Below, one piece after another: positions 1 through 64,000 of a stretch of 64,000 nt of DNA. Under the pieces are notes generated by a model that did no database searches, was not told where the DNA came from, and saw only the letters and a program-made list of their open reading frames with translations. The stretch spans positions 870,501-934,500 of the forward strand of contig NZ_AP022847.1 of NCBI RefSeq assembly GCF_015100395.1. The letters run 5' to 3'. A program made the translations under genes and the position numbers. The stretch's first letter is position 1. Every line of letters starts with the position of its first letter. Source of the DNA: Nitrosophilus alvini (GTDB taxonomy: Bacteria; Campylobacterota; Campylobacteria; Campylobacterales; Nitratiruptoraceae).

Positions 1-2
1 CA

Positions 3-224
3 CTAGAAAAATACAGGAGTTCCTGTAATAAAGAAGATCTAAAAGAGCTGCTTTATTATTGTTGGGATAGAAAAAAGTTGGATTCAATTGTCAAAAGAGG
101 CGTGAATATTGAGGTTTTTTTAGGTGAAATTGATAAAATAACGGATGTAAAAAGCGCATACCTCTTTTTTAAAGAGTATGCAACTGTATATTTTTTCAAA
201 AAAGCAGGGCATATATTAAAATAA
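3..224 (+). CDS. C-terminal end of an unidentified protein (5' truncated)
   Basis: An open frame runs in from the left edge and stops at TAA 222-224, giving 73 visible residues without a start. It is rich in Lys, Glu and aromatic residues, like the genuine proteins of this window, and it sits 21 bases before mog in the same direction. No motif is recognisable in this tail. It could be the end of a gene co-transcribed with mog. The coding call rests only on the uninterrupted frame, composition and position. Confidence 0.5.
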   Translation, partial: LEKYRSSCNKEDLKELLYYCWDRKKLDSIVKRGVNIEVFLGEIDKITDVKSAYLFFKEYATVYFFKKAGHILK

Positions 225-245
225 TATATAATTCAAAGGAAAAAA

Positions 246-773
246 ATGGAGATAAAGATAGGAATATTGACTGTATCTGACAGGGCAAGTCAGGGAATAT
301 ATGATGATATTTCGGGGAAAGCCATCATTGATACATTGAATGATTATCTCAAAAGCGAATGGGAGAGCATATATAAAATCGTTCCGGATGAACAAAATAT
401 CATAGAAGAGACCCTCAAAGAGATGGCTGATGAGAGAGGGTGCTGTCTGATTGTAACTACAGGCGGGACAGGACCTGCAAAAAGAGATGTTACTCCAGAA
501 GCAACCGAAGCTGTCTGTGACAAGATGATGCCGGGATTTGGAGAACTTATGAGGCAGGTAAGCCTTCAGTATGTACCTACAGCGATACTTTCAAGACAGA
601 CTGCAGGTATAAGAAATCAAACACTTATTATAAATCTGCCGGGAAAACCAAAATCGATCAGAGAGTGTCTGGATGCAGTATTTCCTGCTGTTCCTTACTG
701 TATAGACCTGCTTGAAGGGCCGTATATCGAAACAAATGAAGATGTTATCAAGGCTTTCAGACCGAAGAAGTGA
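246..773 (+). CDS. mog: Molybdopterin adenylyltransferase MogA/MoaB family
   Basis: This 175-residue protein matches the MogA/MoaB family in length and motifs. It opens with IGILTVSDRASQG, has the glycine-rich TTGGTGPAKRDVTPEA segment near residues 71-87 that binds molybdopterin, and has INLPGKPKSIRECL near 128-141. Family members adenylylate molybdopterin before molybdate insertion in the cytoplasm, so the cell probably makes molybdoenzymes. The ATG is preceded by AAAGGA at 236-241. A TATAAT at 227-232 lies very close to the start and may be part of a promoter, or the gene may be read through from the partial gene upstream. No other molybdenum-cofactor genes are in view. Confidence 0.92.
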   Translation: MEIKIGILTVSDRASQGIYDDISGKAIIDTLNDYLKSEWESIYKIVPDEQNIIEETLKEMADERGCCLIVTTGGTGPAKRDVTPEATEAVCDKMMPGFGELMRQVSLQYVPTAILSRQTAGIRNQTLIINLPGKPKSIRECLDAVFPAVPYCIDLLEGPYIETNEDVIKAFRPKK

Positions 774-817
774 AAAACTTACAGGTTGAATCTCTAAAAA
801 TATACCAAGGATAGAAA

Positions 818-1018
818 TTGGCCAATAGAAAAATAGAAGAGTGTATATATGAATATATAAAAGAGCTCGAGCGTGAATTTATGGAGATTATAAACAATCC
901 TAAGATGGATAAAAAGGCAAAGAACCTTGCAACAAAGCCTCTTGCTTCCAAAAAGAAGATACTGCTAAATACAATCGATGCTCTAAATCTGGTGGATAAA
1001 GAGAGTCAAAAGGGATGA
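818..1018 (+). CDS. Small hypothetical helical protein (66 aa)
   Basis: This short protein starts at TTG 818 with AAGG (807-810) upstream. It is highly charged and probably all-helical, with Lys/Glu-rich stretches, no Cys and no membrane segment. Its TGA overlaps the ATG of the following small membrane protein (ATGA at 1015-1018), a classical sign of translational coupling, which supports both being real. I do not recognise the family. A frame on the opposite strand overlaps it but lacks comparable start signals. Confidence 0.6.
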   Translation: MANRKIEECIYEYIKELEREFMEIINNPKMDKKAKNLATKPLASKKKILLNTIDALNLVDKESQKG

Positions 1019-1185
1019 GGATGAAAAATCTGCCTGTCTATCTTTTGATATTTTTTCTTGTAGGTTCTATGGCGTTTGTAATACTCTCTCCGTTTTTTAT
1101 AGTTGAAAAAATAAAAGAAGACAGTAAAAAGCCAAAAAGTGAAAGAGAGTTTGTTTACAGAGGGGATACAAAAAGCGGTAAATGA
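1015..1185 (+). CDS. Small single-pass membrane protein (56 aa)
   Basis: The ATG overlaps the stop of the preceding small gene. The product begins MRMKNLPVYLLIFFLVGSMA: a short basic N-terminus, one hydrophobic helix to about residue 30, then a charged Lys/Glu-rich tail. A second in-frame ATG at 1021 is possible. A probable terminator follows directly. The pair 818-1018 and 1015-1185 looks like a two-gene unit of one soluble and one membrane peptide. The function is unknown, and a type I toxin-like peptide is only one of several possibilities. Confidence 0.6.
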   Translation: MRMKNLPVYLLIFFLVGSMAFVILSPFFIVEKIKEDSKKPKSEREFVYRGDTKSGK

Positions 1186-1186
1186 G

Positions 1187-1227
1187 AAAGTGGATGTGTG
1201 AATGTAGCCACACATCTCCACTTTTTT
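1187..1227 (+). terminator. Rho-independent terminator after the small gene pair
   Basis: AAAGTGGATGTGTG pairs with CACACATCTCCACTTT across a short loop, with a small bulge, and runs into a T tract. It lies just past the stop of the 56-residue membrane protein and before the convergent dut gene. Confidence 0.75.
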
Positions 1228-1268
1228 CAGGATATTACGAGAAAATGAAAAAAAGTTTATAAGCTTAT

Positions 1269-1964
1269 CTATTTAACCTCTTTTTTATAAATTTCCGAGA
1301 GTTTATTATATAGCGTCTGGTAATCTATATCGCTGTTTTTGCTCAAAATTTCCTGCATCACTTCGTTATCCTCTTTTTTATTCCACACTTTTTTATAAAC
1401 TCCCTCTTTATATCCATGATCCTGTCTGAACTGATTCAATACATTTTTTCCGATATAGAGTCTGTATAAATCGTCGAAATTGAGACCGGATGCATCACAG
1501 GCTCTGAAAAACTGTTCCGTTAAAGACTCCTGATATGGTTCACTGTCGTTTTTGACAAGGGCCAGGGCCATAAGCTCTTCAAACACATCAAGATATTCAT
1601 TTATATTTTTATTATTTTCACTTGTCCACTCTTTTGGAATTTTTATGTCCGATTTTGTATCAACAAGATTTTCGATAAATATGACAAGCTCCGTGGGGGT
1701 ATGAAATTTGAGAAGATAGCTCATTACAAAATGCCAGATATCTACAAGTTCTATTTTGATATTTTCAGTATCTATGCCGGAATCGATATTTTTCCAGTGT
1801 TTCCATGAAAAGCTGTCGATAAGTTCGGCACACTCCATATATATACATCTTTTCCAGTTTATTACTTTATCGTTTTTGGTTACGTCTTTTCTCCACTCTG
1901 GTCCATTTGTATCGTTGTTTAGCTGATTTTGAAGTTGAAGCATTTCAAGAATTTTTTCCTGCAT
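1269..1964 (-). CDS. dut: Dimeric dUTPase (dUTP diphosphatase, all-alpha NTP-PPase type)
   Basis: The 231-residue product belongs to the dimeric dUTPase family known from Campylobacter and kinetoplastids, unrelated to the trimeric enzyme. The metal-binding pattern is visible: MECAELIDSFSWKHWKN near residues 43-59 (ExxE helix) followed by IELVDIWHFVMSYLL near 71-85 (ExxD helix). The N-terminal LQLQNQLNNDTNG is also typical. It hydrolyses dUTP (and dUDP in characterised members) to dUMP, limiting uracil in DNA and feeding thymidylate synthesis. It is convergent with the small gene pair and divergent from the sensor kinase at 2063. Confidence 0.93.
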   Translation of the reverse strand: MQEKILEMLQLQNQLNNDTNGPEWRKDVTKNDKVINWKRCIYMECAELIDSFSWKHWKNIDSGIDTENIKIELVDIWHFVMSYLLKFHTPTELVIFIENLVDTKSDIKIPKEWTSENNKNINEYLDVFEELMALALVKNDSEPYQESLTEQFFRACDASGLNFDDLYRLYIGKNVLNQFRQDHGYKEGVYKKVWNKKEDNEVMQEILSKNSDIDYQTLYNKLSEIYKKEVK

Positions 1965-2062
1965 AGCTATCCTTTTGAAAAAATTTGTTCCTATTATAAA
2001 AGTTTCAGATTATAGCATATACAATGTTATAAGAATAATATTTTAATTTTGGAGATGAAATT

Positions 2063-3604
2063 ATGTTTGAGTTCAGTACTATATATTACAATAATCCTAT
2101 TGTAGAAGCGGCAAATGCCTTTTTGGTTCTTGATGAAAATAGAATAATAAAATATGCCAATCGCCACTTTTGCAGGATGACCGGATATGAGAGTGAAGAG
2201 CTTAAAAAGAAAAGTATTTACAGGATATATCATTCAGATTTTCCCGACAAAATAGACAATGATCTTTGGAAGACTGTCAACTCAAAAGAGATGTGGCTCG
2301 GTGAAATACAGTTGTTTTCAAAAGACAGGAACAAAATATGGGTATTTACAAGAGTTTTGCCTGTAACAGATGCTAGCGGTAAAATAATGGAGTATGTATT
2401 TGTCAGTAATAATATAACCAAGTTGAAACTGACGGAAATGGAGCTTATAAAAGCAAAAGAAGAGGCTGAGATAGAGAGAACCAAAGCGATGAGAGCCAAT
2501 GAGGCAAAATCGCTTTTATTTGCCTCTATTACTCACGATTTGAGAACCCCTTTGAATGCAATTATAGGATACTCTGATCTTATTTTAGATGAGAGACTTG
2601 GAGAGAAGGAGAAAAAAGAGTCTATTGAAAATATAAGATTTTCAGCGGAGACATTAAGAGAACTGGTAGATGACATTCTTGATTATTCGCAGTTTGAAAA
2701 AGGTATGGTAGAGCTTGAAAATGTGGAATTTGATATCAATGAACTGATAAAAAATGTTCATACATCTCTTAAAAGCCTTGCAGATATGAAAAATCTGGAG
2801 TTTATATGCGAATTTGACAGTTTTGAGTCCGCACTGTTAGGTGATGCGAAAAGGCTTAGACAGGTTCTTATCAATCTGCTTGGAAATGCCGTTAAATATA
2901 CCCGTAAAGGACATATAAAATTTAAAGTTAAAAAAGAGAAGGAAGATAAAGGGCAAATAAAGATATATTTTGAAATTGAAGACACGGGTATAGGCATACA
3001 AAAAGATAAACTGGATGCTATTTTTGATGAATTTGTAAGAGTGGAAACGGTAAGAAACAGTTACGCCGGAACCGGTTTAGGATTGTATGTATCTAAAAAA
3101 ATAATCGAACTTTACGGCGGCAAAATTAAAGCTGAGAGTAAAGAAGGAGAGGGAAGCCGCTTCTATTTTTCTTTGAACTTCAAAAAGTCAAAAACTGTGC
3201 CTTTTAATCCTGAGTTTAATATAAGCGGAAGCCTCGAAAGCCCGTATACAGTTTTGCTGATAGATAGAGATGAGCTTCATAAAGCGCTTCTTTCGATTGG
3301 ATTGAGGGATTATAGGATAAGATATGCATACGATGTAGATGAGGTTATGAAGATACTTGAAAATGAGAAAATCGATATTGTTCTGAGTGAAATAAAATTA
3401 CCCAATATAAGCGGTGTGGAGCTAATGGAGAAAATAAAAGAGAAGTATAAATACCTGCCCGTTTTTGCCGTAACAGGCTTTGTTGAGTCAACAGATGCTC
3501 ACAAAGAGTATCTGAAAATGGGTTTTGACGGTTATATGCCGAAACCTGTAAGGATTTCAAAACTGAAAAATATGATAAAAGAGCACCTTGAAAGAGATAT
3601 TTGA
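2063..3604 (+). CDS. PAS-domain hybrid sensor histidine kinase with degenerate receiver
   Basis: No transmembrane segment is seen, so this 513-residue kinase is probably cytoplasmic. A PAS domain covers residues 10-125. HisKA follows with the phospho-acceptor H158 in SITHDLRTPLNA, then HATPase_c with the N box NLLGNAVKYT (271-280), G1 DTGIGI and G2 GTGLGL. The C-terminal receiver (about 395-513) keeps an acidic D401/D403 pair, T471 and K494 (MPKP). However, Glu443 stands where the phosphorylatable Asp is expected (VLSEIKLPNISG). The ATG follows GGAGA at 2051. No partner regulator is adjacent. Signal and output are unknown. Confidence 0.9.
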   Translation: MFEFSTIYYNNPIVEAANAFLVLDENRIIKYANRHFCRMTGYESEELKKKSIYRIYHSDFPDKIDNDLWKTVNSKEMWLGEIQLFSKDRNKIWVFTRVLPVTDASGKIMEYVFVSNNITKLKLTEMELIKAKEEAEIERTKAMRANEAKSLLFASITHDLRTPLNAIIGYSDLILDERLGEKEKKESIENIRFSAETLRELVDDILDYSQFEKGMVELENVEFDINELIKNVHTSLKSLADMKNLEFICEFDSFESALLGDAKRLRQVLINLLGNAVKYTRKGHIKFKVKKEKEDKGQIKIYFEIEDTGIGIQKDKLDAIFDEFVRVETVRNSYAGTGLGLYVSKKIIELYGGKIKAESKEGEGSRFYFSLNFKKSKTVPFNPEFNISGSLESPYTVLLIDRDELHKALLSIGLRDYRIRYAYDVDEVMKILENEKIDIVLSEIKLPNISGVELMEKIKEKYKYLPVFAVTGFVESTDAHKEYLKMGFDGYMPKPVRISKLKNMIKEHLERDI

Positions 3605-3607
3605 TTG

Positions 3608-3633
3608 AACCCTCCGAGTCTGTCTGGAGGGTT
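3608..3633. terminator. Bidirectional terminator between the kinase and SulP genes
   Basis: AACCCTCC and GGAGGGTT form a perfect 8-bp stem around a 10-base loop in the gap between two convergent genes. The right arm touches the stop codon of the SulP gene. T-rich flanks are short, so strength is uncertain. Confidence 0.65.
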
Positions 3634-5111
3634 TAGTAGTTCACAGCTACTTTGTAGGTAGGATCGTCCTCTTCATATGTACAGAAGGGTCCTGCCTCTT
3701 TTAGCATCTTTTTGCAATCTTCGCTAAGGTGTCTCAGGGTCAGTTTTTTTCCTGCTTCTTTATATTTTTTTGTCATTTTATCAACGGCCTCCACGCCTGA
3801 CTGGTCCATAACTCTTGCATTTTTAAAGTCGATAACCACTTTTTCTGGATCGTTACTCACATCAAACTGTTCGTTGAAAGATGTAATTGATCCAAAAAAG
3901 AGAGGTCCATCCAGTTCATAAACCTTTGTTCCGTCTTTTTCTATGGATGATCTGGAATATATTTTTGCGTGCTTCCATGCAAATACTAAAGCAGATATGA
4001 TAACACCGGTTATAACAGCAATAGCAAGGTCAGCATAAACGGTAATTATTGTAGTAGTTAGCATAACAAAAATGTCTTCTTTTGGCATATATTTAAGATG
4101 ACCGAAGCTGCTCCATTCAAATGTGGCAATACTTACCATGAACATAATACCCACAAGAGCCGCAACAGGAATATAGGATATATACCCTGAAAGTGCAACG
4201 ACGAAAGATATAAGCAGCAGTGCCGCCACAACACCCGAAAGTCTGCCGAGTCCTCCCGACGTAAAGTTGATGATTGACTGGCCTATCATCGCACATCCGG
4301 CCATTGCTCCAAACATTCCGCAGGTACAGTTCCCGACGCCCTGTGCTATACATTCTCTGTTTCCGCTGCCTCTGGTTCCGCTCATCTCATCAAGAACCGA
4401 AAGGGTAAGAAGTGATTCGATGAGTCCTACAGCTGCAATTATAAAAGAGTAGGGGAGTATTATCATAAGTGTTTCAAGATTCAGGGGTGCAGAAGGGATA
4501 TGAAAAGCCGGAAATCCGCCGCTGATATCTGCAAGGTCTCCTATCGTTTTTGTATCGAGTTTGAAAATGAGAACAATTGCCGTTATTGCAACTATCGCAC
4601 CCAAAGATGCAGGGATGGCTTTTGTAAATTTCGGTAGGAAATACATAATAGCCATAGTAGAGGCAACAAGAAGATAGATTATCCAGTTCTCATTTTTGAA
4701 CAGAGGAAACTGTGCCATAGCAATAACTATAGCCAGGCCGTTTACAAAACCGTACAGTGCCGGTTGAGGAACAAGACGGATGAACTTTCCCAGTTTAAAC
4801 AGACCCACCAGTATCTGGATTATACCTGCAAGGATTGTTGCCCATAGCATATATTCCAGTCCGTGCTGCATAACAAGGTCAACAAGAACTATGGCGACTG
4901 CACCTGTCGCTCCGCTTATCATTCCAGGTTTTCCTCCGATAAGAGCAGTAACGAGACCTAATATAAATGCCGTATAAAGACCTACCAGCGGACTTACACC
5001 GGCTATGATGGAAAATGCTATCGCTTCGGGTACAAGAGCGATAGCTACAACGGAGCCTGAAAGAACGTCATTTTTTATATTTACAGTAGAATAGTTTTTG
5101 AGATTGAACAA
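3633..5111 (-). CDS. SulP (SLC26)-family anion transporter with STAS domain
   Basis: The 492-residue protein has about 10-14 hydrophobic segments. The SulP signature lies at the start ([31 protein letters not shown]). The C-terminal STAS domain is near residues 395-492 ([20 protein letters not shown]). Family members move sulfate, bicarbonate or other anions across the inner membrane by proton or sodium symport or by exchange; the substrate here cannot be told. Bicarbonate uptake would suit an autotroph, but that is inference. The start is TTG, preceded by AAAGGA about 8 bases upstream. It stands alone between convergent and unidirectional neighbours. Confidence 0.9.
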
Positions 5112-5238
5112 TTTTTATATCCTTTGCCATTTAAAATGATCTGTTTGGTTCAAAAATGCGGGCGATTATATCCAAAAATAGGAAATATAACGACAAGAAA
5201 AGAATATTAGTGAAAAATCTTCAGTTTGTCGGAGCTTT

Positions 5239-5264
5239 TCTCCAAAGCCCGGGGGCTTTAGAGA
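5239..5264. terminator. Inverted repeat at the 3' end of valS
   Basis: TCTCCAAAGCC pairs with GGCTTTAGAGA (one mismatch) around CGGG. The repeat overlaps the valS stop codon. The T tract follows on the + strand, not on the valS strand, so it is a clear stem-loop but an imperfect terminator for valS. It may instead stop antisense transcription or protect the 3' end. Confidence 0.45.
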
Positions 5265-7888
5265 TTTTTCAAGGAGTCCAGCTCTTTGCTGATTTTCAGA
5301 AGTTTCTCTTCGGTTTCGGCTTTTAATTTTTTGTTTTGTTCAACAACCTCTTTGGGCGCATTTTCTACAAACTTTTTGTTGTTCAGCATTCCTTCTAGTT
5401 TTGCGAGCTCTTTTTCAAGTTTCGCTTTCTGCTTTTCAAGCCTTTCTATGATAGGAGAGAGAACAACGTTTTGGGTAGGAATGAAAACTTCAAGATTATC
5501 GCTGACATCGGCTACGGCTTTTTCGATCTTGTTTTGGGTAAATTCAATATCTTCTACTTTTGCAAGCTTTTGTATGTAAGGCTTTGCAAGCTCTTCATCT
5601 ATTTTTGCAGATAGTTTTACATAAGCTTTTGGAATCTTTTTATTGGCTATATCTATAAGTGCTTTTGCTCTTCTGATAGAAACGATGGATTCGGTAATTA
5701 TAGAGAAGATATTTTCTATCTCTTCATCTCTTTCAATGTTTGCAGGATATTTTTTTACCATAATGGATCCATCGTTTTCAAGAGAAGTTGCAGAGAGCAT
5801 ATGATAAAGATATTCGCTGATAAACGGCATGAAAGGGTGTAGCAGTTTCATGGCCTCTTTATATACAGCACCAAGTTCCCTGATGCTCTCTTTGTCCACT
5901 TTGCTCAGCTCTATCCCCCAGTCGCAGAATTCTCCCCACAGAAATCTATAAAGTGCCGTAGCAGCGTCATTAAATCTGTAGGTTTCAAGATTTTCCCTGA
6001 CCTCTTTTACGGCTGAGCCGAGACGGCTTTTCATATATCTTCCAAGCGGTGTTGAGAGTTCTATATTTTCAAGGTCTTCAAAATTATCATAGTTTAGCAT
6101 CAAAAATCTGGCAGCATTGAAGAGTTTATTCGTAAAGTTTCTTGACTGCTCCAGTTTTTCACGGCTGAGTTTTATATCACGCCCTTGAACGGCCAGAACG
6201 GCAAGTGTAAACCTGAGAGCGTCAGCGCTGTATTCGTTTATCGTATCGATGGGATCTATAACATTGCCTTTCGATTTACTCATTTTCTGCCCATGCTCGT
6301 CTCTGACAAGAGCGTGCAGATATATATCTCTAAAGGGAAGTTCACCCATAAAGTGGTTACCCATCATTATCATTCTGGCAACCCAGAAAAATAGTATGTC
6401 AAAACCTGTTATAAGCAAAGAGTTCGGATAGAACTCTTCTAGATCCTTTTCAAACCATTTTACACCCTTGCCCCACTCTTTGTTGCCCCATCCGAGAGTA
6501 GAGAAAGGCCAAAGAGCGGAGCTGAACCAGGTATCGAGAACATCCGGATCCTGAGTAAAATTTTTTGAGCCGCATTTTGGGCAAACTTGCGGGTTTTCAT
6601 TCTCGTCTGCCCATTCATGGCCGCAATCTTTGCAGTAAAATACAGGGATTCTGTGTCCCCACCACAGCTGTCTGGATATACACCAGTCTCTAAGATCCTT
6701 CATCCAGGCGTTGAAACTGTTTATCCAGTGGCTGGGGAAAAACTTGGCTTCGCCTCTATTTACTTTTTCCACAGCACTTTTGGCAATCTCTTTTTTTACA
6801 AACCACTGTTTAGAGATATAAGGTTCAACCACATTGTGGCATCTGTAACAGTGTCCGACCTGATGCCTGTAATCTTCTATTTTTTCAATAAATCCCTCAT
6901 CTTGAAGTTTCTTGACTATTTTTTCTCTGGCTTCCAGTCTCTCTAGTCCGGCAAATTCGCCTGCATATTCGTTGAGAATTCCCTTTTCGTCGAAAATGGT
7001 AATAAATTCAAGGTTATGTCTTTTTCCCACTTCGTAATCATTCGGGTCGTGTGCAGGCGTAACTTTTACCGCTCCGGTTCCGAATTCCATATCAACATGC
7101 TCATCTGCTATTATGGGGATTTTTCTACCTATCAGAGGAAGGACAACTTTTTTGCCTATAAGATCTCTGTATCTTTCGTCATCGGGATTTACCATAACCG
7201 CAGTATCTCCGAAATAGGTTTCGGGACGTGTAGTGGCAACTACGATATATTCGTCGCTTCCGTCGATGTAGTATCTTATGTAGTATAGTTTTCCCTCATG
7301 CTCTTTGTATTCCACTTCGATATCACTAAGCGCGCCGTCATGTGTACACCAGTTGACCATGTAGTTGCCTCTGACAATGAGACCCTCATTGTATAGCTGT
7401 ACAAAAGCCTTTCTTACGGCATTTTTAAGTCCCTCATCCATAGTAAAACGCTCTCTACTCCATGCAGGAGAGACCCCTAGGATTCTAAGCTGTTTTACTA
7501 TCACTCCACCGCTGTGCTCTTTCCACTCCCATACTTTTTCAAGAAACTTTTCACGTCCAAGTTCCTCTTTGGTAATCCCTTCTTTAAGAAGCTGTTTTTC
7601 TACAACATTTTGTGTAGCGATTCCCGCATGATCGGTTCCCGGTTGCCAAAGAGTTTTAAAGCCGTCCATTCTTTTGTATCTGACAATGATATCTTGAAGA
7701 GTAAAAGTGAGGGCATGTCCGATGTGGAGTCTGCCGGTAACATTTGGAGGAGGCATCATGATAGAGAAATTTTTACCCTCTTTTTGAATATCTCTGTTTC
7801 CGTCTATCTCAAAATAGCCTCTTGATTCCCAGATTTTATAAAAATTTTTTTCTATCTCTTTGGGATTGTACCTGTTATCAATTGCCAT
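5258..7888 (-). CDS. valS: Valyl-tRNA synthetase
   Basis: This 876-residue class I synthetase charges tRNA-Val. The HIGH-like motif is near residue 50 (PPPNVTGRLHIGHALT), the KMSKS loop is SKSKGNVIDP, and the editing-domain signature VATTRPETYFGDTAV is intact. A Cys cluster in the connective region (CKDCGHEW...CPKCGSKNF) resembles a zinc ribbon. The C-terminus carries the usual tRNA-binding coiled coil (IIERLEKQKAKLEKELAKLE onward). The length is normal for the family. An ATG start with an upstream TATAAT on the minus strand supports its own promoter. Confidence 0.97.
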   Translation of the reverse strand: MAIDNRYNPKEIEKNFYKIWESRGYFEIDGNRDIQKEGKNFSIMMPPPNVTGRLHIGHALTFTLQDIIVRYKRMDGFKTLWQPGTDHAGIATQNVVEKQLLKEGITKEELGREKFLEKVWEWKEHSGGVIVKQLRILGVSPAWSRERFTMDEGLKNAVRKAFVQLYNEGLIVRGNYMVNWCTHDGALSDIEVEYKEHEGKLYYIRYYIDGSDEYIVVATTRPETYFGDTAVMVNPDDERYRDLIGKKVVLPLIGRKIPIIADEHVDMEFGTGAVKVTPAHDPNDYEVGKRHNLEFITIFDEKGILNEYAGEFAGLERLEAREKIVKKLQDEGFIEKIEDYRHQVGHCYRCHNVVEPYISKQWFVKKEIAKSAVEKVNRGEAKFFPSHWINSFNAWMKDLRDWCISRQLWWGHRIPVFYCKDCGHEWADENENPQVCPKCGSKNFTQDPDVLDTWFSSALWPFSTLGWGNKEWGKGVKWFEKDLEEFYPNSLLITGFDILFFWVARMIMMGNHFMGELPFRDIYLHALVRDEHGQKMSKSKGNVIDPIDTINEYSADALRFTLAVLAVQGRDIKLSREKLEQSRNFTNKLFNAARFLMLNYDNFEDLENIELSTPLGRYMKSRLGSAVKEVRENLETYRFNDAATALYRFLWGEFCDWGIELSKVDKESIRELGAVYKEAMKLLHPFMPFISEYLYHMLSATSLENDGSIMVKKYPANIERDEEIENIFSIITESIVSIRRAKALIDIANKKIPKAYVKLSAKIDEELAKPYIQKLAKVEDIEFTQNKIEKAVADVSDNLEVFIPTQNVVLSPIIERLEKQKAKLEKELAKLEGMLNNKKFVENAPKEVVEQNKKLKAETEEKLLKISKELDSLKNL

Positions 7889-7920
7889 TACGAAGATTCC
7901 TTGATTTAAATTTTGGCTGA

Positions 7921-7926
7921 ATTATA
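7921..7926 (-). promoter_or_regulatory. Putative -10 element of valS
   Basis: TATAAT on the minus strand lies 32 bases before the valS ATG in the divergent gap to the helicase gene. No clear -35 hexamer is visible. Confidence 0.4.
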
Positions 7927-7981
7927 TCAAAGGGGTAGTAAAACCTCGTTTAAGATAAAAGTTAGAACTCTTTTTTATCAG

Positions 7982-7987
7982 TATAAT
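7982..7987 (+). promoter_or_regulatory. Putative -10 element of the UvrD-like helicase gene
   Basis: TATAAT lies 44 bases before the helicase start, preceded by a T-rich stretch in the spacer, as is common in low-GC Campylobacterota promoters. No good -35 box is seen. Confidence 0.4.
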
Positions 7988-8031
7988 AGAAAAGAGAGTG
8001 TAAAATTCGTTCAAAAAATCAAAAGGTACGC

Positions 8032-10050
8032 ATGCCCTTATCGAAACTCAACCCGGAACAGTTTGAAGCTGCTACAGCACCTTTTGGCCAAAACCTTATA
8101 ATAGCTTCTGCCGGAACCGGAAAAACGTCTACAATTGTTGGTAGGATCGCTTATCTTATAGAGAGTGGAATCCGGCCCGAAGATATACTGCTCCTTACAT
8201 TCACCAACAAAGCTTCGGCTGAGATGATAAGCAGAATATCCGGATATTTCGGTAAATCCAAGGCTTCGAAAATAGAGGCCGGAACTTTTCACGCTGTCTC
8301 TTACAGATGGCTGAAAAAACTTGATGAAAAAGTTGTATTGAAGCAGCCTAAAGAATTGAAGACTCTTTTTAAAAGTGTTTATGAAAAGAGGGTGTTTCAC
8401 CATATAGAGAGTGAAACAAAACCATATTCTGCCGCTTATCTTTTTGATATCTATTCTCTTTATCAAAATGTTGCACCCCAAAAGAGTTTTTCCGAGTGGC
8501 TTAGCAAAGACAAAGAGGAGCATAAAGCGTTTGGAGATATCTATGATGCAATCATTGATGACTATGAAAGTCTCAAAAAAGAGTACGGTTTTCTCGGTTT
8601 TAACGACCTTTTGATCGAAGCTGCAAAAAATGCACATAAAATAGGAAGTTTTAAAGAGATTTTGGTTGATGAATATCAAGATACCAACAATCTGCAGTCC
8701 GCTCTTCTTGACAATCTTGACTGCAGTTCCCTTTTTTGCGTAGGAGATTATGACCAGAGTATCTATGCGTTTAACGGAGCAAATATCAACATAATCGCCG
8801 GTTTTAAGACAAAATATCCTGATGCTAATATATACAATCTTTCTAAAAACTATCGGTCCACAAAATATATACTATCGCTTGCACAAAAAGTCATTTCAAA
8901 CAACGAAAGGATATACCCTAAGAAATTGGAAGTCATAAAGAGCGGTAAGTGCGAAGCTCCCAAACTTCTTGTTTACGAAGAGCTTATGGAGCAGTACAAA
9001 GCGATTGCTCATAAAATAAAACACTCTTTTACTCCCAAGGAGGAGATTGCCGTAATTTTCAGGAACAACTCTTCAGCTGACGGCATAGAAGCTGGTTTGA
9101 GAGAGTTAGGGGTTGGGTGCAGAAGGAAAGGCGGAGTCAGTTTTTTTGATGCAAAAGAGATAAAAGCTCTGTTTGACGTTATAGCTCTTTTGATAAATCC
9201 CAAAGATGTGATGGCGTTTATACATCTGTTTGAATATGCCAAGGGAGTAGGGCCGGCAATCGCAAAAGAGATATATGATGCGCTGGTCAGACTCGGAGAA
9301 GGCGATTTTATAAAAGGACTGTATGAGCCCAAAGAGATGGACAACCCTTTTGAGAAGAGAATAAAAAACCATCAACTGGGACTATTTGACGATTTTCTGC
9401 ATATTGGAAGCAAAACAAGATTCAAAAATCTCGGTTTCAGCGAAAAATTTATGAGTAGTCCAGTTTTGAAACATCCCAAACTTAGCAGTGAAGGAGCACT
9501 GTTTTTATACTATCTTTACAATCTTATCAAAGAGCTGAAAATGGCAAAAAATCCGGTTACCATAGTTTCAAAAATAGTCTCTTCGAAACTGTACGGGGAG
9601 ATAATAGAACATCTTTGTTCAAAAAGAGCTGCCAACAGAGATGGAAGTATAGATGAGAGAGTAAAAACCGAAGCTAAAGAGAGAATAACAAGAAAAAATC
9701 TACTTGTAAAAGAGCTGGCCAAACATTACAGCGATATAAACAGATTTTACAATGCTATGATACTCGGCTCTTCGGAGCTCAGTGAAGGGGAGGGGGTAAA
9801 TCTGCTTACTGTACATGCCAGCAAGGGGCTCGAATTCGAAGAGGTCTATATAATAGATCTGATGGATGGTAGATTTCCCAATAGAAAACTTATAACAAAA
9901 GGCGGAAGTCTTGAAGAGGAGAGAAGACTCTTTTATGTCGCAGTAACTAGAGCAAAAAGCAGACTCTATCTCTCGTACGCAAAATATGATCGAGTAAAAA
10001 AACAGGAGTTTTTGCCTTCGCCCTTTCTTTTTGAGGCAGGACTTGTTTAG
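8032..10050 (+). CDS. UvrD/Rep/PcrA-type superfamily 1 DNA helicase
   Basis: The 672-residue ATP-dependent 3'-5' helicase has all SF1A motifs in order: Walker A ASAGTGKTSTIVGRI near residue 26, motif Ia TFTNKASAEM, Walker B LVDEYQDTN, motif III GDYDQSIYAFNGAN, and the C-terminal motifs LLTVHASKGLEFEEVYI and FYVAVTRAKSRLYLS. It probably acts in repair or in clearing replication and transcription conflicts. Campylobacterota often carry more than one such helicase, so naming it uvrD, rep or pcrA is not safe. The ATG start is preceded by AAAGG. Several long frames on the other strand are shadows. Confidence 0.93.
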   Translation: MPLSKLNPEQFEAATAPFGQNLIIASAGTGKTSTIVGRIAYLIESGIRPEDILLLTFTNKASAEMISRISGYFGKSKASKIEAGTFHAVSYRWLKKLDEKVVLKQPKELKTLFKSVYEKRVFHHIESETKPYSAAYLFDIYSLYQNVAPQKSFSEWLSKDKEEHKAFGDIYDAIIDDYESLKKEYGFLGFNDLLIEAAKNAHKIGSFKEILVDEYQDTNNLQSALLDNLDCSSLFCVGDYDQSIYAFNGANINIIAGFKTKYPDANIYNLSKNYRSTKYILSLAQKVISNNERIYPKKLEVIKSGKCEAPKLLVYEELMEQYKAIAHKIKHSFTPKEEIAVIFRNNSSADGIEAGLRELGVGCRRKGGVSFFDAKEIKALFDVIALLINPKDVMAFIHLFEYAKGVGPAIAKEIYDALVRLGEGDFIKGLYEPKEMDNPFEKRIKNHQLGLFDDFLHIGSKTRFKNLGFSEKFMSSPVLKHPKLSSEGALFLYYLYNLIKELKMAKNPVTIVSKIVSSKLYGEIIEHLCSKRAANRDGSIDERVKTEAKERITRKNLLVKELAKHYSDINRFYNAMILGSSELSEGEGVNLLTVHASKGLEFEEVYIIDLMDGRFPNRKLITKGGSLEEERRLFYVAVTRAKSRLYLSYAKYDRVKKQEFLPSPFLFEAGLV

Positions 10051-10066
10051 CGGGTTAAAACCCGCT
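10049..10066. repeat. Short perfect inverted repeat between convergent genes
   Basis: AGCGGGTT and AACCCGCT form a perfect 8-bp stem with a 2-base spacer, at the meeting point of the helicase gene and the end of the MSHA-like operon. It may act as a terminator for both, but no clear T tract follows on either strand. Confidence 0.5.
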
Positions 10067-10075
10067 CGATAAACC

Positions 10076-11320
10076 TTATCTTCCTTTGACTGCCGATGCC
10101 ATATCCCACATAGGCAGGAATATACCAAGAGCAAGCAGAAGTACCAGACCTGCAATAATGGTAAGCAGTATAGGTTCTATATAAGAGGACATATTATCAA
10201 GAATATAGTTGAATTTCATCCTGTAATAATCAGAGATTTTTCTCATCATAGCATCAAGCTGTCCTGAGCTTTCTCCGGCAGCTATCATCTGTATTATCAT
10301 ATTTTCGAACAGTCCGGTCTCTTTGAAAGCTTCTGTTAAAGATACACCTCTTTGGACCAGAACCTTCACAATTTCAAGTTTCTCTTTAAGATAGCTGTTG
10401 TCTACCATCGCTACAGAACTGTCCAACGCTTCCGCAACAGGTATGCCTGAGGATACGAGCTCGGTAAAAACAAGAGTGAATCTACTCAAAGTAGCATAAT
10501 ATATAATATCTTTTATGAGATAGATTTTGAGAAGATATTTGTCGATTTTATATTTAATATCCTCATTATTCCTATATAAATAGATTATCAGCGATATTAT
10601 GAGTATAAATCCTCCCAGCACCTGTAGCCCGTATGTGGAAAATGTATGTTCAAGCCAAAGAAGTATTTTTGTGGGAAGAGGAAGTTCTGCTTTAAATCTC
10701 TCGAAAATAGATTTGAATTTGGGTACGACAAACATAATGAGAATAACAAAAGCTATAGCCATAGCACCAAGCGTAATAAGAGGATATCTTATCGCTTTTT
10801 TGAATTTCATAACATTTTCGCGTATCTCTTCAAGAATATCTGCAAGGGTAAATAGGGCCTCCGGCATATTACCCGTCTGTTCACCCAGTCTTATAAGAGT
10901 TATAGTAAGTGAACCAAGTTCATATGTAAAGTTTTCTAATGATTCAGAGAGGCTCATTCCCGAGTTTATGTCTTCTGAGACTTTCAATAAAATCTCTTTT
11001 AGATTTCTGTCCATAGTGGAGTTTGCAATCTCTTTTAAGGCATCATATATTGGTATACCAGCATTTGTCATAACAGCAAGCTGCCTGATTGCTGCGATAA
11101 GGCTGTCCGGTTTTACCTTAGACTGTTTTACAAAAACTAGAAGTTTCTCTTTCCACTCTTTTATACGCTCTTCAAGCGGAGGAGCAGTCTCTTTTATTTT
11201 TAAAATAACACCGCCTTTTTTTAGCTTACACAGATGCAAAGCTTCCTGTCTGTTTTCCGCTTTTATAAGCAGAGCTTCCCTTTTGCCTTTGAGCAATACT
11301 TCTATTTCGTAATATTTCAT
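10076..11320 (-). CDS. mshG: Type IV pilus / type II secretion inner-membrane platform protein, MshG-like
   Basis: The 414-residue protein has two repeated T2SSF domains (about 80-200 and 280-400), each with the GIPIYDAL/GIPVAEAL and ESLxxF patterns, and three hydrophobic segments (near 190, 240 and 390). It is the GspF/PilC-type platform that couples the assembly ATPase to pilin polymerisation. It is the last gene of the leftward cluster and overlaps the end of the ATPase gene (ATGA). MshG is chosen over GspF or PilC because of the gene order around it. Confidence 0.87.
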   Translation of the reverse strand: MKYYEIEVLLKGKREALLIKAENRQEALHLCKLKKGGVILKIKETAPPLEERIKEWKEKLLVFVKQSKVKPDSLIAAIRQLAVMTNAGIPIYDALKEIANSTMDRNLKEILLKVSEDINSGMSLSESLENFTYELGSLTITLIRLGEQTGNMPEALFTLADILEEIRENVMKFKKAIRYPLITLGAMAIAFVILIMFVVPKFKSIFERFKAELPLPTKILLWLEHTFSTYGLQVLGGFILIISLIIYLYRNNEDIKYKIDKYLLKIYLIKDIIYYATLSRFTLVFTELVSSGIPVAEALDSSVAMVDNSYLKEKLEIVKVLVQRGVSLTEAFKETGLFENMIIQMIAAGESSGQLDAMMRKISDYYRMKFNYILDNMSSYIEPILLTIIAGLVLLLALGIFLPMWDMASAVKGR

Positions 11321-13053
11321 GACAATCTCGTTACCCTTAGAACTTCATCTATTGTTGTTGCACCTTCAAGAGCCTTGTTTATACCGTCTTTGAACATTGT
11401 TACAAACCCTTCTTTCAGCGCCTGATTTGTAATCTCCTCTTTGCTGGCTTCTCTTGCAATCATACTTGAGAGTGTATCACTTATAGTTAGGACTTCGCAT
11501 ATCATCTCTCTTCCCATATAACCGGTCATAGAGCAGTGCTTGCAACCTTTTCCTTTGTAAAACTGATAATTTTCAGGCAAAAACTCTTTTATATCTCTTT
11601 CCACATTTGGCAATATTGTGGTTTTTTCTTTGCAGTAGGGACAAATTTTTCTGACAAGTCTTTGGGCCTCTATCGCTATTAGAGCGCCACTTATCATATA
11701 CGGTTCTATACCCATGTCGGCTATTCTCGTAATAGCGCTGATAGCATCGTTTGTATGCAGAGTGGAAAGAACTAGGTGTCCTGTAAGAGCTGCCTGTACG
11801 GCGATTCTCAATGTCTCCTGATCCCTGATCTCCCCAACCATCACAATATCCGGATCCTGTCTCAAAATAGAACGAAGTGCGGAAGCAAATGTAAAGCCTA
11901 TTTTTGGTTGAACCTGTGACTGCTGTACCAGGTTCATCTGATACTCTATCGGGTCTTCTACTGTAATTATCTTTTTTTCCACACTTCTAAGCATATTCAA
12001 AGCGCCGTAGAGGGTAGTTGTTTTACCGCTTCCCGTAGGGCCAGTTACAAGTATGATTCCGTAAGGAATTTTAAGAGCATTTACAAAATTGTTGTAGTTG
12101 TAATCGCTCATTCCCGCATCTTCAAGTTTTATCATCGCTTTTGATTTGTCCAGTATCCTCATAACGATCGACTCGCCTGTCATAATGGGAAGCGATGATA
12201 CCCTGAAGTCGTACTCTTTTTTCATAATGGTCGCCGAAAATCTTCCATCCTGGGGTTTTCTTTTTTCTGCGATATCCAGGTTTGCCAGAAGTTTCAGTCT
12301 TGAGGAGAGAGGAGGGTAAATATCTTTGTCAAATATAAAAGATTCGGTCAAAATACCGTCTATTCTGGTTCTGACAACACAGTTGTTTTCAGTTGGTTCG
12401 ATATGTATGTCGCTTGCTCTTGAAATAATTGCTGTTTTGAGAATTATTTCTATAAGTTTTAGTATGGCGCTCGACTCCTCAGCGCCGTTTGTAGTGCCTG
12501 AGCTTATCTCTTTTCTTATGTCACTGATGAGTCCCTTTACACTTTCGCTAAGCTCCAGTTTGTTCAGGTATCTCTCTATCTGTTTGGAAGGAGAAATGGC
12601 ACTCTTTATAGGCTTTTTGGGAAAGAGGCGCTGCATTGCTTCCTGAGCGCTGATATCAAGCGGATCGTGAAAAGATACATAGATATTTATATCTTCCTCT
12701 TTGATTGGAATTGCACCGAACTTTTTTAGCTGCTGAAGAGGGATTTTGGATGCAAGTCTGAAATCAATATCGATAGAATCTAAGTCAATAAATTCTATAT
12801 TTAGTATTTTTGCAAGATATTTCAGAATTTTTTCTTTCAAATCAGCAGGTAGATTTTCGATATCGTCAATTGAGAGGCTACCTTCCCTGAGAAGGTCACC
12901 GAAAAATTTTATGACATATTTTTCTGTAACTATTCCTTTGGCAATAAGATTATGAAGAAGATTTTTCTCTTTTGTGGAATCCTCTTTTATCTTTCTGAGA
13001 ATATCTTTCGGTACAATAGATTTTTCTATCAGCATTGACGTAATTTTTTCCAT
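11317..13053 (-). CDS. mshE: Type IV pilus / type II secretion assembly ATPase, MshE-like
   Basis: The start is taken as the ATG at 13053, since AGGGG lies five bases ahead; an upstream in-frame TTG would put this Shine-Dalgarno inside the gene. Of 578 residues, the N-terminal third is an MshEN/GspE-N-like region. The motor domain has Walker A GPTGSGKTTTLYG, the Asp box and Walker B VMVGEIRDQET, and a tetracysteine zinc site (CPYC then CKHC). It powers pilus or pseudopilus polymerisation. In Vibrio, the MshE N-terminal domain binds c-di-GMP; whether those residues are kept should be aligned. It overlaps mshG by 4 bases. Confidence 0.9.
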   Translation of the reverse strand: MEKITSMLIEKSIVPKDILRKIKEDSTKEKNLLHNLIAKGIVTEKYVIKFFGDLLREGSLSIDDIENLPADLKEKILKYLAKILNIEFIDLDSIDIDFRLASKIPLQQLKKFGAIPIKEEDINIYVSFHDPLDISAQEAMQRLFPKKPIKSAISPSKQIERYLNKLELSESVKGLISDIRKEISSGTTNGAEESSAILKLIEIILKTAIISRASDIHIEPTENNCVVRTRIDGILTESFIFDKDIYPPLSSRLKLLANLDIAEKRKPQDGRFSATIMKKEYDFRVSSLPIMTGESIVMRILDKSKAMIKLEDAGMSDYNYNNFVNALKIPYGIILVTGPTGSGKTTTLYGALNMLRSVEKKIITVEDPIEYQMNLVQQSQVQPKIGFTFASALRSILRQDPDIVMVGEIRDQETLRIAVQAALTGHLVLSTLHTNDAISAITRIADMGIEPYMISGALIAIEAQRLVRKICPYCKEKTTILPNVERDIKEFLPENYQFYKGKGCKHCSMTGYMGREMICEVLTISDTLSSMIAREASKEEITNQALKEGFVTMFKDGINKALEGATTIDEVLRVTRLS

Positions 13054-13080
13054 TCCATCCCCTGCCAAATTTAGCTACTC

Positions 13081-13635
13081 TTACCAGTATTGATATTTTT
13101 TTATTAGTTTATCTTTTTTAAACTTTAAAATAACTATTTTTTTATGGTTTCTACCTTGGTCTATATACATTTTATATGTAATTTCAGAATCATCTGGATC
13201 TTTAAAAACATATATTCCGTTTTTTTTATCATACTCTTTTTTTGTAAACATTGTAAAGATTTTTGATAAGATATAGTCAGTTTCCGGAAGTTTTAGACCG
13301 CTTATGTCTATATTGTCTAACAGCGCATGGTAAAGAAGTTTTTTTTGCATTAAAATAGCCGAGAAATATGCGGCATTTGCTCTTGCTCTTTTCGTTTTTC
13401 TAAGAGCGATAATAGGGACGGCAAGTCTGTCTATATAATCCGCTTTCAGACAAGAAAATGCATAAAGTGTGACGAGATCTTCGTTCTTTTTTATTTTATT
13501 GAAGATCTGATTTCCTTCAAGACAGGCTTTTTGGTAATATCCTTTATTGTAGTAATCGACAACATCTTTGATGGTGATTTTTTTTGCAAATCCGGAGATA
13601 AAAATAGCAAAAATCAGAAACAGAAACTTTTTCAT
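13081..13635 (-). CDS. Unidentified exported protein inserted between mshN- and mshE-like genes
   Basis: The 184-residue product begins MKKFLFLIFAIFISGFAKK, a Sec signal peptide, so it should be periplasmic or outer-membrane associated. The body contains helical repeats resembling half TPRs (YYNKGYYQKACLEGNQIF, LYAFSCLKAD) and ends in a Lys/Tyr-rich beta-like tail. The ATG overlaps the mshN-like stop (ATGA), so it is co-translated with the pilus machinery and probably part of it. No counterpart is known to me at this place in the Vibrio or Shewanella msh clusters. The function is unknown. Confidence 0.8.
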   Translation of the reverse strand: MKKFLFLIFAIFISGFAKKITIKDVVDYYNKGYYQKACLEGNQIFNKIKKNEDLVTLYAFSCLKADYIDRLAVPIIALRKTKRARANAAYFSAILMQKKLLYHALLDNIDISGLKLPETDYILSKIFTMFTKKEYDKKNGIYVFKDPDDSEITYKMYIDQGRNHKKIVILKFKKDKLIKKYQYW

Positions 13636-14486
13636 TTGAACTCTCCGCTTAAAATCTGATCCAGTACTATTCTTACACTTGAAGAGTCATTTCTGGAAAG
13701 ATATGCTCTCAAAGCATTTATCGCCTCATTTTTTCTCCCTAATTTAACGGAAGCTTTTGCAAACAAGATCCAGCTCTCCTCATTTGAACTGTCGATTTCG
13801 TTTGCTTTGATAGCCCAACTGAGCGCTTCTTTATATTTTCCGTCTTTATAGTAACTTTTTGATAAAAAAACGGCAAGCTGCGGATCTTTTGTTCTTTCAA
13901 ATTTATTTATGATATATCCTATGGTTTTGGATGGCGGTTGTTTTTTGATTTTTATTTTGTCTATTTTTGATATTTGCACCTCTTTTTTTCTCTTTTGTAC
14001 GCTCTTTTTTACCGGTTTTTTTTCAATCTTTTTTTTCTCATTTTGTGTATTCTCGGAGATTGTTATATGTTGTATAAAATCATCGGCAGGTTTCAAAAAA
14101 AGTCTCTTTTGTTCAGTTTCATTTTTTTCTTCAGTAATTTTAACTGAAATATTCTGTTCGGTCTTTTCAATAGAAACTGTTTTTGTCGGGGACTGTTTTG
14201 TTTTATTGAGCTCCTCTGTTTTTTTGTAAGTAGGAGTTACTTTTGCAGTAACGTTTTTTTCAGATACAGATTTTTCAGATACGGTATTTGCAGGTAGATT
14301 TTCTTTCGGTTTATACGATTCGGTTACCAAAGATTTTTCGGGTTTCAATGATATCTTGAAAGGAGAAAGGTCAACTGTAACAAAAATAGCAACTGAAACG
14401 ACAAAAGCCAAAAACAGCAGTTTTGGTACCATTTTTTTAAATCTGTATTTTCTCCATCTCTTTTCAAGTTCTTCTATCTCATGCAT
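13632..14486 (-). CDS. mshN: MshN-like TPR protein with N-terminal membrane anchor
   Basis: The 284-residue protein has a basic N-terminus, one membrane helix near residues 22-40 (LLFLAFVVSVAIFVTVDLS), a long low-complexity Lys/Glu/Thr linker and a C-terminal TPR array (about 195-284, with SKSYYKDGKYKEALSWAIKA and ASVKLGRKNEAINALRAYL). MshN proteins of MSHA loci share this bitopic plan with periplasmic TPRs and are thought to serve assembly. The assignment rests on architecture plus position between the ExeA-like ATPase and mshE, not on a signature motif. It overlaps its upstream neighbour by 8 bases. Confidence 0.72.
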   Translation of the reverse strand: MHEIEELEKRWRKYRFKKMVPKLLFLAFVVSVAIFVTVDLSPFKISLKPEKSLVTESYKPKENLPANTVSEKSVSEKNVTAKVTPTYKKTEELNKTKQSPTKTVSIEKTEQNISVKITEEKNETEQKRLFLKPADDFIQHITISENTQNEKKKIEKKPVKKSVQKRKKEVQISKIDKIKIKKQPPSKTIGYIINKFERTKDPQLAVFLSKSYYKDGKYKEALSWAIKANEIDSSNEESWILFAKASVKLGRKNEAINALRAYLSRNDSSSVRIVLDQILSGEFK

Positions 14487-15297
14487 TCAGGTATCCTAAC
14501 TTTATTGCTGTCATTTCCAAAAACTTATAACTTATTTTTTTATAATCTATTTTAGAGGGACGGTTTTTTTCATAATATTCATATATATCAAACATGGTAT
14601 ATAGAAACTTATTTGTTTCCCTGAAATTTCCTTTTGTGTATCCGTGAATAATTTTGATATGTTTTTTGCTAAACATATTGGCAATATTGAACATATTGTT
14701 TTGAAGCAGTTTTTTTCTTATATATATTTCTAGCTCTTTTTCGGTAGGATTTGTAAGTTTGATACTCTCCCATATTCTGGTCTGAAAATGGCCTTTAGCT
14801 ATCAAATCCTCTTCTTCAGTTTTATGAAGAGTCATTATAAATTTTATTTTTCTGGAATCTGCAAGCAAACGTATTTTTTCCATTTGTGTTTTACTATAAA
14901 GCTGTGCTTCATCGAGCAGTATGGTTGCACTATTTTCATTTAGATTTCTGTTTACCAGATCAATAAATATATTGAAATCCACTTTTTCGTTTATAGGTCT
15001 GTTGAAAATTTTTCTATAAAGAACGTTAATAAACTCTTTTTCGTCAAGTATTGGATGAGAAAGCAGATATATGTTCATCTCTTTTTTGATATCATGGTAA
15101 AGACGGTGCAGAAGTATACTCTTTCCGGTCCCTGGAGGACCGTAGAGAAGTATCATTTTCAGAGGCTTTTTAATAGTACTTTTTAGCTTTTCCAGGAAAT
15201 AGACCGACTGATCAAGATTTATAAAATTTTTACTGTCTATATGATCGACAAATACATCTTTTGCCTTTGAAAATTCTATTTCTATACTACTGTTCAT
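14479..15297 (-). CDS. mshM: ExeA/MshM-like AAA ATPase
   Basis: The 272-residue protein has Walker A LLYGPPGTGKSILLHRLYHD near residue 50, Walker B ATILLDEAQLYS near 120 and a sensor region FIMTLHKTEEED, followed by a winged-helix-like C-terminal part. ExeA in Aeromonas and MshM in MSHA loci have this domain and help secretin assembly across peptidoglycan. Unlike ExeA it has no obvious C-terminal membrane helix or peptidoglycan-binding domain, so it is the short MshM form. The start overlaps the end of the secretin gene by 11 bases. Confidence 0.82.
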   Translation of the reverse strand: MNSSIEIEFSKAKDVFVDHIDSKNFINLDQSVYFLEKLKSTIKKPLKMILLYGPPGTGKSILLHRLYHDIKKEMNIYLLSHPILDEKEFINVLYRKIFNRPINEKVDFNIFIDLVNRNLNENSATILLDEAQLYSKTQMEKIRLLADSRKIKFIMTLHKTEEEDLIAKGHFQTRIWESIKLTNPTEKELEIYIRKKLLQNNMFNIANMFSKKHIKIIHGYTKGNFRETNKFLYTMFDIYEYYEKNRPSKIDYKKISYKFLEMTAIKLGYLNA

Positions 15298-16753
15298 ATG
15301 TCAGTTTCGAATAACCCAGTTCTTTAAGATTTATCTTTTTTGAGCCGTTCGTAATAATTTTTGGTCTGATAACAAAAACAAGTTCGACTTTTTGTCTGAC
15401 TTTGTTTTCGCTTTTAAATGCTTTTCCAAGTATAGGAAGATCTTTTAAAACAGGCACTCCGTTGATGCTCAAACTTCTGTTGTCAGAAATCAGACCACCC
15501 ATTATGATCGTTGCACCGTCTCTAACTTTTACAACTGATGATATCTTTTTCTCTTTAGTGTCAGGTGCTATTTCTCTAAATCCTTTATCGCCGATTTGGG
15601 CAGCAGCTTCCGGATCTTTTAGTTCGGATATGGAAGGATTTATTCTGAGTATTACCTCGCCTTCGTCAGTTATTTGTGGTGTAATATTAAGAAGTATTCC
15701 CACAAATATGGAAGAAGGGGTGTATGATTGGGTACCAAGGTTTCCGGTCTGTGTTATCGTGATAGTAGTAGGTACGTTATAGTTTAGTGTTTCTCCAACC
15801 GTTATAAGTGCCGGCTGATTGTTGAGAGTCAGAATTTTAGGGTTAGAAAGTGTATGTACATCGCCGTTTCTCTCCAAAAAGTCTATAAGACCGCTCATAG
15901 TAAATGCGGTATCGATAACAACATTTGCGCTGTTTGTATAGTCAAGCCCTGTAAAACTGTTTCCGCTACCTTGTCTTCTGTAACTTATAAGTGAATCGTT
16001 TGGATTCAGAGATAACTCAAACTTGGACCAGTCAATTCCTTTTGTATAAGATTCATCAAGAGATACCGCTAAAATAGAGACATCTATCAAAACTTCTTTA
16101 TGAAGTCTCTTTTCTATAAGCTCTATATATTTTTCGACTCTTTTTAGCTGTTTCATTGTAGCGGTAACTGTAACGAGGCCAGCTTCAGGATTTACTATCG
16201 GTTCAGGTGCTTTGTACTTGTCTTCAGGTCTGTTTAAAATATTGTAAATCTCTTCTTTTGTATTTTTCCAGAAGTCAAACTCATCTTTTGCTTCTATTTT
16301 ATTTACATCTCTTGTCTGTTTTCTTCCGCCTCCTCCGGATTTTGTCTGGGCGCCTACATCAACGGAAGCATCCGTTGTGGATTCTCCTATTCTTTTTGTA
16401 GTAACATAGTTGATTTTGTATGTTTTGGTTACCAGGTAAGAGATTTTCAGGATATTGTTTTTGATTTCGTATGAGAGATCGTTTTCGGTTAAAATTACAT
16501 CAAAAACTTCATTTAGAGTAGCATTTTTCAGATTGAGTTTATTAAGTCTTTTTTTCATTATTTTTTCTGCTTCTTCATCTTTTACAATAACACTGAAAGA
16601 GCACTCATCACTTATCTGATTGATAAATTCTGATATTTTAGTGCCAGGTGCTGTAGAAATATTGAATACCTGATAGCTGCAATCAGCAAATAGTTTAAAC
16701 GATAATACCGAAAATGCTATCAAAAAAGCAAAAGCTGTTTTTTTAAATCTCAT
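15287..16753 (-). CDS. mshL: Outer-membrane secretin, MshL-like
   Basis: The start is the ATG at 16753, eight bases after GGAGG; an upstream TTG would include the Shine-Dalgarno in the gene. The 488-residue precursor has a signal peptide (MRFKKTAFAFLIAFSVLSFKLFA), an N-terminal STN/N0 domain (about 30-105), an N1-like domain and the secretin barrel domain ending ...GATIIMGGLI...VPVLKDLPILGKAF...KVELVFVIRP, which is the secretin signature. It forms the outer-membrane gate for the pilus. A Gly/Lys-rich loop (SGGGGRKQTRD) separates the domains. No pilotin gene is obvious. Confidence 0.9.
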   Translation of the reverse strand: MRFKKTAFAFLIAFSVLSFKLFADCSYQVFNISTAPGTKISEFINQISDECSFSVIVKDEEAEKIMKKRLNKLNLKNATLNEVFDVILTENDLSYEIKNNILKISYLVTKTYKINYVTTKRIGESTTDASVDVGAQTKSGGGGRKQTRDVNKIEAKDEFDFWKNTKEEIYNILNRPEDKYKAPEPIVNPEAGLVTVTATMKQLKRVEKYIELIEKRLHKEVLIDVSILAVSLDESYTKGIDWSKFELSLNPNDSLISYRRQGSGNSFTGLDYTNSANVVIDTAFTMSGLIDFLERNGDVHTLSNPKILTLNNQPALITVGETLNYNVPTTITITQTGNLGTQSYTPSSIFVGILLNITPQITDEGEVILRINPSISELKDPEAAAQIGDKGFREIAPDTKEKKISSVVKVRDGATIIMGGLISDNRSLSINGVPVLKDLPILGKAFKSENKVRQKVELVFVIRPKIITNGSKKINLKELGYSKLTYEQ

Positions 16754-16774
16754 AAGACCTGCCTCCAATCTTTC

Positions 16775-17188
16775 TTAGTTGGTTCTGATTTTAATTTTTC
16801 TGTTTTTTCTGGGTATAAAAAGAGTAACAGTTCTGTTTCCTCTTCTTAGTTTAACTTTTGTTTGCGAAATCTTTACTAACTTGTATCCGCTTATCTTATC
16901 GCCAAGTCTATACCATTTTCTATTTATTTTTGCTTTATTATTGAGTATGGCATACAGTCTGAAATATGGGCCTTTTCTTTTCTTTTTCAGTTTTTTTATT
17001 CTCTCTTTGGCATACTCTTTGTCATAATAGAAAGGGTCCTTGGTTTTCTTAAGCTCATTTACTTCAAGACCCATACGCTCTTTTTTGATTTTTTCAATAA
17101 GAGAATCGATTTTTGTCATTTCGCTGTCGGCAAAAACGCAAACAGACATGACTGATACAATTACAGCAATTAGTAGTTTATTCCCCAT
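16775..17188 (-). CDS. mshK: MshK/PilP-like small periplasmic protein
   Basis: The 137-residue product has a signal peptide (MGNKLLIAVIVSVMSVCVFA) and a very basic body. Its C-terminal part (YFRLYAILNNKAKINRKWYRLGDKISGYKLVKI) matches the compact beta domain of GspC-HR, PilP and MshK proteins: a xAIxNxxAxIxxxWxxxGDxIxxYxVxxI pattern. Such proteins link inner-membrane alignment proteins to the secretin. Position between mshJ and mshL agrees exactly with the MSHA order. The start overlaps the end of mshJ by 19 bases, so an internal start is possible. Confidence 0.7.
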   Translation of the reverse strand: MGNKLLIAVIVSVMSVCVFADSEMTKIDSLIEKIKKERMGLEVNELKKTKDPFYYDKEYAKERIKKLKKKRKGPYFRLYAILNNKAKINRKWYRLGDKISGYKLVKISQTKVKLRRGNRTVTLFIPRKNRKIKIRTN

Positions 17189-17811
17189 ACCGATACCTTC
17201 AAGTTGGCTTCTATATCTGCTTTACTAATTAGATTCATCTCATATATATCAACGACAAGTTTGCTCTGTTCTATCGAGTTGATAAATTTCATCATATTTC
17301 TATAGTCACCGCTGCAACCTATCTCTACCTCAAGAACATGCCCGAAATTTGATCCGTTTTTTACAAATTCGTTTTTTATAAAACTGATGTCGATATTGTG
17401 TTTTTTTGCTTTGCCTGCAATAGAGTCAAGAAATTTTGCCCAGTTTTTTTCATTATATAGCAGGTCTTTGAGTGTGTGTATCTGAAAATCGAGATATTCA
17501 TTTTTATGTTTTGTCTCGGCAAATTTTTCTTTCAGTTCGGCTATCTCTTTTTGATATTTTTTTATAAAAAACTGTTTATCCCCGTCAACGGTTATCGAAT
17601 CTATAAAGCTTTTATCTGCATTTATTTTATTTATCCAGTTTTTTCTTTCCTGTTCGCTTTTTTTTACCATTTTTTCAGTGTATGGAAAAAGATACTGATA
17701 TGAAAGAACAAAGAAAATCAGAAATATTGAGAGATAAATGATTCTTTGTTCGCCAGGCTTTTTAGATGAAAGGTAATTGTCAATTTTTTCAAGCAGAGTC
17801 AGATTTCTCAT
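17170..17811 (-). CDS. mshJ: MshJ-like (PilO/GspM-type) bitopic inner-membrane protein
   Basis: The 213-residue protein has a short cytoplasmic N-terminus, one membrane helix near residues 23-43 (IIYLSIFLIFFVLSYQYLF), a periplasmic coiled coil (about 45-110) and a C-terminal alpha/beta ferredoxin-like domain. This is the PilO/GspM/MshJ plan. With the MshI-like partner it would form the alignment subcomplex between the ATPase and the secretin. The ATG overlaps the preceding stop (ATGA). Sequence motifs are weak in this family, so position carries much of the call. Confidence 0.72.
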   Translation of the reverse strand: MRNLTLLEKIDNYLSSKKPGEQRIIYLSIFLIFFVLSYQYLFPYTEKMVKKSEQERKNWINKINADKSFIDSITVDGDKQFFIKKYQKEIAELKEKFAETKHKNEYLDFQIHTLKDLLYNEKNWAKFLDSIAGKAKKHNIDISFIKNEFVKNGSNFGHVLEVEIGCSGDYRNMMKFINSIEQSKLVVDIYEMNLISKADIEANLKVSVWGINY

Positions 17812-19337
17812 TTTATATCAACCTTTATCGTACTTATGTATCTGTTTTCTTTTTTCTCATCTTTTTTGATCTCTTCTGTAGAGACTTTAAATCGTTCACC
17901 TTTTTTATTTGAAATATGTTTGATAAGATTTGTTATCCGTTTTTCATCGGTTGCTAAAACGTTCAAAGCAAAACTGTTCTCTTTATTTTCCACTTCGGTT
18001 ATTTTTACTCTAAATCTGTTTAGGTCTTGAGAAAGCTCCGTCAAAATCTTTGCTTTCATAGGATAGTTGACTTTCTTTTCATAAATGGCCTCAAGAATAG
18101 AGAGTCTTTTTTTATACTCCTCTTCCTCTTTTGCAATTTTTGTTTTTATATTCTGCTTCTCTTTTTTCAAAGAGTTTATCTTTTGTTCAAGAGCAGTTTT
18201 TTCTGCATGTATTTGTGTATACTCTTTTTTTAGACTCTTAATATCGAATTGAAGCAAAAGATTATAACCTGTATTGTAAAGCGGGTAAGCGAAAGCTATC
18301 AGCATACTAGCTGCTGTAACGCCGATAAGATAGCCGCTAGGTCTTTGAGTGATAGGCGGCGGTCTTTTGAAAAGAGTAAAATTACATATCTCCTCTTCTT
18401 CTTCCGCCTCAAAGCTTTTCATTGCGGCAAGTTGAAGCATGTAATGGAGTGGTTCTATATATCTTTCGTCAGTTTCGAAACCGAAATTAAAATCCATTTC
18501 AAGAGAGCTTAGACCCAGATATGTTTGTGAATATTCATCTATACCAAGGATAGATCCATATTCAGAGCCGATGAATACTTTATCTATTTTTTCTATCTCA
18601 TTTGATCTCTTTGCATATATCAGTACGTCATTAATATGGAGAAAAATTTCACCGAAAAGTTTCATAAGATATTGCTGGTAATCTATATTTGAGGTTTTGA
18701 GACCCTCTTCGGCAAGCATTTTGGTGAAGTCTGCTTCATCTACTCTTTCGCCTATTATTTCACTGAACCTTTCGCTCATATCGTCAAAAGAGTATTTCAG
18801 CGATTTTGAATAGATATATTGCCCGTCTTTATAGATAGTAAGAAAAGCGTCATTTTGTTGGAAATATATGTAGCAGTGGACACCAACATCTTCGACTATC
18901 TCATTTGTATAAAGATATTTCATCAAAAGAGGAGCAGGATAGATATGATCAATGTATCTTGACTGGGAAACAATATCCTGAAAGTCTTCTATTATTACTG
19001 AAGGGTCTGCTACAAAAACATTAAACTTTCTGTCCTTGTCTGTCGGAAGAGAGGGGATTTCAAGATACTCTATTTTATACTCTATTGTCTGATCTAATCC
19101 CAGATCTTCGTATGCTTTAAGCTCTATCGCATCTTTAAGATCTTCATGTGGAATGTTTTTGCTTATATTTATCTGAGAGACAATGAAGTTTTTAGCATTT
19201 AAAAAAGAGACATAATAACTGCTTCTGCTGTATTTAAGCTGAGTTAGCTTTCTTATTTTATTGTCACGACCTTCATAGAAGGTTTTTGAATACGGATTGA
19301 TTGAAATTATGCTTTTATATGTTCTTCTTTTTTTCAT
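17808..19337 (-). CDS. mshI: MshI-like (PilM+PilN / GspL-type) inner-membrane protein
   Basis: The 509-residue protein combines an N-terminal actin-like PilM/GspL cytoplasmic region (about 1-300), a membrane helix near residues 345-365 (SGYLIGVTAASMLIAFAYPLYN), a coiled coil (about 375-430) and a PilN-like periplasmic domain at the end. MshI covers the roles of PilM and PilN, and the fused plan here is longer than typical PilM. It is the first gene of the nine-gene leftward cluster and starts at ATG after a long AT-rich gap. Confidence 0.75.
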   Translation of the reverse strand: MKKRRTYKSIISINPYSKTFYEGRDNKIRKLTQLKYSRSSYYVSFLNAKNFIVSQINISKNIPHEDLKDAIELKAYEDLGLDQTIEYKIEYLEIPSLPTDKDRKFNVFVADPSVIIEDFQDIVSQSRYIDHIYPAPLLMKYLYTNEIVEDVGVHCYIYFQQNDAFLTIYKDGQYIYSKSLKYSFDDMSERFSEIIGERVDEADFTKMLAEEGLKTSNIDYQQYLMKLFGEIFLHINDVLIYAKRSNEIEKIDKVFIGSEYGSILGIDEYSQTYLGLSSLEMDFNFGFETDERYIEPLHYMLQLAAMKSFEAEEEEEICNFTLFKRPPPITQRPSGYLIGVTAASMLIAFAYPLYNTGYNLLLQFDIKSLKKEYTQIHAEKTALEQKINSLKKEKQNIKTKIAKEEEEYKKRLSILEAIYEKKVNYPMKAKILTELSQDLNRFRVKITEVENKENSFALNVLATDEKRITNLIKHISNKKGERFKVSTEEIKKDEKKENRYISTIKVDIK

Positions 19338-19469
19338 AAAACTTCCTGTCTACGTATTCTGAAACAAAAAAATTTTTCTATTAAAGCTATTTTAGCCCAA
19401 CTATTCTTAATTTTATTTGTATTAGCGGCTCTTTTGCCCATATTTTACATTTATTTTGATAATTTAAGT

Positions 19470-19501
19470 TTAAAAAGGAAAAATTGTTCAATATTTTCCT
19501 T
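19470..19501 (-). terminator. era: Rho-independent terminator of the rplI-hslV-hslU-era operon
   Basis: Read on the minus strand, AAGGAAAATATTG and CAATTTTTCCTT form a stem with one bulge and a 2-base loop, followed at once by TTTTT. It lies 46 bases past the era stop. The rest of the 210-base gap to mshI is AT-rich and presumably holds the msh promoter, though no convincing element was picked out. Confidence 0.8.
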
Positions 19502-19547
19502 GATGCTCACATTATCGGTTTTTTTCTGATTTATTTTAGAGAGTCTG

Positions 19548-20456
19548 TTAAAATTTGTAGCCAAAATCTTCAAGAGCTTTTTTGTTTCTTGTCCACCCTT
19601 TTTTTACAACGACAAAAAGCTGGAGAAAAATTTTTTTACCTGAGAACTGTTCCATCTTTATTCTTGCATCTTTTCCGATTCTTTTGAGAGTAGATCCTTT
19701 TTTGCCTATTATTATCCCTTTTTGACTCGGTTTTTCGACCACAATCATTGCAAAAACTCTGTCCAGACTTTCGGATTCTTCTATTTTTTCGATTATAACA
19801 TCTGTCTCATAAGGTATCTCATCACTTAGATTTTCAAATATTGACTCTCTGATAAGCTCTTTGTAAATATCTCTTATATGTTCAGTAGTCAGAAGTTCCG
19901 GATCATAAAGATAGGGAGATTCGGGAAGATATTTGATGATAGTATCAAGAAGTTCCTCTTTTCCTATATTTTTTGTTATGGAGACAGGAACAAGCTCCAA
20001 AAATCTATCCTGAAAAGGTTTGAATTGTGCTATTTTTTGTAGAAGTTTTGCGTTGTCCACAGTATCGATTTTGGTAAGAACTACAATATGAGGTCTCTTA
20101 TTTTTGTTTAATTCAAGAAATTTTTCGTAATTTTCCAGCGAATCCGTAACAGGATGGAGGTACAAAATAAGATCGCAATCTCCTATGGCTTTTATGGCCT
20201 CTTCAAGCATAAATTTGTTCAGAAGCCGCTCTTTTTCATGAATGCCAGGCGTATCTACAAAAATTATCTGGGCATTTTTATGCATTACTATGGCATTGAG
20301 TCTCTTTCTCGTAGCCTGAGCTTTATGGGAAACCATCGCTATCTTTTCGCCCAAAAGCCAGTTGAGCAGTGAGCTCTTGCCGGCATTTGGACGTCCTATA
20401 AGAGCTACAAATCCGGCTTTTGTCTCTTGTCTGTTTTCCTGCACTTTTTTGCTCAC
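19548..20456 (-). CDS. era: GTPase Era (16S rRNA maturation, 30S assembly)
   Basis: The 302-residue protein has the G motifs GRPNAGKSSLLNWL (residues 21-34), the switch region with DTPGIHEKE, and VVLTKID, followed by a C-terminal KH domain (about 205-290) with GIIIGKKGSTLKRIG. Era binds the 3' end of 16S rRNA on the 30S subunit. The ATG overlaps the hslU stop by 4 bases, so it is the last gene of rplI-hslV-hslU-era. A good terminator follows. Confidence 0.96.
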   Translation of the reverse strand: MSKKVQENRQETKAGFVALIGRPNAGKSSLLNWLLGEKIAMVSHKAQATRKRLNAIVMHKNAQIIFVDTPGIHEKERLLNKFMLEEAIKAIGDCDLILYLHPVTDSLENYEKFLELNKNKRPHIVVLTKIDTVDNAKLLQKIAQFKPFQDRFLELVPVSITKNIGKEELLDTIIKYLPESPYLYDPELLTTEHIRDIYKELIRESIFENLSDEIPYETDVIIEKIEESESLDRVFAMIVVEKPSQKGIIIGKKGSTLKRIGKDARIKMEQFSGKKIFLQLFVVVKKGWTRNKKALEDFGYKF

Positions 20457-21784
20457 AGAATATATCTTGCGATATCTTCGTTTTCTACAAGATTATCAAG
20501 TTTTTGGTGAACAAAATCTTCAGTTATAGTGATAGTTTCGCCTTTATGCTCTTCCGCATCGAAACTGATATCTTCCAAAAGTTTTTCTATAACGGTATGA
20601 AGTCTTCTCGCACCAATATCTTCCATCTTCTCATTTGCCGTAAAAGAGAGTTTTGCAATCGCTTTCAATGCGCTTTCTTCAAATTCCAGATTTACACCTT
20701 CCACACTCAAAAGTGCTTTATACTGCTTTATAAGAGAATTTTTTGTCTGAGTAAGTATCTTGTAAAGAGTCTCCTCATCCAAAGAGTTGAGTTCGACTCT
20801 TAGAGGAAAACGCCCCTGAAGTTCTGGTATCAGATCGCTTGGTTTGCTTACATGAAAAGCTCCTGCGGCTATAAAAAGTATATGATCGGTTTTAACCGTT
20901 CCCCATTTTGTCGAAACAGTACTGCCTTCTACGATAGGAAGCAGGTCTCTTTGTACTCCTTCTTTGCTCGGATCGCTTCTGCCGTGGTCTTTTAAACTGA
21001 CTGCAACTTTATCTATCTCATCTATAAAAATGATGCCTTCTTCCTGTGCTTTTTGCAGTGCTTCAGCCTTTATCTGTTCCATATCGAGAAGTTTTTCACT
21101 GGCTTCCGTTCTTAAAAGATCTTTGGCTTCTTTGACCGTTACCTCTTTTTTTATCTCTTCCTTGTTGAGTCCGATTGTGAAGATTTTTGCGAAAGACTCC
21201 TGTGCCCGTGCAAGTTCCGGAGGCAGCGAACTGTCATCTATGGCAAATCCGGTTTTGGGTATCTCGATTTCAATTTTGAGATTGTCAAGTTCGCCTTTTA
21301 AAAGTTTCTCTTTCATTTTGTCAAAACTTTTTTTATACTCCTCTTTTTTTGTTTCGCTTGCCATTTTCGGAAGCGGAGGAAGAAGTTTTTCAAGAATCTT
21401 TTTTGTTACATATTCCTCGATAAGTTCTTTGTTTTTCTCTTTGTGTTTCTCTTTTACCAGTGTTATGGAAGCCGCCACAAGATCTCTTACCATAGATTCC
21501 ACATCACGTCCAACGAAACCCACTTCTGTGTATTTGCTTGCTTCAACTTTCACAAAGGGCAGATCCAGAGATTTCGCAAGGCGTCTTGCTATTTCCGTTT
21601 TACCCACACCGGTACTTCCTATCATAAGGATATTTTTGGGCATTATTTCATCTTGCAGTTCTTTTGGAAGCTGCATTCTCCTATATCTGTTTCTAAGTGC
21701 TATTGCAATCGTTTTTTTGGCATTTTTTTGTCCTATTATATATTCATCCAGATAAGATACTATCTGTTTGGGTGTTAAAAACAT
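20453..21784 (-). CDS. hslU: ATP-dependent protease ATPase subunit HslU
   Basis: The 443-residue AAA+ unfoldase has Walker A MIGSTGVGKTEIARRLAK near residues 54-71, Walker B IIFIDEIDKV, the GYVG-equivalent pore loop KYTEVGFVGRDVE and the family C-terminus ending DIARYIL, which docks into HslV. It unfolds substrates and feeds them to HslV. The start shares one base with the hslV stop. The I domain (about 110-240) has the usual variable length. A long frame on the other strand is a shadow. Confidence 0.97.
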   Translation of the reverse strand: MFLTPKQIVSYLDEYIIGQKNAKKTIAIALRNRYRRMQLPKELQDEIMPKNILMIGSTGVGKTEIARRLAKSLDLPFVKVEASKYTEVGFVGRDVESMVRDLVAASITLVKEKHKEKNKELIEEYVTKKILEKLLPPLPKMASETKKEEYKKSFDKMKEKLLKGELDNLKIEIEIPKTGFAIDDSSLPPELARAQESFAKIFTIGLNKEEIKKEVTVKEAKDLLRTEASEKLLDMEQIKAEALQKAQEEGIIFIDEIDKVAVSLKDHGRSDPSKEGVQRDLLPIVEGSTVSTKWGTVKTDHILFIAAGAFHVSKPSDLIPELQGRFPLRVELNSLDEETLYKILTQTKNSLIKQYKALLSVEGVNLEFEESALKAIAKLSFTANEKMEDIGARRLHTVIEKLLEDISFDAEEHKGETITITEDFVHQKLDNLVENEDIARYIL

Positions 21785-22320
21785 TACTCCTCCAGAGTCA
21801 GAATTTTGATATTTTTATTTGTGTATATGCAAAGATCTCCGGCAATTTTGAGACTCTCTTCTACAAGCTTTTCGGGCTTGAGATCAGCATGGGAGTCCAG
21901 TGCTCTAGCTGCAGATATAGCATAGTTTCCGCCGCTTCCGATTGCGGCAATTTTTCCATCTTCGGGCTCCACCACGTCTCCTGTACCGCTTAAGATAAAA
22001 ATATGTTTAGTATTTAAAACGATCATCATAGCCTCAAGACGTCTGAGATATTTATCTTTTCTCCACTCTTTTGAAAAATCGATAACAGATTTTAAAAGAT
22101 CGCCTTTTCTGTTTTCCAAAATATTTTCAAACATATCAAAAAGGTTGAACGCATCAGCGGTACTTCCTGCAAAACCTGCGAGTACTTTGGAGTTGTAGAG
22201 AGTTCTGATTTTTGTTGCATTATTTTTCAAGACCGTGTGGCCAAATGTTACCTGTCCATCGCCTCCAATGACTGCAAGCCTGTCAGTTCTGTATGCAAGT
22301 ATAGTTGTCGCTTCGAACAT
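21784..22320 (-). CDS. hslV: ATP-dependent protease proteolytic subunit HslV
   Basis: The 178-residue protein is an N-terminal nucleophile peptidase. It begins [11 protein letters not shown]; the mature N-terminus should be Thr5 after removal of the MFEA leader, with [10 protein letters not shown] following as in the family. The longer leader, compared with Met-Thr in E. coli, is a form I associate with Campylobacterota. Gly-rich [15 protein letters not shown] near residues 126-140 is typical. It abuts rplI (next base) and hslU (1-base overlap), so the complex is co-translated. Confidence 0.96.
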
Positions 22321-22767
22321 CTATTCGCCCTCTACGACAAGTTCCAGCTTTGCATGTATACCGTGGCCAAGTTTTATATCTATCTCGTGATCCCCGGTCT
22401 GTTTTATAGGAGGATGAACATCGATATGTTTTTTATCAATTTCTATACCGTACTCTTTTTTCAGAGCTTCAGATATCTCTTTGTTGGTAATAGAACCGAA
22501 AAGTGCTCCGTTGGCACCCAGTTTGTGCTTGATAACAAGTTTAATACTCTCAATCTTTTCTTTCAGTTTTTTTAGATTTTCTATCTCTGCCGCCTCTTTT
22601 TCAGCTCTTCTTTTCTGTTCGGCCTGCCACTGTCTGATAACCGCGTCTGTGGCATGTTTTGCAAAGCCTCTGGCAATAAGAAAGTTTCTTCCGTAACCGT
22701 CTTTTACCTCTTTTATCTCTCCTGCTTTTCCAAGTCCTTTTACATCTTTTATCAATAAAACTTTCAT
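22321..22767 (-). CDS. rplI: 50S ribosomal protein L9
   Basis: The 148-residue protein starts [21 protein letters not shown] and contains the L9 signature [13 protein letters not shown], the long connecting helix (about 40-75) and the C-terminal rRNA-binding domain with [12 protein letters not shown]. It leads an operon with hslV, hslU and era, an arrangement that joins ribosome function with protein quality control. AAGGAG precedes the ATG. Confidence 0.97.
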
Positions 22768-22785
22768 TAAAACTCCTTTTTTATA

Positions 22786-23517
22786 TCAGCCTCTTTCGAT
22801 TTCACCGGGATAACTCACGATACCGTAAGTGAGATTTCCCACACTTTTAAACCCCATATCTTTTAAAACTCGCTGGCAATATGCGCTTCTGCTCCCCACA
22901 TGGCAATAGACTATGAGAGGCTTCTCTTTTTGGTCTTCAATCTGTTTTACAGACTCGTAAAATGTTGTTGTCGGTACAAGATAGTCCGTGCCCTTTATCC
23001 TAGCCGCTCTATACTCCATCCACTCTCTCACATCAACAAGGTTGAAATCAATCATATTAAGTTCTCGGGCTTCTATCAAAGCTTCAAGTTCATCTCCGTC
23101 AAGCTGCTCTTTTTCAAGAAGTATCTCGCACTCTTTTTTAGAAAGACCTCTTGAGTGCTGATGTACAACTTCTTCTATCTCTTCTTCCATTTTCTGTTTT
23201 TCGGCATATTCCGGTGTACAGAAAATTCCGCAGTGACAAAGACCCTCATTTGGTATCTCATTTTCGAGGGCCGGTTTGCACGGGCATATTCTATCTTCTT
23301 CTTTATTTCCCGTTACAAAAAAACATGGACAGTATCTTTTGCCGTAGATTAGTTTGTTTCTTGTAAGTCCAAACTGAATTGAGCGATTGATCTCAGGGTC
23401 AGGGTTGTATGCAAAACCAAACTGTTTGATTACTTTATCTGTAAAAATTACTGTTTTTTTGAGTTCTTCCTGAAATTCCCGCGATTCGGGGTCAATTTTT
23501 TTTATGGTTTCACTCAT
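22786..23517 (-). CDS. Ferredoxin:thioredoxin reductase catalytic subunit fused to a rhodanese domain
   Basis: The start is ATG 23517 with GGAGT ahead; an upstream in-frame start has no Shine-Dalgarno. The 243-residue protein has an N-terminal FTR catalytic domain (about 1-110) with the cysteine pattern YCPC, CPC, CHCGIFC, which in FTR enzymes holds a 4Fe-4S cluster beside a redox disulfide. A linker leads to a rhodanese domain (about 145-240) with LVDVREWMEYRAARI and the active-site loop YCHVGSRSAY, Cys included. A role in disulfide reduction or sulfur transfer is likely. Partner ferredoxin and thioredoxin genes are not nearby. Confidence 0.88.
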   Translation of the reverse strand: MSETIKKIDPESREFQEELKKTVIFTDKVIKQFGFAYNPDPEINRSIQFGLTRNKLIYGKRYCPCFFVTGNKEEDRICPCKPALENEIPNEGLCHCGIFCTPEYAEKQKMEEEIEEVVHQHSRGLSKKECEILLEKEQLDGDELEALIEARELNMIDFNLVDVREWMEYRAARIKGTDYLVPTTTFYESVKQIEDQKEKPLIVYCHVGSRSAYCQRVLKDMGFKSVGNLTYGIVSYPGEIERG

Positions 23518-23584
23518 TGTAACTCCGATATATTTTTGATAAAATGATAACATAAACTGTTAAATCTACGATAAAAGGAGTTTT

Positions 23585-24193
23585 GTGAAAAAGTTTTTTA
23601 GATATCTGTGGATAGGGACTCTGTCTATCCTGCCTTTTGTAATAGTTTTGCAGATTTTCTTCTGGTTTCAAAAAATTCTTGTGGAATATATAAAGAGATT
23701 TATAGCAGTTTCCGACGGAAACTGGATAATTGTTATTGTGACATTGGGTATTATTATATCTTTTTTGGTTCTGGTGGGCTATTCGATCGAAAGATACGGA
23801 AAATCAATTTTTGTTGCCGCTATAGACAGACTTATGCAAAATATTCCTCTTTTAAAGACGATTTATAACTTTGTAAAAGATTTTCTCAAAATGGTTTTTG
23901 CAGGAAAAGAGTCAGAAGTTTTCAGAGAAGTTGTTATCGTTCCGTACCCGAATACAAAACTCTATTCGATAGGTTTTATAACAAACAGAATAAGTAAAGA
24001 GCTCATGATAGTTTTCGTTCCTACCTGTCCAAATCCAACTTCAGGCTTCACCGTTATGGCAAACAGAAAAGATATCGAGTTTCTTGATATAGATATAGAT
24101 GAAGCTATGAAAATGGTTATATCCATAGGTGCGGTCTCTTCGGAAAAGATGAAAGAAGAAATTAAAAAAGCGCTTGAAAATAGACTCTTATGA
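23585..24193 (+). CDS. DUF502-family inner-membrane protein
   Basis: The 202-residue protein starts at GTG 23585 after AAAGGAG. It has two membrane helices (about 12-32 and 48-70) followed by a soluble domain with the family pattern IPLLKTIYNFVKDFLKMV and VPTCPNPTSGFTVMANRKDIEFLD. DUF502 proteins are widespread and their role is not established. It diverges from the FTR-rhodanese gene and converges on argG with a hairpin between. Confidence 0.85.
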   Translation: MKKFFRYLWIGTLSILPFVIVLQIFFWFQKILVEYIKRFIAVSDGNWIIVIVTLGIIISFLVLVGYSIERYGKSIFVAAIDRLMQNIPLLKTIYNFVKDFLKMVFAGKESEVFREVVIVPYPNTKLYSIGFITNRISKELMIVFVPTCPNPTSGFTVMANRKDIEFLDIDIDEAMKMVISIGAVSSEKMKEEIKKALENRLL

Positions 24194-24194
24194 T

Positions 24195-24213
24195 AGCCGG
24201 CACAATGCCGGCT
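24195..24213. terminator. Terminator hairpin between the DUF502 gene and argG
   Basis: AGCCGGCA and TGCCGGCT make a perfect 8-bp GC-rich stem with a CAA loop in the 32-base gap between convergent genes. The T tract is poor on both strands, so it may work bidirectionally at reduced strength. Confidence 0.65.
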
Positions 24214-24225
24214 AAAAACTAGCGA

Positions 24226-25440
24226 CTATTTTCTCACATGTCCTTCGATGATAAATCTCAAAGCATTAAGTTTTATGAATCCTTCTGCATCTTTTTGGTT
24301 GTATACTTCATCTTCTTCGAATGTAGAAAACTCGGGAGCAAAAAGAGAGTTGGGCGATTTTCTGCCCACAACCGTTACATTTCCTTTGTAAAGTTTCACT
24401 CTTACGGTACCGTTAACGTTTTCCTGGGTTTTATCAATTGCCGCCTGAAGCATTTCGCGTTCAGGTGCAAACCAGAAACCGTTATATATAAGTTTTGCGT
24501 ATTTTGGCATAAGTTCGTCTTTAAGATGTGCTTCTTCTCTGTCTAAAGTTATCGACTCTATTGCCCTGTGGGCTTTAAGCATTATCGTTCCGCCAGGAGT
24601 CTCATAACAACCTCTTGATTTCATTCCGACAAATCTGTTTTCGACAATATCCACTCTGCCAATGCCGTGTTTGTTACCGTATTCGTTGAGTGTTGCCAGT
24701 ATCTGGGCAGGAGACATTTTCCTGCCGTTTATAGCAACCGGATCTCCTTTTTCATAATCTATCTCAATATATTCCGGCTCATCCGGGGCTTTTTCTGGTG
24801 AATTTGTCCATCTCCACATATCCTCTTCAGGCTCTGCCCACGGATCTTCAAGAATTCCGCCTTCATAAGATATATGAAGTAGATTTGCATCCATAGAGTA
24901 GGGTGATTTTTTACCGTGCTTTTCTATCGGTATACCGTGTTCTTCGGCAAATCTGAGAAGCTTTTCTCGTGAGTTTAGATCCCATTCTCTCCATGGGGCT
25001 ATGATTTTGATATCTGGATTGAGTGCCAGATATCCTATCTCAAACCTTACCTGATCGTTTCCTTTTCCGGTGGCTCCGTGCGCTACAGCGTCTGCACCTA
25101 CAAGCTTTGCAATCTCGATCTGTCTTTTTGCTATAAGAGGTCTTGCTATGGAAGTTCCTAGAAGATATTCGCCCTCATATATGGCGTTTGCACGGAACAT
25201 AGGAAATACAAAGTCTCTTACAAACTCCTCTTTCAGGTCTTCAATAAAAATATTTTCCGGTTTAATGCCAAGTTTCAGAGCTTTTTCTCTCGCAGGTTCC
25301 ACCTCTTCGCCCTGGCCTATATCTGCAGTAAAAGTAACTACTTCACAGTTATAAGTATCTTGAAGCCATTTAAGAATGATACTTGTATCAAGTCCGCCGG
25401 AGTATGCCAAAACAACTTTTTTTATCTCTTTTTTGCTCAT
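24226..25440 (-). CDS. argG: Argininosuccinate synthase
   Basis: The 404-residue enzyme condenses citrulline and aspartate with ATP in arginine synthesis. The N-terminal PP-loop is [17 protein letters not shown], and other conserved blocks are [28 protein letters not shown] and YETPGGTIM. Length and motifs are standard. It is a single-gene unit between a convergent DUF502 gene and the divergent rsmD. Confidence 0.98.
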
Positions 25441-25528
25441 TTTATCCCTTTTGCAAAAGTTTTCGCAATTTTATCCAAAAAAAGTTTATGATAAAATATC
25501 TCCGAAATGTTTGAAAAAGGCGATTGTA

Positions 25529-26110
25529 TTGAAAAAAGAGTTTACTACAAAAATAATAGCGGGAAAATATAAAGGTAAAAAAATTGTTCTGCCTCCTCTG
25601 GAAGTTACAAGAAGCTCAAAAGCGATACTCAGAGAGTCTCTTTTCAACAGGCTTCAAAACGAAATATATGACACAAATTTTGTTGAAGTATTTGGCGGTA
25701 GCGGGTCTGTGGGCCTTGAGGCACTCAGCCGTGGAGCAAAATACGCCTATTTTATAGAAAAAGAGAGAAACTCATATGAAATACTTAGAAGAAATGCAAA
25801 AAATATCGATGAAAAGAGTACTAAAATATATCTGGGTGATGCTTTCGAGCTGATTTTCGATATTGTGGAGGAGTTAAAAAGAAAAAAAGAGAAGGCATAC
25901 TTTTATTTTGATCCTCCCTTTTCTATAAGAGAGGGGATGGAAGAGATATATGACAAAGTTTTTGAAACAATAAAGAAAATTCCGAAAAATATAGTAGAAA
26001 TGATTATTATTGAGCATATGTCAAAATTGAAAATGCCTGAAAAGCTCGGAAATTATAAACTTGAAAAAACAAAGAAATTCGGCAAAAGCAGTCTCAGTTA
26101 CTATATTTAA
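25529..26110 (+). CDS. rsmD: 16S rRNA (guanine966-N2)-methyltransferase RsmD-like
   Basis: The start is taken as TTG 25529, eight bases after AAGG; a longer frame upstream overlaps argG and has no initiation signal. The 193-residue product contains IIAGKYKGKKIVLPP, RPT-like RSSKAILRESLFN, the SAM site FVEVFGGSGSVGLEALSRGA and the catalytic YFDPPFSIREG (DPPF). RsmD methylates G966 of 16S rRNA in assembled 30S subunits. It is followed within 16 bases by an ABC permease gene. Confidence 0.9.
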   Translation: MKKEFTTKIIAGKYKGKKIVLPPLEVTRSSKAILRESLFNRLQNEIYDTNFVEVFGGSGSVGLEALSRGAKYAYFIEKERNSYEILRRNAKNIDEKSTKIYLGDAFELIFDIVEELKRKKEKAYFYFDPPFSIREGMEEIYDKVFETIKKIPKNIVEMIIIEHMSKLKMPEKLGNYKLEKTKKFGKSSLSYYI

Positions 26111-26126
26111 GCAGAGGAAAAACGGT

Positions 26127-26939
26127 TTGAAAAAGCAAATTCCATATATCAGTATTTTTATATTGGTTTTTATATTTTTATTCTCATTTTTTGGGCAGCT
26201 GCTCTATCCAGTCTCTGCATTTGAACTAAATAAAGAAGCTATACTGCTCCCGCCGTCTATTGAACATATTTTCGGTACGGACAGGCTTGGCAGAGATATT
26301 CTGGCACGGGTTATCGAAGGAGGGAAAGTATCTTTGATTATCGGAGTGGGAAGTGCTTTGATAGCAACTTTCACGGGACTTGTTCTAGGTGTCAGTGCAG
26401 GATATTTCAGAGGAAAAGTTGATAAAACTTTTGTTATAGCTGTTGATCTTTTTCTAACATTTCCCACATTTTTTCTCCTTTTGGCGCTTGTGAGTTATAT
26501 CGAGGCTTCAAGTCTTGTTTTGATAGTGGTTATATCGATAACAGGATGGATGACAACGGCAAGAATGATAAGGAGTGAAAGTTTTGCCATAGCGAAAAAG
26601 CCTTTTATAAAAATTCTCAGGATTGCCAAAGTTCCCAATATCAAAATAATACTCAAATATTTTGCTCCGCTCATTGCCCCGATATTTTTTATAAGTTTTA
26701 CATTCGGAGTAGGGGGAGCTATACTTGCGGAATCCGGGCTAAGTTTCCTGGGGCTTGGAATTACTCCTCCACAGATGAGCTGGGGTTCTATTTTAAGCGA
26801 AGGAAAAGAGGTGATCGATATTGCATGGTGGGTTAGCTTTTTCCCCGGTCTTATGATATTTTTGGTAACTTTTAGCCTTATTAATATATCTGATTGGCTG
26901 CAAAATATCACAAACCAAAAAGAGATATCGACAATATAG
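26127..26939 (+). CDS. DppC/OppC-type peptide or nickel ABC transporter permease (orphan)
   Basis: Start TTG 26127 follows GAGG; the frame extends upstream into rsmD without a Shine-Dalgarno. The 271-residue protein has about six membrane helices, the DppC N-terminal FGTDRLGRDILARVIEGGKVSL signature and the EAA loop near residues 145-170. It should form one half of an inner-membrane channel for oligopeptides or a related solute. No partner permease, ATPase or binding-protein gene adjoins it, so the rest of the transporter must be elsewhere. Confidence 0.88.
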   Translation: MKKQIPYISIFILVFIFLFSFFGQLLYPVSAFELNKEAILLPPSIEHIFGTDRLGRDILARVIEGGKVSLIIGVGSALIATFTGLVLGVSAGYFRGKVDKTFVIAVDLFLTFPTFFLLLALVSYIEASSLVLIVVISITGWMTTARMIRSESFAIAKKPFIKILRIAKVPNIKIILKYFAPLIAPIFFISFTFGVGGAILAESGLSFLGLGITPPQMSWGSILSEGKEVIDIAWWVSFFPGLMIFLVTFSLINISDWLQNITNQKEISTI

Positions 26940-26949
26940 GGATTAAACA

Positions 26950-27795
26950 GTGGAAAATATAAAAAAAGTTGCAATTGTAGGCGGCGTACATGGAAACGAG
27001 TTAACGGGTGCATATCTGGTAAAAAAATGGCAAAAAAACCCAGAAATTTTTAAAAAACAGAGTCTCGATATATCTGTTTTTCTTGGCAATCCCAAAGCTT
27101 GTGAAATCAATAGAAGATATGTTGATCAAGATCTAAACAGAAGTTTTTCAAAAAGAGTTCTTGAAGACCATTCGCTGCCGGAATATGAGGCAAACAGGGC
27201 AAAAGTTTTAAAAGAGCTTATTTCCGGTCACAGTTTTTTGATAGACCTTCACACTACAACTGCAAATATGGGAATGACTCTCGTTCTTTCCAAAAAAGAT
27301 CCGTATTCAGAAAGAGTTGCAGCTATTCTGGCTGAGAAATTTGATGATATAAAAATTCTCAGGTGGTTATCCAACGATGAAGGAGATTTTATAAATACAC
27401 TGACTCCACACGGTTTTACTATTGAGGCAGGACCGATTCCGCAAGGGGTTTTAAGAGCCGATATCTTTCAAAGATGCGAAGAGATCGTTTATGAGACTTT
27501 AAAAATAATCAGTAATGATATTAATCAATATGAAACAAAGGAAACCGTAGTATACGATATAGTAAAAACTGTTGACTATCCCAGAACTGCAGCAGGCGAA
27601 ATTGAAGCGATTATACATCCCTCATTGCAGGACAGAGACTACAAAGCTTTAAATAGCGGCGATCCCATATTTGTCACGTTTGATGGAAAAGTGATACCAT
27701 ATGAAGGAGAAACATTTTATCCGGTCTTTATAAATGAGGCTGCTTATTATGAAAAAGGGATTGCATTTTGTCTTTGTGAAAAAAATCTGATTTAG
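26950..27795 (+). CDS. Aspartoacylase / succinylglutamate desuccinylase (AstE/AspA) family metallohydrolase
   Basis: GTG start 11 bases after the permease gene. The 281-residue protein shows the zinc-carboxypeptidase-like motifs of aspartoacylases: GGVHGNELTGAYL (His and Glu ligands), NPKACEINRRYVDQDLNRSF and LIDLHTTTANMGMT (third ligand His), and the later IEAGPIPQGV with a catalytic Glu. Members cleave N-acyl amino acids such as N-acetylaspartate. The exact substrate here is unknown. It is likely co-transcribed with rsmD and the permease. Confidence 0.85.
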   Translation: MENIKKVAIVGGVHGNELTGAYLVKKWQKNPEIFKKQSLDISVFLGNPKACEINRRYVDQDLNRSFSKRVLEDHSLPEYEANRAKVLKELISGHSFLIDLHTTTANMGMTLVLSKKDPYSERVAAILAEKFDDIKILRWLSNDEGDFINTLTPHGFTIEAGPIPQGVLRADIFQRCEEIVYETLKIISNDINQYETKETVVYDIVKTVDYPRTAAGEIEAIIHPSLQDRDYKALNSGDPIFVTFDGKVIPYEGETFYPVFINEAAYYEKGIAFCLCEKNLI

Positions 27796-27805
27796 TTTTT
27801 GGTTT

Positions 27806-27832
27806 AAAAGGTTGTTTTTTTCTCAACCTTTT
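27806..27832. terminator. Bidirectional terminator between the aspartoacylase-like gene and kdsB
   Basis: AAAAGGTTG and CAACCTTTT form a perfect 9-bp stem with a T-rich loop, followed by TAGCCTTTTTTT on the + strand and preceded by A-rich sequence that gives a T run on the minus strand. The right arm overlaps the end of kdsB. Confidence 0.75.
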
Positions 27833-28539
27833 AGCCTTTTTTTCGCTTTCTCAAGATCTTCTGGAGTATCTATACCTATACTTTCGCTTTTTACTCTTAC
27901 CATAGCTATTTTATATCCGTGATAGAGGGTTCTTAATTGTTCGAGTTTCTCTATGTGTTCCAGCGGCGCGTGGGAAAAAGAGCAGAATTTCGAAAGAGCC
28001 TTTCTTGTAAAACCGTAGATACCAAGGTGTGCTTTATATTCGTTATGTGTATCTCTGGGGTAGGGGATAAGACTTCTCGAAAAGTATAATGCCAATTCGG
28101 AAGCGTCCGTTATAACTTTTACAATATTGGGATTTTGCGCATTTTCCATGTCTATTATTTTGTAGGCGCTGTTCATCAGTATATTGCTGTTCAAAGAGTT
28201 TGATTTTGTCAGATCATATACTGCTTTTATGACATCTGTTTCTATAAAAGGTTCATCTGCCTGAACATTTATGATTATCTCATCATCGCTCAGTCCGGCT
28301 CTAGCAGCAGCTTCATTTATTCTATCTGTTCCGCTTTTATGGCTTTTACTTGTAAGTACGGCATTGAATCCGAACTCTTCTGCTATTTTTACAACCGTTT
28401 CATCATCTGCCGCAATAAGTACTTCATCTATGGTTGAAGCCGCTTCGGCAGTTTTTATTACCATAGGCTTGCCGTCTATTTCGGCAAGAACTTTGTTAGG
28501 AAATCTTGTTGAGGCTAAACGAGCGGGAATTATAATCAT
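27823..28539 (-). CDS. kdsB: 3-deoxy-manno-octulosonate cytidylyltransferase (CMP-Kdo synthetase)
   Basis: The start is ATG 28539, six bases after AAGG, giving 238 residues beginning MIIIPARLASTRFPNKVLA, the nucleotide-binding signature. Other family blocks are VNVQADEPFIE and HLGIYGFTRKALSKF. The enzyme activates Kdo for lipopolysaccharide inner-core synthesis, so the cell has a Gram-negative outer membrane. It is divergent from a methyltransferase gene. Confidence 0.95.
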   Translation of the reverse strand: MIIIPARLASTRFPNKVLAEIDGKPMVIKTAEAASTIDEVLIAADDETVVKIAEEFGFNAVLTSKSHKSGTDRINEAAARAGLSDDEIIINVQADEPFIETDVIKAVYDLTKSNSLNSNILMNSAYKIIDMENAQNPNIVKVITDASELALYFSRSLIPYPRDTHNEYKAHLGIYGFTRKALSKFCSFSHAPLEHIEKLEQLRTLYHGYKIAMVRVKSESIGIDTPEDLEKAKKRLKG

Positions 28540-28622
28540 TTTAAACCTTGTTATAAACAATTTAAGGGTAAAATTATAACAAAATATTTAATTTGAAAAA
28601 GTTTATTCCCAAAAAGGCAGTT

Positions 28623-29315
28623 ATGATCATATATCAACCAAGCGACGGTTACTGTTACAACAGTGACACTATATTTTTGTATGATTTTATCAGGAGATTT
28701 TATCTAAAAGGCAGTTGTTTGGATATAGGATCCGGTTCTGGTGTTTTAGGGCTTCTTATTGCACGTAATTTCGATGTTAAACTGACGGCCGTTGAAAAAC
28801 AGGAAAAAATGGCATTTTTCAGTAAAAAAAATGCAGAGGTAAATAATATCGATATAGATCTGATGGTTGGAGATTTTTTAGAAATGGATTTGAAAAAAAG
28901 TTTTGATTTTATAATATCCAATCCCCCCTTTTATCATCCCGATGTGATACAAAGCGAAAAAACAGAAATAAATATCTCAAGATATTCGCACCATCTTCCT
29001 TTAGATAAACTTTTCAAAAAAGTGGCCTCATTGCTAAAACCGAAAGGTTATTTTATTTTCTGTTATGATGCGAAACAGTTGCAGGACATTGTTTATCATC
29101 TCTCATTAAACAGACTTCGGATTGAAGCTCTCAGGTTTGTGCATCCGAAACGTAGCAGAGATGCCACTCTTGTAATGATGAAGTGTAGGAAAAATTCAAA
29201 ATCTTTCGCAAAAATAATACCCCCTTTGTATGTGTTTGAAGATGAGAAGTTTTCCGATGAGGCACAAAAAATCTTTAAAGAAGCGGGAGTACACAGTATA
29301 AAATGTCTGATATGA
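28623..29315 (+). CDS. TrmN6/YfiC-like tRNA1(Val) A37 N6-methyltransferase family protein
   Basis: I choose ATG 28623, five bases after AAAAAGG; a TTG at 28593 would add ten residues without a Shine-Dalgarno. The 230-residue product has IYQPSDGYCYNSDTIFLYDF, a SAM-binding CLDIGSGSGVLGLLIA and the N6-adenine catalytic motif IISNPPFYHP. This matches TrmN6/YfiC methyltransferases, which modify A37 of tRNA-Val. The substrate is inferred from the family. Its end overlaps the next gene by 13 bases. Confidence 0.85.
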   Translation: MIIYQPSDGYCYNSDTIFLYDFIRRFYLKGSCLDIGSGSGVLGLLIARNFDVKLTAVEKQEKMAFFSKKNAEVNNIDIDLMVGDFLEMDLKKSFDFIISNPPFYHPDVIQSEKTEINISRYSHHLPLDKLFKKVASLLKPKGYFIFCYDAKQLQDIVYHLSLNRLRIEALRFVHPKRSRDATLVMMKCRKNSKSFAKIIPPLYVFEDEKFSDEAQKIFKEAGVHSIKCLI

Positions 29316-29686
29316 TTGAAAAAGAGGGTTTTGATTTTGTTTTTGACCCCAATGCGTGTGAAACTTGCGAAGGAAATTGCTGTACCGGAGAGAGCGGATA
29401 TATCTGGGTCCAGAGTAATGAAATAAACGAAATTTCCAATTTTTTGAAAATTGATACAGAAAGTTTTATGAAAAACTGTCTAAAAAAGGTAAAATATAGA
29501 TATTCCATTAAAGAGATATTTGTAAATGGCAGTTATCAATGTCTCTTTTTTGATAAAGATAAAGGATGTGAAATATATCCGGTCCGTCCAAAACAGTGCA
29601 GAACATATCCCTTTTGGGATCATTTTAAAGAAAACACAAAAGAGGTAAAAAAGGAATGTCCCGGAATTTTTTTAAAAAAGAGTTAA
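29303..29686 (+). CDS. YkgJ-family cysteine-cluster protein (probable metal-binding)
   Basis: The 127-residue protein has the YkgJ/UPF0153 cysteine pattern: CETCEGNCCTG near residue 19, then CLFFDKDKGCEIYPVRPKQCRTYPFW and a last Cys in KKECPG. Such clusters bind zinc or iron-sulfur, and the molecular role is not established. A second ATG at 29312 would overlap the preceding stop exactly. It overlaps both neighbours and so belongs to a tight operon of methylase, YkgJ, TPR lipoprotein and trpC. Confidence 0.82.
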   Translation: MSDMIEKEGFDFVFDPNACETCEGNCCTGESGYIWVQSNEINEISNFLKIDTESFMKNCLKKVKYRYSIKEIFVNGSYQCLFFDKDKGCEIYPVRPKQCRTYPFWDHFKENTKEVKKECPGIFLKKS

Positions 29687-30966
29687 TGTTTTTTTTCTTA
29701 CTGTTGCCTCTTTTATTTATATCGGGATGCAGTATTAAAAAACCCGATACAAAAGAGACAAAATGTTGTCAAAAAGTGTTTGAAAAAGAAGATTTCTATA
29801 TTATGTCAGCCCTATATTTTCAGCAAAAGGGTTATTATCAAGATGCAGCGGAACTGTTTAAAGAACTATATAAAAAAACAGAAAGGCCTGAATATAAAAT
29901 AGAAGAGATAAAACTCCTTATTGCAATGAAAAAATATAAAAGTGCAAAAGAGGAAATATTGAAGCTTCAAAAAAGTTTTCCTGATAATGCACAGCTGTTT
30001 CGTCTTTTATCTCTTGTCTATTTTCATCTGAAAGATTACAAAAATGCGGAAAAATCTATTTTAAAAGCGATAAAACTGAAAAGCAATCCGCAAGATTATG
30101 AGTTTCTCGCATCTATGTATATGTCACAGAAAAAATATGAAGCCGCACTTAAATATTATCAGAGCGCTTATGCCATAAACCATGATGAGAAACTTGTAGA
30201 CAGAATGGCAACTATTATGTTCTTGTATCTTAACAAGAAAAAAGATGCCATTGCATACCTTGAAACACATACAAGAATGTACGGCTGCTCCTTTGTGTTA
30301 TGTAATAAACTAGCAAGTTTTTACGGTGCTTTAAATGATGTGGATGGAATGATTTCAGTATACAAAAGAATGTATGAAAGATACAATGAAGATGATATAG
30401 CAAAAAAACTTGTTGAACTCTATATTTTTAAAAGAGATTATAAAAATGCCATAGAATTTCTTGAAAAAAGTAAATTTAATGACGAACTTCTCCTTGATCT
30501 TTACAAAATACAAAAAGATTACAAAAAAGCGGCAAAGCTTTCAGAAACTTTATATAAAAAGACAGGGGATCTGGACTATCTGGCACAAAATGCAATTTTT
30601 GAATATGAATCAGCTTCAGACAAAAACGATCCTACTCTTCTGAATAATGTAATAAAAAAGTTTGAAAAAGTTTTGGAGAAGAGAGAAGATAGTCTATATC
30701 TGAACTATCTTGGATATCTTCTGATAGATCACGATATAAATATCAAACGAGGAATTGAGCTTGTAAAAAAAGCGTTGAAACAAAACAGTGAATCACCCTA
30801 TTATCTTGATTCTCTTGCATGGGGGTATTATAAGCTCGGCAGATGCAAAGAAGCATATGAGTTGATGAAAAAAGTTATTGATAAGCTTGGTTTAAAGGAT
30901 AAAGAGGTAAAAATTCATTGGGAAAAAATAGAAGAGTGTCTTAATAAGATAACTAAAAAACAGTAA
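29656..30966 (+). CDS. TPR-repeat lipoprotein
   Basis: The 436-residue protein starts with a lipoprotein signal ([20 protein letters not shown], lipobox FISGC), so it should be lipid-anchored on the periplasmic side. An in-frame ATG at 29686 could also serve as start. The mature part is a long helical array with several TPRs, for example [22 protein letters not shown]-like and [19 protein letters not shown]-like units, and a final [17 protein letters not shown] segment. Such proteins scaffold envelope complexes; the partner is unknown. It is upstream of trpC by 14 bases. Confidence 0.87.
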
Positions 30967-30980
30967 CAAAAGGACAGAAT

Positions 30981-31766
30981 TTGATTCTTGATAAGATAAT
31001 TAAAAAAACCAGAGAGGATCTCGAAAAAAGAAAAAAAGATTATCCTTTAGAGTGGCTCGGACGCAGCCTTGCGTATAATCCTTTTGCTCCAAGAGACGTA
31101 AAACCGGCATTGAAATCAACGGAAGAGAATCCTTACAGAATTATTGCAGAAGTAAAAAAAGCAAGTCCCAGCAAAGGTGTTATAAGAGAGGATTTTGATC
31201 CGATTGCAATTGCAAAAGAGTATGAAAAAGGCGGAGCTGATGCTCTATCTGTTTTGACTGAACCGCATTTTTTTCAAGGAGACATAGAATATCTTACTCA
31301 GATAAGAAGGTATGTGCCTATGCCGCTTCTGAGAAAAGATTTTATAATAGACAAATACCAACTTGTAGAAGCTCTGGTATACGGAGCGGATTTTGTCCTA
31401 CTTATAGCAAAGGCGCTGAGCAGAAAAGAGCTCAAAGAACTACTCGAATATACCTGGCATTTGGGTATGGAAGCTTTAGTGGAGATACATGATAAAAAAG
31501 ATCTGATAAAAGCGATTTTTGCCGGAGCCAATATTATAGGAATCAACCATAGAAATCTCGAAACTTTCGAGATAGATCTCTCATTATCTGAAAAACTTGT
31601 ACCTCTTATACCGAAAGGTAAGATTATTGTCGCTGAAAGCGGTATTCAGACTCATGAACAGGTTAAAGAGCTGCATAAAATAGGTGTTGATGCGTTTTTG
31701 ATCGGAGAACATTTTATGAGACAGGATGACATTGCGGAAGCGGTAAAAAAAATCAAAAACGGATAA
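30981..31766 (+). CDS. trpC: Indole-3-glycerol-phosphate synthase
   Basis: The 261-residue TIM-barrel enzyme closes the indole ring in tryptophan synthesis. The signature [15 protein letters not shown] with catalytic Lys is near residue 53, and [27 protein letters not shown] and [11 protein letters not shown] follow. Start TTG 30981 is preceded by AAAGGA. It stands apart from other trp genes, as is common in Campylobacterota, and a terminator follows it. Confidence 0.96.
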
Positions 31767-31778
31767 TCTATCTATTGA

Positions 31779-31810
31779 ACCTTCTGAACACACATTGCTG
31801 TTTAGAAGGT
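31779..31810. terminator. Terminator hairpin between trpC and yqeY
   Basis: ACCTTCTGAACA pairs with TGTTTAGAAGGT (one G-T pair) around an 8-base loop in the convergent gap. A T-rich stretch follows about ten bases on. Confidence 0.65.
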
Positions 31811-31831
31811 GTTGGCTATTTTAACAAAAAA

Positions 31832-32278
31832 CTAACCCAAAATTTTTCTTACTATTGCATTTATTCTTTTTCCGTCGGCACGTCCTGCAAGCTCTTTAGT
31901 AGCTTTTCCCATGATTTTCCCCATATCTTTGATTGATGTTGCACCGACTTCTTCTATAATCCTTTTCAATTCAATTTCAAGCTCTTCGTCACTTAATTGT
32001 TTCGGAAGATAGCTTTTGAGCAGTTCAGCCTCTTTTGTCTCTTTCTCATACAGATCCATTCTTCCGGCTTCTTTATACTGACCGGCCGCATCCTCTCTCT
32101 GTTTAATAGACTTTTGAATAATTTTTTGTATATCCTCGTCTGTCAGCTCCTTTCTTTCATCAACTTCAACCTGTTTGATTGCACTCATCAAAAATCTGAT
32201 AGTATCTCTTTTAAACTGATCTTTTTCTCTCATTGCCTGTTTCAAATCTTCCTGAAGCCTCTTTTTTAGTTCGCTCAA
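31832..32278 (-). CDS. GatB/YqeY domain protein
   Basis: The 148-residue protein is the stand-alone YqeY: LKKRLQEDLKQAMREKDQFKRDTIRFLMSAIKQVEVD at the start and GKIMGKATKELAGRADGKRINAIV at the end. The domain resembles the tRNA-binding tail of GatB amidotransferases; the role of the free form is not settled. It is convergent with trpC and divergent from the DksA-like gene. Confidence 0.92.
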   Translation of the reverse strand: MSELKKRLQEDLKQAMREKDQFKRDTIRFLMSAIKQVEVDERKELTDEDIQKIIQKSIKQREDAAGQYKEAGRMDLYEKETKEAELLKSYLPKQLSDEELEIELKRIIEEVGATSIKDMGKIMGKATKELAGRADGKRINAIVRKILG

Positions 32279-32400
32279 AACCTCTCCTTCAAACTTAAAT
32301 TAGGAAGATTATATCAAAATGTGAATAAAATTTGTACATATGATTACAACATATAAAAGAAAATTATGGTAGAATTTTCCGAAAAAATGCGGGGTAGAAA

Positions 32401-32751
32401 ATGTTGGAAGTGGAATACTTTAAAAAACTTCTCGAAGAGAGAAAAAAACAGATCGAAAAGAATATAAAAGAGACAGCTTCAGAGCTGGAAGAGTTGAAAA
32501 ATATGGAAGTCAACGATGACGGCGACTATGCTGCTTTGTGTACGGACAATATGATAGACCAGGCGATAAATGAGCAGCAATACGAAGAGCTCAAGGAGAT
32601 TGAGGCAAGTTTTAAAAAGATAAAAGAGGGCACTTATGGAACTTGCGAAATGTGCGGTGAACCTATAAGAATCTTGAGACTAAAAGTCAAGCCTCACGCA
32701 AAATATTGCATAGTATGCAGAGAAATAGTTGAAAAAGAGCCGAAAAAATAG
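32401..32751 (+). CDS. dksA: DksA/TraR-family zinc-finger transcription regulator
   Basis: The 116-residue protein has an N-terminal coiled coil (about 1-75) with the acidic tip NDDGDYAAL, and a C4 zinc finger CEMC...CIVC (residues about 81-105). DksA-type proteins enter the RNA polymerase secondary channel and act with ppGpp. It is shorter than E. coli DksA (151) and fits the compact Campylobacterota form. GGGGT precedes the ATG. The stop shares a base with the GTG of the next gene, so both are co-translated. Confidence 0.85.
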   Translation: MLEVEYFKKLLEERKKQIEKNIKETASELEELKNMEVNDDGDYAALCTDNMIDQAINEQQYEELKEIEASFKKIKEGTYGTCEMCGEPIRILRLKVKPHAKYCIVCREIVEKEPKK

Positions 32752-33266
32752 TGACAAAAATAGCAATACTCGTAGACGATCTTTTTGATGAAAGAGAGTT
32801 CATCTATCCTTTTTACAGGTTTCTTGAGGAAGGATATAATGTTCTTGTTGCGGGCAAAGAAAAAAAAGAGTATACATCAAAACACGGTTTTTGTGTAAAA
32901 ACCCAGTTAAAAATATCCCAAGTAAAATTAAATATGATCGACGCTGTATTTATCCCCGGAGGCTATGCACCGGAAAAACTTAGAAATGATAAAAATGTAT
33001 TAGATTTGATAGTAAAATGTGACGGCGCCAATAAACCTATCGGCGCAATATGCCACGGCCCGTTGGTTCTTGTCGCGGCAGGAATTTTAAAAAACAGAAA
33101 AGCTACCGGATATCACACCATTAAAAAAGAGATGATAAATAGCGGTGTATTTTATACCGGTGTTCCTGTAGAAATAGATAAAAATGTTGTTACAGGCTCC
33201 GGGCCATCGGCTCTTCCTGAGTTTATGAAAGCTTTTTTGAAAACAATTGCTATTCGTACTCAATAG
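32751..33266 (+). CDS. DJ-1/PfpI/ThiJ family protein
   Basis: The 171-residue protein starts at GTG 32751, overlapping the dksA-like stop by one base. It has the DJ-1 fold motifs: VDDLFDEREFIYP with the conserved Glu, FIPGGYAPEKLR, and the nucleophile elbow GAICHGPLVLVAAGI with the reactive Cys followed by His. Members include glyoxalases/deglycases, proteases and chaperones; the activity here is open. The last 17 bases overlap a small gene on the other strand. Confidence 0.88.
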   Translation: MTKIAILVDDLFDEREFIYPFYRFLEEGYNVLVAGKEKKEYTSKHGFCVKTQLKISQVKLNMIDAVFIPGGYAPEKLRNDKNVLDLIVKCDGANKPIGAICHGPLVLVAAGILKNRKATGYHTIKKEMINSGVFYTGVPVEIDKNVVTGSGPSALPEFMKAFLKTIAIRTQ

Positions 33267-33459
33267 ATTTTACATAACTTTCCAAAATAATTTTATAGAT
33301 CGCTTCTGCTTCATCTTTAGACTCGAAAAACCATTCAATACTTCTTTGCGTAAAATGAAATAGTATAGTATCGCCTTTTAAAGTGATACTTTCTACTCTG
33401 GTGAGATTTACAGGATCTCTTTGTTCATAAGTAATAATCAGAGGCAATCTCATTTGCAA
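33250..33459 (-). CDS. Small hypothetical protein (69 aa)
   Basis: This 69-residue product (MQMRLPLIITYEQRDPVNL...) contains a two-strand pattern ITLKGDTILFHFTQRSIEWFF followed by an amphipathic helix ESKDEAEAIYKIILESYVK. No Cys or membrane segment. Its 3' end overlaps the DJ-1 gene by 17 bases. Its layout resembles the 91-residue protein encoded divergently at 33539, suggesting a pair of related proteins. Function unknown. Confidence 0.6.
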   Translation of the reverse strand: MQMRLPLIITYEQRDPVNLTRVESITLKGDTILFHFTQRSIEWFFESKDEAEAIYKIILESYVKSIEYE

Positions 33460-33538
33460 TCCTTTTATGAGTTTTATTAATTTTATGTTTGATTACCTGT
33501 AATTGTGATAAAATCCCAGTAAAAAAGCGATATAAATT

Positions 33539-33814
33539 ATGAAGATAGTAATTAAAGACAAAAGTATCGATGTTTCAGAAATTTCAAGAGTATACCCCGC
33601 CGCTTTGGTAAAAACAGAAGAGGGTGAAATATCTCCCATCTCATTAGAATGGGCAGAATCTCACATTGACAGTGTCGAAATTTCTGGTTTTTCTCTTATT
33701 TTTTATTTTAAATCGGAATCAAAACCCACTCTTGATATAAGATATGAAAACTTTGATGAGATGGTACATGATATGGAACTGATATTTGAAAAATTATCAA
33801 ATATCCAAAACTAA
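33539..33814 (+). CDS. Small hypothetical protein (91 aa)
   Basis: The 91-residue protein has an N-terminal beta hairpin (MKIVIKDKSIDVSEISRVYPAAL), then VEISGFSLIFYFKSESKP and a C-terminal helix YENFDEMVHDMELIFEKL. The second half resembles the small protein at 33250-33459 in strand-strand-helix order. A TAAAAT about 25 bases upstream may be a -10 box. Function unknown. Confidence 0.65.
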   Translation: MKIVIKDKSIDVSEISRVYPAALVKTEEGEISPISLEWAESHIDSVEISGFSLIFYFKSESKPTLDIRYENFDEMVHDMELIFEKLSNIQN

Positions 33815-33921
33815 AAAAAATTTCACTAATACCGATAATACAGTAAGTAAGATATATTTTATGAAATATATTCTATTATTTCTCAAAATCTTTTTTTAAT
33901 TCTTGAACTACAGGATGGTAT

Positions 33922-34674
33922 ATGGATATAGCCACTCTTATAGGTATAGGCGGTGCATTTTTATTGATAGCCATTTCGATAGTTATCGGAGGAAGTCCGA
34001 TGGCTTTCGTGAACGCACCGTCTCTGCTAATCGTTGTAGGAGGAGGTTTGGCTGCGGCTTTGGCAAGCTTTCCGATGAAGGAGTTTATGAGCGGGGTAAA
34101 GGCTATAGGCAAAGCTTTCAAACCCGGACTTCCAGAACCCCTTGAAACTATAGAGTTCTTGGTGTCTACTATGAAAAAAGCCCGAAAAGAGGGTATACTT
34201 TCTTTGGAAGCAGAAATAGACAAATATTATGAAAAAGATAGGCTCTTAGGCGATATCATGAGAATGCTTATAGACGGACAGGATATTGAAGAGATTCAGT
34301 CCAATGCCGAAAATGCCCTTGCGCAGATTGATCAGCAGCTCACTACAGAAGTCAATGTATGGGATGCTTTGGGAGAGCTCTTTCCGGCTCTGGGAATGAT
34401 AGGTACACTTATAGGTCTTATTCAAATGCTTCAAAATCTTAGTGACCCTGCGGCACTCGGACCCGGTATGGCTGTTGCTATGATTACGACTCTTTACGGA
34501 GCTATTTTGGCCAATATTCTTTGTATACCGATTGTAAAAAAGCTTAAATATTACAAAGAACTCCAGCTTATGTACAAAGAGTCCTATTTGATAACGGCTC
34601 AGGCAATTGAAAAGGGATTAAATCCCAATTCTTTGCAGCAGAAACTTGCTGCTTTGTATGGTGTAGAAGTGTAA
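33922..34674 (+). CDS. motA: Flagellar motor stator protein MotA
   Basis: The 250-residue protein has four membrane helices (near 5-25, 33-50, 150-170 and 182-205), with a cytoplasmic loop between. Conserved blocks include PLETIEFLVSTMKKARKEGILSLE and FPALGMIGTLIGLIQMLQNL with the proline used in ion-driven motion. With MotB it forms the ion channel that turns the flagellar rotor. It is followed within 9 bases by motB and then a second motB-like gene. The ATG follows GGATGGTAT at moderate distance. Confidence 0.95.
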   Translation: MDIATLIGIGGAFLLIAISIVIGGSPMAFVNAPSLLIVVGGGLAAALASFPMKEFMSGVKAIGKAFKPGLPEPLETIEFLVSTMKKARKEGILSLEAEIDKYYEKDRLLGDIMRMLIDGQDIEEIQSNAENALAQIDQQLTTEVNVWDALGELFPALGMIGTLIGLIQMLQNLSDPAALGPGMAVAMITTLYGAILANILCIPIVKKLKYYKELQLMYKESYLITAQAIEKGLNPNSLQQKLAALYGVEV

Positions 34675-34683
34675 AGAAATATT

Positions 34684-35385
34684 ATGGCTAGGAAAAAAAA
34701 AGAAGAGTGTAAGTCTATACCGGGCTGGCTTGTGAGCTTCGGGGACCTTATGTCTCTTCTTCTTACCTTTTTTATACTTCTTTATTCTATGAGTACAATA
34801 TCGCTTGAAAAATTCTATCAATCCATCCGGGGTATCACGGAAGCCTTTGGCGGCAGGACTCTTACACACGAAGAAAATATCATCAAAGGTAAAAAGATAG
34901 AGCTCAATTTGCCTAAAATGTACCCCAAAATAAAAAAGAAAAAAGCAATACAGAAAAAGTTAAACGAAATTAAAGAGATGTTGGAGCGGGCAGGCCTGAA
35001 AGCTGAAGTTGTTTCTCATGGCTCATCAATCAGACTTAGACTCTTTTCCGACAGAATATTTCCGCCAGGTAGCGATATGCCGTACAAAGATGTGATTCCT
35101 TATATCATGACATTTTGTGAAAAAATGAAAGAAACCTCTCTTCCGGTTATTATAGAAGGGCACACCGATAATATTCCTATTCATACAAAAAGATTTAAAA
35201 ACAACTGGGAGCTTTCTGCCGCAAGAGCAGTACAGATACTTAGACTTTTTATCAAATGCGGATATAATCCGAATGCTCTTGCGGCAAAGGGCAGGGCAGA
35301 ATATGACCCTATAGCGCCCAACGATACAAAAGAGGGAAGAGCAAAGAATAGAAGAATAGAGTTTATAGTCAATCTTTCAGTATAG
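34684..35385 (+). CDS. motB: Flagellar motor stator protein MotB
   Basis: The 233-residue protein starts with a basic stretch, then PGWLVSFGDLMSLLLTFFILLYSMS, the MotB helix with the ion-binding Asp21. The periplasmic OmpA-like domain (about 120-230) has IIEGHTDNIPI and the NRRIEFIV peptidoglycan-binding end. It anchors the stator to the cell wall. The length is on the short side for MotB. It lies between motA and a second motB paralog. Confidence 0.93.
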   Translation: MARKKKEECKSIPGWLVSFGDLMSLLLTFFILLYSMSTISLEKFYQSIRGITEAFGGRTLTHEENIIKGKKIELNLPKMYPKIKKKKAIQKKLNEIKEMLERAGLKAEVVSHGSSIRLRLFSDRIFPPGSDMPYKDVIPYIMTFCEKMKETSLPVIIEGHTDNIPIHTKRFKNNWELSAARAVQILRLFIKCGYNPNALAAKGRAEYDPIAPNDTKEGRAKNRRIEFIVNLSV

Positions 35386-35393
35386 GAGCAGTT

Positions 35394-36140
35394 TTGGCAA
35401 GAAGAAAAAAGGAAGAGTGTAAAACCATACCGGGCTGGCTTGTAAGCTTCAGCGACTTGATGTCACTCCTTCTTACATTTTTTATTCTTCTTTATGCCAT
35501 GTCTACTGTCGATGTTACAAAAGCCATGAAATTTCTCTCTTATTTCCAGGGAGAAAATCCAAAATTCGCACCTCAGCAGATATCTGTAATACGTCCTATT
35601 GTACCTTTTACTACCGATATGGTTTTAAAGATAAAGAAAAGGATAAAAAAACTGCTACCGGTATCCGCATATCAGATAGTTGCTACTAAAGAGTATGCCC
35701 TTATAAGACTTTTTGACGATATAGTTTTCGAGCCCGATTCCGTAAAACTGACTCCAAAAGCAAAACAGGCATTGAACCAGATAGCGCAAATACTCAAAGC
35801 AATTGAGAAAGAAGAAAAAGAAAATATAGAAATAAGGGTGGAAGGTCATTGCGATATATCTGAAAAAGGAAAAAAAATCGCAGGTGTCAAGGATGCATGG
35901 GAACTCTCCTTGAAAAGAGCAACAGCAGTTATCGAATATTTCATCTCAAAAGGCGTCGATCCCTCAATGTTTTCTGTTATGGGATACGGAAACAGCAAAC
36001 CTTTGTACAAATGGAAACATCCTATGCTTCAAAGAAGAAACAACAGGGTAGAACTTTATATCCAGGTTAAGACAGACAAGCCCCCTTCTGAGGAAGAGAT
36101 GAAAGAAAAAATTCATAAAACCGAAAAATTTGAAAAGTAA
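35394..36140 (+). CDS. Second MotB paralog, OmpA-domain stator protein
   Basis: Start TTG 35394 follows AGGAG. The 248-residue protein has an N-terminus nearly the same as its upstream neighbour (PGWLVSFSDLMSLLLTFFILLYAMS, Asp21 kept), showing recent or constrained duplication. The rest has diverged: the OmpA-like domain reads VEGHCDISEKGK rather than GHTDNIP, then NNRVELYIQ. It may pair with the same MotA to make an alternative stator, or form mixed dimers with MotB. Both ideas are inference. Confidence 0.9.
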   Translation: MARRKKEECKTIPGWLVSFSDLMSLLLTFFILLYAMSTVDVTKAMKFLSYFQGENPKFAPQQISVIRPIVPFTTDMVLKIKKRIKKLLPVSAYQIVATKEYALIRLFDDIVFEPDSVKLTPKAKQALNQIAQILKAIEKEEKENIEIRVEGHCDISEKGKKIAGVKDAWELSLKRATAVIEYFISKGVDPSMFSVMGYGNSKPLYKWKHPMLQRRNNRVELYIQVKTDKPPSEEEMKEKIHKTEKFEK

Positions 36141-36151
36141 AATAGATAAAT

Positions 36152-37213
36152 TTAGCTACTGCAGCATGCAGCTTTGCTCTTTTTGAAAAAACTTTTGAAT
36201 ATCATAACAAGCAAAATTACAGTGGCTATACGACTCATAAGTCCCGCTTCTTCATTCATATGTACAAAATTTTCAATACTCATACCGCTTTGATAGAAAA
36301 ACCAGTCAAATACTATGCCAAAAACGATGCTTCCGGCTATTATAGTTCCCAGATAAACAAGAAGAGATTTTTTGCCGAGAAGTTTATATACTACACCGAT
36401 AGTGACACTGTTTGTTGCAGGGCCGGCGCTCAGAAAAACGAAAGCCGCTCCCGGACTTACTCCTGCAAGTATCAAAGACGCGGCTATGGGAAGTGAAGCT
36501 GTCGCACAGACATACATAGGAAGAGATATGATCAGTGCTACTATATAACTGAGAATGATATTTTCTTTCAAAAATTCTGACAGGTTTTCAGGTATGAAAG
36601 AGGCTATAAGAGCTCCCAAAACCAGCCCCCAGAAAAGCGGTTTTGCAATATCTGAAAAGAGTGTTTTGAAACCGTATTTGAAAGCATCGGCAAAAGAGAA
36701 TTTTTTTTGGATTTTTGTATCTTCACATCCCGAGCAGCAGCTTTGACTGGTAGGTTTTTCAACAGTAAAAACAGGTTTTTGTTCAGATTGCTGTGGATTT
36801 TCTTTTTCTATAAAAATATCAATAATACCCGCAGCCAATGCAACAATCAAAGAGGTGATCACTCTGTATATTGTAAAAAGAAATCCGAAAATTCCATAGG
36901 TTGCCAGGATAGAATCAATACCGGTAATAGGGGTAGAGATAAGAAAACTTTGAATAGCCCCTTTTGATGCTCCCTCTTTTTTCAAAGCCGATATAAAAGG
37001 AATTACACTGCAAGAACAAAGAGGCAGAGGAATCCCAAAAAGCGATGCTTTAAGGACTGAAGCCGTATCTTTTGAACCTAGATGTTTTTTTACGAAATTT
37101 TCCGGAATCAACTCATGCAAAATACCTGCTGCAAAAAGTCCTACCAGAATATATATCGACATGGCATCGGCAAGAGATATGAAATTTTCGAAAAATTTTT
37201 CTAGATATTGCAT
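36152..37213 (-). CDS. DUF318/SO_0444-type metal efflux permease
   Basis: The 353-residue protein has about eight to nine membrane helices. The first half carries GIPLPLCSCSVIPFISALKKEGAS, a Cys-Ser-Cys-Ser motif inside a helix seen in ArsP/SO_0444-type permeases, and the central loop has SCCSGCEDTKI, a likely metal-binding site. The C-terminus ends SKAACCSS. SO_0444-type members export copper or zinc. It diverges from copB across a region with a candidate response-regulator site, so it is probably part of the same metal response. Confidence 0.85.
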   Translation of the reverse strand: MQYLEKFFENFISLADAMSIYILVGLFAAGILHELIPENFVKKHLGSKDTASVLKASLFGIPLPLCSCSVIPFISALKKEGASKGAIQSFLISTPITGIDSILATYGIFGFLFTIYRVITSLIVALAAGIIDIFIEKENPQQSEQKPVFTVEKPTSQSCCSGCEDTKIQKKFSFADAFKYGFKTLFSDIAKPLFWGLVLGALIASFIPENLSEFLKENIILSYIVALIISLPMYVCATASLPIAASLILAGVSPGAAFVFLSAGPATNSVTIGVVYKLLGKKSLLVYLGTIIAGSIVFGIVFDWFFYQSGMSIENFVHMNEEAGLMSRIATVILLVMIFKSFFKKSKAACCSS

Positions 37214-37255
37214 AACAAGTCACCTTTTTTAAATTATACAGAAAATTTCAAACCT

Positions 37256-37282
37256 TATCTCTACACGTTATATACACATTAC
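37256..37282 (+). promoter_or_regulatory. Candidate response-regulator binding site before copB
   Basis: Two direct repeats, TACACGTTA (37262-37270) and TACACATTA (37273-37281), are 11 bases apart, the spacing typical of OmpR-family sites. Nearly the same arrangement occurs at 41198-41222 before the fixH-like gene. The region is shared by the divergent permease and copB. Confidence 0.65.
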
Positions 37283-37338
37283 ACTGTTAATATGAAATAT
37301 GAAAAAGAAAGAAGATAACATCTTTCAAGGAGGAGAGT

Positions 37339-39393
37339 ATGAAAAGGGAAAAAAATCATGAGCATATCCATAAACATAACCACAAAGATATGCATAAAGA
37401 ACACAAACATGAAGAGCATAAAGGAGATACAGGACACGATTCACACGACCATACTTCCCATATAGAGATGTTCAAAAAAAGATTTTGGATCTCTTTGATA
37501 TTAACTATCCCTGTACTTCTCTCCTCAGAGATGATACAAAAACTGCTAGGGTTTGAATTTGTCTATCCTTTTCAAAAAGAGACGATTATATTTTTTTCAT
37601 CGATTATATATTTTTACGGAGGCTGGCCTTTTTTGGCAGGTGCTGTTGCAGAGATAAAGAAAAAAGAGCCGGGAATGATGCTGCTTATAGCTATGGCAAC
37701 AAGTGTTGCATATTTTTACTCCTTTATATCTTCTGTTTTTCTTGGAGGCAAAGATTTTTTTTGGGAACTCTCCACTCTTGTAGATATCATGCTTTTGGGG
37801 CACTGGATAGAGGCGAAAAGTATAATAGGCGCATCCAGAGCGCTTGAAGCACTTGCAAAGATTATGCCGATGAGCGCTCATAAAATAGAAAAAGATGAAA
37901 AAATTGTGGAAATTGATATCAAAGATCTCAGACCGGGAGACCTTGTTCTGGTAAAACCGGGAGAAAAAATTCCAAGTGACGGCATTATCGTAAAAGGCTC
38001 AAGTACTTTCGACGAATCGATGCTGACCGGTGAATCAAAGCCGGTTTTCAAAAAAGAAGGGGACAAAGTGGTTGGCGGTGCGGTCAATCAGGAGGGAGCC
38101 ATTGTCGTCAGGATCGAAAAGACAGGGAAAGATACATATCTTTCGCAGGTGATAGAGCTTGTTAAAGAGGCTCAAAAAAGCCGGTCCAGAACACAGGATT
38201 TCGCAAACAGAGCAGCAGGTCTGCTCTTTTATGCTGCAACTGCCGCCGCGGCTATAACTTTTGTGGTATGGATTTCCATCGATTCCGTTGCGGTTGCAGT
38301 TGAAAGGGCAGTAACGGTACTTGTTATAGCTTGCCCTCACGCACTCGGTCTTGCCGTTCCGCTGGTCGTTGCTTTTTCCACATCGATTTCTGCCAAAAAA
38401 GGGATTCTGATAAGAGATAAAGAGGCATTTGAAAAAGCAAAAGATCTTGATTTTGTCGTATTTGACAAAACAGGAACATTGACTGAAGGAAAATTAAAAG
38501 TGGAAAAAGCGATATCTTTTATAGAGGAAGAAAAACTTTTCTCATATGCCAAAGCCCTAGAAAGAAACTCCGAACACTCTATCGCAAAAGCGATAACAAA
38601 ATATTGTGCAGAAAAGGGTGCAAAAAAATACGAAGCCGAACAGTTTGAGGCGATTCCCGGAAAAGGAGCAAAAGCACGCATAAATGGCGAAGATATCGTT
38701 GCTGCCAGTCCTTCATATCTGAAAGAACTTGGTATCGAAATCAAAGACTTGGAGACTTTAGAGGAGATGAAAGCCGGCAAAACTGTTATATTTTTTGTTA
38801 TAAACGATAGGCTTGCAGGTGCTTTTATATTGAGCGACAATGTAAGAGAGGAGGCTAAAACAGCTATTGAAAAACTCAAAGCCCTGGGAATAAAAACAGT
38901 CATGATAACCGGAGACAGCAAAGAAGCGGCGGAATATGTGGCAAATATACTAAAAATTGACAAAGTATATGCACAGGTCCTTCCCCATGAAAAAGCGAAA
39001 ATTGTAAATTCATTGAAAAAAGAGGGTTATAAAATAGCAATGGTGGGTGACGGTATAAATGACGCCCCCGCTTTGGCTGCGGCTGATGTAGGTATGGCCA
39101 TAGGAGCAGGAACTGACGTAGCGATAGAGAGTGCAGATATCATACTTGTAAAAAGCAATCCTCTGGATGTTTACAACGCCATAACGCTTTCGAAAATAAC
39201 ATACAGGAAAATGGTTCAAAACCTATGGTGGGCAGCGGGATACAACATAGTGGCCATTCCGCTTGCAGCCGGTATACTAATGCCATGGGGTATTGTTATC
39301 ACTCCCGCTTTCGGAGCGATATTGATGTCACTTAGTACTATAATTGTGGCAATCAACACTCAGACATTAAAATCAGCGGCAAAACTGGTATAA
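37339..39393 (+). CDS. copB: Copper-translocating P1B-type ATPase, CopB class
   Basis: The 684-residue pump begins with a His-rich metal-binding stretch (residues 4-42, about fourteen His) instead of CxxC domains. The membrane motif is CPH (C332-P333-H334, [12 protein letters not shown]), marking the P1B-3/CopB class, which usually exports Cu(II)/Cu(I) or Ag. The phosphorylation site is DKTGT (Asp376), with TGES, TGDS and [10 protein letters not shown] also present. AAGGAGG precedes the ATG. It is followed within 9 bases by a response regulator and kinase, with which it is probably co-transcribed. Confidence 0.95.
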
Positions 39394-39402
39394 TATTTTA
39401 CT

Positions 39403-40059
39403 ATGAAAGTATTGATAGCAGAAGATGATGTGATACTTGCCGATATCCTTGAAGAACATCTAAAAAAAAGAGGTTTTTTTGTCAAAGTCTGTTATGACGG
39501 AGATACAGCAGTGGATGCCGCTTCAAAAGAGGCATTCGACCTTTTTTTGCTGGATGTGAATATGCCCGGTTGCAGCGGTTTTGAATTTCTAAAAACTTTC
39601 AGGCAGATAAAAAATCGCACACCGGCAATTTTTATAACATCTTTACAAAGCAGCAAAGAACTGAAATATGCTTTTGAAATAGGAGCAAACGACTATATAA
39701 AAAAACCCTTCGAACTTGAAGAGCTTGACGCAAGAATCTCTTACCATCTGGGTACAAATCAAAAAAACGAAGAGATAAAAATCGGCGAAGAGACATATTT
39801 TTATCCTGAAACAAATAGTATTATCAAAAAGAAAAGCTCCTATCACCTCTCTCCGAAAGAGGCGCAGATACTCTCATATTTTGCGAAAAACCGCGGCAAA
39901 ACCATCTCTTATGAAGAGTTGGCATACAATATATGGGGTTACGATGAAGCTCCCAGCGAAGCAACGATAAGAGTCTATATAAAAAATCTGAGAAAGATAT
40001 TGGGACCAGAGAGAATAAAAACGATAAAAAAAGCAGGATATCTGTTTGAATGCATATGA
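39403..40059 (+). CDS. OmpR/PhoB-family response regulator of the metal island
   Basis: The 218-residue protein has a receiver domain with D8/D9, phospho-acceptor Asp51 (LLLDVNMPGCSG) and KKPF, then a winged-helix DNA-binding domain (about 130-218) with SYEELAYNIWGYDEAPSEATIRVYIKNLRKIL. It overlaps the histidine kinase gene by 14 bases. Position between copB and the cus-like pump suggests a CopR/CusR role, sensing copper or silver. The duplicated direct repeats at 37256 and 41198 are its likely targets. Confidence 0.93.
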   Translation: MKVLIAEDDVILADILEEHLKKRGFFVKVCYDGDTAVDAASKEAFDLFLLDVNMPGCSGFEFLKTFRQIKNRTPAIFITSLQSSKELKYAFEIGANDYIKKPFELEELDARISYHLGTNQKNEEIKIGEETYFYPETNSIIKKKSSYHLSPKEAQILSYFAKNRGKTISYEELAYNIWGYDEAPSEATIRVYIKNLRKILGPERIKTIKKAGYLFECI

Positions 40060-41197
40060 AAAAAAGTCTCTTCTGAATTTTCTTATCATATATGTAGGCT
40101 CCACCATATTGCTTTTGGGCCTTGTGGCATGGTTTTTTTACAAATACGAAGAGCAGACGCTCAAATCTTTGAAAGAGGCTCATATGAGAAGTTTTGCCTC
40201 TATGGCTGCATCTGCGGTGATCAGAGCACAGATGCAAAACGAACATCTGAAACTTCCCGAAAACAAAAACTTCAAACTTCTTCTGCTAGACAGTGAAAAA
40301 AAGGACATATTAAACGGCAAAAAATATGATGAAATTGATGTTACAAAAAATTTATACACAAAAAACGGCAGATATATCTATATAGACAAAAGCGCATATG
40401 GACATCTCGGAGTAAAATATATTGCGGTTTTGGAGAAAAAAAACGACAGCAGGATTGAAAAACTGCAAAAAAATATTCTTCTGATTTTTCTAGGTGTCTT
40501 TCTGTTTATATCTGTTATAGCATATTTTTTGGGCAGAATGTTTCTAAAACCTGTCAAGGAGAAAGTTGAATCCATAGAGAAGTTTGCCAAAGAGAGTGCA
40601 CATGAGCTCAACACTCCGGTAACAGCGCTGCTTATGAGTGCAAAACAACTTGAAAACAGCGATATTGATCAAAAAATTCTAAAAAGAATAAGAGCCAGTA
40701 CAAAACGTATAAAACAGCTTTATGATGGTCTTTCATACCTATTTCTTTCGGAGCATGAACCCGCTGAAAAAAAAGAGATAAATCTCAAAGATACCGTTAC
40801 AGACTCTATCGGTTTCATAAAAGATATAGCCGATACCAAAAGAGTGACAATAATCTCGGACCTTGAAAACTGCAGGGTTTTTATGGATGAGAAATCGGCT
40901 TTCGGCCTGGTGGGCAATATCATATCAAATGCTGTCAAATATACTCCTCCGGGGAAAAAAATAGAAATTATTCTGAAAAAATGCCGACTGGTCGTAAAAG
41001 ATGAGGGCAGAGGAATACCTGAGTCAAAAATCAACGATATCTTCAAAAGATATGTGCGTATAGACAAATCCCAGGGAGGATTTGGTATAGGTCTTAGTAT
41101 AGTCAAAGAGATATGCGAAAAATATGATATAAAAATCGATGTTCACTCCACTTCTGAAGGAACCTCTTTTATACTGACTTTCCCTGAAAATATCTGA
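40046..41197 (+). CDS. Sensor histidine kinase of the metal island
   Basis: The 383-residue kinase has two membrane helices (about 10-32 and 143-163) enclosing a periplasmic sensor of about 110 residues. HisKA has H186 in AKESAHELNTPVTALL, and HATPase_c shows NIISNAVKYT, DEGRGIPES and GFGIGLSIVKEI. It overlaps the regulator gene, so the two are a pair. The periplasmic domain has a few His but no Met cluster, so the sensed metal cannot be read directly; copper is inferred from the neighbours. Confidence 0.92.
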   Translation: MNAYEKKSLLNFLIIYVGSTILLLGLVAWFFYKYEEQTLKSLKEAHMRSFASMAASAVIRAQMQNEHLKLPENKNFKLLLLDSEKKDILNGKKYDEIDVTKNLYTKNGRYIYIDKSAYGHLGVKYIAVLEKKNDSRIEKLQKNILLIFLGVFLFISVIAYFLGRMFLKPVKEKVESIEKFAKESAHELNTPVTALLMSAKQLENSDIDQKILKRIRASTKRIKQLYDGLSYLFLSEHEPAEKKEINLKDTVTDSIGFIKDIADTKRVTIISDLENCRVFMDEKSAFGLVGNIISNAVKYTPPGKKIEIILKKCRLVVKDEGRGIPESKINDIFKRYVRIDKSQGGFGIGLSIVKEICEKYDIKIDVHSTSEGTSFILTFPENI

Positions 41198-41222
41198 TCT
41201 CTACACATTATCTACATATTAC
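41198..41222 (+). promoter_or_regulatory. Second candidate response-regulator binding site
   Basis: Direct repeats TACACATTA (41202-41210) and TACATATTA (41213-41221), 11 bases apart, lie just past the kinase stop and about 40 bases before the fixH-like gene. The flanking TCTC is shared with the site at 37256. A T-rich/AT box (TAAAATACT) follows as a possible -10. Confidence 0.65.
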
Positions 41223-41260
41223 TTCTTTAAAATACTCCTATAACAATAAAGGAGGAAAAA

Positions 41261-41647
41261 ATGAGAAAAACAGTTATAGTTCTGTTCGCTATGCTTTTGG
41301 CAGGTACAGCTCTTTTTGCGGCGGGTTTCGAAAAGCATGGACGTGCAGGAAAAGTTGATGTTACTTTGGTATCGGATAAACCTCTTACAAAAGGCACGAA
41401 TGCAGTGACAGTCGTATTGAAAGAGAAAAATAAGCCTGTAAACGGCGCAAAAGTAGTTATAAAAGTATTTATGCCAGAGATGCCGGGAATGCCTTATATG
41501 GAAGATAAGAAAAAGGCAAAATTTCTGAGCGAAGGAAAATACAGCGCAAATATCAATTTTGCTATGAGAGGCACCTGGCAGGTAAGAATCTACATAATAA
41601 CCAAAGATGGCAAAAAATACCTATACAAAGGAAGCGTAAATATATAG
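41261..41647 (+). CDS. FixH/YtkA-like exported protein with Met-rich loop
   Basis: The 128-residue protein has a cleavable signal peptide (MRKTVIVLFAMLLAGTALFA) and an immunoglobulin-like beta domain of the FixH/YtkA type. A loop reads MPEMPGMPYM, a Met-rich pattern typical of Cu(I)/Ag(I) binding. The position ahead of a TolC-CusB-CusA set suggests a periplasmic copper carrier or chaperone for the pump. AAAGGAGG precedes the ATG. Confidence 0.82.
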   Translation: MRKTVIVLFAMLLAGTALFAAGFEKHGRAGKVDVTLVSDKPLTKGTNAVTVVLKEKNKPVNGAKVVIKVFMPEMPGMPYMEDKKKAKFLSEGKYSANINFAMRGTWQVRIYIITKDGKKYLYKGSVNI

Positions 41648-41652
41648 TTCAA

Positions 41653-41669
41653 CCGGGCTTTGTGCCCGG
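41653..41669 (+). terminator. GC-rich hairpin between the fixH-like and tolC-like genes
   Basis: CCGGGC and GCCCGG form a perfect 6-bp stem with a TTTGT loop just after the fixH-like stop. A second possible stem (TCTGCT/AGCAGA, 41686-41710) follows. No T tract follows the first stem, so it may be an attenuator or mRNA processing site that lowers pump expression relative to the periplasmic protein. Confidence 0.4.
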
Positions 41670-41743
41670 AACCCAGGCTTTTGGGCTCTGCTGAAATCTA
41701 TTTGAGCAGATTCGAAAAGCTTTTAACAAGAGGAGAATAACAG

Positions 41744-42937
41744 ATGAGAACCTTTTTTTTACTTTTATGCGCTCTTTCATTGTATGGTTCCTCTTTTAGC
41801 GAAATAAAAGAGATGATAAGAAACAATCCCGAACTTCGCTCCCTGAAAAATCTGGCCGAAGCAAAAAATGAAGAAGCCGTACTATCAGGCAAATTGGAAA
41901 ACCCCTCTTTGAAAATTTTTGCAAACGATATAAATCTTCAGCAACCTTTTTCAAGAGATATTGAAGCAATGCAATCGCAGGGTATTATATTGACCCAAAA
42001 AATTCCTACGGCCGGAAAGCTGGATTATCTTAAAAATGCGGATATTTCGCTAAAAGAGGCAAAAGAGTATGAGTATGAACTTCTTTTAAAAAGACTCTTT
42101 CTCGAGGCCGACATAGTAACTTTTAAAATCTCTGCAATAGAGAAAAAACTGCTTCTACTTAAAGAGTATAACAGGCTTATAGACTACACAAGCAGACTTT
42201 TGGAACAGTATTCACAGAGCCTCGGTACCCCTCATACCGCAATCATAAAAGCAGAAATCCTCAAATCAAATATTGATACCCAAACCATAAAACTGCAAAA
42301 TCTTAAAAAAAGATATCTTGAAAAACTCTCTTCCATTACGGCATCGAAAATCAGCAGCATAGAAAGAGAGATGAAGATATACGAAATAAAAAACCGGGAC
42401 TTTTATGAAAAAAAGCTCCTGTCTCATCCGGGTCTCAAAATTATAAAAAAACTGATGCAAGCAAAAAAAGAACGAATAAATTACTATAAAGCACAAAAAA
42501 CACCCGACATAGGAGTCAGTGCAGGATACTTCAACAGAGAAAATCGAGATGACTACATAAGCGTGTCTCTTTCTTTCAAGCTGCCAATATACGGAAGAGA
42601 GGACCTGAAAACTTCCATAAGTATGAAGGAGCTCTCATCACTGGAAAAAATCTATGAAAACGAGAAGCTAAAACTAAGATTTGGTCTAAGAAGTGCTTTT
42701 ATAAAAGCGGAGGATTCTTTGAAAAGGTACAAGATTGTCGATGAAATCATTCAAAGAGATCTATCGCACCAGATGGATATTGTTATACAAAATCTTGCAG
42801 CAAATACCGCAATGGCGGAAAATGCCGTAGAAGTTATCGAAAAAACGTTGAAATTCGAACTTGAAAAAGTAGATATTCTTTATGAGTTCAACAGTGCAAT
42901 GTCTGAAATATCATACTATTCGGGAGATGAATTATGA
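41744..42937 (+). CDS. TolC/CusC-like outer-membrane efflux protein
   Basis: The 397-residue protein has a signal peptide (MRTFFLLLCALSLYGSSFS) and two coiled-coil OEP repeats. The N-terminal half contains ENPSLKIFANDINLQQPF and ILTQKIPTAGKLDYLKNA, as in CusC/CzcC-type channels. It forms the outer-membrane duct of the tripartite pump. AGAGGAG precedes the ATG, and its end overlaps the adaptor gene by 4 bases. Confidence 0.88.
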   Translation: MRTFFLLLCALSLYGSSFSEIKEMIRNNPELRSLKNLAEAKNEEAVLSGKLENPSLKIFANDINLQQPFSRDIEAMQSQGIILTQKIPTAGKLDYLKNADISLKEAKEYEYELLLKRLFLEADIVTFKISAIEKKLLLLKEYNRLIDYTSRLLEQYSQSLGTPHTAIIKAEILKSNIDTQTIKLQNLKKRYLEKLSSITASKISSIEREMKIYEIKNRDFYEKKLLSHPGLKIIKKLMQAKKERINYYKAQKTPDIGVSAGYFNRENRDDYISVSLSFKLPIYGREDLKTSISMKELSSLEKIYENEKLKLRFGLRSAFIKAEDSLKRYKIVDEIIQRDLSHQMDIVIQNLAANTAMAENAVEVIEKTLKFELEKVDILYEFNSAMSEISYYSGDEL

Positions 42938-43953
42938 GACTTTTGATTTTGCCGATTTTTCTTATCATTTATCTAAACGCAGAAATACTGCAGGTTGATC
43001 AGCTTTTCAATATCAAAACGGTTAAAGTTAAAAAAGCCGATCTTACAAAAGAGTCGGTCTATTACGGTTTTTTGAAGGTTGATGAGAGCAGATTTTATGA
43101 TTTCACCCTTAAGTTTGAAGGATTCGTAGAGAAAATCCATGCTGACAAAACTTTTAAGTTTGTCAAAAAAGGAGAACCTCTCTTTGAAATATACAGCCCC
43201 TCTGTATACGCTGCCATTGGTGAACTGATAAAAACAAAACTTTTTTATGACAAATCAAAAAGCCAAAATGCAAAATATATGCTTGAGAGCTCAAAAAGAA
43301 AGCTTGAACTTTTGGGATTTTCAGAAAAAGAGATCGAAAAGTTTGCAAAATCAAAACATCCTCCCAAATCTGTCGTTATAAGATCGCCGTATGAGGGATT
43401 TATATTTGAAAAAAACATCAACAAAGGATCTTTTGCAAAAAAAGGTGCAGCTTTGTATAAGATTGCCGATCTTGGCAGCATATGGATGGAAGCTTTGATA
43501 TATCAAAGCGATATATCTATGATAAAAAAAGCAAAAGAGGCAATTCTCGAGATAGACGGTATAGAAAAAATCTACAAAGGAAAGATAGAAGAGATCTATC
43601 CTTTCGCAGACAAAAAAAACAGATCGGCCAGACTCAGAATCTCTGTAAAAAACACTCATCACTTACTTTTTCCGGGTCTCTACGCAAAAGCGAAAATAAA
43701 GTTTTCGAAAAAAAGCATACTTGTACTTCCCAAAAGTGCGGTTATAACAAAAGGAAAGAAGCATATAGTTTTTGTAAAAGGTGAGTTTGAAGGCGAATAT
43801 GAGCCAAAAATTATTACAGCAAAACCATTTTCCACATCTTTGTATGAGATATTGTCAGGTTTGAAAGAGGGAGAGGAAGTTGCGGACAATGCACTCTTTT
43901 TGCTTGATGCTGATGCTCAGATAAACGGACTCTACGGAGCGGAAAATGATTGA
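42934..43953 (+). CDS. RND periplasmic adaptor, CusB-like
   Basis: The 339-residue membrane-fusion protein starts with a signal (MRLLILPIFLIIYLNAEI). The lipoyl/barrel-sandwich halves are around residues 45-75 (FEGFVEKIHADKTFKFVKKGEPLFEIYSP) and 140-175 (VIRSPYEGFIFEKNINKGSFAKKGAALYKIADL), with beta-barrel and membrane-proximal domains after. It overlaps both neighbours (ATGA type before, 8 bases after). No N-terminal Met-rich metal site like that of E. coli CusB is evident. Confidence 0.88.
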   Translation: MRLLILPIFLIIYLNAEILQVDQLFNIKTVKVKKADLTKESVYYGFLKVDESRFYDFTLKFEGFVEKIHADKTFKFVKKGEPLFEIYSPSVYAAIGELIKTKLFYDKSKSQNAKYMLESSKRKLELLGFSEKEIEKFAKSKHPPKSVVIRSPYEGFIFEKNINKGSFAKKGAALYKIADLGSIWMEALIYQSDISMIKKAKEAILEIDGIEKIYKGKIEEIYPFADKKNRSARLRISVKNTHHLLFPGLYAKAKIKFSKKSILVLPKSAVITKGKKHIVFVKGEFEGEYEPKIITAKPFSTSLYEILSGLKEGEEVADNALFLLDADAQINGLYGAEND

Positions 43954-46900
43954 AAAAATTATAGACTTGGGTATAAAGGGGCGCTTTTTTGTCGTTTTGA
44001 CATTTGTGCTGCTTAGTTTCGTATCTCTGTTTCTGCTTAAAAATCTAAAACTTGATGCCCTGCCGGATCTCTCGCCGACTCAGGTTATCGTAGAGGTAAA
44101 CTATTCGGGACAGTCGCCCTCCATCATAGAAGACCAGGTCGTATATCCTATAGTAACGACTTTTATGGGACTTCCAGATGTAGAGACAGTAAGAGCGTTA
44201 AGCGGTTTTGAAAATGGTCTTGTATATATCATTTTCAAAGACGGAACGGATCTTTACTGGGCAAGAAGCAGAGTTTTGGAAAAACTTTCCGAACTGGCAA
44301 CTTCTTTGCCGAAAGAGGCTATAGTAAAACTGGGTCCCGATGCTACGGGAATAGGGTGGGTATACGAATATGCACTTGTTTCAAAAACCAAGTCTTTGGA
44401 AGAACTCAGGTCACTACAGGATTATTACATAAAATATGCACTGTTAGGTGTCGAGGGCGTGAGCGAAGTTGCAAGTCTTGGCGGATTTGTCAAAAGTTAC
44501 GAGATAACGATAGACCATGACAAAATAAGAGAGTACGGCCTGACATACAAACAGATAAAAGATGCAGTAAAGAAAAACAACAACTCCACAGGGGGCGGTG
44601 CGGTACTGGAAAACGGATTTGAGCAGATAATCGATGCTGACGGTTATCTCAAAAACACCGAATCTATCGAAAATATTGTTTTAAAAAACGAAAACGGTTT
44701 TGCTCTGAGGATAAAAGATATCGCTTCGGTCAATATTGCACCTATGCCAAGACGGGGCGTTGCGGATTTGAACGGAAAAGGGGAGGTGGTCAGCGGTATA
44801 GTTGTCATGAGACAGCATGCAAACGCTTATGAGGTAATAGATAAAATAAAAGCAAAATTAAACAGCCTTCAAATGGATGATGTAGAGATAGTGGAAGTGT
44901 ATGACAGAAGCTCCCTTATAGAAAAAGCGATAGATACACTTAAAAAGACTTTAACGGAAGAATCGATTATCGTTTTGATAATCATATCAGCTTTTCTGCT
45001 TCATCTAAGAAGCGCTCTTGTTATTATCATAACTCTTCCGCTGACGATTCTTCTGACACTGGGACTAATGGCATTTCTTGGCATAGAATCAAATATCATG
45101 TCACTCGGAGGAATAGCCATAGCTGTAGGAGCTATGGTCGATGCATCTATTGTCATGGTGGAAAATGTACACAAACATCTGGCCAAAAATCCGGATGCCG
45201 ATCAAAAAAGTATTATTATCAATGCCGCAAAACAGGTCGGACGGCCCGTCTTTTTTGCCCTGATTTTGATAGTTGTCTCTTTTTTGCCTATATTTGCGCT
45301 GTCAGGACAGGAGGGAAAACTCTTTATTCCGATGGCTTACACTAAAACTTTTGCCATGACAATAGGCGCGCTTTTGTCTATTTTGCTAGTGCCGCTGCTT
45401 ATGCTTTGGCTTATACGCGGCAAAATTCCAGGCGAAGAGAAAAACCCGCTGAACAGGTTTTTTATTTGGATATATACACCGATACTCAAACTTTTTCTGC
45501 TCGGAAGATATATAGTTATTATACTTTTTATAGCATCGTTCTTTTATCTTTATTATCTGTATGAACATCAAAAATGGGAATTTATGCCGCCTCTTAATGA
45601 AGAGAGTTTTATGTATATGCCTGTTACGCCTCCGGGAATTTCCATAGATCTGGCAAAAGAGCTGACACAAAAAACGGATAAAATTCTTGCAAGTTTTCCG
45701 GAAGTAAAAAGTGTCTTTGGTAAAGCGGGCAGGGCAGATACTGCAACAGACCCTGCTCCTCTTTCGATGATAGAAACCATTATAGAGTTCAAACCCCAGA
45801 CCGAATGGAGAGAGGGTATGACATATGAAAAACTGATGAACGAAATGGAAGAGACTCTTCAGATACCGGGACTTACAAACTCATGGACGTACCCTATAAG
45901 AGGAAGGATTGATATGCTTCTTACAGGTATCAGAACACCTCTCGGGATAAAAATATATGGAAACGACATTGAGACTCTTCAAAAAACGGCAAAAAAATTC
46001 GAAGAAAAACTCTCGGCTTTGGATATAACAAGCTCCGTTTTTGCGGAAAGAAACAGCAGCGGATACTATATAGACATTGATATTGACGAAAAAGCGCTTC
46101 AAAAGTATTCTGTTGACAAAGACACCATACTTGAAATCATTTCATACGCCGTAGGAGGCAAAAAAATAACAACCATGATAGAAGGGCTTGAAAGATATCC
46201 TGTAAAAATGAGGCTTGATGAGAGCTTCAGAAACAGCGCCCAGGCGCTTGAAAATATACTTGTTCCTACTCCTAACGGCTATCAGCCGCTAAAAACTTTT
46301 GCAAAAATAGGTTATAAAACAGGACCCGCCGCAATAAAGAGCGAAAAGGGGATGAAAGTCTCATACGTTTATATAACGCCCAAGGAAAACATCAGTGCTG
46401 ACGAATACAAACAGATTGCATCAAAATCTCTTGAGAGTATAGAACTTCCTTCAGGATTTTTTATAGAGTGGGCAGGGCAGAGCGAATATCTTGCTTCTGC
46501 AATGCAAAGACTGAAGCTTATAATTCCGGCTACGGTTGTAATTATACTGATTCTTATCTATTTTGCTCTAGGTTCTGTCATAAACAGTATACTTGTCTTT
46601 ATGACTCTTCCGTTTGCACTGCTTGGCGGTCTTTGGTATGTTGATTTTCTAGATTACAATATGAGTATCGCTGTCATTGTCGGTTTTCTGGCTCTTTTGG
46701 GCGTCGCTGCAGAGACGGCAATAGTTATGATCATATACCTCGAAGAGGCAAGAAAAAAATATCCGGCAGACATAAAAAAAGCTGTCATAGAAGGGGCGGC
46801 TTTGAGACTTAGACCTAAACTTATGACTGTTTTTGCTCTCATTGCCGGTCTTATACCCATAATGTTTGCACATGGTGTAGGATCAGAAGTCATGCAAAGA

Positions 46901-47008
46901 ATTGCAGCTCCCATGATAGGAGGACTTGTCAGCTCATCAGTTTTGACGCTTTTGATTGTTCCTGTATTTTATTATATGGTTTTTAGAGACAAAAAAGAAG
47001 GGATATAA
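43946..47008 (+). CDS. cusA: Heavy-metal RND efflux transporter, CusA-like
   Basis: The 1020-residue inner-membrane pump has the twelve-helix RND plan. HME signatures are LDALPDLSPTQVIVEVNYSGQSPSIIEDQVVYP near residue 36 and DPAPLSMIETIIEFKP near residue 605; MYMPVTPPGIS is the CusA-type motif rather than CzcA-type. Helix 4 has VGAMVDASIVMVENVHKHL with the proton-relay acidic residues. Likely substrates are Cu(I)/Ag(I). It is last in the fixH-tolC-cusB-cusA operon and converges on arsC. Confidence 0.93.
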   Translation: MIEKIIDLGIKGRFFVVLTFVLLSFVSLFLLKNLKLDALPDLSPTQVIVEVNYSGQSPSIIEDQVVYPIVTTFMGLPDVETVRALSGFENGLVYIIFKDGTDLYWARSRVLEKLSELATSLPKEAIVKLGPDATGIGWVYEYALVSKTKSLEELRSLQDYYIKYALLGVEGVSEVASLGGFVKSYEITIDHDKIREYGLTYKQIKDAVKKNNNSTGGGAVLENGFEQIIDADGYLKNTESIENIVLKNENGFALRIKDIASVNIAPMPRRGVADLNGKGEVVSGIVVMRQHANAYEVIDKIKAKLNSLQMDDVEIVEVYDRSSLIEKAIDTLKKTLTEESIIVLIIISAFLLHLRSALVIIITLPLTILLTLGLMAFLGIESNIMSLGGIAIAVGAMVDASIVMVENVHKHLAKNPDADQKSIIINAAKQVGRPVFFALILIVVSFLPIFALSGQEGKLFIPMAYTKTFAMTIGALLSILLVPLLMLWLIRGKIPGEEKNPLNRFFIWIYTPILKLFLLGRYIVIILFIASFFYLYYLYEHQKWEFMPPLNEESFMYMPVTPPGISIDLAKELTQKTDKILASFPEVKSVFGKAGRADTATDPAPLSMIETIIEFKPQTEWREGMTYEKLMNEMEETLQIPGLTNSWTYPIRGRIDMLLTGIRTPLGIKIYGNDIETLQKTAKKFEEKLSALDITSSVFAERNSSGYYIDIDIDEKALQKYSVDKDTILEIISYAVGGKKITTMIEGLERYPVKMRLDESFRNSAQALENILVPTPNGYQPLKTFAKIGYKTGPAAIKSEKGMKVSYVYITPKENISADEYKQIASKSLESIELPSGFFIEWAGQSEYLASAMQRLKLIIPATVVIILILIYFALGSVINSILVFMTLPFALLGGLWYVDFLDYNMSIAVIVGFLALLGVAAETAIVMIIYLEEARKKYPADIKKAVIEGAALRLRPKLMTVFALIAGLIPIMFAHGVGSEVMQRIAAPMIGGLVSSSVLTLLIVPVFYYMVFRDKKEGI

Positions 47009-47051
47009 ACCTCTCTTATCTTCTATGAACGGCAATATTTATTTAAAGAGC

Positions 47052-47456
47052 TCAATTGCAGAGTTCCTTTTCAATAACCGGAAGCAGTCTTTTTTCAATA
47101 TCATTCAAAGTCTCTTCGAAAGCCGCTATCTCTTTTCCGTCCGGGTCTTCGAAACCTATATGTATAGTTTTTGCATTTCTGGAAAAAACAGGACAGGTCT
47201 CCTTTGCATTGTCACAAACGGTAATAACAAGATCAAATGGTATCTCTTCTATCTCTTCTATCGGTTTTGAGCGGTATTCGTCCTCCCAAATACCCTTTTT
47301 TTGCAAGAGCTTTTTTGCATTTGGGTTTACTTTTCCGCTCGGATTTACTCCGGAACTGTAAGCTTTGACACACCCCTTTAGTTTTGCGTTTATCAGAGCT
47401 TCCGCCATAATGGATCGGCAACTGTTACCTGTACAGAGAATCAAAACATTTTTCAT
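47052..47456 (-). CDS. arsC: Thioredoxin-coupled arsenate reductase ArsC (LMW-PTP fold)
   Basis: The 134-residue enzyme has the P-loop CTGNSCRS (catalytic Cys10) and the redox pair in VCDNAKETC (CX7-spaced cysteines near 80-90), features of thioredoxin-dependent ArsC of the S. aureus pI258 type. It reduces arsenate to arsenite for export by the divergently encoded ArsB. It overlaps the arsR stop by 4 bases. Confidence 0.92.
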   Translation of the reverse strand: MKNVLILCTGNSCRSIMAEALINAKLKGCVKAYSSGVNPSGKVNPNAKKLLQKKGIWEDEYRSKPIEEIEEIPFDLVITVCDNAKETCPVFSRNAKTIHIGFEDPDGKEIAAFEETLNDIEKRLLPVIEKELCN

Positions 47457-47773
47457 AGCTCACATTTTCCCTTTTCTGTTTTTTTCAATAAAGGAAGCTC
47501 GATATCCAAACAGCGAATCTCTTCGAGAGCTTCTTTTCTAAATCTATCCAATGGCGATCTTATGGAATAAAATGCCCATGTCCCTTTTCTTTCCACTTTT
47601 AGAAAGCCTGCCTCTTTTAAAATTTTAAGATGTCTGGAAAGTCTTGACTGAAGCATTGCAAAAGACTCCTGCAGATCACAGACACAAAGAGGGCCGTGCT
47701 TGTCCAGAAATCTTAAAATTTTTACTCTAGTTTCGTCATTCAGCGCAGAAATCGTTTTTAAAAAAATATCCAC
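47453..47773 (-). CDS. arsR: ArsR/SmtB-family metalloregulator
   Basis: The 106-residue repressor has a winged helix with the As(III)-binding CVC motif (HGPLCVCDLQ), recognition helix LQSRLSRHLKILKEAGFLKVERKG and a wing. It should release DNA on binding arsenite or antimonite. A perfect 24-bp palindrome lies upstream, overlapping the likely -35 region. arsR-arsC is transcribed away from arsB. Confidence 0.94.
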   Translation of the reverse strand: MDIFLKTISALNDETRVKILRFLDKHGPLCVCDLQESFAMLQSRLSRHLKILKEAGFLKVERKGTWAFYSIRSPLDRFRKEALEEIRCLDIELPLLKKTEKGKCEL

Positions 47774-47814
47774 AGTTACTCCTATGGGTAAAAAACCTTT
47801 GTTATTGATTCTAT

Positions 47815-47820
47815 TATTAT
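47815..47820 (-). promoter_or_regulatory. arsR: Putative -10 element of arsR
   Basis: TATAAT on the minus strand, 42 bases before the arsR start. The palindromic operator begins 16 bases upstream and so covers the -35 position, fitting repression by ArsR. Confidence 0.45.
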
Positions 47821-47835
47821 ACTCACATCGTTGTA

Positions 47836-47859
47836 ATATATCAAGATATCTTGATATAT
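47836..47859. promoter_or_regulatory. arsR: Perfect 24-bp palindromic operator, probably ArsR
   Basis: The half site ATATATCAAGAT (47836-47847) is followed directly by its exact reverse complement. It sits in the gap between arsR-arsC and arsB and matches the general size and AT-rich nature of ArsR operators. It could control both directions. Confidence 0.75.
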
Positions 47860-47906
47860 AAAAATAGATATGTTATAGTTCGCTTTTCAAAAACTAAAGG
47901 ATAGTT

Positions 47907-49160
47907 ATGATACTTGCCGTTTCTATATTTGCAATAACACTTATTTTTATTATATGGCAACCCAAAGGACTTAAAATCGGAACAACTGCGGTTTTAGGCG
48001 CAGTTGCTGCAATACTACTTGGGGTCGTAAGCTGGCAGGATGTATTGGCTGTAACATCCATAGTTTGGGATGCAACTCTGGCATTTATCGGAATTATCCT
48101 TTTGTCTATGGTTTTGGATGAAATAGGCTTTTTTGAGTGGGCAGCTCTTAAGATGGCAAAGCTCAGCCGTGGCAGCGGAAATCTCATGTTTGTATATACT
48201 CTTCTTTTAGGTGCCGTTGTTGCCGCATTTTTTGCAAATGACGGAGCGGCTCTCATACTGACCCCGATACTTCTTGCCAAAATGAAATATCTTAAAATGG
48301 ATCCAAAAGCGATTTTCGCATTTTTGATGGCAGGAGGATTTATAGGAGACAGCGCATCAAATCCACTGATAATTTCAAACCTTACAAATATAGTAACTGC
48401 AAACTATTTCGGTATAGGCTTCTGGGAATATGCAAAAGAGATGTTTTTGCCCAATCTGCTTAGTATAACAGCTTCGATTGCCATTTTGTGGCTATTTTTC
48501 AGAAAATCTATTCCAAAAAGGGTAGAAGTTGACAATCTGGCTGAACCAAAATCTGCAATAAAAAACATGACTATGTTTTATCTAAGCTGGGTTTTTCTGG
48601 CACTTCTGCTTACGGGATATTTTATAGGCGATATATACGACCTTCCAATATCTTTGTTTGCTCTTGGAGGAGCATTGGTCTTCTTGTGGATAGCGTCCCA
48701 TTTCAAAGCTGCAAAACCGATAATGACGGTAAAAGCCGCTCCCTGGCAGGTTGTATGGTTCAGCATAGGCCTTTATGTAGTTGTATATGGATTAAAAAAC
48801 GCAGGGTTTACATCACATCTTGCAACAATTATAGAGAGTCTCGCAAGAGAGGGCAAAGAGGCTGCAGTTATAGGAACCGGCTTTTTGTCTGCTGTTCTCA
48901 GTTCCGTAATGAACAATATGCCTACTATCATGATAATGGATATTGCAATAGACCAGGCTGGCCATGAAGAGTTGGCTTACGCAAATATTCTTGGCTCAAA
49001 CCTCGGACCCAAAATGACACCTATAGGCTCTCTTGCCACATTACTGTGGCTACATGTTCTGGAGAGAAAGGGGGTTAAAATAGGGTGGGGAGAGTATATG
49101 AAAGTAGGGGTACTTATAACGCCGCCTGTTCTCTTTTTTGCACTGCTGGGGTTGCTGTAG
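47907..49160 (+). CDS. arsB: Arsenite/antimonite efflux permease ArsB
   Basis: The 417-residue protein has about 11-12 membrane helices. Typical ArsB segments are VWDATLAFIGIILLSMVLDEIGFFEWAALKMAKLSRG, FFANDGAALILTPILLAKM, MNNMPTIMI and ILGSNLGPKMTPIGSLATLLWLHVLERKG. It exports arsenite, driven by the proton gradient or with an ArsA if one exists elsewhere. AAAGGAT precedes the ATG. ArsB rather than ACR3 makes a full arsR-arsC-arsB set. Confidence 0.94.
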   Translation: MILAVSIFAITLIFIIWQPKGLKIGTTAVLGAVAAILLGVVSWQDVLAVTSIVWDATLAFIGIILLSMVLDEIGFFEWAALKMAKLSRGSGNLMFVYTLLLGAVVAAFFANDGAALILTPILLAKMKYLKMDPKAIFAFLMAGGFIGDSASNPLIISNLTNIVTANYFGIGFWEYAKEMFLPNLLSITASIAILWLFFRKSIPKRVEVDNLAEPKSAIKNMTMFYLSWVFLALLLTGYFIGDIYDLPISLFALGGALVFLWIASHFKAAKPIMTVKAAPWQVVWFSIGLYVVVYGLKNAGFTSHLATIIESLAREGKEAAVIGTGFLSAVLSSVMNNMPTIMIMDIAIDQAGHEELAYANILGSNLGPKMTPIGSLATLLWLHVLERKGVKIGWGEYMKVGVLITPPVLFFALLGLL

Positions 49161-49167
49161 AGCACAC

Positions 49168-49464
49168 CTAGTATGCTCCACCCCCTTTAAACTCCTCTAT
49201 TTCCATCTCAACCATTTTGTCTATAAGTATTTTATAAAGCTCTGTAACCATATTGGGTGAAATTCCGAGAGTTGCCGCAAGATGACTGACATGATCCAAA
49301 ACCTCTTCGACCCGTTCATCACTTTTTATCTCATCAACCGATTTTTTGAATTTTGCTGCCTCTTTTATATATCCGCTTCTTTTTGCAAGAAGCTTTACTA
49401 TCTCTTCGTCTACATCATCAACGGCTTTTCTTACCTCTTCAAGCGAACTGAATTTCCTCATCAT
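49168..49464 (-). CDS. Chorismate mutase type II (AroQ) domain protein
   Basis: The 98-residue all-helical protein has the AroQ pattern LEEVRKAVDDVDEEIVKLLAKRSGYIKEAAKFKKS with the active-site Arg/Lys/Glu residues, then DERVEEVLDHVSHLAATLGISPNMVTELYKILIDKMVEME. It may convert chorismate to prephenate; an isochorismate-pyruvate lyase-like activity is an alternative. Shine-Dalgarno spacing favours the second of two adjacent ATGs (49461). It is convergent with arsB, only 7 bases apart. Confidence 0.85.
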   Translation of the reverse strand: MMRKFSSLEEVRKAVDDVDEEIVKLLAKRSGYIKEAAKFKKSVDEIKSDERVEEVLDHVSHLAATLGISPNMVTELYKILIDKMVEMEIEEFKGGGAY

Positions 49465-49485
49465 CTTCTCCTATATTAAATAATA

Positions 49486-50550
49486 TTACTCTATATCATC
49501 CATTATACTGGCTGCTTTATAGAGTTTGTCCCTGTCAAAATGTGTATATATCCTTGACGTATCAAGACTAGCATGCCCTAGAGCCTCCTGTACCAAAACC
49601 AGATCCTTGCTTTTGCGATAGAGCAGGGTAGCAAAGCTGTGGCGTAGCATATGAGCTCCGTTTTTCTCTTTTCTGATACCTGCACTCATCAAAATTTTTT
49701 CAACAATTCGGCTGATATATGCCTGGGTAAGGGTAGTGCCCTTTTTATTGCAAAATAGCAGTTCATTTTCGCAATTTCTAAGACTCAGCCACTCCTGCAG
49801 ATCACTTTTTATATGTTTTGATTTTATCATAACAACTCTGTGTTTGTTTCCTTTTCCCAAAATCTTAATAAGATATATATCTTTTTCAGGGATTATATCT
49901 TTTATTCTCAGTCCTATGGCTTCTCCTACACGAATACCTGTATAGAGTATAATTTTTATAATAAGTCTGTTTCTTGCAGCAACATCGCTTCTGAACGGGT
50001 AGGTTTCAATTGCTTCCAGAAACTTTGAAATCTCATCTTCTGTCAGGTATTCCGGGAGTTTTTGCCCCGATTTTCCCTTCAGACCACCCCAGTTTTTCAG
50101 CTCTATTCTGTATACATGGGCATTTCCGCTGTCATCAAGATTTTGTTTGTCTATATACGCAAAAAAATTTATCATAGCTATACGATGATTTTTCTTTGTG
50201 GCATCAGAAAGGCCTCCCGTTTCGCTTGTAAGAAAATCTACAATCATCTCTTCGTCTATCTCTTTCATAGATGCCGGACCCATCATAATAAGATATCTGT
50301 AAAGTTTTTCAAGTGGCTTGAAATAGGTATTTATACCGATAAGCCCTGCATTTCTTGCCTCTTTTACCAAATCGGCCAGTTCTTCAATGGAGTCGGTTCC
50401 AAGTGTCAATTTTTTTATAACATATGCCAGGCGATCTTTGTCTTTTACCTGTCTGTTGGAAAGCGAATTTAGTTTATGCCTTATAAATCTCTCCATCCAA
50501 AACAGCAAAGTATCTTCAAATCTATCTTTGAAATCTATCGGATAATGCAT
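49486..50550 (-). CDS. xerH: Tyrosine recombinase XerH (chromosome dimer resolution)
   Basis: The 354-residue integrase-fold protein has the catalytic set R207 (GIRVGEAIGL), Lys233/236 (GKGNKHRVV), H300 and R303 (HMLRHSFATLL), H326 and Tyr335 (ALGHASLDTSRIYTHF). The N-terminal SAM-like core-binding domain covers about 60-155. Length and the single-recombinase context fit XerH of Campylobacterota, which resolves chromosome dimers at difH with FtsK. A dif-like sequence lies immediately upstream. Confidence 0.92.
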   Translation of the reverse strand: MHYPIDFKDRFEDTLLFWMERFIRHKLNSLSNRQVKDKDRLAYVIKKLTLGTDSIEELADLVKEARNAGLIGINTYFKPLEKLYRYLIMMGPASMKEIDEEMIVDFLTSETGGLSDATKKNHRIAMINFFAYIDKQNLDDSGNAHVYRIELKNWGGLKGKSGQKLPEYLTEDEISKFLEAIETYPFRSDVAARNRLIIKIILYTGIRVGEAIGLRIKDIIPEKDIYLIKILGKGNKHRVVMIKSKHIKSDLQEWLSLRNCENELLFCNKKGTTLTQAYISRIVEKILMSAGIRKEKNGAHMLRHSFATLLYRKSKDLVLVQEALGHASLDTSRIYTHFDRDKLYKAASIMDDIE

Positions 50551-50568
50551 CGTAAGCCTTTTCTCTTT

Positions 50569-50598
50569 TAGTATTGAAAACTATAATTTTCAAACTAT
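50569..50598. other. Candidate difH recombination site
   Basis: Inverted arms TTGAAAA (50574-50580) and TTTTCAA (50587-50593) surround a 6-base CTATAA centre; TAGT flanks both arms with a one-base offset. The centre GAAAACTNNAATTTTC resembles, from memory, H. pylori and C. jejuni difH sites. It is 19 bases upstream of xerH. Deciding it needs alignment to known difH. Confidence 0.55.
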
Positions 50599-50682
50599 AT
50601 TTTATCGCAATATCATTAATGCACTCTTATATGCTTTATCCGTTAGAAAAAAAATCAAAATGAAAGAAAAAACCGCAAACAT

Positions 50683-50791
50683 TAACATGTGTTCACCCTG
50701 ATAATCTATCATATGAACATGTGTTAACATATTCCTAAATACATATGAACAGCCGTTAATTTATATCTATTTGACATATGAACAACTGTTA
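50683..50791 (+). promoter_or_regulatory. Array of four TetR-type operator boxes
   Basis: The box TGAACA-N3-GTTA occurs at 50714-50726, 50746-50758 and 50779-50791 on the + strand, and inverted at 50683-50695 (TAAC-N3-TGTTCA). Start-to-start spacing is 31-33 bases, about three helical turns. Three copies share an ATATGAACA extension. The array fills the gap before the tetR gene and probably mediates autoregulation. Confidence 0.75.
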
Positions 50792-50817
50792 GGTAAAATA
50801 ACACAAAAGGAGTCTAT

Positions 50818-51453
50818 ATGTCCGAAAACATGGGAACTGTAAAGAGTGAGCGAGGGAAAAATACAAAAGAAAAGATACTCAAAGCAGCACAGGAACTTAT
50901 TGCGGAGCATGGCTATAAGGGTGCGTCAATCAGAAAGATAGCAAAGGCCGTAGGAATAAGAGAAAGTGCTATTTATAACCATTTTAAAAACAAAGAAGAG
51001 ATATTTCAAACTATTATGAAGGAGCTCTTCTCTACCCCTTTTTCAAACTTTTTTGAAAGAAAACCTGTCTCGGAACACGCCCTTAAAGGCAAGAAATTCC
51101 TGTATGAATATGCAGCATCAATAAAGCTTGTATCCTTTGACAAAACAAATGAAAAGATGTTTAGAATCATTTTGATAGAACTGATGCAAAACAGAGATGT
51201 AAGAGAATCATTTTTAAAGTATTTTTATGAAGACAATATCAAAAAATTGGCCGAAGCATTTTTTGTAATGATGCAAAACTCGCTCATTCGCTCATCAGAT
51301 CCTATGCTTATGGCACAGGAGTTTTTTGCACCTATTTTTTACTACAGAATACATATAACCCTTTTGAGGCTCGACGAAAAGCCAACTACAACACTTTCTA
51401 CCATGTTCGAAAAGCACGTTGATTTTTTCTGGGAGTCCGTTTCTATAGACTAA
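50818..51453 (+). CDS. TetR-family transcriptional regulator
   Basis: The 211-residue protein has the TetR helix-turn-helix: TKEKILKAAQELIAEHGYKGASIRKIAKAVGIRESAIYNHFKNKEEIFQ (about 17-65), then a helical ligand-binding domain without recognisable ligand residues. AAAGGAG precedes the ATG. Four operator-like boxes lie just upstream. No efflux or metabolic gene is adjacent in the same direction; its 3' end overlaps RNase Z (convergent) by 11 bases. Targets beyond itself are unknown. Confidence 0.92.
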   Translation: MSENMGTVKSERGKNTKEKILKAAQELIAEHGYKGASIRKIAKAVGIRESAIYNHFKNKEEIFQTIMKELFSTPFSNFFERKPVSEHALKGKKFLYEYAASIKLVSFDKTNEKMFRIILIELMQNRDVRESFLKYFYEDNIKKLAEAFFVMMQNSLIRSSDPMLMAQEFFAPIFYYRIHITLLRLDEKPTTTLSTMFEKHVDFFWESVSID

Positions 51454-52426
51454 TATTTTTTAATATCAATCTATTATCTTTGTCAAATTCATAAACGTCA
51501 AAATCATTTGCAAGAAAAAGATTGCCTCTGTAAAACATTCTTGCTTCATTATATATCTCTTTAATCGTATGGGAGTTTTTATCATGCGACTCTGTAAAAC
51601 GTGAACTAAAATGTGTCAGAATAAGATTCTTTGTTTTAGACTTGTTAGCTGCAATTGCAACTGATTTTGCAGTTGAATGCATTACTTTTATTTTGATTTT
51701 TTTGTAAACCTCTTCGGTGTATGTAGCTTCATGTACAAAAACATCGCAACCGGTTTTTTCCAGATACGGAACGACAATATCCGGTCTATCGTTGTCGCCG
51801 GCTATCAAAAGTACCCTTCCCTTTATTCTCTCTTCTACAAAATCTCTTCCAAAAAACTCTCTGCCATCTTCTAGAACTACTTTTTCTCCTCTTTTCAGTT
51901 TTGCATACAGATGCCCTTCCGGAATTCCAAGCTCTTTCGCCTTTTGGATATTGAAACGCCCCGGTTTGTCAAACTCTTTTAAAAGATAAGCATAGCTTGT
52001 TATAGTGTGTGAGAGCTTTATGGTATATACATCAAAATTTTCTATTTGTATATGCTCATTTTCTTCGACCTCTTTGATATTTATGTCAAATGATAGATTA
52101 AGCTGCGATACGTCAAATATCGTTTCAAGAAATTTTTTTACTCCCTTTGGACCGTAAATAGCAAGATGACCTGCGCCGCTCTGCATGGATCTGGTGGCAA
52201 GCAAGCCGGGAAGTCCGTATAAATGGTCTCCGTGCAGATGCGTTATGAATACGGTTTTGAGTTTGGCAATTGAAAGCAGAGGCATTCTTAAAATCTGGTG
52301 CTGTGTAGCTTCTCCACAGTCAAAAAGGATCCATTCTCTTGTCTGAAAAGGTTTTATTGCAAGAGCTGATACATTTCTGTTCAGTGTAGGCTTTCCCGCA
52401 CTCGTTCCCAAAAATATCAGCTGCAT
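51443..52426 (-). CDS. rnz: Ribonuclease Z
   Basis: The 327-residue metallo-beta-lactamase-fold nuclease trims tRNA 3' trailers. It starts MQLIFLGTSAGKP and has the zinc motif THLHGDHLYGLPGLLATRS near residues 60-78, the exosite-like insertion (about 150-200) and the later Asp and His ligands in IAGDNDRPD and ILTHFSSRF. It overlaps the methyltransferase stop by 10 bases and thus lies in one operon with it. Confidence 0.94.
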   Translation of the reverse strand: MQLIFLGTSAGKPTLNRNVSALAIKPFQTREWILFDCGEATQHQILRMPLLSIAKLKTVFITHLHGDHLYGLPGLLATRSMQSGAGHLAIYGPKGVKKFLETIFDVSQLNLSFDINIKEVEENEHIQIENFDVYTIKLSHTITSYAYLLKEFDKPGRFNIQKAKELGIPEGHLYAKLKRGEKVVLEDGREFFGRDFVEERIKGRVLLIAGDNDRPDIVVPYLEKTGCDVFVHEATYTEEVYKKIKIKVMHSTAKSVAIAANKSKTKNLILTHFSSRFTESHDKNSHTIKEIYNEARMFYRGNLFLANDFDVYEFDKDNRLILKNISL

Positions 52427-52974
52427 GTTCTGCTCCTTGCAGCAATAGATGCTACCGGTACATGTTTTCCATCTTCTCTAACAATCTCCTTTTCTTCATA
52501 GTATATAATATGAAAATCATAAAAAAGCCCCAGAAGCTCGTTGACTCTTAAAAGATACTCTTCTTTAAAAGGTTTTATGTTTTCTGAAAGCAAAAATGTT
52601 TCATATATCACCACTCCACCAGGTTTAAGCCCCTCTTTTATAAACGGAAAAAGCCTTCTGTTAAGATAGTATGAGCATACTATCAGGTCGTAGCTTTTTT
52701 TTGGTATTTCATATTCGTCCAAATCCGCAACTATTGTATTTATATTTTCTGTTTTAGAAAGCTTTTCTAAAGCAACATCCGAGATATCAACCGCATCTAC
52801 CAAAAAACCTACTTTAGCCAGGAATTTTGCATTTCTTCCGAATCCACAAGCTATATCAAGAGCTTTATTACCGGATGATAGATGATAAAACTTTTTTAAT
52901 GTCTCAATCGCCTCTTCGCTTACGGGAGGATTTTTTAAATACTTTTCATTCCATCTTGTTTTGTCATTTATCAT
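52417..52974 (-). CDS. Class I SAM-dependent methyltransferase
   Basis: Start is ATG 52974, with AAAGGG upstream inside the end of the preceding gene. The 185-residue product contains WNEKYLKNPP and the SAM-binding KALDIACGFGRNAKFLAKVGFLVDAVDISDVAL, followed by YDLIVCSYYL and GGVVIYETFL. This plan is like TehB/methyltransferase type 11 proteins; the substrate is unknown. It overlaps neighbours on both sides in a leftward operon. Confidence 0.85.
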   Translation of the reverse strand: MINDKTRWNEKYLKNPPVSEEAIETLKKFYHLSSGNKALDIACGFGRNAKFLAKVGFLVDAVDISDVALEKLSKTENINTIVADLDEYEIPKKSYDLIVCSYYLNRRLFPFIKEGLKPGGVVIYETFLLSENIKPFKEEYLLRVNELLGLFYDFHIIYYEEKEIVREDGKHVPVASIAARSRTCS

Positions 52975-53404
52975 CAGAGACCCTTTCAAGCATTTCAAGA
53001 AGTTCTTTATAGTTCTCAACTCCTCTGAAACTCTTTTCAAGCCTCCATCTCAGAACAAACTCGCATATATCTTTTATCGCTGAAAGCCCTAGTTTTTCCG
53101 CTCTGCCGAAATATTTTATATTTATATTTTTCATCTTTTTTCTGTTATCTTCATCAACACTCATTATTCCTATTATTTGGGCATACTTGCCCTCTTTTAC
53201 CTCTCCCAGACTCTCATTATTCAAAGAGATGCCTCCAAGATTCATCGCTTTAAATTCAAAAATCGAATCAAAATCATCAATCTTTTCATCTATGCAGAGC
53301 TTTTTATAGAGTTTTTTCAAAGTTTTCAAATTTTCTCTTCTAAGAAGCTCGAAACTCGCTATTTTTTCCGTTAGTTTTTTTAATCTCTCCAGTCTGTCTT
53401 CCAT
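52964..53404 (-). CDS. Hypothetical protein (146 aa)
   Basis: The 146-residue product has an N-terminal coiled-coil helix (MEDRLERLKKLTEKIASFELL...), a middle beta part with NLGGISLNNESLGEVKEGKYAQIIGIMSVDEDNRKK and a helical end. No catalytic motif is seen. It overlaps the methyltransferase gene by 11 bases and precedes it, so it is the first gene of the operon with rnz. Divergent from murA. Function unknown. Confidence 0.72.
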   Translation of the reverse strand: MEDRLERLKKLTEKIASFELLRRENLKTLKKLYKKLCIDEKIDDFDSIFEFKAMNLGGISLNNESLGEVKEGKYAQIIGIMSVDEDNRKKMKNINIKYFGRAEKLGLSAIKDICEFVLRWRLEKSFRGVENYKELLEMLERVSDDK

Positions 53405-53464
53405 AATTCTCTCCCGGACTATTTATATTAGATAATATAATAACTATCTTTAAACAGAATTTAG

Positions 53465-53470
53465 TATAAT
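53465..53470 (+). promoter_or_regulatory. murA: Putative -10 element of murA
   Basis: TATAAT lies 27 bases before the murA ATG in the divergent gap. A -35 box is not clear. Confidence 0.4.
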
Positions 53471-53497
53471 TACATCACTTATTGATAAAGGTATCAA

Positions 53498-54760
53498 ATG
53501 GATTATCTTGAAATCGAAGGCGGAAGAAAACTCAAAGGAAGTGTTAAGATATCCGGAGCAAAAAATGCTGCTCTACCCCTTATAGCATCAACTATATTGG
53601 CAAAAAACAGAGTCTCTATGACTAACATCCCTAATGTTGCCGATATCAGAACACTGCTTCAACTTCTTAAAATTTTAGGCGCACAGTTTGAACTGAATAA
53701 TAGTGATCTTAATATAGATACATCAGGAGTTTCAAGTACAACTGCAATTTACGATATAGTCAGAACTATGAGAGCATCCATTCTTGTACTGGGTCCCCTG
53801 CTCTCTCGCTTCGGTCACTGCGAGGTAAGCCTTCCGGGAGGATGTGCAATAGGACAAAGACCTATTGATCTACATTTAAAAGCACTTGAACAGATGGGTG
53901 CAAACATTGAGATAAAAAACGGATATGTTATTGCAAAAGCAAAAAACGGCTTAAGAGGCGCTCATATTATATTTGACAAAATAACTGTAACAGGAACAGA
54001 AAACGTAATAATGGCTGCTGCTCTGGCAAAAGGCAAAACGACAATAGTCAATGCCGCAAAAGAGCCTGAGGTTGTCCAGCTTTGCGAAGTGTTAAAGTCC
54101 GCCGGAGTTGAAATAGAAGGAATAGGCAGTGATGAGATTGCTGTTGTGGGGAGCGAACGTGAACTTCTTGAGTTTAAACCTGTTGATGTTATTCCTGACA
54201 GGATAGAAGCCGGAACATATCTTTGTGCCGGAGCCATAACAAACTCTGAGATAACAGTTGAGAACGTGATAGAGAGCCATCTTGATGCTGTTATCACAAA
54301 ACTTAATCAGATGGGTTTTGAAACGGAGACAAAAAACAGATCCATAACTATAAAACCGGCTGCAAAAATATATCCTGTTGAGATTGTAACATCAGAGTAC
54401 CCAGGTTTTCCAACCGATATGCAGGCTCAGTTTTTGGCTCTTGCGCTTAAAGCGGAAGGTACATCGATTATAGAGGAGAGACTTTTTGAAAACAGATTTA
54501 TGCATGTGAGCGAGCTTATGAGGTTCGGTGCCGTAATTCACCTGAAAGGAAATATTGCAACTGTAAACGGTCCGGCGAAACTCTACGGCGCAGACGTTAT
54601 GGCAACTGACCTTAGAGCAAGCAGTGCACTTGTTTTAGCCGGTCTGACTGCAAAAGGAAAAACTAAAGTTCATAGAATTTATCATCTTGACAGAGGATAT
54701 TCAAAACTTGAAGAAAAATTAAACGCTCTTGGAGCTTCTATAAAACGTCTCAAAGAGTAG
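53498..54760 (+). CDS. murA: UDP-N-acetylglucosamine 1-carboxyvinyltransferase
   Basis: The 420-residue enzyme commits UDP-GlcNAc to peptidoglycan by adding enolpyruvate. Conserved blocks are [15 protein letters not shown] with the catalytic Lys/Asn, [16 protein letters not shown] with the active-site Cys (target of fosfomycin), [12 protein letters not shown] and PTDMQAQF, and the C-terminal RIYHLDRGY. The Cys is kept, so the enzyme should be fosfomycin-sensitive by family knowledge. Confidence 0.97.
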
Positions 54761-54768
54761 GCAATACC

Positions 54769-55146
54769 CTACTCTTCAAAAATAATAATTTCGTAACTAT
54801 CTCTTTTTTTAACCATAGAACGATTTTTCGGTATCTGACCGTTTGCAGCCTGATAATTTGCAAGTTCATCTTTAAGCTCTTCTATCTCTCTTTCCATCTC
54901 TTCCATCTGTTCCTTGAGCCTTAGAATAATATCTACACCTGCAAGATTTACGCCCAATTCTCTTGTCAAACGAAGAATCATTTTAATTCTGTCTATATCT
55001 CTTTGAGAATAAAGCCTCATCTTACCTTCTGTTCTTGAAGGTTTTACAAGTCCTTCTCTTTCATACTGTCTGAGTGTCTGCGGATGTATTTTCAAAACTT
55101 TTGCAACTACGCTTATCAGAAATACCGGTTCATCATATCCATGCAT
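54769..55146 (-). CDS. hspR: MerR-family heat-shock regulator HspR
   Basis: The 125-residue protein has a MerR helix-turn-helix (EPVFLISVVAKVLKIHPQTLRQYEREGLVKPSRTEGKMRLYSQRDI) and a coiled coil (about 75-105), the plan of HspR. HspR represses chaperone genes through HAIR inverted repeats. Its ATG overlaps the dnaJ stop (TAATG). It is encoded with a CbpA-like DnaJ, an arrangement known from Helicobacter and Campylobacter. A HAIR-like repeat is found at 60261 before htpG. Confidence 0.9.
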   Translation of the reverse strand: MHGYDEPVFLISVVAKVLKIHPQTLRQYEREGLVKPSRTEGKMRLYSQRDIDRIKMILRLTRELGVNLAGVDIILRLKEQMEEMEREIEELKDELANYQAANGQIPKNRSMVKKRDSYEIIIFEE

Positions 55147-56030
55147 TATTCACCTCCTGGAAGCCTCTCTTCCATCATTTTCCTAAGTTCGGGATCAAGT
55201 TCTTCTACTTTAGGTAAAATTATATTTGCTCTTAGGTAAAGATCTCCTTTTATACCGGTTTTACGATTTAAAACTCCCAGTCCTTTTACTCTGAATTTCT
55301 GTCCGCACTTTGTATTTTGAGGTACTTTCAAAGTTATCTCTTTTTCCAAAGTCTGAACCTTTACTTTTCCACCGAACATAGCGGTTTTAAGAGGAATATC
55401 TATATCTTTGTAAAGATTATAACCTACCCTTTCGTATTCGGGACTCGGAGCAACCTCCACTTTTAAAAGAAGATCTCCTCTTTTTCCGTTATAGCTTTTT
55501 CCTTTTCCCCTGATTCTTAAAGTTTCACCTGTCTTTACACCGGGTGGTATTCTTATATCAAAAGTTTCTCCGTTGATTGTTATGCTGTGTGTTCCACCCA
55601 ATACCGCAGTATTGAATGGTATGGTTATTTTTGCGTGGATATCGAGATCTGGCATTGCATACTCTTCAAACCCGAAGCCGCCAAATCCTCCAAATCCGCC
55701 GCCTCTTCCACTCTCAAATCTGAAACCGCCGCCGAAAATATTTCTGAGTATCTCATCAAGATCCACATTTTGATGAAACTGCTGCTGTGCAAAATCATGA
55801 AAATTCTGTCCACCGAACATCGCATCACCATACTGGTCATACTGTTTTCTCTTTTCTGGATCACTTAAAATCTCATATGCAGCATTTATCTCTTTAAATT
55901 TCTCTTCTGCATCGGGATCTTTGTTGATATCGGGATGATACTTCCTTGCTAATTTTCTATACGCTTTTTTTATCTCATCGGCACTTGCATCAGGACTGAT
56001 ACCCAATGTCTCATACAAACTTTTGCTCAA
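55146..56030 (-). CDS. cbpA: DnaJ-class co-chaperone, CbpA-like
   Basis: The 294-residue protein has a J domain (residues 5-68, with HPDIN), a Gly/Phe-rich linker ([15 protein letters not shown]) and two C-terminal beta domains with [18 protein letters not shown], but no zinc-finger CxxCxGxG repeats. This is the CbpA type, a DnaK partner. Start TTG 56030 follows AGGAGG. A minus-strand TATAAT lies at 56079. It forms an operon with hspR. Confidence 0.92.
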
Positions 56031-56078
56031 TTTGTGCCTCCTAATTTATATTGTCTTACCGGGATAATGTTTATAGCT

Positions 56079-56084
56079 ATTATA
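56079..56084 (-). promoter_or_regulatory. Putative -10 element of cbpA-hspR
   Basis: TATAAT on the minus strand about 50 bases before the TTG start. No HAIR consensus was found nearby on inspection. Confidence 0.4.
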
Positions 56085-56159
56085 GCATAAAAGTTTAGTC
56101 AAAATCAATCAATTTATATACTATTATATTGTAGAGTTTAGAAGTAAGAGGAGTTAATA

Positions 56160-56519
56160 CTATAAAGGTTTGTTGTAAAAATAGACCCAGGAACTATATA
56201 CTTTTCCATTAAAACCTAAAACTCTTGCTTTGACTCTTCTATATTCGTACTTTCGAATATTGTACTTTGAAGCCTCTTCATACTTATCCAGAAGTTTTAG
56301 AAGTTTTTTAGCTTTTTCTATCTTATATATCTCTCCAACTACTTTATCTTTCTGATAAACAGAAGGTAGAAGACCGGGATACCAGGATATCTGAACTATT
56401 TTACCCTTTATGCTCCCTTTTGTTACAAATTTTGCAAAAGAACGAAGTTTTTTTGCGTAATAGTTTTTATATTCACTTTTAAGTGTTCCATAAACGAAGA
56501 TATATTCACTCTTTTGCAT
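56160..56519 (-). CDS. Gamma-glutamylcyclotransferase (GGCT/AIG2)-like protein
   Basis: The 119-residue protein has the family start FVYGTLKSEYKNYY (substrate-binding YGTL) and LLDKYEEASKYNIRKYEYRRVKARVLG, where the Glu of the EE pair is in place for the catalytic acid/base. Members cyclise gamma-glutamyl amines; many bacterial ones are uncharacterised. It is a small separate gene between cbpA and the diguanylate cyclase. Confidence 0.8.
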   Translation of the reverse strand: MQKSEYIFVYGTLKSEYKNYYAKKLRSFAKFVTKGSIKGKIVQISWYPGLLPSVYQKDKVVGEIYKIEKAKKLLKLLDKYEEASKYNIRKYEYRRVKARVLGFNGKVYSSWVYFYNKPL

Positions 56520-56558
56520 TTCTATTTTATAGTTTTATCATAAAGAATATAACTATTT

Positions 56559-58313
56559 TCACTGTAGACTACTTCTATCTCTACCTGTTTTTTTGGCAAT
56601 ATACATTAATTCATCAGACTTTCTTATAAGTTCTTTAACATTTTTTTCTTTTTCATATTGAGCTATACCGGCACTGAAGGAGTAAACAATATTTTGGTTT
56701 GTAACTTCAACTCCATTTTTTTGTTTTAAAGTATTACGGATTCTTTCAACTACGAGATAGGCATCTTTTTTTGAGGTAAAAGGCATGAGAATTAAAAACT
56801 CTTCTCCGCCGTAACGAAAAAGAAAATCACTCTCTCTAAGATTAGAGTGTAAAAGACGGGCAAAATCTTTTAATATAATATCCCCTACATCATGTCCATA
56901 TATATCGTTTATGTCTTTGAAATGATCAAGATCAAGCATAACAGCACTCAACGGATATCCGTGCCTTTTAGCTTTATTAAACTCTTTTTGTGCAATTTCA
57001 TCAAGATAATAACGATTATAAAGTCCGGTCAGTCCGTCTGTAATTGTTTTATGCAAAAGTTCGTTGCGCTCTTTTTGCATACGGTAATATCCAATCTCTT
57101 TCATTAGCATTATAGAAAAAAGTTTTCTAAAGTTCTTGAGGATTTCAATGTCTTCAGTATCTATAATCTCATCTTCGGCAAAAAGAAAATAACAGATACC
57201 GTTTGCTGAATGGTGTTCGTTATAGGTGACAAATGGAAAAGCAAAATATTTACCGTGTAGATCGTTTTGTGCTATCTTGTCCACAAAGTATGTTTTTTCT
57301 TCATTTGATAAAATTTTCTCTATCTGTGCAAAAAGTTCTTTTTCGCTTAAATGAATCTCTATAGGATGATTTATAGATGAATCAAACATAACCACTTTAC
57401 CGTCTATACTGCTAAGACACACTACTCTTTCCAGAGCAAAAAGCTCATTCATAAGCATCAAGATGGTACCGATTTTTTCATAAAGAGTTGTTGTTGTAAA
57501 GGTTATCTGTTCAAAAATTTTCGAAAGAATTTCATTTGCTTTCGTAAGGCGCTGAACATTTTTGTAACCTGTAAAATGTAAATATATGCCTACTTCAAGT
57601 TTTCTTAATCTAGAGATAAGATACGGGATCATTTTTTTTGGTATCACTGAACCGTGTTGCGGAGCTATCATCTCAATATCTTTAGCTTCAATCATATCAA
57701 GCCCATGATTGACAATATCTCTACTGGGCATATAGTGAGTATGGAAAAGTTTCATCTGTTCATAATAGACTTTCGGGTCGTCGGCAAAAAGTTTGAAAGT
57801 ATCTCTAAAAGCACCAAAAATATCGCTTGAGAATAGAGTTTTAGTCTCAATATCGTACGTACATATATTGCCTGCAAAATGCATGTAGGGAGTAAAAACA
57901 AACTCAAGCTCTCTATCTTTGGTTTTAAGCTTCCAGTTATTTTCGTCAACTTCGTAAAAATCAATACCCCAGTTATAATGTTTAAGCAGTGCAGCTGTTC
58001 GCCAGTGCGTTACAACAAAACGGTTTTCTGTTCCAATCTCTTTTAGTATATCTTCAATACAGGAGGCAATATCCGGATCTTGATGTTGACATATAATATA
58101 TCTAAGATTTTCCAGCGGTATAACTTCAAGAATTTTTTTTCTTGTAGCTTCCCATGTAAGCTTTGAGCCTGGATCAATAAGAATAGAGTCTTTTCCGTTT
58201 TCAATAAGATAAACATGACACTGAAATGGATCATCAGGAATAACATACCCTACCCACCATATTTTGGGCGCAATTTCGATAGCATGCTCATAATTGTAAG
58301 CATTTTTGTCCAT
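56559..58313 (-). CDS. Flavodiiron-type metallo-beta-lactamase domain fused to a diguanylate cyclase
   Basis: The 584-residue cytoplasmic protein has an N-terminal MBL domain of the flavodiiron/ODP type (about 10-245). Putative diiron ligands are H77, D79, D81, H145, D164 and H220, near the H-E-D-H-D-H set of flavodiiron proteins, with Asp replacing Glu at the second place. The flavodoxin domain is absent. A GAF-like region follows (about 260-405), then GGDEF (about 420-584) with active GGEEF (502-506) and I-site RESD (493-496). It probably makes c-di-GMP in response to O2 or NO; this is inference. Confidence 0.88.
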   Translation of the reverse strand: MDKNAYNYEHAIEIAPKIWWVGYVIPDDPFQCHVYLIENGKDSILIDPGSKLTWEATRKKILEVIPLENLRYIICQHQDPDIASCIEDILKEIGTENRFVVTHWRTAALLKHYNWGIDFYEVDENNWKLKTKDRELEFVFTPYMHFAGNICTYDIETKTLFSSDIFGAFRDTFKLFADDPKVYYEQMKLFHTHYMPSRDIVNHGLDMIEAKDIEMIAPQHGSVIPKKMIPYLISRLRKLEVGIYLHFTGYKNVQRLTKANEILSKIFEQITFTTTTLYEKIGTILMLMNELFALERVVCLSSIDGKVVMFDSSINHPIEIHLSEKELFAQIEKILSNEEKTYFVDKIAQNDLHGKYFAFPFVTYNEHHSANGICYFLFAEDEIIDTEDIEILKNFRKLFSIMLMKEIGYYRMQKERNELLHKTITDGLTGLYNRYYLDEIAQKEFNKAKRHGYPLSAVMLDLDHFKDINDIYGHDVGDIILKDFARLLHSNLRESDFLFRYGGEEFLILMPFTSKKDAYLVVERIRNTLKQKNGVEVTNQNIVYSFSAGIAQYEKEKNVKELIRKSDELMYIAKKTGRDRSSLQ

Positions 58314-58404
58314 TGTAGTTTCCTGATGGGATTTATTTTTGGGTAAAATTATAATAACATAAAACTAATGAATTATAAAGTATTCTTTTACAAAAGGCAA
58401 AAGC

Positions 58405-60222
58405 CTATGAAACAGCTTTTGCCGCAAGAGTATTGATAGCTTTTGCAAAATCGCCTACATTTTTTATTTTCATTCCTTCTAACAGCCTTGCCTCATTGTA
58501 GATCACAGTAGCTACTTCACTAACTAAACTAAAATCGTTAGAAAGTACCATTTTGCCAAAAATTTCATGTTCAGGATTTATTTCTAAAACAGGTTTTGGC
58601 TCTTTTGCGTCAAACTGTCCCATCTGCCTCATCATCTGGTACATCTGAAATTCAGGGTCGTCTTTGTCAAAAACAAGCACTGCAGGAGACTCGGTGAGTC
58701 TGGAGGTGATCTTGACCTCTTTTACATCCTCTTTTAAAATCTCTTTTATTTTTTCCAAAAGATCTTTATATCTGCTCTCATCTATCTCTGATTTTTCAAA
58801 ATCTTCGTCTACTTCAGTACTGGAGATGGACTTGAATGTTTTCTCTTTGTATTGAACCAAAGCAGGCATTACAAAACTATCTATCTCATCTTCGCAAAGA
58901 AGCACCTCAATATCTTCTTTTCTAAAGCGTTCCAATAAAGGAGAATCTTTCAGATTTTCTTCACCTACTAGATAATAGATACCTTTTTGGTCCTGCTTCA
59001 TTCTTTCGACATATGTTTTGAGATCTATATATTCATCGCTCTTTGAGGTCTTAAACAGTAACAGTTCCAATAGAAGTTTTCTGTTTTCAAAATCTGCAAT
59101 AAGCCCCTCTTTGATAACCCTGCCAAAAAGTTCCCAAAATTTGAGATACTTGTCTTTATCTTTTTCTTTAAGTTTTTTAAGTTCGTTCAAAATCTTTTTG
59201 GTAGAAGCCTTTTTGATTTTTGACAAAACAATATTTTGCTGTAATATCTCTCTGCTTACATTAAGCGGCAGGTCTTCTGCATCGATGATACCTCTGACAA
59301 ACCTCAGATAAACAGGCAACAGCTCTTTATCGTCATCCATAATAAATACGTTTTTTACATAAAGTTTTACACCAGACTGATAATCTGCCCTGAACAGATC
59401 AAATGGCCTGCTCGAAGGAATATAAAACAGGGTTGTATACTCTATCGTACCTTCAGCTTTTGTATGAATCCAGTAAAGAGGGTCATTATCGTCGTGGGCA
59501 ATAGTTTTGTAAAATTCTTTATATTCATCTTCGGTTATCTCATTTTTCGATAGCTTCCAAAGAGCGCTTGCTTTATTTATCTGTTCTGGCTCCTTCTGTG
59601 CAAGTTTCAAAAATATTTTATAAGGAATATGGTCTGAGTATTTTTTTACAACCTCTTTTATCTTCCAGTCACTCAAATACTCTTCATCCTCTTTTCTGAT
59701 ATAAAGAATCACATCGGTTCCCTGTGTATCTCTGGTGGCTTCATCTATCTCATATTCATTTCCGGCTTCGCTTCTCCAAATCCAGGCTTTTTTGTCACCG
59801 GCTTTTTTGCTAATCACCTCTATCCTGTCAGCTACCATAAATGCACTGTAAAATCCTACTCCAAACTGTCCTATAAGCTGAGCATCTTTGTTCGCATCAC
59901 CGCTCAAACTCTCCAGAAACTCTTTTGTTCCGCTTTTTGCAATAGTTCCCAGATTTTCTACCAAATCAACATCATCCATACCGATACCGTTGTCACTGAT
60001 AATTAGCCGCTTTTCAACTTCATCAATAGTAATAGTGATTTTTGGATCAAAAGAGATGTTTTTGAATTTTTCATCAGTGAGTGTGAGCAGGTGAAGTTTA
60101 TCCAGTGCATCACTAGCATTGGATATGAGTTCTCTTAAAAAAATCTCTTTGTGCGAATAGAGCGAATGGATCATAAGTTGCAAAAGTTTGCTGACTTCAG
60201 CTTCGAAATGGTGTTTTGCCAC
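58405..60222 (-). CDS. htpG: Molecular chaperone HtpG (Hsp90)
   Basis: The start is GTG 60222, six bases after AGGAGG; an upstream frame start has no signal. The 605-residue protein begins VAKHHFEAEVSKLLQLMIHSLY and has the GHKL ATP site ELISNASDALDKL, DNGIGM and GQFGVGFYSAFMVAD, then middle and dimerisation domains. It remodels client proteins with ATP. A HAIR-like inverted repeat overlaps the likely promoter. Confidence 0.96.
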   Translation of the reverse strand: MAKHHFEAEVSKLLQLMIHSLYSHKEIFLRELISNASDALDKLHLLTLTDEKFKNISFDPKITITIDEVEKRLIISDNGIGMDDVDLVENLGTIAKSGTKEFLESLSGDANKDAQLIGQFGVGFYSAFMVADRIEVISKKAGDKKAWIWRSEAGNEYEIDEATRDTQGTDVILYIRKEDEEYLSDWKIKEVVKKYSDHIPYKIFLKLAQKEPEQINKASALWKLSKNEITEDEYKEFYKTIAHDDNDPLYWIHTKAEGTIEYTTLFYIPSSRPFDLFRADYQSGVKLYVKNVFIMDDDKELLPVYLRFVRGIIDAEDLPLNVSREILQQNIVLSKIKKASTKKILNELKKLKEKDKDKYLKFWELFGRVIKEGLIADFENRKLLLELLLFKTSKSDEYIDLKTYVERMKQDQKGIYYLVGEENLKDSPLLERFRKEDIEVLLCEDEIDSFVMPALVQYKEKTFKSISSTEVDEDFEKSEIDESRYKDLLEKIKEILKEDVKEVKITSRLTESPAVLVFDKDDPEFQMYQMMRQMGQFDAKEPKPVLEINPEHEIFGKMVLSNDFSLVSEVATVIYNEARLLEGMKIKNVGDFAKAINTLAAKAVS

Positions 60223-60260
60223 TTTTGACCTCCTCGTTTTTTTTATTGAAATTTTACCAA

Positions 60261-60280
60261 ATTGAATAGTTCTATTCAAG
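60261..60280 (-). promoter_or_regulatory. htpG: HAIR-like inverted repeat upstream of htpG
   Basis: On the minus strand CTTGAAT-N6-ATTCAAT lies about 40 bases before the htpG start; within it TTGAATAG/CTATTCAA is a perfect 8-bp repeat. It resembles the HspR box CTTGAGT-N7-ACTCAAG with one base less in the spacer. A TAAAAT follows within 10 bases. It could also be a terminator of the upstream siroheme reductase gene. Confidence 0.5.
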
Positions 60281-60305
60281 AAAGTTTAGTGAAGATATAT
60301 AAAAT

Positions 60306-61940
60306 TTAAAGGTTGCTTTCAATATATAGGCTTTTTTCAAGATATTTTATGGCTTCATAAAAGTCCTCTTCTATCAGGGTATAGAAATCGAACTCTTTGA
60401 AATTAAGCAAAAGATTTTTTTCATTGCTTTTCAGATAGACTTTTTTATCTGTATAGAGTCTGGCCAGAAACCAAAAAGCCAGAAATTCTGAAGAGTAACT
60501 ATTCAAAATATTTTTTGAAAATTCTTCGAAATCTAAAAAGCCGCTATTTTCAAATTCATCAAGTATCACACTCAAAACGGAGTTTAGTTTTCTAAGCGGC
60601 ACAGCCCAGTATATCATCCTCGCAGCGGCCTCTGCCTTGGTATAGAGTCCACCAAGATAGAGTCTCACTCCCCTTTCCACTTTCCCGAACAGGTTCGTTC
60701 GTATCCCAACAAAACCGATATCTGATAGTATATGTCTCGCACAACCCTTAAGACAGCCGCTATAGCCTATCTTGATGCCAAGTCTGTTAATATCATCTAA
60801 TATTAATCTATCTGCCTCTTTTTTAGTATCGAAAAGAGAAAATATACAGTATCTGCTTCCGGCGCATGCAAGGATGTTTTCATTTTGAGACAAAGATTCC
60901 AAAGGAAAATATCTCTCTCCCAGTCCGATAATATATAGATTCTGATCTGTTCCTATTCTAACTTCACACTCATTTTGTTCTGCAAACTGAACTATTTTTT
61001 CAAAAGTTTCGATATCTATCTCCCCGTATCTGCTTTTGAATCTATATGCAAAAGAGCCGTTATTTAGAACAAACCAGTCTTCATTTTCTTTATATTTTTC
61101 AGATAACAGAGTACCTGCTTTTATAAACTCCTTTTTATAAAACTCCCCTATTCTCTCTTTAAATTCCTCGATACCTATAAGCTGCAAAAGATGATAAAGC
61201 CTCGCCTTTGTCCTGTTCTCTCTAAGGCCGTACTTTTTATACGCCTTTACGATAGCCTCGAAAAGTGGCAGAACTTCATCTTTTTTTACGAAAATATCTG
61301 CACTTTTTGCAATTTCGAGATTTTTACCCCCAAGATATAGATTAAACCCTGTCACTCCATCCTTTTGGGCCAGGGCAAAATAGCAGTCGTTTCCGAAAAA
61401 GGAGGTGATGTTTTTAGAATTTGCACTGATTGCGGTATTGAATTTTCTGGGAATCATTCCTACAAATTCGGGATTTTTTAAAAAAATTTCCTGCATCTTT
61501 AAAATAATCGGATAGACTTCAAAGCGACAGCTCTGCTCTACTCCATCCAGGGGGTCTGTGACTATATTTCTAAAGTTGTCCGTAAGCGTCTGCCAGGATG
61601 TGATACCGTTTTTCTCCAAATTTTTATGGATTTCCAAAACGGAACAAAAACTTAAACCATGCAGCTCCATCTGCGCCCTTGAAGTGAGGATAATTCTGGC
61701 ATCGTGTTTTTTTGCCAGACTCAAAACCATCTTCAGCTTCGAGATTTCTATCCTTCCGGCAGGTATGCGAAGACGCAGCATAAATGTTTCTGGGCTTAGT
61801 TTCGTATTATATATGCCGAAATTTTTCAGATAAAATCTGTCTGCTTCTGTCAGACCGTTGTGATTTAGAGTATCTAACTTACTATAATAGTCACAGGGTT
61901 TTAATTCTAATTTTAATTTTTCTATCTTGTTAAGTTTCAT
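60306..61940 (-). CDS. Siroheme-dependent nitrite/sulfite reductase family protein
   Basis: The 544-residue protein has the two-fold repeated plan of ferredoxin-type nitrite and sulfite reductases, with parachute domains (about 45-120 and 280-345). The 4Fe-4S/siroheme ligands are C359 and C365 (CAGSRYC) and C396 and C400 (GYSGCLKGCARH). It may reduce nitrite or sulfite to ammonia or sulfide with ferredoxin as donor; sequence alone does not decide. No partner reductase or siroheme-synthesis gene is close. Confidence 0.85.
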   Translation of the reverse strand: MKLNKIEKLKLELKPCDYYSKLDTLNHNGLTEADRFYLKNFGIYNTKLSPETFMLRLRIPAGRIEISKLKMVLSLAKKHDARIILTSRAQMELHGLSFCSVLEIHKNLEKNGITSWQTLTDNFRNIVTDPLDGVEQSCRFEVYPIILKMQEIFLKNPEFVGMIPRKFNTAISANSKNITSFFGNDCYFALAQKDGVTGFNLYLGGKNLEIAKSADIFVKKDEVLPLFEAIVKAYKKYGLRENRTKARLYHLLQLIGIEEFKERIGEFYKKEFIKAGTLLSEKYKENEDWFVLNNGSFAYRFKSRYGEIDIETFEKIVQFAEQNECEVRIGTDQNLYIIGLGERYFPLESLSQNENILACAGSRYCIFSLFDTKKEADRLILDDINRLGIKIGYSGCLKGCARHILSDIGFVGIRTNLFGKVERGVRLYLGGLYTKAEAAARMIYWAVPLRKLNSVLSVILDEFENSGFLDFEEFSKNILNSYSSEFLAFWFLARLYTDKKVYLKSNEKNLLLNFKEFDFYTLIEEDFYEAIKYLEKSLYIESNL

Positions 61941-61995
61941 TTTTTACCAATACTTCTAAATTCAGCTGATTCGATGCTTTAGACTCTCTTTCTTG

Positions 61996-62130
61996 CTATT
62001 TCAATTCAAGTCCGCCACAATCATCAAACGACATTTCATCATGAAACTGTTTTTTTGTCAAGTCCGGTTTAAAACCGCACCTTTTATATAAAGCAACAAT
62101 TTACTTCATGTTACCAGAAGAAACCGACTA
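61996..62130 (-). pseudogene. Remnant of a GNAT-family acetyltransferase C-terminus
   Basis: In the 300-base gap between the siroheme reductase and a GGDEF gene, the minus strand encodes SVSSGNMK, then a stop, then IVALYKRCGFKPDLTKKQFH and a terminal stop at 61996. ALYKRCGF matches the GNAT motif (A-x-x-LY-x-x-x-GF). No open frame or start precedes it, so it appears to be a decayed gene end. The rest of the gap is AT-rich without recognised features. Confidence 0.5.
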
Positions 62131-62256
62131 TACGTTAAAATGATTCACCGTAGAAGAAAAAATATAAAAAAAGTTGGGTTTTTATATAAAGGCTAAAAGT
62201 TTTATGTTAATATTGTCTATTAATTTTATATATCAATATGTTATAAAGGATAAAAT

Positions 62257-63342
62257 ATTTATAACAAATTTGTAAATATATACAGAAATCTTTACAAAAC
62301 TAAAAACGAAGAGTTTTCCCAGGCAATTGCAAGAATCCTATATTCATTATTGGTAATTATATATTTATCAATTCTTAGCTATTTGGAATTATTGAAAGAA
62401 AAATACATATTTGTCTTCTCTCTTGCAACTCTCTATTTCATATACTCTATTATTCATGCAATTTGGATATACAAAAAACCTCAAAGCAGTTTTTATAGAC
62501 AACTTGCAGTTATAATTTCTGATATAGCCGCAGTTTCAATAGGAATGATTGCAGCCGGCGAGGTTGGAAGTTTTTTCTATTTTTTATATTTATGGATCAT
62601 TTTAGGCAACGGCTTAAGATTTGGAGAAAAACATCTTTATATAGCCACAATTACAGGCATATTGGGATTTTGCACAGTTTTTTATTTTAGCGATTATTGG
62701 CGTAGCCAACCATTTTTAAGTTCAGGCTTTCTGTTTTCCCTGTTTGTTCTGCCTCTTTTTTATTTTATTCTTGTTCGCAGGCTGCATAAACAAAACAACA
62801 AATTGATAGAAGATCTTAAAAAAACAGAATTTTTTGCGCTCCATGACTCTTTGACAATGCTGCCGAACAGAGCGTTTCTGCTTACAAAAATCGATAAAAT
62901 GATAAACAATAACAAAACATTTGCATTTCTTTTTATTGATCTGGATAATTTCAAACAGGCCAACGACAAATATGGACACGATTTTGGCGATCAGATACTG
63001 AAAGAAGTCGGGAAAAGATTGAAAATATTCGAAAAACAGGGATTTTTTCTGGCACGACTCGGCGGTGATGAATTTGCGATAATTATAAATAGCTGTAATA
63101 AAAGTTTTTTAGAAAAAGTAGCAACTGAAATAATCAAAGAGCTGGAAAAACCATACAACCTTACACATAAAATCTCTTTTTTATCAGCAAGTATCGGAAT
63201 CTATTGTAAAAAGAATAATGAAAAAATCAAAATTTCAGATACTTTGAAAAATGCAGATGAAGCTATGTATATTGCCAAAATAAACAAATTGGGATTCGCT
63301 TTTTATGACAAACAAAACAGTTTGGCACTCCAGACAGCTTGA
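62257..63342 (+). CDS. Membrane-bound GGDEF diguanylate cyclase, apparent ATT start
   Basis: The open frame reaches upstream to a stop at 62251-62253, with no ATG, GTG or TTG before TTG 62350, which lies inside the first hydrophobic helix. ATT 62257 follows AAAGGA at a 6-base spacing, giving 361 residues starting IYNKFVNIYRNLYK. Five to six membrane helices (about 25-180) precede a GGDEF domain with DLDNFKQANDKYGHDFGD and active RLGGDEF. No I-site RxxD is present. A start at 62350 is possible but lacks a Shine-Dalgarno. Confidence 0.8.
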   Translation: MYNKFVNIYRNLYKTKNEEFSQAIARILYSLLVIIYLSILSYLELLKEKYIFVFSLATLYFIYSIIHAIWIYKKPQSSFYRQLAVIISDIAAVSIGMIAAGEVGSFFYFLYLWIILGNGLRFGEKHLYIATITGILGFCTVFYFSDYWRSQPFLSSGFLFSLFVLPLFYFILVRRLHKQNNKLIEDLKKTEFFALHDSLTMLPNRAFLLTKIDKMINNNKTFAFLFIDLDNFKQANDKYGHDFGDQILKEVGKRLKIFEKQGFFLARLGGDEFAIIINSCNKSFLEKVATEIIKELEKPYNLTHKISFLSASIGIYCKKNNEKIKISDTLKNADEAMYIAKINKLGFAFYDKQNSLALQTA

Positions 63343-63362
63343 AAAGGGTATTTGATTTTTAC

Positions 63363-63396
63363 AGAGTGGACCAAATTTTTGTTTATGGCCCACTCT
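63363..63396. terminator. Terminator hairpin between the GGDEF gene and purH
   Basis: AGAGTGGACC pairs with GGCCCACTCT (one mismatch) across a 14-base loop in the convergent gap. It is followed by a short TTT on the + strand. Confidence 0.6.
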
Positions 63397-63405
63397 TTGC
63401 GACAA

Positions 63406-64000
63406 TTAATGCAAAAAGTGTCTCACACCGGTAAAATAGAGAGCTATGCCATGTTCGTCAGCTGCTTCTATAACCTCCTCGTCTCTGATGCTGCCTCCCG
63501 GCTCTATCACCGCTTTTACGCCTGCTTTTGCCGCTGCATCTATCGAATCTCTGAAAGGGAAAAACGCCTCGCTTGCCATCGCCGAACCACTCACATCAAG
63601 TCCCACTTCCTCGGCTTTTTTAAGAGCACATTTTGCTGCATCTACCCTGCTTGTCATTCCCATTCCGACTGCTACCATAGCAGAATTTTTAACATATACC
63701 ACACAGTTTGATTTTGTGAGAGCCGCAACTTTATATGCGATTTCCAGGTCTTTCATCTCCTGCTCTGTTGCGGCTCTTTTGCTGACCTGTTTCGCATTTT
63801 TTATCTCTTCATCTGTAACTTTGTCGGCATTTTGATAAACAAAACCGCCTTCTATATGCTTGAAATCGTACTTGTCGTTTGCAAGTGTCAGATAATCCGT
63901 TCCCTGCTCGAAAATCTTGATTCTTTTTTTGTTTTCAAAAACTTTCAGTGCATCAGGCTCTACACGTGCAGCGATAACAACTTCAATAAAAATTTTGTTT
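63406..64000 (-). CDS. purH: Bifunctional purine synthesis protein PurH, C-terminal part (5' end outside window)
   Basis: The frame runs from the right window edge to TAA 63406, about 198 residues without a start. It shows the AICAR transformylase C-terminus: [59 protein letters not shown] and the terminal VRHFLH, all PurH signatures. The N-terminal IMP cyclohydrolase part lies beyond the window. It performs the last two steps of IMP synthesis. Confidence 0.96.

Follow-up and report, generated by a model that had tools for sequence, protein, structure and literature searches.

Gene and domain architecture

The window analyzed here, a stretch of 64,000 nucleotides of the Nitrosophilus alvini genome, contains a gene for a protein (hereafter ODP-cyclase) in which an ODP-type metallo-beta-lactamase (MBL) sensor domain is followed by a divergent GAF-like domain, a long helix and a GGDEF diguanylate cyclase domain (Table 1). 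The Pfam search detected PF19583 (ODP) at residues 30-221 with an E-value of 4.1e-61 and a score of 206.7 bits against a cut-off of 27.2, covering positions 1-194 of the 194-position profile, and PF00990 (GGDEF) at residues 424-580 with an E-value of 9.1e-46. No flavodoxin domain was detected by Pfam in the 584-residue protein, the C-terminal side being occupied by GGDEF instead. The middle region, which diverges fast among the relatives, gave no Pfam match at an E-value of 0.001, and no NCBIfam model specific for ODP-cyclase was found. The preliminary description of this DNA had proposed an ODP-type MBL domain with GAF-like and intact GGEEF domains, an I-site and no flavodoxin domain, and Pfam, predicted folds and sequence agree on this architecture. 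The whole genome (1.8 Mb, one contig) has 1 ODP, 26 GGDEF and 13 EAL matches.

Table 1. Positions in the window of the ODP-cyclase gene, its domains and motifs, and the adjacent transcription signals.
Feature	Residues	Window positions	Strand	Basis
ODP-GAF-GGDEF protein, whole gene		56559..58313	minus	intact ORF, ATG start, 584 aa
ODP (flavodiiron-like MBL) sensor domain	1-245	57579..58313	minus	PF19583 and predicted fold
Divergent GAF-like domain	250-395	57129..57566	minus	fold of predicted model
Long signaling helix	396-424	57042..57128	minus	predicted structure
GGDEF diguanylate cyclase domain	424-580	56574..57044	minus	PF00990 and fold match
RxxD I-site, RESD	493-496	56826..56837	minus	sequence; five residues upstream of GGEEF
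Active-site motif GGEEF, intact	502-506	56796..56810	minus	sequence
Motif 2, HQDPD	H77, D79, D81	58071..58085	minus	invariant; same letters in solved ODPs
Motif 3	H145	57879..57881	minus	invariant
Motif 4, bridging Asp position	D164	57822..57824	minus	invariant
Motif 5, APQHG (Q219, ODP-specific glutamine)	Q219-H220	57654..57659	minus	invariant
Gln-Cys-His, signature of fused-ODP clade	31-33	58215..58223	minus	alignment of relatives
Candidate promoter TTGCCT-17-TATAAT of ODP-cyclase gene		58372..58400	minus	consensus match only
Terminator-like hairpin, end of htpG		58396..58423	minus	sequence

Predicted structure

The full-length protein was modeled with AlphaFold2 on 14 relatives, and the folds were compared by structure search of the PDB, with Z values within 1 counted as tied. 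The model had a pLDDT of 85 and a pTM of 0.45, meaning that the folds of the domains are good while their relative placement is not confident. The comparison of the sensor region with ODP and flavodiiron structures, proposed as a check in the preliminary description, matched residues 7-251 to the ODP 6qwo (Z 29.9, rmsd 2.5 A, 242 residues aligned) and to the peroxy-diiron ODP 6r9n (Z 28.7, rmsd 2.0 A, 226 aligned). The cores of flavodiiron proteins (FDPs) ranked after the ODPs (1e5d, Z 28.3), and since such values count as tied, the two families are hardly separable by fold alone. Judged by sequence, unlike by fold, the domain is separated from FDPs in favor of ODP. Indeed, the best hits of the PDB sequence search were the ODP chains of T. 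maritima and T. denticola, with E-values of 1e-26 and 6e-14, the next being 1e-9.

Residues 420-584 matched GGDEF domains (3ign, Z 27.0, rmsd 1.1 A). The middle region modeled alone reached a pLDDT of 88 and a pTM of 0.83, and its match list was dominated by GAF domains (3k2n, Z 12.7, rmsd 3.3 A, 151 aligned). The identities of the domains, their folds and their conserved motifs are clear.

Residues of the putative metal site

H77, D79, D81, H145, D164 and H220, named previously as matching the flavodiiron ligands, were located at these positions, aligned with those of the ODP chains, and were invariant in all 14 rows of an alignment of ODP-cyclases, comprising the N. alvini protein and 13 others 36-74% identical to it. 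Q219 and Q31-C32-H33 were likewise invariant in 14/14. Q219 is a seventh ligand position, missing from the earlier list of six. The T. maritima ODP lacks the third His of motif 2 and has a Gln at motif 5 in its stead (PMC7785958), and the sequence of ODP-cyclase fits this pattern, with Q219 present and I82 in place of the third His. The HxExDH motif of FDPs reads HQDPDI here and HQDPDV in the solved ODPs.

The Asp at the second ligand position had been regarded as a deviation that may tune the site. This idea was abandoned, as HQDPD is normal in the ODP family, occurring in the T. maritima and T. denticola ODPs of solved structure and in nearly every ODP of Campylobacterota. In terms of sequence, the distinctive feature of the fused-ODP clade is Gln-Cys-His at positions 31-33, not the Asp. 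This triplet was found in 35/35 non-degenerate fused ODPs and in 0/26 of the stand-alone ODPs counted. Position 33 is Asn in most stand-alone ODPs, in the solved ODPs and in FDPs. The Gln-Cys-His triplet could change what the site binds.

Gene neighborhood and transcription

The hairpin at the end of htpG suggests separate transcription of the ODP-cyclase gene, which probably has its own promoter, as far as a consensus match can tell. No chemoreceptor gene lies beside it; the neighbors are htpG, GGACT, cbpA and hspR. HspR and CbpA/DnaJ-like genes occur near htpG (window 54769-56030 and 58405-60279), with the ODP-cyclase and GGACT genes between. A link to heat shock through these neighbors was considered and gained no support: HspR-box matches in the window were not above chance, none was located upstream of the gene, the hairpin separates htpG, and the synteny is lost in the relatives L029, L030 and L096. 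The neighborhood differs between families, with htpG/cbpA/hspR here and a DAHP synthase gene elsewhere. No Rfam match was obtained in window 50000-64000 at gathering thresholds.

Two other genes of the window were recorded. A second GGDEF gene (window 62350-63342), 4 kb off on the opposite strand, encodes 330 residues with a hydrophobic N-terminus and a GGDEF motif. A nitrite/sulfite reductase-like protein (window 60306-61940) scored far below all NCBIfam cut-offs. The genome also encodes a cbb3 oxidase (CcoN), which agrees with an organism that meets low O2.

Relatives and phylogeny

PF19583 matches were present in 142 of 397 Campylobacterota genomes. The strong fused matches were either ODP-GGDEF or ODP-histidine kinase proteins; the weaker matches, by their score and length, would be flavodiiron or other MBL proteins. 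The ODP-GGDEF fusions were distributed over several Campylobacterota families and one gammaproteobacterium, and the named relatives, 69-75% identical over the ODP domain, belong to Hydrogenimonas, a Campylobacterales MAG and an uncultured Nitratiruptor. The tree of 63 ODP domains, rooted at its midpoint and giving no direction of change, separated the fused proteins from the rest by a branch with an SH-aLRT of 99, and grouped the kinase fusions together (84) and the cyclase fusions together (94). The cyclase group includes a contig-cut row and a degenerate pair; L082 is labeled 'alone' because its contig ends.

The degenerate pair (L086:847-2346 and L087:604-2118) has intact ORFs of the same architecture in which H33, H77, H145, Q219, H220 and GGEEF are lost, the substitutions including H77N, H145Y, H220Y and Q219R/K. 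As read from these sequences, metal site and cyclase motif were lost jointly in one lineage, and the two proteins are perhaps pseudo-sensors. Separately, in a genome of the same family (L088, G036:C1:1197500-1200600) a frameshift inside the ODP domain splits the ODP-cyclase gene, where decay and sequencing error are indistinguishable.

Split pairs of ODP and GGDEF genes

In the nearest subgroup of stand-alone ODPs, a GGDEF gene on the same strand directly adjoins six of the eight, with spacings of -11, 27, 13, 14, 11 and 12 bp (L095, L122, L123, L124, L126 and L127, respectively). The GGDEF partners have at least three architectures, namely GGDEF alone, REC-GGDEF and GGDEF-EAL. With 5-73 GGDEF genes per genome, a generous estimate expects 0.26 of 8 by chance, and P(>=6) is about 1.4e-8, which the relatedness of the genomes makes less extreme in truth. 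The L095 pair (L095:2317-3883), in which stand-alone ODP and stand-alone GGDEF genes overlap by 11 bp, represents a split form of the fusion. It lies near a DAHP-synthase gene, and in L029, L030 and L096 the fused gene likewise has a DAHP-synthase gene beside it, suggesting a common locus that is split in one case and fused in the others. The synthase was assigned to class II through a Pfam match in L095, and through comparable length and sequence in the other three genomes. More distant stand-alone ODPs adjoin REC-PilZ-like or REC-HD-GYP genes. As a further observation, the stand-alone ODPs of L091-L093 and L128-L133 are located beside a conserved response-regulator protein of about 500 residues, in some cases with a weak C-terminal PilZ match.

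The preliminary description had held that the sensor controls c-di-GMP in response to O2 or NO. Control of c-di-GMP gained comparative support from the tandem ODP/GGDEF genes and from the joint decay of both sites, cases that are few and partly related; these gene arrangements support the view that ODPs and c-di-GMP enzymes work together. O2 as the ligand appears a reasonable transfer from the solved ODPs. For NO, the link would be distant kinship to flavodiiron NO reductases and nothing closer.

Proposed function

The best explanation, to which we assign a probability of roughly 0.7, is that the protein acts in the cytoplasm as a soluble diguanylate cyclase, its c-di-GMP synthesis being set by an ODP-type diiron input. 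The N-terminal MBL-fold domain would hold two irons via H77, D79, D81, H145, D164, Q219 and H220, and its iron loading, together with the reduced versus the O2-bound (peroxo or oxidized) state, would alter the domain. The change may then pass through the GAF-like dimerization domain and the helix of residues 396-424 and reach the paired GGDEF domains of a dimer, as is usual in such cyclases. The signal arriving there would set c-di-GMP synthesis, and the RESD I-site would give product inhibition. Diiron binding, O2 as ligand and dimer signaling are carried over solely from homologues, and the example of the Vibrio cholerae hemerythrin cyclase makes us lean slightly towards the reduced form being the active one.

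It is also conceivable, though rather improbable, that the signal perceived by the ODP domain is not O2 but iron availability, NO, peroxide or a sulfur species; Cys32-His33 would then modify the site, and the output would still be c-di-GMP. The confinement of Gln-Cys-His to fused ODPs among those counted speaks for this, as does the Asn that solved ODPs and FDPs have in place of His33. The FDP relatives reduce NO, and the title of the paper on the T. denticola ODP reportedly names Fe[II] besides O2, both of which point the same way. However, O2-binding ODPs have the same primary ligand positions throughout, the ODP-specific Gln among them. We would give similarly modest odds to the wider proposal that in the whole fused clade, cyclases and kinases alike, the diiron site has been rebuilt, Cys32-His33 lying next to it, and that the c-di-GMP and phosphorelay outputs receive a signal other than plain O2, namely iron state, NO or a sulfur species.

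MBL and GAF folds can act as dimerization modules, and the ODP and GAF regions might be mainly structural: the cyclase would be constitutively active, and these regions would give it a scaffold for dimerization or a module for protein interaction. We consider this very unlikely, as the ligand positions are invariant across divergent proteins and common to the ODP-histidine kinases, and the ligands are gone too where the cyclase motif is lost. Least credible is catalysis by the ODP domain itself, as an O2 or NO reductase or a hydrolase, with its turnover coupled to c-di-GMP by the fusion: the domain folds like flavodiiron reductases, but the protein comes without a flavodoxin domain and has HQDPDI instead of HxExDH, as in sensor ODPs.

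With a diguanylate cyclase with ODP-type input as the preferred reading, c-di-GMP in the microbes that have ODP-cyclase is probably under the control of oxygen (or iron), because relatives encode ODP and GGDEF as neighboring genes. Across Campylobacterota, ODPs adjoin or are fused with GGDEF, GGDEF-EAL, REC-PilZ-like, REC-HD-GYP and histidine-kinase proteins, and because of these many outputs the proposal, if true, would mean a broad route from O2/iron to c-di-GMP in low-oxygen Campylobacterota.

Comparison with known systems

The sensor domain and the enzyme are known separately, as are fusions of ODPs with signaling domains; the pairing of ODP with a cyclase appears to be uncharacterized. 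The part of the TREND paper that describes Muok 2019 states that ODPs fused with signal transduction domains were found (PMC7319448). Searches of the literature brought up no functional study of ODP-cyclases. The O2/redox sensors listed in a 2022 census of c-di-GMP inputs are heme-PAS, protoglobin and hemerythrin, and ODP is absent from it (PMC8846402); with ODP-cyclase, these inputs would gain one more class that does not use heme.

ODP-cyclase shares with the ODPs of T. denticola and T. maritima (6r9n, 6qnm, 6qrq and 6qwo; Muok et al. 2019 PNAS) the Pfam family, the fold (Z 26.9-29.9), the ligand positions HQDPD...H...D...QH and the lack of a flavodoxin domain. Unlike these stand-alone, chemotaxis-linked proteins, it is fused to GAF-GGDEF, and it has His33, within Gln-Cys-His 31-33, where the T. 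maritima ODP has Asn. Porphyromonas PG_0686, on inspection, proved to be of the hemerythrin type and no ODP. The MBL diiron core fold is also that of FDPs such as ROO, FprA and flavorubredoxin (Z up to 28.3), whereas their flavodoxin domain and HxExDH motif are both absent from ODP-cyclase. Further counterparts are the ODP-histidine kinase fusions of Campylobacterota (for example L059, L062 and L065), a sister clade with the same ligand positions and Gln-Cys-His, in which the output is HisKA-HATPase, not GGDEF. The globin-coupled diguanylate cyclases DgcO and BpeGReg carry out the O2-responsive c-di-GMP synthesis proposed here with a heme globin sensor that has neither the MBL fold nor a diiron site. 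VcBhr-DGC, the hemerythrin-diguanylate cyclase of V. cholerae, likewise places a non-heme diiron input on a cyclase and works in the manner proposed for ODP-cyclase, while its sensor is of the unrelated helical hemerythrin fold, not MBL.
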